From Hydractinia symbiolongicarpus (Eukaryota; Cnidaria; Hydrozoa; Anthoathecata; Hydractiniidae): 64,000 nt of DNA. Location: positions 8,742,001-8,806,000 of the forward strand of contig NC_079886.1 of assembly GCF_029227915.1 (NCBI RefSeq). The letters are read 5' to 3'. Below the pieces are notes generated by a model, which had not been told where the DNA came from, made no database searches, and was given only the letters and a program-made list of their open reading frames with translations. Made by a program: the position numbers and the translations under genes. Of this stretch, positions 1 through 64,000 are shown one piece after another. The first letter of the stretch is position 1. Each line of letters begins with the position of its first letter.

Positions 1-63
1 CAATCTAATCAAAAACGTAAACCCTCCTAAACAAGTATCTCGAACTTTAAAGCCTTTCGACGC

Positions 64-112
64 TCGATATCTCGAACTTTTTCTTCGGTCCCCTGAGAGT
101 TCGAGATATCGA
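64..112. repeat. Inverted repeat, probable pogo/Tigger-type transposon end
   Basis: Two perfect 15-bp arms (64-78 and 98-112) separated by 19 bp. The arms read as a variant of the TCGA-rich ends I associate with pogo/Tigger DNA transposons. It lies just beyond the C-terminal end of the split pogo-like transposase at 676-892, which fits it being that transposon's 3' end. No matching end was found right of 13.9 kb. Bases 113-675 show no gene. Confidence 0.4.
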
Positions 113-675
113 CCGTCGACTGCATTTTTTTTGACTTTATTTTACGTTGTCGCTTTCGTTTAATCTTAAAGTAATCAATTTTTGGCGCGCTTTTTCGTAT
201 AGTTTTAGTTCCCGTTCTTGTTTCGTAAAGTCCCTATTGTTTAGAAAACACTGGACAGCAAAACGGAACGGGACATAACAAGAAAATACTTAAATTTGAA
301 TGGCTATCTTGTAATTATTCGTTTAGTTTTTATATGTTTTTCCGTTTTTGCCCACAATAAAGTTGAAATGATTTCAACTTTAACTTTGCATCAAACGGAA
401 TAGTTCATCGACCAACCAAATACCAGAAATCATAATTGTCTGTTCCAGTCTGTTACATTTTTTGAAAATTCATTTTAAGTATATGTATTTATGTATTTCA
501 TACCACGAATAAATTGAATATATTATCGGTTAAAGTTTCGTCGGTAGAAAGTGATAAAATTAGAAATTCGTCACTTTTCACCAGCGAAATTTTATAACCG
601 AAATTTTTCACCAAAATTGAAAATCTTCGTGTTTGAGTCGGTATAAGTTTTCTCTTTTTATTGTAAATAAATCTA

Positions 676-892
676 TTAAGATGAATAACTAAGTTGTTGT
701 CCCTGCTCATCAAATGGGTTCTTTATACGTGTAAAGACGCTGTTAGCAGACTTGATCCCTGCATCATCAAAACCGTTGATAATTGAATCATTTTGTAGCT
801 TGAGATGGTCGTATGTTTCAACAATCCACTGCGCATGTAGAGGCTTTAACTCACTTAACTTGAGAAAGACTTTGACATCACCAGTTGCAACA
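676..892 (-). pseudogene. Pogo-like DDE transposase, C-terminal fragment
   Basis: Minus-strand reading from 891 to a stop at 676-678 gives about 70 residues including KPLHAQWIVE and IINGFDDAGI, which match the usual C-terminal tail of DDE_1 (pogo/Tigger/Jerky) transposases. The frame opens at the edge of the LINE at 892 and has no start of its own. The missing upstream part is at 13,320-13,885: that fragment ends with ...SNGV and this one begins VATGDV, a natural continuation. The gene was therefore split by an insertion. Confidence 0.75.
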
Positions 893-894
893 AA

Positions 895-3800
895 ATGCTG
901 ACTTTCATGATGGCGGCCAGAGCGGACGCAAGTTGGCTCTTGACAAAGATTCTTGTTGTTTTAATTATTGGTATACTTGTAAAGAAGCCACTGTTCACAA
1001 ATAGTGAAGTTTCAACACATCTAACACGAGTGGATGCTGCAATTTCTTTTGGTTGTTTATGGCAGTATCAAAAGAGCAGGAATTTGGCTTACGTAAAACG
1101 CAGTTTGTTTTTACCGCTACTTTTATTGATAGCAGGAGATATTGAAGCGTGCCCGGGACCACAAGCCGATGGAAATGTTGGTAGATTAACAGATTTTACT
1201 TTCAGAAAAGGAGTAAAGTTATTTCACCAAAACTGTAGAGGTTTGACAAATTGTTTACCAAATCTTTCGGCTTTATTTTCAGGAGAGAAAAACTCAATTT
1301 TATCTCTCTCAGAGTCACATATTGTACACGAAAGCGATAACTTGTTTTGTATTCCGGGGTTCCAGTTTGTAGAAAATAGACGAAAAACTGGCCTAGGAGG
1401 AGGTGTTGCTATATACGAAACGACGAGAAGACCTTGAATGTAAATTTTTAGAAAACATGTGAATCGAAATATGCCCGGAAAAAGCGAAACATTATCTAAT
1501 TTGCTGTATGTACCGACCCCCGGCCAATTCACTTCACTTACACAAAAAGTGGAAAGAATATTTTCAATACACGCTTGAGACCGTTAACGACCTATCGCTA
1601 GAAGTTATCATTATGGGCGACTTTAATGTTAACTATAAAAATAAAAATGATCATTCAGAATTTAAAGAGCTAATGGCTGTCCAGGGATTTAAACAGTTGG
1701 TAACAGCGGCTACGAGAACAACAAAAGAATCAAGCACCCTTATAGATTTGATTAATACAAACAATCACTCGCTAATTCGTTCCACAAAAGTTATACGCTT
1801 GAGTATTGGCGATCACGATTGCGTCGCTTGCGTTCGAAGACACACTGGTCAAAAACTTCCACCAAAAGTAATTACTTGTCGTAATTATACCAACTACAAC
1901 CATGATGATTTTTTAAAAGAATTAAATAAACAAAATTGGAAGCATTTGTACACATTGACTGATGTAATTAGTGCGTGGAGTTATTTTAAAAATATTTTGT
2001 TAACCGTAATCGATAAACACGCGCCGCTCATACAAAAGAGAGTGAAGGGAGGCAAGTGCCCGTGGTTAGGTACGGAGGTTAGGAGACTTATGTCTCGGAG
2101 AGATACTGTCTTGAGGAAGGCACGAAAATCAGGCAACAGTGCTGATTGGCGTCTTTACAAAAACCTAAAGAACCGATGCAATAACATGATAAAAAAAAGA
2201 AGAGAACAGAAAGAAGAACAAAAACAGAACAAAAACCTCCTTATCGAGAACAAGAGTAACCCAAGAAAATTTTGGAAAATTATTAAAAGCATTTTTCCAA
2301 CAAAAAGGAAGTCGGTAAACAATGTCACATGTACATCGGCTGCAGAAAACTTAACAAAAGCTGGTAGTTTTTGTTCATATTTTTCCACATGTGCAAATAA
2401 ACTTAAATCTCTTGCACTGCCAATAAAGGAATTTATATGGAGTAAGCCAAGTCAAGTGAATGAAAATACAAATTCTGTTTTTGCGTTCACTTACGTTTCA
2501 AATGTATTTGTTGAAAGTCAGCTGAAGAAGTTGCGGCGCAAGAAAGCTACAGGTTATGACCAAATGCCATCAGGACTTTTGAAAGACGGAGCCACAGCGT
2601 TATCAAGTCCCTTATCGTTCATCATCAACTTGTCGCTAAAAACAGCCACCATACCAACTGAATGGAAGTTGGCGAAAGTCATCCCACTCCAAGGTGGGAA
2701 AATGGACGAAATGTCAAACTATCGACCGAGCTCCATCCCACCGGTCATATCTAAAATAATGGAGAGAGCTGTTTATGTTCAACTTGTGAACTATCTTGAA
2801 GAAAATGAAATTTCTAACACCCAACCAATACGGATACAGGAAGAAACGATCTACCGAATTAGCTACACTCTATCTGACAGAAGAAATCAGGAAGGAGATA
2901 GACAAAGGGAATTTAACAGATGCGCTTTACGTTGACCTGTCGAAGGCTTTCGATACTTTAAGCCACTCCATTCTCCTGTCAAAACTAAGAAGTTATGGAG
3001 TCAAAGGTTTGTCACTAAACTGGTTCGCAGACTACTTGTTTAACCGCACCCAGATTTGTGAAGTAAATGGTCAATGGTCTAAGCCCAACCCCATTGTTTG
3101 TGGTGTACCACAGGGGTCTATTCTTGGACCCTGTCTCTTTTTAATCTACTTCAATGATTTCGAAAATTGTTTGAAACATTCTAGAGTACTAAACTTTGCG
3201 GACGATACTGTGTTATACATTGGACGAAAAACAAGCCAGCAACTTGAGATCGCTTTCAACGCTGAATTGAAAAACGTAGACAGGTACTTCATTGAAAACG
3301 AACTTGTATTAAATCTGAAGGCTGGAAAAACCGAATCGATGATATTCGGCACTCGCAAAAATTTGAAGAAAAACGGATCAACCTTGAACTTGGAAATCAA
3401 CGGAAAGCTAATTAACGCAACCACCGAATATCGATATCTTGGGACTGTTCTCGACCAGACTTTGTCAATGAACCATCACTTTATAAGTCTTTACAAGAAA
3501 ATATCTGCCAAGCTTCGTTTACTACTCTCATTGAAATCCAACTTAACGAAAAATGCCATCACTAAAATATATGTCGGAATGCTGCTGCCAGCGCTTCTTT
3601 ACTGCTGCACTACAAACCTGAATCTTACCAACGGCCAGCAAAATAAGCTTCAATCGCTTGATAGAAGAATTGCGAAGGTGACAGAGAAACGTCAAGTACC
3701 AATTATGAATGAAATAAAGAAACATGCTGTCATGCTCGTCAGAAAATGCTTGGAAAAAGCAGTGTGTAGCAATTTTGAAGATTTCTTTGAGATAAGATCG

Positions 3801-3983
3801 CACAGTAGAAACACCCGAAACAACAATTACTTACTGACAATACCTAGAGTGAGACTTGAAGTAAATAGATCTGGTTTTAAATTTATGGGATCAAAGATTT
3901 ATAATGACTTGCCAATCGAAATTCGAAAATCGGATACTTTACCAAGTTTCGTAAGAAAAACTAAAAGCTATTTTAACCTGTAA
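895..3983 (+). pseudogene. LINE ORF2: AP endonuclease plus reverse transcriptase, frameshifted
   Basis: The coding region is spread over all three frames: 895-1437, 1508 to about 2810, and about 2796-3983. The first segment has a hydrophobic stretch, a 2A-like GDIEACPGP, then endonuclease start motifs (QNCRGL, LSESH). The second has YRPP, GDFNVN and GDHD endonuclease motifs and the start of the RT (KKATGYDQMPSG, NYRPSSIPP). The third has VDLSKAFDT, GVPQGSILGP and the catalytic FADD box, and ends with the IRKS...FVRKTKSYF tail seen in CR1-type elements. Breaks near 1437-1508 and 2796-2815 prevent a full protein, so this copy is inactive. Confidence 0.88.
1129..1161 (+). other. 2A-like motif, non-canonical
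   Basis: Residues LLIAGDIEACPGP lie just before the endonuclease domain. The canonical 2A ribosome-skipping core is D-V/I-E-x-N-P-G-P. Here the Asn is Cys, so skipping is probably weak or lost. Several invertebrate CR1-like LINEs are known to carry 2A sequences at this position. Confidence 0.55.
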
Positions 3984-4134
3984 TAAATTATTTTATGCCT
4001 TATTGTAAAGCTAGTATTTTTAACTCATGTTTTTAACTGTTATATAATAATGTTTTATAATTTTATTTTTCACAGGACATATATTAAGAGCAGTTTTTTA
4101 AAAACTGAATTATATCCATCCTGTATAAACATTC

Positions 4135-4664
<530 letters not shown>

Positions 4665-7600
4665 ATGGCCAGACCTCGTAAGAGAAAGTCGATGAGGAAT
4701 GAAGGGGAGGAAGAAGAAGAAGCCGACTCTAGCAGTGAAGGTGATAACAGAAACGGCGCAAATGCGCCTGAAACATTTCCTGGCATTTCTTTCTGGATCG
4801 CGTGCGACTTGCCAAACTGTACCTTAAGTCAATTTGAAACAAATTTGTCGAAGTCTTTTATGCAAGCCGGGTTGAATTTAACAACGTGCAATGCTATACA
4901 GACAAGAGGTAAATACTTGAACCTTTTAGTACTTGAAATACTGTCAATGTTTTTCGAATATTTTACGCCACATTTGATATTTGTAGGCAAAACCAGTGCA
5001 TTGCAAGCATTCTCAGGATCGTTATACCAAGTCTTGAAAGACCACAATAGGGAAGAAGCAAAACGGATAGTTGAGATATCCCATCGCACAATGATTAGGA
5101 GTGCAGCTAGAGATGAAGGTGTTCAACTTGACCACGTTGCTGTAATGGAAAGCGAACAGTACTCGATGAAACCCTGTCAGTTAATTCTAACAAAAAATAT
5201 TGATAAAGAGGTATATCAAGATGTAATTCGTGGTTTATCCGAAATCAGATTTACATCGCTTGATTTAAAAGTAATTGATAAATCGGAAGGTAAGTTGCCA
5301 CGAACAAATTTACTTACTTCTCCAATAATAAGACTAAGTTTTTTGTAGAAGTTAAAACATGTTTTTACATTGTTACACGCATAGGCACAGAAGTAACTAT
5401 TCCCGTTAAGCCAACTAACAAACTTTGTCAATCCGTGGATATAGTTCGAAGGATGATGGAGAGGAATAGCTTTGGACTGTGCAATGGAGGTGTATACAAA
5501 AAAATAGGAGAAAGCAGATACACATACGTTTACTGTTGTTCGGTGAAAAGCTATCTCTATCGCTCGTTGAAAAACAAAGCAATCGCCAACGAAATTACGC
5601 CAAATTTACGAGAGTTGGTATTTTTGCTGTCGGACGGCGAGTGTCAAATAATTGATCATATAACTCTGGATTACAATTACATTGAATGCTTGCCAAATGG
5701 AGTTTGTTATAACATCGCCAAAAAATGTTTCGATATCAAGCCAAATTTAAAGGGATCTCCCCGAGCATTCGTACGGTACTTTCATCGAGAGGGAAAAAAT
5801 CCCGAACCAAAGCCATTTATAGAAGGTAATTGTTTTTACTTTTCTTTTAACGCGTTAAGAAAATGTGTTTTTTTTTCTTTTAACGCGTTGTAACATATCA
5901 AGGTGGTAGTTGTAACGTGTTGTAACGTATTGTAACTTGTTGTAACGCATTGTCAGTAAAAAAATGTTGGCTCTTTTTCTTTTAACACGTTGTAACATAT
6001 CAAGGTGGCAGTTGTAACGTGATGTAACGTATTGTAACTTGTTGTAACGCATTGTCAGTGAAGAAAATGTTTTTTTTTTATCTTTTAACGCGTTGTAACA
6101 TATCAAGGTGGTAGTTGTAACGTGTTGTAACGTATTGTAACTTGTTGTAACGCATTGTCAGTGAAGAAAATGTGTTTTTTTTCTTTTAACGCGTTGTAAC
6201 ATATCAAGGTGGTAGTTGTAACGTGTTGTAACGTATTGTAACTTGTTGTAACGCATTGTCAGTGAAGAAAATGTTTTTTTTTTCTTTTAACGCGTTGTAA
6301 CATATCAAGGTGGTAGTTGTAACGTGTTGCAACGTATTGTAACTTGTTGTAACGCATTGTCAGTGAAGAAAATGTTTTTTTTTATCTTTTAACGCGTTGT
6401 AACATATCAAGGTGGTAGTTGGAACGTGTTGTAACGTATTGTAACTTGTTGTAACGCATTGTCAGTGAAGAAAATGTGTTTTTTTTCTTTTAACGCGTTG
6501 TAACATATCAAGGTGGTAGTTGTAACGTGTTGTAACGTATTGTAACTTGTTGTAACGCATTGTCAGTGAAGAAAATGTGTTTTTTTATCTTTTAACGCGT
6601 TGTAACATATCAAGGTGGTAGTTGTAACGTGTTGTAACGTATTGTAACTTGTTGTAACGCATTGTCAGTGAAGAAAATGTGTTTTTTTTCTTTTAACGCG
6701 TTGTAACATATCAAGGTGATAGTTGTAACGTGTTGTAACGTATTGTAACTTGTTGTAACGCATTGTCAGTGAAGAAAATGTTTTTTTTTTCTTTTAACGC
6801 GTTGTAACATATCAAGGTGGTAGTTGTAACGTGTTGTAACGTATTGTAACTTGTTGTAACGCATTTTCAGTGAAAAAAATGTTTTTTTTTATCTTTTAAC
6901 GCGTTGTAACATATCAAGGTGGTAGTTGTAACGTGTTGTAACGTATTGTAACTTGTTGTAACGCATTGTCAGTGAAGAAAATGTTTTTTTTTATCTTTTA
7001 ACGCGTTGTAACATATCAAGGTGGTAGTTGTAACGTGTTGTAACGTATTGTAACTTGTTGTAACGCATTGTCAGTGAAGAAAATGTGTTTTTTTTCTTTT
7101 AACGCGTTTTAACATATCAAGGTGGTAGTTGTAACGTGTTGTAACGTATTGTAACTTGTTGTAACGCATTGTCAGTGAAGAAAATGTTTTTTTTTTATCT
7201 TTTAACGCGTTGTAACATATCAAGGTGGTAGTTGTAACGTGTTGTAACGTATTGTAACTTGTTGTAACGCATTGTCAGTGAAGAAAATGTGTTTTTTTTA
7301 TCTTTTAACACGTTGTAACATATCAAGGTGGTAGTTGTAACGTGTTGTAACGTATTGTAACTTGTTGTAACGTAGTTCTAAAAAAGGTGCAGTGAACTAC
7401 ATTTGTAGGTGTCGAAAATAGCTTCCCAGATAGAAATGTGCAGTTGCGTTTTTATCAAAAATGGTACCAAATTTTGCTCGCCGGTCAGTATCCCATGAAA
7501 GAAAAGAAATTGTTGCTAGTAGGTCCTCCTGATAGTGGAAATCAAGTTGGTTTGCTCCATTTCAAGGTAATTAAATAAAGTTCGTGAAAACTTCTGACTT

Positions 7601-9037
7601 TTAGACGGCACTTACTGACATACATTTGTCCTTTTAGGCATTATTCCAGAAATGTACATTGCTGACGTGGTTCGGGATGGTTGATTCTCAGGCCACCTGA
7701 TAAATAGAAATACACAAGTCGTATTTATGGATGAATGGACTAGCGACAGTCTATGTTGTGAAGATGCAAAAAGAATATTGCAAGGTAAGTCGATGTCGAT
7801 GCAGTACATGAACATTTACTTTGAATAAAATGTGGCAATGTGCAGATGGGATACCACTTTCTCTTATAGGCGGCTTGGTTATGATCCCGCAAAAACACAA
7901 AAAACCGGCCCGTTTTCAATACAATTCGGGTTTTTTTATAACAACTAATATAATGCCGGACTTCGGAAATGGTGTAGATGGTGAGGCTATCCTGCGTCGT
8001 CTTGAAGTTTTCGAAACTAAGACACTTCGAGTGAAGGACAATAGCATAACAAGTAAGTATCTCATGAGAATAAATGATAACAATGGTGTAAATCAATATG
8101 CATAAAAATAAGTAATGACTTTTTTCCCGTAGAGTGGATGAGAATGCACTGCATGGAAATATTTGTGTACGTTGCCAGCCAGTTGAAAGACATCTCGCTT
8201 TTCACCAGCGAAACCAATGTTGCGAAGAAAAATCAAGTAGGCGCTGTGTACAACGACGTTGATTGCGATCCGTCGGTCTTCTTGGACGAAGAGCAAACAT
8301 TGGAAGCATCTAGCAGTGGTCTAAGCACACGAGTTCAGATTGAGAATGCAGTTCCGCAAGAGGCTATCGACTATGCCATTATTGCGGCCGACGATAGGGA
8401 TGGCATTTTGTACCATGCGCTTAACTTTGATCATGAACTGTTTGACATAGAAAACAAGTTACACAGTGCTGAATATATGCGCAAAATGTACGAGATAGCC
8501 GCTGGGGCATGGGAGGAAATCTGCCCATTAATTAATAACGATAAGACCTTGGTAGCTTTCAAACGCCGTAAAAGGATCAACTGGCAGGGTAGTGACACGT
8601 TCTACGACACGTGGTTGCTTGCTACAAACTCCTGCCGCGATTGCTTCCCGACGAAAGAAATGAAGGAGCTCTACCCTGATTGGGCACAACTAATTGAGCA
8701 AGACGAAGACGAAGGAGAAGGTAGTAGCCACGACCGCGAAGAGAACGAGGAAGAAGAAGAGGAAACAAACGAAGAGGAGGAAGGTCATAGGGAAGAAGAA
8801 GAAACAGAAGAACATGAAATCAATGCTCAGTCGACAAAACTTGTTTCCACTGTTAAGCAAGAATATATGCCGTTTTGTCCAGCAAATAACAGTACTGCTT
8901 TTATAGACCTCGTGTCAGATGATGAAAGTGTTCCTGAAATTTCTTCAGTAAAATTAGAGCTATTTTCCGCAGATAATTCAACCACTTCTCTCGATTGTGA
9001 TGTTATCTGCATTAGTTCGGACGAAGAAGACAATTAA
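4665..9037 (+). pseudogene. SF3 helicase-like replication protein, seven exons, two lesions
   Basis: Exons inferred from GT-AG sites and phase: 4665-4908, 4987-5289, 5385-5825, 7409-7566, 7638-7784, 7870-8052 and 8133-9037 (2381 nt, one base short of a whole frame). The start has a basic patch and an acidic serine run. Motifs expected of a superfamily-3 ATPase come in order: GPPDSG (Walker A, 7522-7539), VVFMDEW (Walker B, 7721-7738) and SGFFITTN (motif C, 7926-7949). SF3 helicases drive replication of small DNA viruses and Rep-type elements. The tail is very acidic and ends VICISSDEEDN. Two lesions lie in the core: a one-base loss just after the Walker A glycine (about 7540-7543), and an in-frame TGA at 7682-7684. 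No HUH nickase motif was found in the N-terminal third. The exact family is unrecognised. Confidence 0.7.
5835..7375 (+). repeat. Minisatellite 1: about 15 units of 101-103 bp
   Basis: It lies wholly inside intron 3 of the helicase gene. Each unit carries five copies of TTGTAAC; in the first full unit they start at 5888, 5910, 5920, 5930 and 5940 (spacings 22, 10, 10, 10). Anchors recur at about 5892, 5994, 6097, 6198, 6299, 6401, 6502, 6604, 6705, 6806, 6908, 7010, 7111, 7214 and 7317. A T-rich linker varies slightly in length between units. The units are nearly identical, so the array is young or homogenised. Confidence 0.95.
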
Positions 9038-9124
9038 AAAAAAACTTTTTTGCGTTTTCCTTCCCTCATATCCCACCACATACTCCTTTTCTAAAGTGAC
9101 ATGCGAAAAGCGGTTTTCTCTACA
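9038..9124. other. 3' flank of helicase gene
   Basis: A short A-run and T/C-rich sequence follow the helicase stop codon and lead into minisatellite 2. No AATAAA is seen here, so the 3' UTR may run into the array. Confidence 0.4.
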
Positions 9125-10190
9125 GAAATAGGTTACAAAGCGTTACAACGTGTTACAAGGCGTTACAATCAGCATGTCCATGCGTTACAAGGCGTAACAA
9201 GAATCACTCTAGCCTTTTCCAAAAATTTCACAGTCATTTTTTCATGGAAATAGGTTACAAAGCGTTACAACGTGTTACAAGGCGTTACAATCAGCATGTC
9301 CATGCGTTACAAGGCGTTACAAGAATCACTCTAGCCATTTCCAAAAATTTCACAGTCATTTTTTCATGGAAATAGGTTACAAAGCGTTACAACGTGTTAC
9401 AAGGCGTTACAATCAGCATGTCCATGCGTTACAAGGCGTTACAAGAATCACTGTAGCCTTTTCCAAAAATTTCACAGTGATTTTTTCATGGAAATAGGTT
9501 ACAAAGCGTTACAACGTGTTACAAGGCGTTACAATCAGCATGTCCATGCGTTACAAGGCGTTACAAGAATCACTGTAGCCTTTTCCAAAAATTTCACAGT
9601 CATTTTTTCATGGAAATAGGTTACAAAGCGTTACAACGTGTTACAAGGCGTTACAATCAGCATGTCCATGCGTTACAAGGCGTTACAAGAATCACTCTAG
9701 CCATTTCCAAAAATTTCACAGCCATTTTTTCATGGAAATAGGTTACAAAGCGTTACAACGTGTTACAAGGCGTTACAATCAGCATGTCCATGCGTTACAA
9801 GGCGTTACAAGAATCACTCTAGCCATTTCCAAAAATTTCACAGTCATTTTTTCATGGAAATAGGTTACAAAGCGTTGCAACGTGTTACAAGGCGTTACAA
9901 TCAGCATGTCCATGCGTTACAAGGCGTTACAAGAATCACTCTAGCCATTTCCAAAAATTTCACAGTCATTTTTTCATGGAAATAGGTTACAAAGCGTTAC
10001 AACGTGTTACAAGGCGTTACAATCAGCATGTCCATGCGTTACAAGGCGTTACAAGAATCACTCTAGCCATTTCCAAAAATTTCACAGTCATTTTTTCATG
10101 GAAATAGGTTACAAAGCGTTACAACGTGTTACAAGGCGTTACAATCAGCATGTCCAAGCGTTACAAGGCGTTACAAGAATCACTTTAGTC
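9125..10190 (-). repeat. Minisatellite 2: nine units of exactly 122 bp
   Basis: Anchors fall at 9131, 9253, 9375, 9497, 9619, 9741, 9863, 9985 and 10,107. Each unit has six copies of GTTACAA, the reverse complement of the array 1 heptamer; in the first unit they start at 9132, 9142, 9152, 9162, 9184 and 9194 (the last is a variant). Read on the minus strand the spacings are 10, 22, 10, 10, 10, containing the array 1 pattern. The 15-nt spacer inside the 22-bp step differs in sequence from array 1 and holds a small palindrome (GCATG-TC-CATGC). Confidence 0.95.
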
Positions 10191-10318
10191 ATTTTAAGTA
10201 GGAATGGGGATGAGTGTGCGTTTAATGAATGTTGCATTTGCGCCATTATTTGCATACTTAAAGGCTTACAGCGTGTAAGTTTCACCTAAATTGTGTGGAC
10301 GCTTATGTGTACGCTAAA

Positions 10319-10681
10319 ATGGTGAATGAAGAGGCAGTTGTGGTAAACGTTTCGGATAACGAATGCTCAGCATCTAAGGAGGGTTTACCGTTCTCACATT
10401 CCTGTTCAACGCTGGCAATTTCCGTGGAAAAAAATATTGTTTGCCTATCAGATGATGAAGTTTTCATAACTATACCGATAGCGGCTTTGAAGGGAGAACC
10501 AAGTTTTTGCGAACCGCCTTCACACACGAGGGTACTTAATACACCAGATTATTGGCCAAATCGTAAGAGGAAAAAAGCCTTTATGTGTACGCCGGTTTTG
10601 ACTGTAACAAAGTTAAAAGACTATTTGAATATTCTGGTTTTCAAAAATCTTTGTAAATTTACAAAGTTATTTTTATTATAA
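10319..10681 (+). CDS. Small element protein with SUMO-interaction-like motifs
   Basis: A 120-codon ORF from the ATG at 10,319; the frame is open upstream to 10,295 without an earlier ATG. Two patches look like SUMO-interacting motifs, a hydrophobic core followed by acidic or serine residues: VVVNVSDNE near the N-terminus and NIVCLSDDE in the middle. A basic stretch RKRKKA follows further on and could be a nuclear signal. The helicase C-terminus has the same kind of motif. It stops 14 bp before the convergent recombinase gene ends. I do not recognise a family. It could be a real small protein or a remnant exon; the shared motif favours a real one. Confidence 0.45.
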   Translation: MVNEEAVVVNVSDNECSASKEGLPFSHSCSTLAISVEKNIVCLSDDEVFITIPIAALKGEPSFCEPPSHTRVLNTPDYWPNRKRKKAFMCTPVLTVTKLKDYLNILVFKNLCKFTKLFLL

Positions 10682-10694
10682 ATACAATTTAAAC

Positions 10695-12340
10695 TTATAT
10701 AAATTTTTTTGTCTTCGCTCTAACCGCCAATGTACTAGCTTTACGGCTACAATGAAAGGAGTAGTTAGGATCTGCGAGAATGGAAGTCCATTTTGCATTG
10801 CCATATTTTTGTAGCCCAGCTTGTAAAAACTTGTCCTCCATGGCACTAAAACTAACTTTTTTCTGTCTCGTTTGAACATGTGTTTCGTGTTCCAAAGTAC
10901 TTCCAGACGTTTTCACATTTTTGGTGTTACTATTGATTTCGCTTACAGTTAAAGTACACGTTGTTTGATCTCGTAATTTATCCATACATAACCTGGCTTT
11001 TGCAGCTATATTGCGCGATTCAGTCTTCTGGTAATGAACTTTAGCTACCTGCGACGTGTGTTTTTGATCTTGAGAAAGAATTGCTTGTTCTTTTGTTTCT
11101 AAGTGTGCAACACTTTCGGTTCGATGATTTGCCTATATCGTGTAGGATTTATATACTTACCAATTGCTTGATAAACAATTCTACCGAATACGTCCGAAAT
11201 ACGCGTCAACTGCTTACCATTTCGACACACTAGTAGATAATCGTTGGTGGGGTTCAATCTTCGTCGTACATTGTCAATGTATTCGTTTATTAGTGTGAGT
11301 ACATCTATGGAAAAATAAAGAGAGTCAAATCCGTATTTCTCCGCAGTTTTAAAGACATTCTGATCTATAAAACCATCCTCTTTCACGCCTTTAATCATTG
11401 TTACTGTAAGAGTTTGATACGTCATGGGTCTTGAAGCCTTCACCATTAAAAATAATACAGCTACTATGAAGGAAGTCGAAAATGATAAATCGTGTGCTGC
11501 GACACATGCACTTGCGTTTTTAGCATTTAACACAAGTTGTTTATATTTTTCACTATGGTATGGTATCACCTTTTGTAAATCATATAGTGTCGCCCAACAG
11601 TCTATACTGTTTAGATATTCAACACTTAAGATACACTTCCATTCAGCTTTCATTTTACGAAGGAGGAATTTCTTAACACGGTGCAAATAAATCTCTGCAG
11701 CAACAAATACCGACAAATTTTTTTCAGTCGTACCTGTGCTTCGTCTGTAATCAAGCATGTGCCCAATAGCATTCATGTAGCCAATTATTCCTGAGAAGCC
11801 AACCTTCCATTGGTCTCTCAAAAAATCTACGAAATCAGAAAGCATATTAATAGAGCCAACACAGTAGTCGATAACAGGGAATGGTACTTCCCATACCGAA
11901 GGAGAATCCTCGCAGCAATATTTGGCATACTTTAAAACTTTACAAGTTATTTGATCGGCCTGAGAATGATCTTTACCACCACCACCTGGACTTTTTAACC
12001 ATGTCCTAAATGCAACCGCCAAATTACATGTTTTAGCAAAAGACGGCATTGAAAATGTGCAGGCGCGCTTTCTTTGGGGATCTTTTATGCGATTTTTCGT
12101 ACTGAAGTGGGGAAGTACTTCGTCGATATTCGGTCTTTTATCGAAATAATAAAACCATCCATGACGGTTATAGACATGTTTTCTACACCCTCTTTTACTT
12201 CCATACGACTCGCTGTCACAATCAGCCACAGGACAACAAAAGCGGTTATCTTTATCAGGCATTAACTTAAGCCTTTTCGATCTCATTGAGGCTCCCAATG
12301 CCTCTTTCCACGCAGGCTTTTGCAAGACTCGTTTTGTCAT
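10695..12340 (-). pseudogene. Tyrosine recombinase with zinc finger and C-terminal Myb-like domain
   Basis: The start is the ATG at 12,340; an acceptor (TTTCTAG) ends at 12,361 and a donor lies at 12,495, so a 5' UTR intron is likely. The N-terminus has a C2H2-type finger (FCCPVADC...CRKHVYNRH). Recombinase features follow: an Arg box (KASRPMTYQTL), then YINPTRYRQIIE with the second Arg at about 11,139, and QKHTSQVAKVHYQK whose Tyr codon (11,031-11,033) is the likely nucleophile. After this comes a Myb/SANT-like domain (FSAMEDKFLQAGLQKYGNAKW). The frame changes by one base between about 11,125 and 11,101: the first frame stops at 11,099, before the tyrosine, and the second runs to 10,695. Such enzymes integrate circular DNA; Cryptons and DIRS elements use relatives. 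Confidence 0.72.
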
Positions 12341-12496
12341 TCCGATTTCTTTAAAGTTCTCTAGAAACAAAATTTATAGAAAGTTTATAACAATATTAGT
12401 TTTTAACAAAGCATAGAAAGTAGGATAAAAAAAAGAATTCATTTGAATAAAAAAAGAATCCTATTTACTATAAATTTAAAGTTTGAACAACTTACC

Positions 12497-12983
12497 TTAT
12501 ACTTTACTTCGTATACAAAGTATTAGTTGAGAAACTTCTCATTAAAACAATTCCTTTTTATAATGAAGGACGCTCTCCATAGCAGAGTTAAGGTAGCAGC
12601 GAAAACGGAATTATTTCAAGTGGCACAATATAAATTAGACTGCAGACTATTCATAATTAAATAACTATTCCTCAAGATAATCATTTCGCATATATTATCG
12701 TTATGATATATAAAAGAATTCAACGGAACAAATAGAGTGGAACGATATATACCGTCACATAAATTCCATCAAATTCCCTATGGGAACGACACGTTCTTGT
12801 CTTGTGAGTAACAATAGAACAATACATTCCGCTTTTATAACAATGTTTTAATAAGTTGTTAAAGAACACCAAGTTCCTTAAAAATGGTTCTTTTTTAAAA
12901 AATTGGAACATGTAAAGTATTTAATGTGTTTAGGGTGTAAGATAATCGCACATAGAATCACGGACCATTATAATTTCATACGC

Positions 12984-12984
<1 letters not shown>
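12497..12984. other. Right end of the element, no gene seen
   Basis: AT-rich DNA upstream of the recombinase gene, presumably holding its promoter and first noncoding exon. Short ORFs here show no known motif. It runs into the right (AAT)n tract. Confidence 0.4.
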
Positions 12985-13885
<901 letters not shown>

Positions 13886-14015
13886 ATGATATCCCCCAAT
13901 CCATCACGTCAATATCACAAACACTTTTATTTTTTTGATAATTATGTTTTTTATAAAATTATCATAAGTAAATTTAATAAAACAAAAATGCAATACTAAA
14001 ATAATTTCGCGATTA

Positions 14016-14133
14016 TTAAAGTAAGCGACCAAGGTGAGCGAGACCCAAGTAAGCCAGCCCTAAGTAAGCAAGATGCAAGTAAGCAAGACCCAAGTAAGCG
14101 AGAGCCAAGTAAGCGAGAGCTATGTAAGAAAAT
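14016..14133. repeat. 15-bp tandem repeat (AAGTAAGC-type)
   Basis: About seven degenerate copies of a 15-bp unit based on CAAGTAAGCGAGACC. Translation gives a meaningless LLGSR-type peptide repeat; no gene is inferred. Confidence 0.85.
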
Positions 14134-15490
14134 CCTAAGCAACATTTTAAAACTGGGATAGTGTAAGTTGTGACAAAAAAATGACATTTGCTTTATCAGA
14201 ATGGTACAATATCTGCTCAAGTATTACCACATGACTCTTGTTGTTTACAGATTTTCATGAGAACTGATCTTACACCACCAGATTAAAATTAGAATGTCAA
14301 ATTATGCCCTGTCATACAAAATTTAAGGTAGGCCAAAGAATGTAACTCAAGGTTGCTCAGACCGTCATATAGGAAGAGGAAATTCGAAAATGACAAATGC
14401 AACAGTTATCAACCAACCTTGCACAAAAGCTATTTTTCACTATTTAATAATGTGATAGGATGAACCCCATCACGTTATCAAAAAGTGAAAAAGGGCCCTT
14501 GAGAAAAGGTTAAGTTGTTAACAACATTCGATATTTTTATTGGAAAGAACAGATATGCAAGTATAAACACGTGATCAATTTAAATAAATGTTATTGGCAA
14601 AAAAATGGCAAGCAAGGGCGTAAAAACCCAAGCTAAGCGCTTTTCGCGTGTTTGGTTCTAAAATCTCTAAATGACTGATATTATTTCTTAACGTTAAAAT
14701 AAATGAAATGGAAAAACAAATTTTATGTATGTTTTTCTAACCTAATGTGACACAGGTAATGGTATTTTGCAAAGCTCAATAGATCAGATGTTAAGAACTG
14801 CAGATTTTATACTCCAGACATTTTTCTCAGGAAAAAATAGCCAAAATATTATCTTGCATAGAAATATACCCTGTTCGATGATTCTTCAAACACTGGGATT
14901 TTGAACTTTGTTTGTCATCCATCATGTATGTCAAAGGGGCAAAAAAACCCTGGGAACAAGGTTTTGGTTTTAATTTAGTAGTTAAGGTTTCTTCTTGTTA
15001 TTGTTATACTTTTATACAGTTCTGCAAAGTTTTATAAACTTCTGTCAAAGAATGAAAAAGCCACGAGAAGGAGATTGTAAATCCTGCTATTATTAATAGC
15101 ACATAGCAATGTCAACACAAACGATTTCCCAAAAACCAAACAAAGTTCTACGAAAGTCTAAAATAACAAAATGACATCAGTATTGATGACACAGTAGCGT
15201 AATGTTGACACTGTCAAGTAGAAGAAAACAAAAATAATCATCACGTTGTTTCTACCATTCAAACATTTGCGCAAATTAATGGTGTGTGAAATAAGTCCTT
15301 CTTTTAAAACACCAGGACAAAAAATTTTACCCTTTGTTATTTGTGAGTTACACGTGTTTCATAACAACGTCTAAATTTCAGCTGAGGCTGTTGTGCTTAT
15401 TTTTTTACATTTTTCAACCTCAAATTTTCTTATTTTTGTTCTTTCACAAGTATGCAATATACAACGCGTGGCTTTGTGTTTATGGAGTTC
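14134..15490. other. Intergenic, no gene seen
   Basis: AT-rich sequence with short ORFs only. It contains a lone foldback-family end (CCCTGGGAACAAGG near 14,949). Nothing else is supported. Confidence 0.5.
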
Positions 15491-15636
15491 TCTTCGTAAT
15501 TACAAGGTCCTTGAGTCGTTCCACAGCGTGGGCATATTTAGCAAGTGCCTTTGCCACAGCTACGGGTCAACCCATGCCATGTGAGGAAAATCGGGTAGGC
15601 AATGCCGTTTTATACATAATGTATGTATTCTGAACA
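15491..15636 (+). repeat. SINE-like dispersed repeat, decayed copy
   Basis: Matches 24,027-24,168 over its whole length with scattered substitutions; both copies share blocks such as CCCATG...GTGAGGAAAAT and a CAATG...TATGCCTAATGT-like end. The tRNA-like head seen at 23,994 is not clear here. Confidence 0.6.
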
Positions 15637-16011
15637 CAGTGTTTCCATTTTAGGATTGAAAAAAATATAAGGAAGAAACAGTGGCAACACATGTAATCTA
15701 TACCTCACCAAAGAATACCGCATTATTGAATTTCCGCGCCCACAGGCGTAGGAAATTTATTAAAACCGTCGTTTTTTTGTTTCGGAGCATTTTTTGAGAA
15801 AAAATCGACCCTGAGATTTTCACGAAGCGAATTGAGCGGTGAATTCGACGGCGACTTGTATTTGAGCATGCGCAGTTCGATGCAAAATCAAAACAAACAA
15901 AACTAACCCTGTCCCAAATGGTCAATTGCAACGTCACAACTTTAAACTTCGTACCCAAGCTCCCTAAGTACTGGGAAGTCATCTAAATGACGTTTCCGGC
16001 CAAAATTGGTA

Positions 16012-16355
16012 TTTATTTTCGACAAAATTTGACACAGTTAACAAATAAAGTATGCTGAACATGATGGTGACATCAAAATTTTGATTTCTTGTTACCTAAA
16101 TGTCATTTTAGTCTAAAATTGGTCCAAAAATTAAAACTACTTTATTTTCGACAAAATTTGACACAGTTAACAAATAAAGTATGCTGAACATGATGGTGAC
16201 ATCAAAATTTTGATTTCTTGTTACCTAAATGTCATTTTAGGCCAAAATTAGTCCAAAAATTAAAACCACTTCATTTTTGGTCAAACTTGGCACAGTTAAT
16301 AAAAAAAGATGGTCACATCAAAATTTTGATTTTTTATCTACTAAATGCCGTTTAA
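16012..16355. repeat. 130-bp tandem repeat, about 2.6 copies
   Basis: The blocks at 16,012 and 16,142 are almost identical over 130 bp (TTTTCGACAAAATTTGACAC onward). A third, diverged and shortened copy starts near 16,268. Confidence 0.85.
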
Positions 16356-18143
16356 GACCATAAACGTTTCAATCGCAAGATTTTTAACCATAAATGATGC
16401 TGTATTTTTTGTTCGCAATTTCTTTTAAAATGTGAGTTTATTATGACACGTTTCGTTTTGTTTGCGTTTGTTGTAAGATATAATATCACTTGTGTGCTTT
16501 ATCTTCAGAGCTTCATGCACCAAACCCCTTCGAATGTTTCACATTGTAATACAACGAATTAGCAGGTGGTCATCAAATATTTTGGTAGCGAGCGGAAATT
16601 CTTAGAGCCCCCAGGGCTTCTTGTTACATCTTATTTAAAGTTATTGAATAAGAGAACGAAACTATAATATAGTGTCCAGTTGTCACCATGTCAACAAATA
16701 CCTGATTAAAAACATGAAAATCCTGCCGTATCCTATATTTCATTTCTCCACATCACATTGATGTAGTTTTTTATATTAGTGTACGTCGATGATCGCTCAG
16801 CGTGATGTACTCATTTTTTTAAAAAATATTATTTTTATCAATAAATAAATTAATTAATTAATAACTTTTTTTTACCAATAAGGTATTTGTAAAAAGAAAG
16901 TCAGCAAAAAAATTAGTCACTTGGACAAAATTTAGTCACTTTTTGGCGACTTTTTTTTACCGATAAGGTATGTTTTTTTAGTTTTCTTTTTAAGGCAATG
17001 GAGTTAAGGCAAAATTTTTAAGGCAATTTAAGGCAACGCAATGTGAAATAAGAAGTCGGTTTTTATGTGGCAGTTAAATACTTTTTATTTCCACAAATCT
17101 GTCATAACAACACTGCATTGGGTGTATTGATAATCCAGCGGTAAAAAATTACAGAAGAGTCCACATCACAAATTTATTCTCTAAAAGTACCTACTCTTAA
17201 ATTTGGTATTTGATTTTCTTTTTTCTAATTCTAGATACATAGAGAGATAGATATATTTAATAAAATGGTACATAATAGATTATAAAATCTTATATAAACG
17301 TTGAATATTGTCAATAAATGAAAGGAGTAAGTAGAAGAGGCATCAAGCCTTAACACCAACCCCGTAACATTCTCACCTGTTCTGAAGTAAAAATCATAAA
17401 ATACAATTATAAATAATGCTACATTTTTACATACGTAACGTAAAGGGCTAATTTCACGCCACTTTATCAAACATTGCTAGTTAATTCTGAACATGCGCGT
17501 TGGTGGTTTCGAATTTTCCTCTCGTTTTTTTGTTTTGTTTTTTTCTGCTTGTTCAATAATGAATGGTTCAACTCGCATTCGAAATCAAAAAGAGAAAATA
17601 TTATTTAACCACTACATGAAGCCGTAGAATTTGATGAGTGCAATATTTGGGAAAAAAACAGCTTGAAAAAAATGACACAAAATGAAACAGGTAACAAAAT
17701 ATTATATCAATTTTTTTGTTTATCTCATTTAAGCGGGAAAAATAATATCGAACTGTTAATTTCATTTAAAAAGCGGGAAAAAATAGACAAGAGTAGACAA
17801 TAGTCACGTGCATTTAGAGTATCAAATTAAGTTAGATTAAAAAAGGAGCACAAGTTGTCGACTACTGAAATATATATTTTATTTTCTTTGTTTTCAAGTG
17901 TGAATTAAAAAGCGCGCTTTTTGTGGAATTTATCATTTCAATTATTTTCAAGTAGAAATTATTCAGAGGAGAATTTATTCAGGCGTATTTTTGAATTTTT
18001 CGTTGCATTTGTTTTCCAAGTTGTGGTACTGAAATTCATTTTGTGTTTTTTTGTTTTTAATTGTAGTTAGGAATTTTGCAATCAAAATATTAGTCGCGAA
18101 ATTAACCCCAACGGATTATGTAAGTGTATTAGAATATTTAGTT
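16356..18143. other. Intergenic, no gene seen
   Basis: AT-rich sequence with short imperfect repeats (for example the GACTTTTTTTTACC(A/G)ATAAGGTAT blocks near 16,870 and 16,950). It includes the 3' flank of the otopetrin-like gene. Confidence 0.5.
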
Positions 18144-19646
18144 TTATAAAAGTTTCGTCGATGTAATTTCATACGCTATCACGGCCGAATGGAAATGAAA
18201 AAATATTTCGAAAACGTTAGCGATCGATGCCATTTTCTCATAGTCCTCACCATAGAAGTCGAGAGTGGGATATATATGACGGTAAGAAGTATCATCCTTT
18301 AAGTAAACAAAATTGTCAATTGCCCAATATGTCAGGTTTTGGATAAGAGTAAAGTACAAAAACTGTTTAGACCACGTGCCGGCAATTTTTCTTTTTAAAT
18401 GCAGATATTGAATCAAAATAAAGACTTGAAATATTGCAAAACATAGTTCAAGTGAAGCTGTGAGAAGTGTACACCAGGCTATGTTTAATATTTCTCTTCT
18501 ATGAATGGAGTGTCCAGCAGAATACAAAATAGCAAAATTTTCTACAAGGATTCCCACCACAGATATATACAGCAAAACATCATTCGTATGAACAGCCATT
18601 TTAATCTCGTCGTTGCGGATGGAATACTGCATTAACGCAAAGATGACTACCAAAATAATCGATGTAACTATCGACACAGAATAATACACCAGTTCTGTGT
18701 TCTGTACATATCTGAGTACAACACACCCAGTAGATGCAGTTGTAAGTACGCCAAAGAAAATTCCAAACGTTATACCAGGCTGAGAGCGAAAAAATAAGTT
18801 ACAGTCATTTGGTGCGTGATTTTGTTCATCGTCTTTATCATGTTCGGTTCCATTCGCATCTCTGATTATTACAATGTTGTACATGATTATTGCTATGATT
18901 CCTGAGGAGATTATATTGAATTCAGATACAAAAGAGACTAAAGATTCCCTGCATTCAATACTAAATTCATAAATTTCACCTTGACATTTGGAGTCAGTTG
19001 TTATACTGACATTAGTGATGTTAGTTTTATTCCCTGGACTGGATATTAAACGCAGTTCCATAACAGTGTTGGCAATATACGACGAAAAATTGGTTCCTAA
19101 AAAGGAATACCAAGAGAAGACCAGCAGCCAGTGGTATCTCATTGTTTTATTGATGAATGCATGTAAACAAAGCATCTGAAATATTGCAAACAAGAGTGTG
19201 GCAGAAGGATAAATTACTTTATAGTCCTTCAACCCGCAATCAATAATACCAGCTATCTGAAACATACTGTATAACAGTGTCCCTGTACCAAAAATGTATA
19301 GACCAGCTAACAAATGAGTGTTCGAATGATAGCTTTCACCTTCTTCACAAATATCTTCTCCATTTAGGTTTTGCCAAACAAAGTAGAAAATCATCAACAC
19401 AATGGAAAGAATCATATAGACACCTGTTACACATAAACCAATCTCTAGAGATAATTCTTCTACTGAATATATCACAACTTGAACTCCAATTGCAACACAA
19501 ACCTGCAGAACAGGCCACAAAATTCCCAAGATTTTGATTTTTCCAGCATGTCTGGGTCGGTTATTTTCCACTGGAGAAATAGCGTCATTTTCCTCTGAAG
19601 GTATTACATTGTCATTTTCCTCTTCGGAAATAAGGTCTGCCTCCAT
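18144..19646 (-). CDS. Otopetrin-family proton channel, intronless
   Basis: 500 residues in one exon. An acidic cytosolic N-terminus (about 35 residues) is followed by about 12 hydrophobic segments, near residues 39-60, 70-90, 112-131, 145-165, 172-195, 236-261, 290-311, 320-340, 355-376, 388-412, 428-447 and 472-493. Family-like blocks include SEFNIISSGIIAI (otopetrins have a related ...EFSLI..GILY segment), GITFGIFFGVL before the second half, NLTYWAIDNF, and FHFHSAVIAYEI near the C-terminus. N-glycosylation-type sites cluster at residues 206-213 in a predicted loop. Otopetrins are proton-selective plasma-membrane channels used in acid sensing and otolith formation. Identification rests on motif recall; another 12-span family is possible. 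Confidence 0.68.
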   Translation of the reverse strand: MEADLISEEENDNVIPSEENDAISPVENNRPRHAGKIKILGILWPVLQVCVAIGVQVVIYSVEELSLEIGLCVTGVYMILSIVLMIFYFVWQNLNGEDICEEGESYHSNTHLLAGLYIFGTGTLLYSMFQIAGIIDCGLKDYKVIYPSATLLFAIFQMLCLHAFINKTMRYHWLLVFSWYSFLGTNFSSYIANTVMELRLISSPGNKTNITNVSITTDSKCQGEIYEFSIECRESLVSFVSEFNIISSGIIAIIMYNIVIIRDANGTEHDKDDEQNHAPNDCNLFFRSQPGITFGIFFGVLTTASTGCVVLRYVQNTELVYYSVSIVTSIILVVIFALMQYSIRNDEIKMAVHTNDVLLYISVVGILVENFAILYSAGHSIHRREILNIAWCTLLTASLELCFAIFQVFILIQYLHLKRKIAGTWSKQFLYFTLIQNLTYWAIDNFVYLKDDTSYRHIYPTLDFYGEDYEKMASIANVFEIFFHFHSAVIAYEITSTKLL

Positions 19647-20048
19647 GCTATCGATCTTCCTGATATTTTCCTAACACGTTAACCATACGCGTCAACAGAC
19701 GAATTGAAATTTCCTACTATCGTTTTAATATAAAAATATGCACGCTCTTTTAAAAACACATAAAAGATCTTAGGACTCTTCTACGCAGGTGTTATCTTAA
19801 AGAGTATTCAAAATGCTTTCACTCTTTTACAACACGCTGTTTTTTTACATATAAGAAAACTTAAACTGTAACTAGTCGTGTGATTATTCTTATTTCTCTA
19901 TTGTTTTAAGATATAGACCTCTTGTACTTATAAAAGAAAACCGTGTATTTTGCAAGCTCTCTGGAGACGCTGTCCTCAGATAACTTTGTACAAAGTAAAA
20001 ACAAAATACGGGGGAGGGGGAGTTTTAGAATTGGAGTTATATGTTATC
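19647..20048. promoter_or_regulatory. Upstream region of the otopetrin-like gene
   Basis: About 400 bp between the start codon and the first Helitron. It is AT-rich; no specific promoter element is recognised. Confidence 0.3.
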
Positions 20049-23000
20049 TCTATATCTATATAATAATACGCCAGTTCTGTCTGTCTGTGACTTTTGCAAA
20101 GTGGATAGAATTTCTTTACTAATTTGTCATCGCCTATAAATTTGTTCTGAAGAATAACCAAACTTTGACGTTAAAGCAATATTGACGTTAAAGGAAAGTA
20201 TATTAAGATTAGTGAAGCCATTGCATTGCACTTTTAATTTTAAGGCTAAATAACTTGGAAACGGGTGGAAATAACTGACGTCATCTCCTGCGTGGGTAAC
20301 ATAATAAGAGATAGGTTTGAGCTAGCTAAAAAGCTTGGGATGGGAGCCTTAAAGCGAACATTAGCTATCAGATAACAGTAGCTAAGACACCCAGTTAAAT
20401 ACACTTAAACTGGGGAGACTTAACTGGGTCTATAGCTGGCTATTCATGCTTAGTAAAAGACATTATAAAGAGAAACAATAGTAATGTAAAACAAACCAAA
20501 GTTTTCTGTTTGTCCAGCAAATTAGTTTGTTAGTCAGCTAACATCTTTATCTAGCATTTTGAATTTTAGTACAAATACATTAGTTACGCACCAGGGGACA
20601 CATTAACTATGCAAAAAAATTGAAAAAAAAACGCGGTAAAAACTTTAAGAATTTGGAGCTTTAATGGATTTTTTTTGAGAATGCGATTCTGCTTGACAAT
20701 TTTAAGTGTACTACATAAAAAAGTAACACGCAGCTTCAGCGACATAAAAACAGAACGTCTAAATATATTAAAGTTCTTACTTTTTCTGAATTCCAATCCA
20801 CTTGAAACTCTAGCATGCATTTTCTACTTCTAACTTTACCTTACTACTTCCTAGCTCCACTTTTCACTTCCGAAGTAACTTCTTGTGGCTTTCAACTTTA
20901 TTTTTCTACTTCTACTTCTTTACTTAGAGTTTTCTTTCTCTGAATCACTCTTTGGACTTTTTTCAAGACGAAGGGACCTTTCTTTTGTGTTTATTTCGGT
21001 GTCGAGAGACACCATTTTTGGAAAGTTAGCCGTTAAATTTTTTTCAGCAAATCAAATTGAGTCGTTTTCATCACGTGACGTAAACAAAGTGAATCCGCTA
21101 ACAAAATAGACATATTTTTTTCGGCGACATCAAGGGAAAATAACGATATCAACTTTGCCTGTCGCAGACACACGGAACTGGCGTATTATTATATAGACTA
21201 GTCGATAAGGCAATCGATAAGGAAAAATCCACTTAGGCAGGATAACCGAGAAAAACAACCGTCATTTAAATTTTGATGACGTCCGCTGAGACCTGTCAGA
21301 AAACTTTTTTTTTTTCAGAAATGTGTATGCCTGTTGCCTTCATCGTATAGATCTTGAAACGCTGATCAAGAAAATGTATAAGATCGGTTACTTTTGACAA
21401 ACGAATGCAGAGATATTAGGGTTTACAGGTTTTTTGATGACGTCATTAACCCGTCCATTCCGAAACCCACGCGGTGAAAAATCATTGACGTCACCACCTT
21501 GTTTCCAAGTTATTTGGCCTCAAAGTTTTAGGTGCACTGTAATGGCTTCATTAATTTAATATAGGATATTGACGTTAAAGTAGTGTTATTGACGTCGCGC
21601 CGTAAAGTCAGAAAATTTAGCATATTAGACATGCATTTTTCGGCAACATCAAAGGAAAATGAACACATCCACTTTGCAAAATGCTAGATAAAGACATCAG
21701 CTTATACAACAGCTTACAGTGAAGTCCGATTCTACAAAAATTTGTTCATTCAGTATATATTGCATGTGGTTTATTTCCACAAAAATTTACACAAAATTTT
21801 AAAAAACAGCATTTTGCAACACAAACAATATAAACTGACTTAATCATACCATCCTCTCATAATTTATTTTAACCCAAAGTCATAAACCAACGTAAATTTC
21901 CAATCGAATGTAAAAAAACCCTGTAAAAAAACCTGGCATATTTAACGGGATGTCAGAAACAAAACAATAAAAATAAACTTAACACACACTTTAAATTCTA
22001 TAAAATTCGTTCCACTTTTCATATTGTGGTCCCCTTTGTAAAGTTCACAGGTAATGTGAAAAAAATTATACTCTATGAGCATAACAATGAGTCACACCAT
22101 CCTAAAAGTTCAAGAAAGATTCTGTAGCTAACTTGTTACATCATAATTCTATACATTTTGCCAAACCTGGGTCCTCGAATCCGTTTTAATGATCCAGGTT
22201 AATGACGTCATAAAAAAACCTTTAAACCCTAATATCTCTGCATCCGTTTGTCACAAGTACACGATCCTATACATTTTCTTGATCAGCGTTTCAAGATCTA
22301 TACGATGAAGGCAACAGGCATACACATTTCTGAAAAAATAAATTTTGTGTTCTGACATGTCTATGCTGACATCATCAAAATTTAAATGACGGTTGTTTTT
22401 CTCTGGCATCCTGCCTAAGTGGATTTTTCCACGGGCCTTATCGACTAGTCTCTATATTAATACGCCAGTTCCGTGTGTCTGTCTGTCACTTTTGCAAAGT
22501 GGATTACATTCTTCAAAATTTTCTTTAACAAATTCTATAAAACATCGCCTATAAAATTGTTCTGTAATTTACCAAACTTTACCGATAAAATAGTATTGAC
22601 GTCAAAGCAAAGTTAATTAAGATTAGTGAAGCCATTACAATGCACTTAAAACTTTAGGCTAAATAACTTGGAAACAAGTTGGTGACGTCAATGAATTTTC
22701 ACCGCGTGGGTAACTAGGGACCACCTGGGACCGATTTGGGTAAGTTTCCCAAACCTGGGTCCCCGAATCCGTTTTGGAATGGACGGGTTGATGACGTCAT
22801 CGAAAAATCTTTAAACCCTAATATCTCTGCAACCGTTTGTCACAAGTACACGATCCTATACATTTTCTTGATCAGCGTTTCAAGATCTATACGATGAAGG
22901 CAATAGGTACACAAATTTCTTGAAAATAAATTTTTGGGTTTGACAGGCCATTGCTGACGTCAACACAATTTTTAACACCTTATATCTCCTTAGGCTTTTG

Positions 23001-23191
23001 TCGAATACATATGATCCTATACATTATTGTGATCAGCGTTTTAAACTTTACACGTTATAGGCAACGAATAAACTAAACTTGGCCAATTTTTTTTGTACCT
23101 GCACTGTTGACGTCAGCAAAAAATCTAAAACAACCTATTTTTCCATTGTCCTTCTGCCTAAGTGGATTTCTCCACGGGCTTTATCGACTAG
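20049..23191. mobile_element. Cluster of non-autonomous Helitrons
   Basis: Several related copies in both orientations. The 5' ends read TCTATAT(A/T)ATAATACGCCAG and are followed by TTTGCAAAGTGGAT. The 3' ends carry a short GTGGAT...TCCAC hairpin, then TTATCGACTAG before T. Copies include one starting at about 20,049 (plus), minus-strand copies meeting at 21,198, a plus 3' half ending at 22,448, and a complete plus copy 22,449-23,191. Internal blocks (AATAACTTGGAAAC, AATATCTCTGCA, TCAAGATCTATACGATGAAG) recur in each. TC start, CTAG end with a hairpin and A/T flanks are Helitron hallmarks. No Rep/helicase is coded. Confidence 0.72.
22449..23191 (+). mobile_element. Complete non-autonomous Helitron copy, 743 bp
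   Basis: It begins TCTCTATATTAATACG directly after the CTAG of the preceding copy and ends CTAG at 23,191 followed by T. The 3' hairpin is at 23,163-23,176. It contains no coding sequence. Confidence 0.72.
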
Positions 23192-23195
23192 TTAT

Positions 23196-23700
23196 ATGTG
23201 TTATTATATGTTATATGATAGAACTAGCAACGGTCTGGAAGTCAATATACGTCAAAGTGATGCCGTTTTACCATTTCGGTAAATTGTTTCAGAGTATATA
23301 TTTATTATTATTAGTTCTTGCTTGCAGAGAATATAATATTGCTATATGCCTTCTAAATTATGCGCTTACATGCTTAACTAAACGTATTAGCAGGTCTTGT
23401 TTAATTACCGGTTACGCCTGAGTGGCCATAAGAACTTTTGTATTTAGCCTAATCAATGAATCGCTGCAATTATTGTGTATAAAAGTTTTAATTTTTTCGC
23501 TTTGGCTCCAACAATGGCGGGCTTAAAACAGTAGCAAATTATTTACTCTCTTGGTTTAGAAAAATTTGGGACATGCTGCACGGCTCAGATATTCTTTTTT
23601 ATCGCGTATTTTCTGTTTCTAAAACTTTTAAAGAGACTTAATTTCATTAAGTTTCGCACTTCACAATTTCCCCGTGATATATTGTGATTCTGGGTATTAA
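23196..23700. other. Intergenic, no gene seen
   Basis: AT-rich sequence with short ORFs lacking known motifs. Confidence 0.5.
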
Positions 23701-23707
23701 ATGATAC

Positions 23708-23769
23708 TCGTCCCCAGAGCTCTTTGAGGTAAACCTCGAGGTTTACCTCAAAGAGCTCTAGGAACGAGA
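23708..23769. repeat. Foldback element (CTCGTCCCCAG ends)
   Basis: A near-perfect palindrome with a 4-bp centre. Outer ends are CTCGTCCCCAG and CTAGGAACGAG; the inner arm is AGCTCTTTGAGGTAAACC. Same inner arm as the copy at 56,940-57,008. Confidence 0.85.
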
Positions 23770-23993
23770 ATGGCAGCAAATATGACATAGAAAAAATTAA
23801 TCTCATTCTGTTACTAACGACAATTTGAAACCATAAAAGCTTAAAAATTGTATTACTTATCTCATCCAATCATTTGTCGTTTTATAAAGTTCTGAAATTA
23901 TAAACTTTTCCCGTTCGCACACCTTTAATTTTTGCGGTTCAGTGCGCAAAAATAGGCCTAATTCGCGCAATAATTGATTTCACAAAGCTCTTC

Positions 23994-24168
23994 TGCGCAT
24001 GATCTAGCGGTTAGGGGTTTTCACTTCGTAATTAGATATATGGTTCAGTCTACACAGCGCGAGCATGTATAACAAGTGCTTTTACCCCATCTACGAGTTA
24101 ACCCATGTCACGTGAGGAAAATTGCGTAGTCAATGCTGGTGTATGCCTAATGTTTACATTCAGAAAAC
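23994..24168 (+). repeat. tRNA-derived SINE
   Basis: The head resembles a pol III promoter: an A box-like GATCTAGCGGTTAGGGG (24,001-24,017) and a B box-like GGTTCAGTCTAC (24,042-24,053) about 30 bp apart. The body matches 15,491-15,636. No tRNA cloverleaf is claimed. Confidence 0.6.
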
Positions 24169-24638
24169 AGGACCCACATTGATAGCAGTGTTTCAAACAC
24201 TAAAGTGACTATCCTGCGTAAATGAATACATAATGTTAAGTATTCCTGGAACCCCAAATATGTATTATTTTAAAGTACTGACACCATACTGATACTGCCA
24301 AAAGTTCAACATTCTACATGACAAAACAAAAATCCAAATTTTTAATTTCCCATAAAATGATCCAACGCAACTGTATCACGAATTACTAGCGAATTACTTA
24401 AAATGAGAAGGATTTAAAGTTACACAGAACTATCAAGACAAAATTTCGTCCCAATATATAGGAGTTAAAAAGGTCTGGGCACAAGGGTGCCAATTCGCAT
24501 GACGTTTACTCTGTAAGTTACACGGCTGACTGTGCTTTTTTCCCTTTTTTGATATTTTTTGTAGCCACACTGGTATAAAGAAAGCCCTGGAATCGAGGTT
24601 GATAAGTAAGTGAATAATAGTGAAAACACATTACATTG

Positions 24639-24706
24639 CAACCTCGATCCCATGGCTTGTAGCGCTTTTAGTATATCAAGAAAGCGCTACAAGCCGTGGG
24701 ATCGAC
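24639..24706. repeat. Foldback element (CAACCTCGATCCCA ends)
   Basis: Arms at 24,639-24,669 and 24,680-24,706 pair over GGCTTGTAGCGCTTT. A related end (GCCCTGGAATCGAGGTTG) lies at 24,584-24,601. Confidence 0.8.
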
Positions 24707-24709
24707 ATT

Positions 24710-25500
24710 TATTATATTCACTCTAAATATTTCTCCTTCTTTTCAAAAAAGAAATTAAATTAGGGGAAATAAAATGGTTATAAAAGATTTAAATTTATTG
24801 CGAGTTGACTTATATCGTCCATACGTCATCCACTTTTATATCGGCAACACGATCATATAACTGCTTATCAACCTCTTTGGGATATTGATGGAAACTTACT
24901 TTCAAAAGAGTGGTAAATTGATCAATAACAAATTGTTGCGACCTAAAATTGAAGAAAAATGACCATGAAGCATACTGCCGAATGTTGGAAGCACCCCATG
25001 CTATGTGGTGGAGTGCTGAAAGAACGCATGATTGGTTAAGTAATTGTCGCCTCATAAGGGAGCGGCAGCGTAGTCAAAGCGTGAGACATTTACGTCATGG
25101 TATGGCAGAATAGATTTCGCAGATTGATTTAAATTTTCGCGCTTCTTAATTAAGAAAAGGTAGCTGCACCAGTGTAACGACAGACTGTGGTTTGTGATTT
25201 AACCGTATTCATGCCGAGACGTTTGAAAGCGTTATATTTAGGGCAGAAATCAACTTGTTTTCGATATCTTATCAACCACTTGACCTAAGCAAACCATCTT
25301 GTGCAATTTAAATTGTATCAAAAATTTGCAACCAATTACACTTTTTGAAATAAAATTCAATTTAAACAGTTTCTCGAATTGGAAATATCGTATTGACCAA
25401 ATGGATCGTGTATCTTTCAATTAATTTTAAACGCAAAGTTCGACTTTGACAAATTGGATCGTGTATTGCTGGCTTAAAAGGGTGCTCTCACTGAAGGTGT
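24710..25500. other. Intergenic, no recognised gene
   Basis: A minus-strand 81-codon ORF at 24,810-25,055 shows no motif I recognise. The stretch may include the decayed 5' part of the Gypsy element that follows. Confidence 0.4.
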
Positions 25501-28382
25501 TGCAAATATGAGACTTTTTTCTCTGGAACAATGGAAATGGAACTCAACATGAACTCAACGTTCAGTATTTCGCTGATATGGTTACTACAGAAGTATTAAT
25601 GTCTGAAAAAAATTATGAAATGATGATTTATCAGTGGATAGATATGCCGCTTGGCGAGTGTGGAAACAAAAATAGGAGGAATATTCCCTATTAACGTACA
25701 TTGGAGCAAAGCCAGTCGAATTTGGCTCTGGGATGCTTAGATCACCTTTACAGATAAAACAAGAAACATATACGAATCCCTGATGCTGTCAGATGGAAGA
25801 AAAGAAGGATCCAACTGTAATAATGGATCAAAAGGATGCATTTGCCAAGGGAATAATGAACAAAACTATGGAGGGACATAAGTTTAATTCCAGAGTACAA
25901 GAGGAAGGAGAAAAATTCACGATTTTATGACAGATTAAAAATACTTAACAAAAATTGCAATTTTTATAACATTTGTCATCCAGGTCTATTACGAGACCGT
26001 TTGGTATTTGCTGGCAAATCACTGTCAACATAAAGAAAAGGACCGTTAAGCTTTAAAATTGATACCGGTGCAGACCTTACTGTTGGAGGCCCCAAACATC
26101 TTCTTGTCACAGACAAAACCATCGCACACACCATACCAACAAAACAAAATCTATCTGGACCATCAAAACAGCAGCTTAACTGTTTAGGCTACTCCAATTC
26201 CATTTGTAATTGAAAAAGCAGAACAACTCAGCAAAGGATATTATCTGCCAGAATATCAATAAACCGCTGTTGGGGAAACCAGCCATCAGGGTACTTCAAA
26301 TAGTGAACCACCAACACAACCACGAGGGAAGCATCCAATGTAATGAAATAAGATCAGACATTAGTATGGCAGAACAGTACCCAAATTTATTAAACGGAGA
26401 GCTGTGCGGTGAATCAATGCCGTACCGTCTAAACGCCCCCCCCCCCCCCCCCGGGTAGCACTATTATTATTATTGCCACCACTTAAAAAGGAGTTGGACC
26501 GGATGCTGAAATTAGGAGTAATCAGAAGAATAGACCGACCGAATGAATGGAAAAAAGGAGGACAACAGCATAAAGATCTGCATAGACTTAACAAAGCTGA
26601 ATGGCATCACTAAGATGGGGTTCTACCAATCGCAAAGCAACAAGCGACTTGACAGGGTGGTCGAAGGACTGTAGGACACCGCAAAAAGTACAGACAACAT
26701 ACTTGTATATGGCAAAACTGTGTCAGACCATGACACAGTTTTGCCATACATACACCTGCACTTTACACTGGACTTTTAGAACGCTTAACGGAAAATTTCA
26801 AAAAACAGAAGTAAATTCCTCGGACAAAAAATATCGCAGCAAGGTGTCACACCAACCAGCAACAAACTGGACGCAGAAGACATGCGAATAAAAAGTTCCT
26901 GACACCGAATAACATTGCAGAGCTGAGGCGTCTTTTAGGTATGGTACGACAACTTTAGAACTTTACAAACCGACTAGCCAAAACATCGGAGCCTCCTCCG
27001 CAACAAAAATGCATGGATCTGGACACAGGAACATGATCCAGCATTCCAACAGACCAAGAATAGTAGCTGTTGCTATGTTACAGTGGCACATTATGACATA
27101 GCAACAGAAACAAAAATCCGGACGGAGGGAATCCAGCTAAAATGTATTACGCTATACACACGTACACTATACACATGGAGATACTTGGAAGCCAGTCGCA
27201 TATGCATCTTGTTATTTGTCACAAGCGGAGAAAAACTACAACAAAATTGAAGTAGATATGTTGTCTGTAACCTAGATATGTGATAAAACGTTCTACGGTG
27301 GAGACCGATTACAAACCGCTTATAACCATCCTTACCTCAAAATACCTTACAAAGATGACACCACGTATACAACGAATCCGCATGAAACTACTAGAGTTCG
27401 ATTTCACCGCTACTTACGTTCCAGGACTAAATCTTCTGCGTGTTGATGCTTTATCTCGAGCACCATTGACTAACGCAATACCGGAAGACCAGGTAGCAGA
27501 GCAGGGGAATCAAAATGCATCTGGATTTAGTTATCGAAAACATACCAGCTACACCGACCAGACTCGTAGATACCAAAAAAACAGCACAGGATGCTACTTC
27601 TCAGACATTGATTAGTTAAAGGGTTCGCCAAACCACCACGCCAAACATTGCCCTAACAGTAGGAATTGACGTAACGAGATAACGGAGATCAACGGGTTGA
27701 TACTCAAAGAAGATCGAATATTCATTCCACCAGCGTTACAAAAATACACTTTGCAACGCATCCATGAGGGTCATATGCGTATGGAAAAACGTAAAAAAAG
27801 AGCTAGACAGACAGTCTACCGGCCGAACATCAACCACTATATTGAACTAACAAAAGAGCAATCGTCCAAAACAACCTATTTCCAAAAGGAGCAAAAGTGG
27901 TTATACAGGATATCGACAATATTGGATGGTCAGTTAGGGTACTATAATTTGTATGGAAGCGCCCCGAACTTGCGAGATAGGAACAAATGCTGGCAGCACT
28001 TTACGACGACACCAAAAAGCTGTACATAGCACCAGGACGTTTGGTGAAACAAAGTACACCAGTGGACTATGAGGACATCTAATATATTTAACATTTACAA
28101 GCTGTTTTATTTTGTTTGGACAGTATTTATTTCAAAGTTTATGTTTTGTTTTATATACTTAGGAGGGAGATGTGAGACGCGACTTCTCCGGCGTTACATC
28201 TCCGCTCCGCTTGTACGTAATGTTACTTTGCGAATACAATAATGACGAGTGAAAAAAAAGACTTTCATCAAGCACACATTCACAATCATCGCACTGTTCT
28301 TTCACCGTATTTATTTTATATTTCGCTAGAAATATGAAATTACTCATCTGTCCTAACATTTTCTTCAGTCTCTTGCTCTTCA
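25501..28382 (+). mobile_element. Decayed Ty3/Gypsy LTR retrotransposon
   Basis: Pol pieces appear in the right order but in shifting frames: a protease-like KIDTGADLTVGG (26,056-26,091); an RT start (26,480-26,600, VIRRID...NEW); a later RT/RNase H stretch with VAYASCYLSQAEKNYNKIE near 27,200; the RNase H end LEFDFTATYVPG...VDALSRA (about 27,390-27,470); and an integrase H2C2 zinc-binding part IFIPPALQ...IHEGHM...TVYRPNINHYIE (about 27,715-27,845). A polypurine tract (28,161-28,170) precedes TGTGAGACGC, a plausible 3' LTR start at 28,171 ending about 28,382. I could not find a 5' LTR. Many stops and frameshifts, so inactive. Confidence 0.72.
26436..26452. repeat. C17 homopolymer
   Basis: A run of 17 C inside the RT region of the Gypsy remnant. 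Length is likely unstable and may be misassembled. Confidence 0.95.
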
Positions 28383-28500
28383 TGGTCGAAGACTGCGGAG
28401 GGTGGTTTATACCGTAACCTAAAAACTATGCTGCTCATTCCAATGTAGATAAAAAAAATCAATTTCTCGAATTTTTTGAAATATTTTAAACCCTAATTTG

Positions 28501-28992
28501 TTACTCATTTATTATATATATTTTTTTCTTCATCATCCTACACCATACACCATCCATATTTGATTTTTCAACGTCTCTCATCCACATGTCCCGTATCATG
28601 AGATGTTCTGGAACAAACTTCAGGCACCAAGGCTCATCTTCAATGGCTGCGATACACATTTTCTCAGTTTTTAATTCATCTGGAACATACTTCAGGCACT
28701 CGGGATCATCTTCAACGCCCCTGATACACATTTTCTTAGTCTTTAATTCATCTGGAACATATTTCAGACACTCGGGCATCTCAAAAACGACTCTCGTGCA
28801 CATCTCTTCAGTTTTATAGGCGGCTGAGACATATTGGAGCAGACAGGGATCGTCCGTAACAATATTATTACACATTTCCTGCGTCTTGAATTGATCCGGT
28901 ATATAGACAAACATATATTCATCACCTATAACAGCAATATTACACATCTCCTGGGTTTTGAAACAATCTGGAACGTTTTCTAACCAACTCAT
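28501..28992 (-). pseudogene. 24-residue-repeat protein (KTQEMC type), copy 1
   Basis: 163 codons from the ATG at 28,992, made of about six repeats of 24 residues with the pattern (Y)VPDxxKTxxMCxxxVxxxPxxLx. It shows no signal peptide or membrane segment. I recall similar repeats from uncharacterised cnidarian, protist and large-DNA-virus proteins, near DUF4116, but cannot verify this here. The C-terminus differs from copy 2, ending in a lysine-rich tail, so it may be truncated. Function unknown. Confidence 0.5.
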
Positions 28993-29040
28993 ATTTATTC
29001 AAATAGATTTTTTTATCAATAAATGTTTTTTGAATTAGGG

Positions 29041-29700
29041 CTTCCACAATTCTGAAATCTCTTGCTTTTCATCTTCCGGCATGCGCCAGTACCAATATCG
29101 AGCTGGATGCCATGCTATCGGAAGCAGCTGTTTCTTAATTTAAACCTTCTGCGCTTCACGCTGGCGATAGACATCGAACAATTTAGATTCAAACACTGAC
29201 TTCCTACACATATCCGGAGTAACAAACCAGTCTGGGATCCACTTCGGATTGAGGATCCTCTTCAATGGCTCTCGTCCACATGTCCTGAGTCATGAGATGT
29301 TCTGGAACACATGCGATAGTAGAGGGATTCTCTTCAACGGCCCTGGTGCACAACTCGTGGGTCTTGAATCTATCTGGAACATAATCGAGTGCATTGGGAT
29401 CCTCCTCAACTGCTTTATTACACAGTTCCTGTCTCATGAGATGCTCCGGAACATAATATAGCATATATGGCTCTCCTTCAACGGCCCGGTTACAAATTTC
29501 CTGGGTCTTGAATCGATCTGGAATATGCTGGATTATTATATAGTGGTCCAATTCAACCACATTGTTACAGATTTTCTGCGTCTTTAAATGTTCCGACATA
29601 CTCAATCATATAAATATTCCCTTCAACCGCTTTATTGCACAATTCCTGTGTCTTTATTAGAACCTGAACATACTTGATCAGTCAGGGATAATCCTCGATG
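29041..29700 (-). pseudogene. 24-residue-repeat protein (KTQEMC type), copy 2, broken
   Basis: The minus frame from 29,605 has about five repeats of the same type, then shifts frame near 29,235-29,245. The other frame continues with WFVTPDMCRKSVFE, then after a stop codon near 29,140 with LLPIAWHPARYWYW and PEDEKQEISELW. That tail looks like the conserved C-terminal end of the same family. Upstream of 29,605 further repeat-like text (29,610-29,700) appears in another frame. At least three lesions, so a decayed gene. Confidence 0.5.
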
Positions 29701-29974
29701 AATTGTGCAATTGTATTTATAAATAAAAATCATTTTATTTATTAAAAATTTTCTTGATCAAACATTTTGGCAAGGACAGAAATTTATTCCATTGGCGCAT
29801 ATCACATTCTGTCGGAGATTGTTTGAAGGTTTTGCGTCTGCGCAGTTGTTTGTCGGGTGACGTCGAATTTATCAGATTTATCGGATTTTTAGAATTTAGT
29901 TGACGCATGTGCAGATGAGTTGTCAGAGGGGGAGAGAGAGAAGCGGATGATTTTACGTTTTAACACCAAAACTA
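29701..29974. other. Intergenic, no gene seen
   Basis: AT-rich upstream flank of the repeat-protein remnant, then a GA-rich stretch. No motif is recognised. Confidence 0.4.
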
Positions 29975-30066
29975 CAACCTCGTTCCCAGGGCAATTTTTC
30001 GCTTTTTTGATCTTCTCGCCCTCCGAGATTGTCAGAAAGAGAAAAATGGGCCTGGGGACGAGGTTG
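29975..30066. repeat. Foldback element (CAACCTCGTTCCCAGG ends)
   Basis: The outer ends CAACCTCGTTCCCAGGGC and GCCTGGGGACGAGGTTG pair well. The inner part is a weaker inverted repeat around TTTTTC/GAAAAA. Confidence 0.8.
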
Positions 30067-30492
30067 ACCAAAACTATACACTTTAACCCCCGGATATCCA
30101 TCAGATCCCCATAGAACCAAGGGTTTTATGCTTTAACCCCAAAACCATGTTCTAGGATATCGAAAGGGGTGCTGGGACAGTGGAAAAACAACACTGTCTC
30201 AAAACATAGAAATATATATCTCTGAGTGCCATCTCCCAAATTTCCCTTACTTAAGTTAACCCTGGTGATGGTAGCATTCACTCTGCTTTCTTCTTTTTTT
30301 TTCTCTTTCTCACTATCGACCAAAACACTTCTTGGTGAGTATAATGATAAAAAATGGCAATTGTTTTTTGCGCATGTATTGACTTCTTGTTGTAGTGTCC
30401 TGTGGTTGCATATAGCGTTGTTGTTTTTCTTGTGCACCCTCCTCCCTTTTTAATGATGTCAACTAACTAATAGCGTTCCATATCCAAAAATC

Positions 30493-31294
30493 CCTTCTTC
30501 TTCTCTTCTTCTTCTTCTTCTTCTTCTTCTTCTTCTTCTTCTTCTTCTCTTCTTCTTCTTCTTCTTCTTTCTTCTTCTTCTTCTTCTTCTTCTTTCTTCT
30601 TCTTCTCTTCTTCTTCTTCTTCTTCTTCTTCTTCTCTTCTTCTTCTTCTTCTTCTTCTTCTTCTTCTTCTTCTTCTTCTTCTTCTTCTTCTTCTTCTTCT
30701 CTTCTTCTTCTTCTTCTTCTTCTTCTTCTTCTTCTTCTCTCTTTCTTCTTCTTCCTTCTTCTTCTTCTTCTTCTTCTTCTTCTTCTTCTTCTTCTTCTTC
30801 TTCTTCTTCTTCTTCTTCTTCTTCTTCTTCTTCTTCTTCTTCTTCTTCTTCTTCTTCTTCTTCTTCTTCTTCTTCTTCTTCTCTTCTTCTTCTTCTTCTT
30901 CCTTCTTCTTCTTCTTCTTCTTCTTCTTCTTCTTCTTCTTCTTTCTTCTTCTTCTCTCTTCTTTCTTCTTCTTCTTCTTCTTCTTCTTCTTCTTCTTCTT
31001 CTTCTTCTTCTTCTTCTTTCTTCTTCTTCTTCTTCTCTTCTTCTTCTTCTTCTCTTCTTCTTCTTCTCTCTTCTTCTTCTTCTTTTTCTTTTCTTTTTCT
31101 TTTTCTTTTTCTTTTTCTTTTTCTTTTTCTTTTTCTTTTTCTTTTTCTTTTTCTTTTTTCTTTTCTTTTTCTTTTTCTTTTTCTTTTTCTTTTTCTTTTT
31201 CTTTTTCTTTTTCTTTTTCTTTTTCTTTTTCTTTTTCTTTTTCTTTTTCTTTTTCTTTTTCTTTTTCTTCTTCTTTTTCTTTTTCTTCTTCTTC
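30493..31294. repeat. Giant pyrimidine tract: (CTT)n then (CTTTTT)n
   Basis: About 800 bp of strictly C/T on the plus strand: (CTT)n with frequent slips to about 31,083, then a regular (CTTTTT)n block to about 31,265, then mixed. It has mirror-repeat and triplex-forming potential. Copy number is unlikely to be exact. Confidence 0.97.
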
Positions 31295-33100
31295 GGGGTG
31301 ACGGTGGTTCTACACTAGCTTTAGCTATTTTTCACTGTCTTTCTTCACAATACACCTCTCAAAACATTCTTTTTATCCACAATTTCTTTTATTGTATTTT
31401 ATAACTAGGCATTGTGTGAAATAAATAAATTCTGAAAAAAAAGTTCATACATTGTTAATGGTAAAAAATAAGGGGCTATTGGCAGTTTGTGTTGAGGGGA
31501 GGGATTGCTCACGAATTTCCGTGGAAGATTTAGATGGGCTTAAAAAGAATAGACCTGAAATTTGACCAAGGCGGGCCGCAATAACGTTTTAGGACATATT
31601 CTTTTGGGTTTAAAACCATCTTTGTGTAGCATTTTTATATGTTATTTGCCGCGAGCAACGCTGGTCTTCTCCATTGTTCACTTGACCTTTCCCCCCACCT
31701 CGCCTCCGCCACCTACTCTTGCCATGTTGCTGGTTATTTTGCAGAATGCTCAAAGAGCAAGGTACACAAATAACTCTCTTCTTTGATTTTTCTCGAGGAA
31801 GCCATATTGAAAAATGTTGGTAAGGAAAAAACGTAAGACAGAAGAGAAGACGCCAGATTGTTTTGATAAAACAATCTTTGTGGAACACCTTCTTGTTATA
31901 TATATTTTGGATTATTTTTCATTATTCTTTTTAGGACTAAGATTGCGCTTTATGAGCTAGCTAGATAGCCAGCTTTTAACGATTTTATAATAATGGCAAA
32001 TATAACTTACTTACTTTACTTACTTACTACTTTTCGACAGTACTTGTTTTTGAAACGTGTCTGCGTGTTGCAGATTTTATATGTTGCTCGAAAATTTAAC
32101 GTTTTTTCTGTAACTAGCTAGCTAGCTACCTAATCTATGCATTAAAGATGTTGCGTGTGTAGGTAGATAATAGCTGGTAGCTAGCTGAATATATAAACGT
32201 TTGAGGAGACTTGGTATTTCCGTCCCCTTTAAATTTATATAGCTAGCTACTCAAATAAATAAAAATATAGGTATTATATTTTTACATGCCCAGAAAATCT
32301 TCTAGTCTTTTTAGTCTTTTTGTTTCCTCTGAGGGCCACTGTAGCGTTCAAACTTTCAATGATTTATGCCTCTTCTCTATGCATTCATTTTCAATAAAAA
32401 AATTTTAAACAAGGCAAATCATCAAGTCATAGTTTTTCCACCACCCCACAACACACATCCGTCTAAGCGCCCATATTTCCAGCTTCCACATGTTTTACCA
32501 CCATTTTGTCAATTAAGTTTAGCTTCCCCAGCAGGAGCCTCAGGATCCTGTTAAATCTATTTGCTGTGTTCAAGGATTTACTTGGTCCATGACAAAGCTA
32601 CAGCTATTCTTTTGTGGACTGGTTCGCATCGTAATATATACCGGTCCAACCAATAACAGGCCAGTATTCAAATGAAATGAAATGAAATGAAATGAAATGA
32701 AATAAACATATATTTCAGTTTACTAGGAGATAAATATAATTTTGCCCTAGTAAACCCCAGAAACTGCCAAAGTTAGCAGAGCTCGAAGTATGACAGCCAC
32801 CGTGGACAATACAAAACACACAACTTACACAGACAACACTACAAAACAAGACAGACAAGTGAAAAAATGTGAAAAATATTGCAATTGCAAATCCCAAGAA
32901 AAAAGTGGTGTGAAAGTGATTGTGAACAATAGTAATTTTAGGTATATATAAATTAAACATAATTAGACAACAATGTATGCTTTATTAGAGATTTAAGTCT
33001 AATTCAGATTAAGCAGGCATTATGAAATGGTGTACACCTGTCGTAATCCTAATGTTTTTGTGGACAAACCTTCGTAAATACAAGACTGGATATTTCAAGG
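31295..33100. other. Intergenic, no gene seen
   Basis: Contains AGCT-rich stretches near 32,110-32,200 and an (AATGA)n microsatellite at 32,671-32,704. No coding signal is recognised. Confidence 0.5.
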
Positions 33101-33241
33101 AATTCTTTTTTTTATTGTTGAGTCTTTAATAAGTTTTAGATACTTAATCTTTGCCATTTAACTGCATTTTAATGCCTTTTTTGCTTCTAAGTTTTGTTTA
33201 AATTAAGATTTGTACTGTGAAGGTTTGGCCATGAATAGTCA

Positions 33242-33336
<95 letters not shown>

Positions 33337-33344
33337 ATATTTAA
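33101..33344 (+). mobile_element. LINE 3' end relic with (AAT)n tail
   Basis: Noncoding sequence ending GGCCATGAATAGTCAAATAA followed by about 100 bp of (AAT)n (33,243-33,344). The arrangement matches the 3' end of the LINE at 892-4392; I judge it a severely 5'-truncated relative. Confidence 0.5.
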
Positions 33345-35691
33345 AGTGCCCAGTCCAGAAAATCACAAAAACCTATATGTAGTCAGTGGAGTGTTTCCAC
33401 TGGGGGCCACTGAAACAAAATCAAACATAATAACACATTATTTTATTATATGTGAATTGAATAAGAAAATAATTAAAGTACGAAGGAGAACATCCGACTA
33501 CAAATATTGATTACAGTAATGAAAGTCTTGATGAACAAGACATCATCATGACACATTTAAAGCTGCCGTTAATTAAGGAAGAAAAACATGTGTATCATGG
33601 TATTTAATTGACCAGCTAATGGTTGCACTAACGAAAGTACCTCCAATCATCATAAAGGGCAATTACATTTTTTATGATTTACCAATTTTCAGCAATTTGG
33701 TAAATTAATTGGACATTTTTGACCGGCTGTTGATATGACCCCCCCCCCCCCAAAAAAAAAAAAGGTTGCTAATGCTAAAGGTATTGATTTGGCTGTGATA
33801 ACATTATTGGACTTGGAATAGGAAGAGGATAACAAAAATTTAATTTGCTATTAACTTAGTGTTTTTATATTGTTATCTCTTTTAAAAACTATTTTCGCAA
33901 AATTAGGACTTTTTCTCGTTCATGTATCGTGGTCTTTATGTATAACAAACATTCAAACATTCTATTGTGGCCACCAAGCTAATATTATCTCCATGAAGGA
34001 TCATGTGACCCACGATTATTTTTTCGAGCTCCACAATTTTTATAGCCAGTATAATTTAAATGTTTTTCTTTTCAAAAAAGTCTTTGAATAAATTAAATTT
34101 GTTTGTTTCAGCTTTTATCAAGTTAAAAAAGCATATTCACAGTTTTTGCTTGGTGTATACTTTTTCGTCATGAACGCGATTGTATTTTTACGAAATGTCA
34201 TCTTTCTAAAGAAGTTAAATTTTTCTGCAGCAATAGAAATGTTTTTTAAGATCGCATTTTAAAGGTTTATAAACGAAAAGCGGCGATAGAAATGTTTTTT
34301 CACATCGCATTTTAAAAATTTATAAACAAAAAGCGGCGATGGAATTGCTTCTTTACATCACATTTTGATTCACGAACGATTAAAATCTTCTATATAGCTA
34401 GCTTTATGACAATGAATTAAAACAGCAAGTATTTATTTTTTTGCGGTCGGTTTTTGATTTCATTGATAAACTAATACGATCTTTGTTGTTTTACAATAGA
34501 AGTTATCTATCGTGGACACCACAGTGTAATGTTTAATTATTGTTCGTGTAGTCCACAAAACAAGATTGTGAGGTCCATGATTGTTCGTGTGTAACGTGAA
34601 AGAAACATGAACCACGTTGTTAACAAACCTTTTCACAGTACTGTAGCTTACATTGATTGCCCAGCATTTTTTTGTGTGTGGTTATAAAATTAACTGGCAA
34701 AATTGTACCACTCCGAGTTCTGACAGTGAAGGCTATCTGTAATACACTCTTTGTCAGAATTTAACTTAATTTTTAATTGTCAGTGTCTGGCAATATTTAG
34801 TCGACAAAACAAGCCATATGCTAGCTAAGCATATACTGCTAATTAGACGATTCTCTAAATTAGAAGTAAGAAGGAAGACTAATCTATTTTAATTATTAAG
34901 AAAATATCATCCACAAATCATTTTCCAAAGCCCGGAGCCCGGCCCGGATTTCCAGTTCATAAACATGTAGTCTCATATTTCAGCTACCACATATTTCAGC
35001 TACCACAGGGCAAGTTGGACTATCCATCGCGTTGTCATCAGTTTGCAAAAAGAAGTTACCCTCAAATAAATACCACGTTTTCGTGAGCACTACTTCTATT
35101 AAAGGCACTATGTATGTACTGAAATTTTAAGTGGATTAATTGATGGTAAGAATAATCACTGGTGACAAGGAGACTTATGACTATGACTCTATGACTCTCA
35201 TAACAGTACAAAATATCTCAAACATCAAAAATAAAGCAAAGCAGATAAACAAGTAAAAGAGTCAAAAACTTTTTCGCTTCCCAAAATAATTTGTGAAGCT
35301 GGTAAAGAGAAAAGGAGAGTGCAGGGTGGTAGCGAAAAGTTCACAATTCAGGCTAGTAGGCCCAAATTATGAATGCTTATGAGAGTTTCTAAATAGGATG
35401 CCCTGATGACGAGATTGGAATTCTATGGTTCGGATGCTCAAAGACAGCTTTTATGACCTTAATTCTTCATAACATTAGCATATGTTGAGTCATTATTGTT
35501 TTGTTTAACTCGCCGGCTACTATTGCGCTAAACTATGTGGTGAACTATGATGTTTTAGTGAAAAACACTTTTTCTTTAGATGTGACATTGATAAAAAAAT
35601 TGTAATTATTTAATGGTCAATTATGTCTTTCTGGAAAAAAAGATTCAATGGACCCTTGTTGAACTGCTGATACTATTAATTAAATAAAAGA
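33345..35691. other. Upstream region of cullin-1
   Basis: AT-rich with no supported gene. It includes a C13-A12 run at 33,739-33,763 and a short tandem duplication near 34,230-34,330 (GGCGAT(A/G)GAA blocks). The cullin promoter should be near its right end. Confidence 0.4.
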
Positions 35692-47131
<11,440 letters not shown>

Positions 47132-47255
47132 TCTGCTCTCCACCGTTGTAGCTCGATATATTTTTAACCAACGTTTTCGAATGTTTTTGTCGGGGTTTTC
47201 CACTAAATATAGTTTTTAGCGTTCGCCTTGTGGTTGTTTTATCGCCAAGCAATGA

Positions 47256-47261
47256 AATAAA
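47256..47261 (+). terminator. Likely cullin-1 polyadenylation signal
   Basis: AATAAA 125 bp after the stop codon, followed by a T-rich stretch. No other AATAAA lies closer. Confidence 0.55.
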
Positions 47262-49174
47262 TGTTCCAGTTTTTTAGTTTGTTTCTTGTTTTGAATACTT
47301 AACTTCGAAAAAACACGGTTTCAAAATTCTTACCCCGGAAAAAGACGTTTTTTTTGCTTTGTTAGCATTATTTGCTTTTTGTAAAAATTTATTTAAATCT
47401 TTTCGAAAGATTAAAAATAATTTCAAAGGTCCTATATTATTGAGCTTTATATTTTCATATACAGAAAGTTTGTGCAAGACGATTTTCTTAAAGATACACA
47501 ATTTCCGCAAAATGAAAAACGGGAAAAATGAACTCCGCAATCCATAACGTTTAGTCTGAAAAATTTCAAGTTGAATAAACCTTAATCTTGATTTCATGGT
47601 AAATTTAATGATCAGGAGACAATAAAATTTACATGCATAAGTATTGTCTAGAAAAACTGAATTTGGCGGATAACGAAAAAGACTCAATGAGGCGAGGTTT
47701 GGCGGAAAGCGAGGATAAATAATTTTAGTAGATTTCATTTGATGGACGGAAAAATTTACGGAAGGAATTTAGTTTTGAGATTTTTTGTCAAATCCGCCAA
47801 GTTTTCTTCCCTTGTGTTATTACAAGCTAAACTGTCGCATAATTGTTGCATAATGACTGTGCACTTGAAGGACGAATTTCACGTGTTTACTTGCTCAGTT
47901 AGGCTGGTGTGCCAATAAACTAGTTTCCTTCACGTTTAAGTATGTTTTCGTAAGCTTCAAATTGAGCTTTTATTACTTGCTCGTTTTTTTTTTAAAGGAT
48001 TTTTTAACCTTTACCCCGCAGGCTTCTCTTTTCTTTCTTTTTTCGATTTCGGGGGACGGCGGAAAGAAAATGACCCTGGCATTGCTCCGTTATGAAAAGA
48101 GGCAAAAAGCCCGAGGGTCAAATTTTAGCTTTGTGTTGCTTGTCGTATTGCTTTATGGAGAATGAAGCGTGAACTGAGTAAAGAACAAAAATTAACGCCA
48201 ATAGATGAAGGGAAAGAGATGACGGTGATATAATAAAGGAAAAAAAATGTTTTTGGAAGAAAGTATTGCAAAATTTAAGTTTGCGAATAAGACCTCGAGA
48301 ATTGCACAAAATGCAGAATTAAAAATTGGCGAATGCGCATATTTTCATTTAATTGCGGAATTACAAGGTGAATTCATCTGAATGTATAGAAAAATTAAAC
48401 GACCCGGATTAAAGGTAAAATTCGAATTAGAAAATTATGATTGCACGTCTTTCCATAAAAATTCGGAATTTCAGTTTGCAAATACAAGTGAAATTCGCAA
48501 CTTTTTTCTTTCCTTAAAGTATGATCATTCTTAGTTGTTTTTTCGTTACCAATCTTTCTGCTTCAAGAAGTCAAAATTAATACTACTATAAAAAAAACAA
48601 TAATATAAAAACCTCTTACTTGTATGCGAAAAGAATGAAAAGGACTTTAACTTCCACTATGGGCAGAGAGATTTGTTTTTTGTCGTATTTTCTGACGCAT
48701 GCTTTTGGTATACGATAAGTTTTTTATTAAAAACAACAACTTCGTCCCCAGGGTTCTTAAGTTTTTTTCATATATTTTTTTGGAGAAACCGGAATAGCAC
48801 ACGAACTCGCAATATCTCAATTAATGCGTGACTGGTATGGCATTTAGAAAGGTTAAAACAAACAAACAACGGTGTTCTGTTGTATGAAACATCATCTAAA
48901 GCTACCAAAGGTTTTTAAATGTCATAACAATCAACACAAGAGTTTTACGTAGACAATGTAACAGAAGAAGAAGATTATTCCGATTGGTAAGCATGTTTCG
49001 AAAAAATCAACATAATTTATGTCGCATGAGAAAGAGATCTAAAGACAAATGGGGGAGCAAGAGTTTTTAAACAGTGAAGAAAGAGAACAAGGTTGTTCTA
49101 GTTATGTTCAAAGATTTTAATTAAAGAATTTCTTTTCACATTGAGTGAGAGTTTTTTGTCGTGTTCTACCACGA
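47262..49174. other. Convergent intergenic region, cullin-1 / SPO16-like
   Basis: AT-rich; no exon with credible splice sites and similarity was found. It contains a lone foldback end at about 48,740-48,765 (ACAACTTCGTCCCCAGGG). Confidence 0.45.
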
Positions 49175-49264
49175 CAACCTCGTCCCCAGGACTTGTTAGG
49201 TTTTTTATATTAGGTTCAAGCCATCCAAACATAAAAAGCCTAACAAGTCCTGGGGACAATGTTG
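49175..49264. repeat. Foldback element (CAACCTCGTCCCCAGG ends)
   Basis: Outer end CAACCTCGTCCCCAGG, inner arm ACTTGTTAGG, loop about 30 bp, then the reverse complement. It shares its inner arm with 55,438-55,522. Confidence 0.88.
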
Positions 49265-49706
49265 CTACTACGAGGGGTTTCCGACACGTGTAAACAACAA
49301 ATATACTTAAGGAAGTTTCGGGAAAGTAAACTTCTAAGATCTGTTCAGTATTAAGTGTGTGACTGACACATCTTCGTGTTATCGGAATAACCAGTTGCCG
49401 ATATCACCATATCTGGGAAACCGAGAAAAAGTCAAAGAATCTACTACTTTTAGAAAAACTTGTTAAAATTTCCTAACAAGGCGAGAACTTTCTGCATAAG
49501 TAAGACCACTTATATCATAGCACGCGAGTAAACAAGTGAATTTTTCTGACTAAAAAAGAATAAAACAAAGCTTCGATAAAAAGGGTATTAAAATCAGGGA
49601 ATTCCAACATAAAAATCTATCAATTCCTCATAGGCTAGGAACATCATAAGTAAAACAAAAAATAAAGGTATTGAATAAAAAACTACATAATTATTCATTC
49701 ACATGG

Positions 49707-52700
49707 TTAGTCAAAAAAAGCAATCACATTTTTGCTAACTTTGACAGATAAGCTGCATTCCATGAGTTGATCCAATTCTGCATTTGCGATGTTCTGAATT
49801 GTTTTGCAGCCATCATGAAGAACCATTGCATCTAAGAGATTCAAACAAAATTAATAAGTTTCATGTAGCAGCATGTGACATTTAGTTCTTAAAAAGAGAA
49901 GTTACTAAATATATAAACCAGCTAGAAAATGTCTCTTCTTTCTAACCATACCGCCGAGGAAATTTGAAATATAAGTTTGTGAGGGACAAAAGCTTTCACA
50001 ATTCAGAAGATGTTTAACAGAAATACGGAAATTACTACGCTCTTTTTCCGTTTTCCCGATAAGGTAAGAAAGATGGAAAATGCAACCTTGTCCCAAAGGT
50101 CGTCTTGTATTTCTTTTGACATCGGAATGGCGGCCCGATGTCAGACGAGAGACAAGATGCCCTAGGGACGAATTTTGTAGAGAATACTTCTTATGCTGTA
50201 AATATTTGGAACTTAAGTTAGTTACGCCTTGACTAAAATGTTTTGGCTAACACACAACCCTTATATGCACAAAAAGGAAGTCTTGAGTGTTCAAAATGTC
50301 CTTTCAATGTTTCGGGCAGTTTTCTGTAAAATTATTAGCCTTGTTTAATGTCCCAAAATGCAATTATAAATTTTTTTTGTAAAAGTTTATATTAATAAAA
50401 CATATGTATTTGATGCCAAGAAATGGTTTTATGTTTTGAACAAATAACAACAAACAAACCGTGTGAAGAAACTTCTAGATTTTTCTCAATAATATTGCAT
50501 ATCATACTCTCATCTAGCTCTCCATCGCAGAGCTTCTTCATATCACTTAGCATATTGCTTGCATCAACCTAGACGAAGCATTCAATCTACCAAAAAAACA
50601 TAATAGTAGCAACCAACTTAGTCCCCAGAGATCTTCTACGCCTAAGCTGTCCCGTCAGAATATCATAGGCGTAGAAGAGCCCTGGGGGCTGAGTAGTAAC
50701 GACAGTCTGGCGTTAAATGTGATCCGGTATCCGTGGACAATTTTTAGTGAAATTAATTGGAGGGTGTATTCTTTTTTATTCGGTAAAGTCTGCAGTTTCG
50801 TGCCTTCTGCGGATTACATCGATCACTTCCCCACATATAAAAGCCACGCGGTCACGTAAATATTTTCAGTCTTTATTTCGGTTCATAATATACAGTCCTC
50901 TCTCCTAATATTATTTAAGTGTTTTCTTCTTAACCCCACATTTGTCAACACATTTATTCTCGCGCATGCTAGTAAACTTCATCGCATCAAAGTGAGTCAC
51001 TAAAGTCGCCAATTAAAATCTTGTTTCGTAGCGTCTTCAAATAGCAACCTCGTCCTTGGGGTTTTACAATCCTGGGGAAACACGATAAAGGAGCAGTTGC
51101 ATCAACAATAATTTAAATTGTGCATCTGGGCAAGTGAGAATATTTCTAGCACACGTTCTTACCTCTGAATGGATAATATCCATAATTATTTCAACACACT
51201 GTGAAGCACCACCTGTGATTGGTAGGAAGGTTACATGGTGTTTGATGAAACTAAAAATAATCCGTTTGGAATTAATTGTTACTTTTATTTTAATAAAAAT
51301 TTGAAAAAGAATACAATATAAAAGAAAAATTTTTTCTTATTGGCAATTTAGATGACGGTGTGGATGACAAGGTTGACAATATATATAACACATCATCATA
51401 TATGGACTGTAAATTCTATTAATAACATAACTATTAATTTGAGACCTGATTTCAAGAGAAAGAAAAGTTATCATGGAATAAGTGAAGGAGGGAGTGGACG
51501 GCCGTAACATCGTAATTCCTTCTTCCGATGACAAACAAAGGGAATGATACAAAAGAAGCTGTTGTTTATGTCGGCTCACCACCTTAATTATCGAACCCGT
51601 TCAACGTGCCAAAACTGTTAAAAACCGCCTCGGTTTATGATGAGAAGAGCTGGTGAGAACAGGAAGAAACGAATCGTTGAAACCTGGTTTTAAACTTAAT
51701 TTATATACACAATACACGTATTACTTAGACATTCATTTGGCTAACCCCGTTCCAGCAATTGACATTTAGTTGCAAACTAGAGGTTAAGCTACAAAAATTA
51801 TTCGTTCAAAATGATTAATAAAGGCTATGTTTAGTAACTTCCTAGTCCCGTGTCCTCTCTATCTGTGACGGGCTTTTTTACGTGGATTTTTCCACGGACA
51901 TAGCACAGTTAAAATCTAAACTCCCAAATTTTCAAATTCTATACTGTTTTTGAGTAGCATCCAGGATCAAAGCTTCATCCGATGAGATTTCGCTGGCAGT
52001 AAAAAGCACATAAGCATTCCTATGAATCCGCAAGAATCCATCTATCCTAAAAAAGAACAAACGTAATTAAAAGTTAAGAAAGTAAATTAGGAACTTGATG
52101 AGGGACGGTGATATACAAAGGAGGAAAAAAACTCCTAAGAAGTTCTAGAAGGTCTTGGAAACGCAATTACTTACATTGTCAGAATTAGAATCTACAATAG
52201 ACTCTTCGTATCGTGAATACCCTCTATCTTGAACACACTCCTCAGTTCTTTTCTATCACCTTACAACTGATTCTCTTTCTATATATCTCAAACAAATTTT
52301 CTGCTTTCTTGCGAATTCGAGATAGAGAGAGTCCACTGTATTTTCTGTTTACAAGATTGGAATTTAAAAACAACTTAGTGATGGAAATTATTTGTGAGAA
52401 AAATGTCTACATCATCTTTTCATTCAATGCTGATACTACTAAAATGTGTCATACTTCCTTTGGAGAGCACAAGAAGTTGAAGAAAAACTTGCGTGAAACC
52501 AAATTATATATGCGAGATAAAACATGTTTATAAATGAGACTTGAATACTTTATCCAAATTAGAGAGAAATTGAGCAGTAAAAGAGGCTTAGATAATGACT
52601 GTTTAGGTAACAAGAGAAACCCGGATAAAGTAGAAGGTCTGAAAATGTGTCATACGACGGCAGTCATTTGATTTATTTAGGATCAGTTAAAGAAGGGAAA

Positions 52701-55700
52701 ACGGAATTTGAAGAAGTATTTTTCGGGCCAGAACAAAGAAACAACGGCGGTGTAACATTTTTGTAAAACAAATTAGTGATATGTAGGTACTTGATGATAT
52801 TTCAGAAAGTCTATTTATCTGTAGACAGTCTGGCTCGGTTGTAAGGCCGGTTTTTAACGTTTGTTTATCCAAAAACGTGTCTGGGTAGGCAGCTAAAAAT
52901 CTCAGAATAATAAAAAAGCTTTAAGGAGTGGAAAAAAAATACAATAAAGTTTAAAACAAAATGAATTAAACACTTTGAAGATATGTGCCAGCAAGCGGGC
53001 AGAAAGAGGTTCAACAACTTCCCGACATCTTGTCCTGATTTTGAAAAAACGCGATCTTATACACCGAACCAGTACCCTGGTTAATAAAGGCACATGATAA
53101 ATTGTTCGAAACAAGCTCTTATAAAAGCTGGCCATCGTATCCTCAAGCACTTTTTCCACTCAAAATAGTTCGCTCTGCAGCGAAATTTTGTTTGCCAACT
53201 TAGCTTCTTAAATGGTAAAAAATAGCTGGATGATTATTCAATTACTCATCAGGCATGCCTTCCTGTTGTTCCCGAGGTGTAGTCACCAAATAATATTGTG
53301 ATTCACAGGCCATGTTTGCAAGTTGCAGATAGTGCCTAAATTTCGTATCTGAGCTTATTCAACATGCAGAACAGAATGATTCATTTTTGATGTAAAAATG
53401 AAATAGTTTCGCTCCAACACTGCAACCGCATTGTATGAACAAAAGAATCAAAACAAAATGGCAACATTGAAAGCTTACACTGGATGACCTTTTTAGAGTA
53501 TTCCTTGTAAATGCCTTTGCACATTTCGAAATGATTTTTTATCTTAAGAATGAATTGGATTTTCAAACATAAAGAAATATCGTACCTTTCTAAAGATTTT
53601 TGATCGAGAAAGTACTTCCCTGTGGGCGGCCATACATTGCTCAGTTCACATAAAGGTTGTACGAGAAAAGCTTTCGAACTTTTTGGAAAGATAATCGAAT
53701 GCTTAATCGTTCCATCAGCCACTAAATAGAATATCGCACAGTACAACTTCTACACAGCCCTATAGCAGACACTTTTTAAACAAGAAAACTTTGATTTTAC
53801 TAAACAAATCCTTGAAGAAACTCTCACAGCCCAAACTCTTAAGATCGGACCGAATTCTTATTTCATAAAAACCAGTAAACTTTCATTGAGCTTAAATGTT
53901 CTTATTTTTTTCCATGACTTAAGCCTCAATTGTTCTTATTTTGTTCTTGTTTATGTGGGATCTTAATAAACAACACAGCAAGCGTTCTAGACTGTTTTTT
54001 TATGCCTGGACAGAGAATTTTCTTTGTTGTGTGCTTTGAAAAGAGTTAAATAGGAAAGTTCCTTGATAAAAGAACAAGAAATGAAGTTTAAAGCAAGGAA
54101 ATACCGTTTTTTGTTTTGAATTTGAGAGCTTGCTTAGTATATTTTGATTTTAGTGATGGATCGAGAGACTTCGAAAATGGAAACAGACGTTAAGGAAGAT
54201 CTTTACTTCTATTGACACTATTAGCCTTGTTCCTAAGTTGTTCTTATTTTTTTAACCAATTTAAGCTTTATTGTTCTTATAACGTGTGTTTTTTTTAAAA
54301 AAGAGTTTACCTCTGAATAGGAGACTTCAAAAGTGACCAACTTTGTCCGTAAGGGTTTTGCCTTTTTGACATCGAAATAGGCTTTGAAATAGGCTTTTTA
54401 ATAGAGAAAAAACCCTGGGGACGAGGATGAAAAGTGGCCTTGTCTTTCTAGTGAACATTGATACAAATTGATGATCTTTGTCATTCATTGATGTCTTTTA
54501 TTCACTTGTGTAGTAATTTTTTTTATTTAGTGAATGGCTTTGAACTGTCCAACAAAACTCCTGCTGTTAAGCAAGAATAAGGATATGGAGATGCGAAACG
54601 CAGATCTATCTTTTAGATCAAAAAATGTCAAACAAAAATTGACGAAGTTTTTTGATAGTGAAGAATTTTTGTCTGATAAAAGTGATTGAGAAGACATAAA
54701 CAAGAATTTTCACAAATTGACAAAAGTAACGAAGTTTTCTCCCTGGGACGAATATTTTGTTCACCAAGTATTGTAACTAATTCTTCAATCATCTTTTAAA
54801 ATTATTATCATTTTCAGCAATTTTCTTAGTTAATACGCTGACGTCAACAATTTTAAAATAGTTACACGTTTTCTTTTTATATAAGAACACCCAACTTTAA
54901 GAAAACCTTAAAACCTTAAGATATTCTTAAATTGTTCTTAATTTTCTGTTATTTTGCCATTTTTTAAGTTTAAAAAGAGCATTGTGGTACTTCTTGGTAA
55001 AGGCAAGTTCTTGAATGTTCTTATAAATATGTTCTAAAGTTTTGGACCTCTAAAGTCATATGTATATGAAAGAATAAAGAAAGAAAGTGTAACAATATAT
55101 CGTTTTGTTTTTCATAATTTGTTGTTTCATTATTAATAATTTACGCACTACTTGTACCACGCGTCGACCACCACTTTCTCCCAATACAACACGCAACAAC
55201 TTTCATAATAATTTCTTGACCAACGATTTCTTAACATCAGATGAAATATTCGGACCTTTCTCATTGTAAGATCATGGTTAAATTAACAAATACGATGACG
55301 TTTTATTATCATTAGCAAAGCTACAACACAGATTGTGTTTTAATTGATGTTGACCTGGTCAAGGGGTCAATCGATGCACGTCTTTCAGGACACGCTCAGC
55401 AATTTATAACCAAACAAAAGCTTGTTTCATTATACGACAACCTCGCCCCCATAACTTGTTAGGGTTTTTGTATTTTGACTACTAAATATAAAATAAGCTA
55501 ACAAGTGTTGGGGACGAGGTTGATTATACGAATTAAACAACTCCAATGGAAAAAGTATCTTTCACGTATTTATTTTTCTCTTAGTCAATAAAAAGACCAC
55601 AGCAAATTTTTGTCACGCCATGTAAAACTTAACCAAGGGTTTGCACAACCACAAATTATCAAGGTGTTTTCTCTACTCTTTCGCTATTTTTATGTTTTCT

Positions 55701-58700
55701 GCTATAATTTTTACAACATTTTGAAATTTTCAACCATACATTAAAAAATTTATACTCTTGCCAACCTAATTATTCGTAGGGAGGGTTGGGGGCGGAGGGT
55801 TATGGGCGGAGGGGAAATAAAGTTTTTTAAAAGCATCGTAAGGAACGAAAGTAACCCAACCGTGCAAATTCCCCCACAAATAGTTCACTTAATCTCGTTT
55901 CCAGGACATTTTGCCCTGTTGATCAGTTGATTGCGTCCCGTAATAACAAGGGACAGGGATCACAAGACCCTGGGGACGAGGTACTAAGAGTGACACAGCC
56001 AAATCGAACATAAAGAACCCTAAATATGAAATGGCCAATCATTTAAAATCATAAAAAAGAAAGTATTTAAAAGGCAGCAAACGCAACTAATACAGTGTAT
56101 AGAGTTTCTACACAGAAATACATTTAAATATATATTATTCGTTTCCTAAAAAAATGAGGAATTCAAGGCTCCTAAGACAACTAAGACGCTGATTTCAAGA
56201 CTTGCAAGGCTCTCCTATTCAAGTAGGCAACCTGTTCCGTCTGCAATATTTACGTTGGGGAGAACTTCACCACAAGTAAATATCCCCAATCTTTTGAAGT
56301 CATGTTCAAGTTGCTGGACCTCTATGAAACAGATACCAAACATGTGAAAAAATATTATTTTTCTATTTGTTTTCAGTATTTTTGAAACCTCTATTTGAAA
56401 CAGTTTACAACAAATTTTATTTTGTTTACACACGCAAACAAAGTAATACTACAAAAAATATTCACGGCATACTCCGACCTTTTTTGTAACTTAACTGAAT
56501 TGAATAAGACTTTGGCATGTAAATATACCATAAAAATATTCTCTTTTAACCCTTCCATGGATGTTTATAATATACAAGACAATTGTGGACGGCTCGAAGC
56601 TCGAAGAACGAGGCTGTGCTTTAAGTATTTTTATAATCAAAACGATTAAGATTTTGAGGTTACATTTAAAGGAAAGGAAACGGAGGTTTGGAGTTATTCA
56701 CAGCAATCTAATGAAAATATCAAGTGCTATTTAACACTAACGTAAATACATTGTTTTTAAACGTAAAAGATGTTGTGATCTTTTAAAACTTTTTCTTCTT
56801 TCATGATGTGTTAAAACGCAATGTCTTTGACAGCTTAATAAAGCCTCACCAAAAGTAGACAAGATAATTTTCTAGTGTTAACTCACATCGCAACTTTGAA
56901 TGAGAAAGTCAAAATATATCCGAAGGAGTGCTGAACATTTTCGACCCCAGAGCTCTTTGAGATAAACTCTGGAATTTTTAAACTCAAAGAGCTCTGGGGA
57001 CGAGAATGAGTGATGAAGTGTTTTTGAAGTCAATCTAACTCTTGAAGGCGTTTGTTTAAGAACATCTATTTTTCGGATGGATGTGCTTATTTTATTCAAG
57101 GAACAAGGCTTAAGATTTTCTTATTGCGTTTACTCACAACTTTACTTTCCAAGAAGAAATCCATGTTGTAATACCCGTATATGTCTGTCTGCGTGTTACG
57201 CAAAATGGTACCGCGAGTAGCGAGACGCACGCACTGTGGTATAAAAAGAACAGGCGAACCTGTGGATTTTTCCACGGGCCCACTGACTAATAATAAATAA
57301 AAGGCCACGCTTAACACGGTTGGCTTGTGATCATTTTATAATTTAATGGGCGGGTAAACGCTGTTTCAAGGTATTTAACTCAACAACCCGAACAAAACCT
57401 ATGATGTCATTTCTTACCACATTAAACGTTTTATAAATCAACTTAGTGGACGCTATCCGGAAAAAAATCGGATTCTTTTAATCACTCCGGAAATATTGAA
57501 ATAAAGGAAATTGTAGCCACTGTTTTTTTTGTTTAATGGAAACCGCGATAATCCAAATTACTAAATGACCTTCCTTCCACTTTCCTCCCTCAGTAAATCA
57601 CAGAAATTCCCATCTACATAAAAGTACCTAGGTTTTCTTTAGATTCGGGACTTTTTAATTCGGGAATGGAAAACCCTAAAATGTAAGCAATTGACAGTGG
57701 TTTTACTTATTGGTTTTCATAACACAGCCATGCATGTAATTAAAAACAAATTGGTCAGTAAATCACAACATTGAACTTTACAAGTTATTTTATAAGTGAG
57801 AGAAGAAACACATGGTTAAGATTATAGATACTTTCAACAGCTACCTTGTGAAATGTTGAATAAAATTTTATAGCATGACTTTTAGCCCAGCCTGAACAAA
57901 AGAAAAGTATAATACTAAGAAATGTAACATTAAGCTTAGTTTCCAATGAAGTGCGCAATTGTTGTGAAACGGTTGTTGTCGCTTTAACGATTTTTGTTAT
58001 TGGAATCCTACCTGAAAAATTATGAGTACCTCAAAGAAGGGAAAATTAGTATTATCTTTCTACGGTCATCATGAAACGCTAAATGTGCTTGTTCAGGCTT
58101 TCTGATTTTTTTTTCTCAGAAAATAAATAAAGTACCAATTACCGGAAAGCTCTCAAAAAGTAAATAAAAATTACTTCAAGGACAATAAGCACATTCTAAA
58201 AATATCGCTAGATAAATGGCATATTTATGGTGCAAAATGTCAAAATTCTACTATTCTATCCAGACGGCATAAAATATTCTTTTTTAATTAATGACTAAAC
58301 TCCCACAGAAAGCATCTGAACACCGAATAAAACCTTTGTTTAGAGATGTAAAAAATTAACAACAACAGTAACAACGGAAGAAAAACAAATACAATTTAAA
58401 GTTTGTAAAAAGGTAAATCTGTAACTTATATATTTTTCCTATAAACTAAATAAAGCACACTATAAGGAAAACGAAATACTATAAGATTAACTAAACGAAA
58501 CCGTTTTTTCCCTAGATAAACAACGATATTTTCCCTCTTTTCTAAAAACGTTATGTTTCGTTTCTTATTAACACATGATGATGCATGACAAAAAAATATT
58601 ATCAAGTATGTTTTGTTTACATTTCTCGTCCCAACAGACAATTCATCAATTATGACGTTTCTCGCTTCATTAAAACGACTAACTTTCAAATAAAACCGAT

Positions 58701-59307
58701 GTTTTTTTTTTAATTTAAAAACCTCTGTTCTATGGTTTAAATTTGTAGACCGATTAACGAGACATTGTGCAAAATTGATTCACTCATTCTCCTGAAAAGC
58801 CTTAAGAGCTTATTTGAAATATCAATGACTGGCACAGACACAACTAATGCGGGCGTCAAAAGACAATTAATAGCTCACTATTTTGAAAATTTCAACCTAT
58901 TGAAAATATAAACTGTGCTATGAGGGTGGTATCAATCGAATTTGATTTCTCAATAAACGATGACGAAACATGATACGCTAAAGTTTTTTTAAATATTAAG
59001 TAAACAAAACACTGAGAAACTATACTATGTAAAATAAGGTATATACGCTTTGTCTTTAATTAAGTCTCTATGTTACCTTTACCAAAAAAATAATTTCTAT
59101 TAAGGAAAAAACTAGGTATAAATTTCCTGTTCGAAACTAAGCAACACATAGACAGTATAAATTTCCTGTTAAACTAAATATGAAACTAACTACTTTAACT
59201 ATATACTGAATATTACCTCGTAGTTTGAAAAATTTACTAAGTAGTCTTTGTATCTCACTCCCCTCAAAGAATCTATGAACAATGACTGGTTCTGGAGCAT
59301 AAGTCAT
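49707..59307 (-). CDS. SPO16: SPO16/C1orf146-like meiotic crossover factor, six exons
   Basis: Exons on the minus strand: 59307-59217, 53721-53586, 52046-51945, 51250-51163, 50568-50460, 49831-49707. All borders are GT-AG, phases agree at every junction, and they sum to 651 nt (216 residues). The match to vertebrate SPO16 is by motif order: an N-terminal strand (PEPVIVHRFF), KHSIIFPKSSKAFLV, IDGFLRIHRNAYVLFTASEI, and VTFLPITGGASQCVEIIMDI. The last two exons give a helix-hairpin-helix-like end (HDGCKTIQNIANAELDQL...VIAFFD). SPO16 partners SHOC1/ZIP2 as an XPF-ERCC1-like, catalytically dead pair that binds branched DNA in meiosis. FAAP24, also ERCC1-like, is the main alternative. Intron 1 is 5.5 kb. 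A likely 5' UTR acceptor sits six bases before the ATG. Confidence 0.7.
50083..50174. repeat. Foldback element in SPO16-like intron 5
   Basis: Ends CAACCTTGTCCCAAAGG and CCCTAGGGACGAA. Inner arms pair over GTCGTCT...GACATCGG and CCGATGTC...AGACGA. Confidence 0.75.
50610..50696. repeat. Foldback element in SPO16-like intron 4
   Basis: Ends CAACTTAGTCCCCAGAG-like and CCCTGGGGGCTGAGT. The inner arm TCTTCTACGCCTA pairs with TAGGCGTAGAAGA. Confidence 0.78.
51045..51083. repeat. Minimal foldback element
   Basis: CAACCTCGTCCTTGGGG is followed after a very short gap by CCTGGGGAAACACGA; almost no inner arm. Confidence 0.55.
51850..51900 (+). mobile_element. Helitron 3' end fragment in SPO16-like intron 3
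   Basis: Contains the CGTGGATTTTTCCACG hairpin seen at the ends of the other Helitrons here. The terminal CTAG is not preserved. Confidence 0.5.
54338..54430. repeat. Foldback-family element in SPO16-like intron 1
   Basis: Ends CCAACTTTGTCCGTAAGGG and CCCTGGGGACGAGGATG; inner part AAGCC/GGCTTT-based and weaker than other copies. Confidence 0.65.
55438..55522. repeat. Foldback element in SPO16-like intron 1
   Basis: Ends CAACCTCGCCCCCATAA and TTGGGGACGAGGTTG with inner arm ACTTGTTAG. Confidence 0.85.
55890..55984. repeat. Foldback element in SPO16-like intron 1
   Basis: Ends ATCTCGTTTCCAGG and CCCTGGGGACGAGGT. The inner arm CCCTGT pairs with ACAGGG, with GATCAG repeats in the loop. Confidence 0.72.
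56940..57008. repeat. Foldback element in SPO16-like intron 1
   Basis: Outer ends TCGACCCCAGAG and CTCTGGGGACGAGA; the inner arm AGCTCTTTGAG matches the copy at 23,708. Confidence 0.85.
57160..57291 (+). mobile_element. Helitron copy in SPO16-like intron 1
   Basis: Shares GTCTGTCTGCGTG, ACGCAAAATGGTAC and GCGAGACGCA with 44,907-45,032. It ends with a GTGGATTTTTCCAC hairpin and CTGACTAAT. Confidence 0.65.
57300..59216. other. Distal part of SPO16-like intron 1
   Basis: AT-rich intronic sequence. No further exon or named repeat was recognised. Confidence 0.4.
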
Positions 59308-59485
59308 ATTTCTCTAAATAAAAAAAATGTAAAAATATTAAATTAAAGAACTATTTCAGTAGTATTATAAATTTCCCAGTCATGAAGGACAAAGTCAATT
59401 TAAACTGATGCTACCAATATAACTACTATGTCTGCATGTGTAAAATGAAGTTTACATTGGAAGAAGGGTAGCCAGCTAATCTTCA

Positions 59486-59514
59486 CCCCCCCCCCCCCCC
59501 CCCCCCCCCCCCCC
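59486..59514. repeat. C29 homopolymer upstream of the SPO16-like gene
   Basis: 29 consecutive C on plus, that is G29 on the coding strand, about 180 bp upstream of the SPO16-like ATG. Length may be inexact. Confidence 0.95.
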
Positions 59515-59519
59515 ACTTC

Positions 59520-60319
59520 AAATAAAATTTTTTGTAACCTTTTTGTGTAATATTGCAATCACAAAAACAATTTAAGTTGCATAAACATACAGCTAAATTC
59601 CCAAGTTCTCTTTCAATTTTAAAAAGTTACAGCAAATTTTTTAGGTTCTACGTATACACCTGGCCATCCTGAGTGGGGAGGAATTTTAAATGTCTAATTT
59701 TCTGCAAGAAGTTGACAAAAAAAACATAGAATTTTTCAATGGGGAAATTTCTTGGCGAATATATAAATAAGAAATTGTTAGACGTACAAATATAAAAATT
59801 AGCGATTTATATAGCTTTCTTTACAATATATATTACCCCAACTTATCAATATTATCTATTCACCATAGGTGATTATTTTAAACCAAAAGTCTAAAAAGAT
59901 AAAATAAATGTTGAGGAACACTGATACCTCCTGGTACAATTGTTTCCTAAGTAATGTGTTAAAATGAAAAAAAAAACTAGAGTAAACAAAGTAACAATTA
60001 GGTAAACAAAAACAGGCATATCAAAGTTTCTTAATAGCTATATGTTGCTACAATATATAACAATTAATAAAAACACATTAAATGAATTTCGTAATTATAA
60101 TTGAAATAATAATAAATTATCTTTTTTAACAAAGATTTCCTACGCTTTTGTTACATAAGAAGTTGGCCAATTCAATTTTAATGCAATCATTAAAATGAAA
60201 TTATAAAATCATTCAAGTTTTAATTGACCACATTGCCAGTATATTGTTAGTAAAAAGAAAAACAAGTAAATTCAAGAGTAAAAAATGTCTGGCAAATACA
60301 AAAATACATTTCCATTGTC
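59520..60319. other. Region between the SPO16-like gene and syntaxin-6
   Basis: AT-rich; should hold the SPO16-like promoter or 5' UTR exon and the syntaxin-6 3' UTR. No specific signal is identified. Confidence 0.4.
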
Positions 60320-61054
60320 CTAAAGAGCAACAAATAATATTACAACAATAACCATCATTAGAACAAGGGCGATTAAAACATAAGTTTGTTTTTTGTCATC
60401 TGCTAATCGTAACATCTTCTCAACACGAACAAGTACGGTTTGAAGTTTAGAGTCAGTTTGGTCAATTTCGTGACCTAGTCCATCCAGGATTATAGCCTGT
60501 TCTTCAAGTTCATTACCAATTTGTTGTCCCATTGATTTTAAAACACCAACAGAATGACTAACATGCTCCATTTGATTATCTTGTTGACTCATAAGAACCT
60601 GTTGCTGTTGTTGCTGTTCATTTATATATCTTTGGTTGGATTGAACAAATTCATTGTCAAGTTTTTCATATTTATTCCCTGAGTGTCTTGACAATAGAGC
60701 ATTGCGTGTTCCCTTTTCGACAGTTGCGCTTGTTTCAGGGCTTAGTAAATGTTGTTTTATAAGTTCAGTGCTACTCCTCGTGTTCTTTATAAACTGTTTT
60801 CTTTCCTCAATATCATTTAGTGTTAAATGAAACTTTGTTGGGTTTGATTCAACAATACTAACAGTTTCTGTAAGATCCTCTAAATCCCATTCAATACTTC
60901 TTATGTTATTTTTAATTTCATTTGTAGTCCAAGTAAATTCTTCTTTACCGACAGCTTTTGAGTCTAACAAATCTCTCCATCTTAAGTGTAATTTATTGAC
61001 ATTATTTAAAGCTCTCTCTACCTCTTCTTTTACAACAAAAAATGGATCTTCCAT
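60320..61054 (-). CDS. STX6: Syntaxin-6, Golgi/endosomal Qc-SNARE
   Basis: 244 residues in one exon. The N-terminal three-helix bundle opens MEDPFFVVKEEVERALN, the family signature (syntaxin-6 N domain, about residues 5-103). A Gln-rich linker (QQQQQQ, 147-152) precedes the SNARE motif (about 157-220) with the zero-layer Gln at 186 in NELEEQAIIL. A single C-terminal membrane anchor covers 224-244, with no signal peptide, as for tail-anchored SNAREs. The protein drives endosome to trans-Golgi fusion with Qa/Qb/R partners. It is divergent from the LSM12-like gene with about 540 bp between starts. Human STX6 has many introns; this copy has none but shows no poly-A trace. Confidence 0.93.
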   Translation of the reverse strand: MEDPFFVVKEEVERALNNVNKLHLRWRDLLDSKAVGKEEFTWTTNEIKNNIRSIEWDLEDLTETVSIVESNPTKFHLTLNDIEERKQFIKNTRSSTELIKQHLLSPETSATVEKGTRNALLSRHSGNKYEKLDNEFVQSNQRYINEQQQQQQVLMSQQDNQMEHVSHSVGVLKSMGQQIGNELEEQAIILDGLGHEIDQTDSKLQTVLVRVEKMLRLADDKKQTYVLIALVLMMVIVVILFVAL

Positions 61055-61594
61055 TATCTATAAGGTATATACTAAAAAATTTTCTTTAAACCTGTTCGTT
61101 CTACTATTTTTTTTCTGTTTTGTAATCGCTACAGCTGCCCCCTCATTATTTATGTCTGTGTTTATGTTAACACGGTTGATTCTGTATTAAAAGAATTAAT
61201 ACCAAATAGGCCGGTAAACTAGAAAGAGCACATGATTTTAGTAAAGCCTGATGATGATAAAAGTATTGGATTAAATACAATTATTCAAAAACATTACATA
61301 AAATTTATTAGGAAGACTATGTAAAATTTTTAGTCAAATAGGGGAAATAATGTTAGGTAATTTGTCAAATTGGTGAAGTAATAAAACTATTTAAAAAATT
61401 AAAACAGAAAAAGAAAAAAAAGTTCGAAATATGTAGACCTATTACATGTAGGGTCTGGAGTGAAATATTATTATCTTTAATATTTCATATCAGGGCCTTA
61501 AAACAAATGACAAAAAATTATTAAAAGTAAAATCAAAGTCGGGATCACGAAGTGCTAGTTTGATGGACAGCGTGGACCCGAAAAGAAGTTCAAA
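61055..61594. promoter_or_regulatory. Shared divergent promoter region, syntaxin-6 / LSM12-like
   Basis: 540 bp between two start codons on opposite strands. No TATA box is evident. Any bidirectional activity is inferred from layout only. Confidence 0.5.
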
Positions 61595-61742
61595 ATGGCT
61601 GCTGGAAGTGATGCTGCGAGCGAAAAGAAAAAGTCAGTTACTATTCAACCAGGATCTGTCATTCGCTGTAAAACAAATTTTGGTGAATCCTTTGAGGGTG
61701 AAGTAATGGGATATGACGAGGAAACTAAAGCAGTTGTAATCA
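61595..61742 (+). CDS. LSM12: LSM12-like protein, first exon only
   Basis: The ATG at 61,595 gives 49 residues before a GT donor at 61,743 (exon ends after one base of a codon). The reading has an alanine/lysine-rich start and then SVIRCKTNFGESFEGEVMGY, which resembles the Lsm domain start of LSM12 (a G-x-x-V-x-C...GEV pattern). LSM12 proteins bind RNA through an Lsm fold and an anticodon-binding-like domain. No second exon is recognisable before the window ends, so the gene continues to the right. Only one short exon supports the call. Confidence 0.6.
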
Positions 61743-62506
61743 GTATCTTTTCCTATTTAGTTTTCTATTGAAGTTTTAGAATGAATCTGTCCATCTGTGT
61801 TGTTGACATAATTTTTTACAAAAAAATACTATATTTTGCTCTAGCTATATTAACAAATTTCAGGATTTTAACGTGTACATGCAATGCAATATATTTATTT
61901 GGCACAATACAGGGAGTATTTAATTAAAACTCTTGTATATTCTCAGATTCTCAGATTATTTAGCCTAGCTATAGTTAGCTAATTAAGCTTTCTTCTTCGA
62001 GTTGATAAAATGAGTTTCTCTTAAACAAAAGCTAGCTAGGGGTTATTATGCTTGAAATTATTTTATCGTTTTCAACAAAAAGAAAATGACAAAGATGTTT
62101 AAATACACTAAGTACAATTGCCTCTATTAGTAATCAAGGTTTAAATGTTCTACAAAGGAATTATATACCATGCAAATCAATTGCAGTGAGAATTTTTCAC
62201 TGCAGTTATAGCTAAAATATTGTAGTCAAATTTGTATAAAAATTTAAATAATTGTATAGCTGTTCTTGTTCTGCCCGGATAATAAACGCTGCCCTCATTA
62301 AGTACTGCAGCTTGCCCTGGTTAAGAACAGGGCAGAGAATATATAATCAGGGCAACATAATCAGAGCCGGCTTATATACAATATTTTTATATTATTTCTC
62401 ACTTATTATAGAACGCATATAATCGGGAAGGCCGGATTATGTATGACAGTCAAATATTATTCGACACTTTAGAACAAATATAATCTGGGCAGACCACTTT
62501 TATAAC
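61743..62506. other. LSM12-like intron 1, proximal part
   Basis: AT-rich; 62,270-62,500 has scattered pieces (ATAATCAGGGCA, CTGCCCGG) related to the terminal repeats of the element at 63,319. No exon is seen. Confidence 0.45.
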
Positions 62507-62965
62507 GAGGGTGCCGATAAGCCGCATACGCCGTAAAAAGTGCGGGCGTTTTCAGGCGAGTTCGGCGTTTTGAAAAAAAATCAAGTATTTGCCCGAAAAC
62601 CCTCGAATAGACCCGAACAATGCCCGAAGAAGAAAAGAAAAACAGACACTAATGATTCAAAAAACTATAAAAATTAAAATAAACTTACTACGTGGTAGCG
62701 AAGTTCTTAAAAGAACTGTTTTTGATAGTTTAAAATAAGATTTACTTGATGAATAACTTATATATAAACTTTATAACTCCTTTATCTTCAGGCGCCTTCT
62801 TCCAACTATCGTCCGCATGGTATGTTTACAAGGAATTGCATTTCGGTAATGTTACGGGCAAGTTCGGGAAAGTGTGGGCGGTTTCCCGGCGACAACCGCC
62901 AATTTAATTCGAAAAGTCGCCTGAACTTGCCCTTATATATGCGTTTGCGACTTATCGGCACCCTC
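62507..62965. mobile_element. MITE with GAGGGTGCCGATAAG ends
   Basis: Inverted terminal repeats GAGGGTGCCGATAAGCCGCA and the reverse complement of GAGGGTGCCGATAAGTCGCA; 459 bp, internally rich in GCCCGAA-type words, with no coding. Flanks do not show an obvious target duplication. A partial relative lies at 63,440-63,560. Confidence 0.72.
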
Positions 62966-63318
62966 TTCTTTTATATCATTGTCATCATTTCTGACAAGCA
63001 AATAGCCCTGGTGGCAAAGTTGTTGTTGTTCTCAAATGAAGGGAAATTTTGTGGCAAATACTAAATTTTGGGATTCACAAGTTTAATAACTTTTCACCAA
63101 ACTTAATTCCCGCAAAAAGAATAATTTAGGTTCCATGAAATTTATAGTTATTTCAAAGTATTTTATGTTGAAATGTATTTACTACAAGAGTACTTTATAC
63201 TAGAAGTACATCGAGACTTTTTTCTTTCACCATGTCTAGTTTTTAGGGGTGTTCTATTGTCCAGAGAATGTTTAATTCACAAAAGTTCAAAGAAAATGCC
63301 AATCACAGCCTTAGCGTT

Positions 63319-63973
63319 CATAATCTGGTCATCACGATATAACCAGTGCAAAAACAACATAATCAGACCATGTGTACATAACCCGGCTGTCCCGGTTGTA
63401 AACAGACCGTTTTCGCAATCTGGGCAGAACATTCTGCCCACGAGGGTGCTGACTCGCCGTATATGTGAGGGTGGCTTCGGGCGTTTTTTCTGGTTTTGTT
63501 CAAGGTTTTCGTTTGTAACCGCCTGGAAAAGCCTAGACCCATCCAAAACCGTCTGAAATGCAACGCATCCAAGCTCATTGTTAAATTTTTTTTTGAGTAG
63601 AAGGAAGATGCTATTTTGTTGTTGTACTCTCAGTTTATTATTTGTGGGATTTTATTACATCTATTTATCGAATAAAAGATATAAAAAGCAGTTTTTTTCA
63701 GAACTTTGTCCTTCAACTGATCGACCTTAAAAGAATAAATTATACATGGTAATAAATGTTTAAAAAATGTTATTTTAGTTGATTCAGGTTTCTCCGCAAG
63801 AAATATTAAGATTTTTTTAAAAGCCTGGAAATTGCCAAAAGCCATATGGTTTTTGCGGCGTTTCTGTCCAGATTGCAAATGAGGCCTGTTTATAAACAGG
63901 ATGGCCAGATTATGTACACATGGCCTGATTATGCTTTTTTTTGCTCTGATTATGTTGTGGTGACTGAATTATG
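63319..63973. mobile_element. Long-TIR non-autonomous element
   Basis: About 105-bp inverted ends (63,319-63,425 and 63,866-63,973) share CATAAT(C/T), CATAATCAG, CATGTGTACATAA and GCAATCTGG in order. The interior contains a piece of the GAGGGTGC(C/T)GA-type MITE. No transposase is coded. Confidence 0.72.
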
Positions 63974-64000
63974 AACATTGAAAACTAGGCATGGCTAAAA

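Follow-up and report, generated by a model that had tools for sequence, protein, structure and literature searches.

A mobile element of about 8.6 kb in Hydractinia symbiolongicarpus carries two tandem arrays that differ in unit length and linkers and share, on opposite strands, one six-site ladder of the heptamer TTGTAAC. Because the sites and their spacing are kept while the linkers differ, and because the sites are in helical phase, the ladder heptamers are well supported, as far as sequence goes, as protein sites on one face of the helix. We consider it possible, though somewhat short of probable, that the arrays are initiator-binding platforms, for replication origin or episome maintenance, used by a protein that the element itself encodes. 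The analysis concerned a single copy of the element in a window of 64,000 nt (the whole stretch of DNA analysed; assembly GCF_029227915.1, contig NC_079886.1, positions 8,742,001-8,806,000, forward strand), with the following features in window coordinates.

4135..4392, + strand: left (ATA)n tract, probably a LINE tail and the probable insertion target
4393..12986, no strand assigned: mobile element, about 8.6 kb, bracketed by two (ATA)n tracts; exact ends putative
4449..9037, + strand: SF3-type helicase gene, seven predicted exons (4449-4908, 4987-5289, 5385-5825, 7409-7566, 7638-7784, 7870-8052, 8133-9037), from GT-AG borders and frames
5857..7373, + strand: array 1, 15 units of 101-103 bp, a six-site ladder per unit with TTTTAAC as first site
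9125..10194, - strand: array 2, 9 units of 122 bp, a six-site TTGTAAC ladder per unit
10319..10681, + strand: small ORF, 120 aa, with a SUMO-interaction-like motif
10698..12340, - strand: zinc-finger, probable tyrosine recombinase with a TRF-like Myb tail; finger and recombinase read from motifs
12350..12986, no strand assigned: right end of the element, upstream of the recombinase start, with five GGAAC/GTTCC words
12987..13320, + strand (as for the left tract): right (ATA)n tract

Two opposed arrays share one six-site ladder

An earlier note on this DNA had described two arrays built on TTGTAAC on opposite strands. This was borne out by TRF (array 1: 5857-7372, period 101, 14.9 copies, 96% matches; array 2: 9125-10194, period 122, 8.8 copies, 98% matches) and by exact counts, with 71 copies on the + strand of array 1 and 52 on the - strand of array 2; the estimate of about 75 plus 54 sites was slightly high for exact copies. 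The rest of the window holds nine exact copies, five on the + strand and four on the - strand. Neighbouring exact copies were spaced by 10 bp (n = 40) or 22 bp (n = 13) in array 1 and by 10 bp (n = 33) or 22 bp (n = 9) in array 2, the remaining spacings in both being unit-to-unit steps or steps across a mutated site. The proposed 22-10-10-10 spacing was recovered in all units, and the individual site coordinates were correct, the site at 9194 having one mismatch. The five sites described for the array 1 ladder are present, but a sixth had been overlooked: TTTTAAC, with one mismatch, lies 10 bp ahead of the first-described site. The ladder common to both arrays has offsets 0-10-32-42-52-62 and occurs in 15/15 units of array 1 and 9/9 units of array 2; nowhere else in the window was it found with up to 2 mismatches in total allowed.

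Comparison of the unit consensuses agreed with the earlier observation that spacing is conserved without spacer sequence. Site letters are identical at 41 of 42 positions, whereas linker letters agree at 9 of 27, which is chance level (permutation P 0.19). Local alignment of the consensuses scored 120, against a mean of 24 (s.d. 3.9, maximum 40) in 300 shuffles, and similarity beyond the ladders was at chance level (P 0.39). The linker differences are mostly transitions (purine/pyrimidine agreement 20/27, P 0.015). Within the arrays, the ladders carry four substitutions in sites and four in linkers (array 1) or two in sites and one in linkers (array 2).

Array 1 lies wholly within helicase intron 3 (5826-7408) and fills it, and array 2 is located after the helicase stop and before the small ORF; together they occupy the only large interior non-coding stretches of the element. 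Between the left end and array 1 lie 1.46 kb, and between array 2 and the right end 2.79 kb, so neither adjoins an element end as sub-terminal transposase-site arrays do. Among the functions offered earlier (origin iterons, a partition site or a transpososome platform), the transpososome platform is the least favoured, because of these distances and the position of array 1 in a helicase intron. A coding role of the arrays was rejected, the unit lengths not being held to a multiple of three, although stretches without a stop reach 100 codons in array 1 and 94 codons in array 2.

Helical phasing of the sites

Among gaps of 17-31 bp, 22 bp gave the top phase coherence at 10.5 bp per turn, with a vector strength of 0.96 per ladder; the sites are in helical phase, as in an iteron-type origin. 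Across whole arrays, coherence at 10.5 bp per turn was low (0.17 in array 1, 0.10 in array 2). A peak common to both arrays was located at 10.16 bp (0.84 in array 1, 0.91 in array 2, 0.92 for the ladder), at which the units amount to 10 and 12 whole turns, respectively. In this post hoc comparison about 6% of random unit-length pairs (80-140 bp) did equally well, and the array-wide phasing is therefore suggestive only. The earlier proposal of protein sites on one helix face is, on sequence grounds, well supported, with phasing within the ladder and, at 10.16 bp, array-wide.

The element and its genes

The element probably sits inserted in the tail of a LINE, whose EN and RT domains are found to its left in ORFs 1508-2935 and 2805-3983, respectively; a DDE_1 fragment is located on its right side. 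Since the element ends lie in a microsatellite, a short target repeat is not visible. Comparison of 4385-4700 with 12600-13000 gave a top inverted match of 28 gapped columns (score 20) and a top direct match of 8 bp, itself (ATA)n. The five GGAAC/GTTCC words at the right end compare with 0.72 expected (P 9e-4, post hoc), and a sixth is located at the left end, at 4411. No Rfam family was detected in 4300-13000 at gathering thresholds.

The gene content comprises the seven-exon SF3-type helicase and the small protein on the + strand and the probable tyrosine recombinase on the - strand, with both the helicase and the recombinase genes broken in this copy. On a circle, these two genes would point away from the junction and meet near 10.69 kb, a compact, replicon-like layout.

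In the helicase gene, a frameshift within exon 4 breaks Walker A and exon 5 holds one in-frame stop, with motifs B and C remaining readable. A 118-aa helicase piece matched TIGR01613 (primase_Cterm, P4-family, SF3) with E 1.1e-4 and 21.2 bits against a cut-off of 108.7. Helicase pieces also matched DUF5906 (E 0.0085) and Parvo_NS1 (E 0.046) in Pfam, both under curated cut-offs, and two phage primase PHROGs (E 0.032 and 0.056); the C-terminal pieces had no match by sequence among solved structures. For the N-terminal 445-aa piece, no Pfam family was found at E up to 5 and no HUH motif was seen by eye, and a single-sequence AlphaFold model was unusable (pLDDT 40; the stretch included 26 residues from a probable intron). 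Matches of the third exon to PIF2 and LDLRAD1_C (E 0.04-0.24) were taken as chance, as was one to the leucine-rich-repeat protein 5a5c (E 2.6e-6 for the whole sequence, over 21 residues, with no stretch passing alone).

The recombinase is read from ORF 11099-12340 and, in another frame, 11120-10698, a frameshift near 11120 dividing the catalytic region. On both sides of it, residues were read by eye that fit R..K..(H)xxR..H..Y, the catalytic signature of tyrosine recombinases. Searches of Pfam (E up to 10), PHROGs, PDB sequences and NCBIfam gave no match to a recombinase family, and the single-sequence AlphaFold model was unusable (pLDDT 34). The tail, judged by sequence similarity, is a TRF-type Myb domain: its top PDB match was TRF2 (E 0.0019), and TRF1/TRF2 accounted for 12 of the 15 PDB matches listed at E up to 10, ten of them with E <0.01. 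Matches of the recombinase to the malate synthase N-domain (0.2), CsaA (0.023) and Med26_C (0.32) were taken as chance. The small ORF matched no Pfam family at E up to 1.

Occurrence of the heptamer and relatives of the element elsewhere

Three TTGTAAC at 10 bp were found in 36 viral stretches, of which two belong to the same contig, compared with 9 and 1 stretches for two control heptamers of equal composition; TTGTAAC at 22-10 steps gave 12 viral matches. Several of the viral contexts are near-copies of one another, and many are simple decamer repeats. A tblastn search with the element's proteins against 57 viral loci gave nothing better than E 0.03, and the viral matches were treated as unrelated to the element. 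They warn, against the initiator reading, that TTGTAAC can come to be spaced at 10 and 22 bp in other settings too. The 22-10-10-10 pattern was absent from the prokaryote genomes searched. No confirmed relative was found for the recombinase ORF in viral contigs and prokaryote genomes, or for the last and third helicase exons in viral contigs.

A possible initiator platform

If the arrays do bind an initiator, each 69-bp ladder would present its six heptamers on one helix face, probably occupied by a co-operative row of protomers, and the likeliest binder would be a replication initiator encoded by the element, namely the N-terminal region of its SF3-type helicase. The recombinase would cut the element out as a circle; the initiator would load onto the ladders and open up the unit at its T- or A-rich segment; the helicase would then unwind, host polymerases would copy the circle, and the circle would reinsert into a microsatellite. 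With the ladder multiplied 15-fold and 9-fold, avidity would rise or an episome-holding role be added; the family of repeats in Epstein-Barr virus oriP offers a parallel. Units that span 10 and 12 whole turns, taking 10.16 bp per turn, may keep the sites of an array co-facial, for example on nucleosomes, whose DNA repeat is near 10.2 bp. The circle, the identity of the binder and the origin function are what we infer here; the ladders, their phasing, the gene order, the helicase motifs and the flanking microsatellites were observed.

One array lies inside the helicase gene and the other next to it, an arrangement that speaks for the initiator reading, as do the presence of the ladder in all 24 units, its kept sites amid differing linkers, the phasing, the SF3 and phage primase matches and the gene layout on a circle. 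Several observations count against it: no origin-binding or HUH domain was recognised in the helicase N-terminus, and the SF3 matches all fall below curated cut-offs; two other element proteins could bind the heptamers instead; array 1 is intronic; the copy is broken, with nothing indicating that its arrays still act; and no second copy came to light. With 144 ladder positions, the two arrays are also larger than a usual origin.

A fuller proposal, which we regard as unlikely on present evidence, is that of a microsatellite-targeting tyrosine-recombinase circle that is episomal through its own SF3 initiator, the two opposed arrays of co-facial ladders serving as origin and chromosome tether. 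If true, this would be a new kind of animal mobile element, a transposon with plasmid-like replication and maintenance and with one ladder array in an intron of its initiator gene. We know of no account of the route by which eukaryotic tyrosine-recombinase DNA transposons increase in copy number, and an element with a recombinase, an SF3 helicase and two phased arrays offers a direct test of replication on the excised circle. The ladders, with conserved sites and free linkers, are a ready-made bait for identifying the binding protein.

Alternative explanations of the arrays

The main rival, which we consider rather unlikely, is that the recombinase recognises the heptamers through its TRF-like Myb tail and that the arrays are accessory (arm-type), tethering or self-silencing sites and no origin. 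The TAAC within TTGTAAC is common to the telomere C-strand TAACCC and the Myb site YAACNG, and the tail resembles TRF1/TRF2 Myb domains at E about 0.002 and matches Pfam Myb_DNA-binding at E 0.0043, below the family cut-off. TRF, however, recognises a GGG core, which the heptamer does not have; the arrays are far from the junction, separated by at least about 1.5 kb from the left end and by at least 2.8 kb from the right one; and the Myb domain may serve targeting instead. As far as the cited portion of the source goes, C2H2 tyrosine recombinases of some crustacean endogenous viruses insert into (TAACC)n (PMC10871703), in keeping with this rival.

It is improbable that the ladders form a transcriptional platform of intronic and 3' operators or enhancers bound by the small protein or a host factor. 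The arrays do flank the 3' helicase exons, and TTGTAAC at 10-22-10 occurs in seven viral contigs that showed no relation to the element, in two of which (L056 and L057) the heptamers lie, by eye, directly ahead of an ATG, like a control region. Yet no array is upstream of a gene start, save array 2 before the small ORF, and more than 120 sites are far more than an operator holds.

About equally improbable are functionless, neutral minisatellites, in which one old seed was duplicated and inverted, then homogenised through slippage and conversion. Animal genomes commonly contain minisatellites, the linkers bear weak signs of common descent, and the few within-array substitutions strike sites and linkers alike, with no sign of selection there; neutral drift, however, is not expected to hold 41 of 42 site letters and the spacing while linkers drop to 9/27.

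Pairing of the mirror arrays within the helicase transcript, where intron 3 would anneal to RNA further downstream and yield dsRNA or altered splicing, is very unlikely: the predicted duplex of one unit each (-64.5 kcal/mol, against -25.8 +/- 4.4 in 300 shuffles) is expected of any mirror heptamer pair, the 16/27 linker positions pairable with G-U allowed (P 0.045) are matched by an equally marginal opposite-strand wobble control (13/27, P 0.039), Watson-Crick linker matches number 9/27, and the transition-rich linker differences fit old common descent equally well.

Comparison with known systems

Among the titles and abstract openings listed, drawn largely from open literature, no animal transposon pairing a tyrosine recombinase with an SF3 helicase was found. 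Cryptons are likewise DNA elements moved by a tyrosine recombinase (here a probable one), and no terminal inverted repeats were established here. In the portion of PMC3212892 cited, fungal CryptonF proteins have the C-terminal DNA-binding domain GCR1_C and animal Cryptons are described without a C-terminal domain, whereas the recombinase of the element has a Myb tail. The words helicase, Myb, tandem repeat and microsatellite are absent from the main text of that paper (PMC3212892).

Endogenous nimaviruses with telomere-associated recombinases, from the part of their description drawn on here, likewise combine a C2H2 finger on the recombinase, simple-repeat insertion and animal hosts (PMC10871703). 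According to the same part, they are dsDNA viruses of large size with recombinases directed at (TAACC)n or 28S rDNA, and those in (AT/TA)n carry a DDE transposase instead of a recombinase (PMC10871703); the present element is 8.6 kb long and sits in (ATA)n. Tyrosine recombinase and SF3 helicase genes both occur among Polinton-like viruses, and a circular donor has been proposed for those bearing recombinases, as stated in the cited portion of PMC12220804. These viruses have, by that portion, capsid genes and polymerase-helicase fusions (PMC12220804), whereas no capsid gene was recognised in the element: a Pfam scan of five element ORFs of at least 100 aa and of the helicase and recombinase pieces, leaving out + strand ORFs 4050-4442 and 12924-13400 (running into (ATA)n) and other shorter exons, gave no capsid protein or packaging ATPase.

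Plasmid iterons, ParR-parC and the EBV oriP repeats all provide many short phased sites for a replicon-encoded protein. The present arrays depart from such iteron and episome arrays in two ways: they form a mirror-oriented pair in which a single six-site ladder recurs amid unrelated linkers and in units of unrelated length, and one of them is located inside an intron of the helicase gene.

Two arrays on opposite strands share a six-site ladder

The two tandem arrays claimed in the earlier note were confirmed, and both lie in an 8.6-kb element bounded by (ATA)n tracts on the same strand, arranged as follows.

4135-4392, same strand as the right tract: left (ATA)n tract
5826-7408: intron 3 of the helicase gene, enclosing the whole of array 1, which closely precedes the Walker A exon
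5857-7372, sites on plus strand: array 1, 15 units of 101-103 bp
9125-10194, sites on minus strand: array 2, 9 units of 122 bp, downstream of the helicase stop (9037) and ahead of a 120-aa ORF (10319-10681)
12340 to about 10698, minus strand: putative recombinase gene, with a C2H2-like finger, putative tyrosine-recombinase residues and a Myb tail
12987-13320, same strand as the left tract: right (ATA)n tract

Exact TTGTAAC copies (sites) number 71 on the plus strand of array 1 and 52 on the minus strand of array 2, with 9 in the remainder of the 64-kb window. The previously described 22-10-10-10 bp spacing is indeed common to both arrays but was drawn too short: the shared ladder has six sites at offsets 0-10-32-42-52-62, counting in array 1 one mismatched copy 10 bp before the first site. 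It occurs in 15/15 and 9/9 units, and nowhere in the window outside the arrays, allowing up to two mismatches.

Local alignment of the units scored 120, with at most 40 reached in 300 shuffles. Between the unit consensuses, 41/42 site letters but only 9/27 linker letters are identical, the latter within the permutation range (mean 6.6, P 0.19); likeness of the remaining unit sequence did not exceed shuffles (P 0.39). Linker differences are mostly transitions (purine/pyrimidine agreement 20/27, P 0.015, a post hoc test), a weak hint that both arrays may derive from a single old seed, duplicated and inverted. Under such an origin, the linkers would have changed while the sites stayed. Units of the same array differ by few substitutions, which hit sites as well as linkers, so present-day selection is neither supported nor excluded.

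Helical phase of the sites

With a helical repeat of 10.5 bp per turn, the ladder's six sites span angles from -34 to +17 degrees relative to the first, a vector strength of 0.96. Among gaps of 17-31 bp scanned at this repeat alone, coherence was highest at 22 bp; the odd 22-bp step therefore fits a phase-restoring role. Over entire arrays, 10.5 bp gives little coherence (0.17 for array 1, 0.10 for array 2). A finer period scan gave one peak common to both, at 10.16 bp (0.84 and 0.91); a single ladder still reaches 0.92 at that period, and the units then span 10 and 12 whole turns, respectively. Since about 6% of random length pairs equal this common phase, array-wide co-phasing is suggestive only. 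Nucleosomal DNA repeats at about 10.2 bp, close to the 10.16-bp peak, and the sites of an array may thus face the same side when the DNA is wrapped.

Genes of the element and their state

Seven exons are predicted for the helicase gene; their borders follow GT-AG, their frames agree, and together they encode one protein. Its pieces matched SF3-type models weakly to moderately, always under the curated cut-off (P4-family primase C-terminus, E 1.1e-4; DUF5906, 0.0085; Parvo_NS1, 0.046). No recombinase profile matched the recombinase protein, and its putative tyrosine recombinase identity thus rests on motif reading; the C2H2-like finger was identified by eye. In the helicase gene, the reading frame shifts within Walker A and exon 5 holds a single in-frame stop; the recombinase gene is frameshifted in the catalytic region. 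Barring sequencing errors behind some lesions, this copy is probably inactive, in which case the conserved architecture would be an inheritance from active ancestors.

A pattern scan run without a chance control returned IDLVSDDE and VICISSDE in the helicase tail (8903, 9002) and IVCLSDDE in the small ORF (10436), which we take to be candidate SUMO-interaction-like motifs.

Possible roles of the arrays

The reading that we favour, tentatively, is that the arrays serve as platforms bound by an initiator which the element itself encodes. Were the element excised as a circle, the helicase and recombinase genes would point away from each other at the junction and meet near 10.69 kb, a layout resembling that of a replicon. 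Binding of the heptamers by the recombinase's Myb tail, which is closest to TRF1/TRF2 (E about 0.002), is a less probable alternative; the transpososome platform suggested earlier is disfavoured by the arrays' distance from the element ends. Transcriptional control by the arrays appears unlikely, and slightly more so their being neutral repeats. Pairing of the arrays as RNA is the most improbable: predicted array-array pairing is strong (-64.5 vs -25.8 kcal/mol), but this follows from the mirrored heptamers, and linker pairing is marginal (P 0.045).

Genomic setting and relatives

Left of the element lies a LINE (reverse transcriptase, E 7.8e-23; endonuclease, E 1.5e-5, just below cut-off), whose downstream sequence reaches the left (ATA)n tract. 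To the right is a minus-strand DDE_1 transposase fragment (13320-13600, E 8.7e-6). On the other side of the LINE, at 1-895, a minus-strand reading without a Pfam match presumably continues this transposase. Three mobile elements thus seem to be nested, and in the simplest history a LINE ending in an (ATA)n tail entered the DDE_1 gene and the element then entered that tail. Five GGAAC/GTTCC words lie in the element's right end (12725-12905), where 0.72 would be expected (P 9e-4 in a post hoc test), and another lies at its left end (4411); they are possible candidate recombinase sites.

The element probably shares its recombinase type with Cryptons; according to PMC3212892, whose main text does not use the word helicase, animal Cryptons have no C-terminal domain. 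According to PMC10871703, endogenous nimaviruses use C2H2 tyrosine recombinases for insertion into telomere repeats, and members sitting in (AT/TA)n rely on a DDE transposase. Some Polinton-like viruses carry a tyrosine recombinase and some an SF3 helicase, but they have capsids (PMC12220804). The unusual part of the element is the array architecture. Scans of viral and prokaryote sequences, where an animal element would not be expected, revealed no relatives.

In seven viral contigs (L048, L049, L052, L054, L055, L056 and L057), TTGTAAC copies are spaced 10-22-10 bp; the spacer comes in two versions that do not differ in length. Steps of 10 bp are commoner in viral contigs for TTGTAAC (36 stretches) than for either of two control heptamers (9 and 1).

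Elsewhere in the window, the ORF at 18144-19646, for which a Pfam search gave no family, is presumably otopetrin-like, which fits the animal character of the genome; an 800-bp CTT-rich microsatellite occupies 30494-31294. Stray copies of TTGTAAC/GTTACAA, one at 43496 and one at 44407, lie near a diverged 20-bp tandem repeat (44222-44380, 68% matches).
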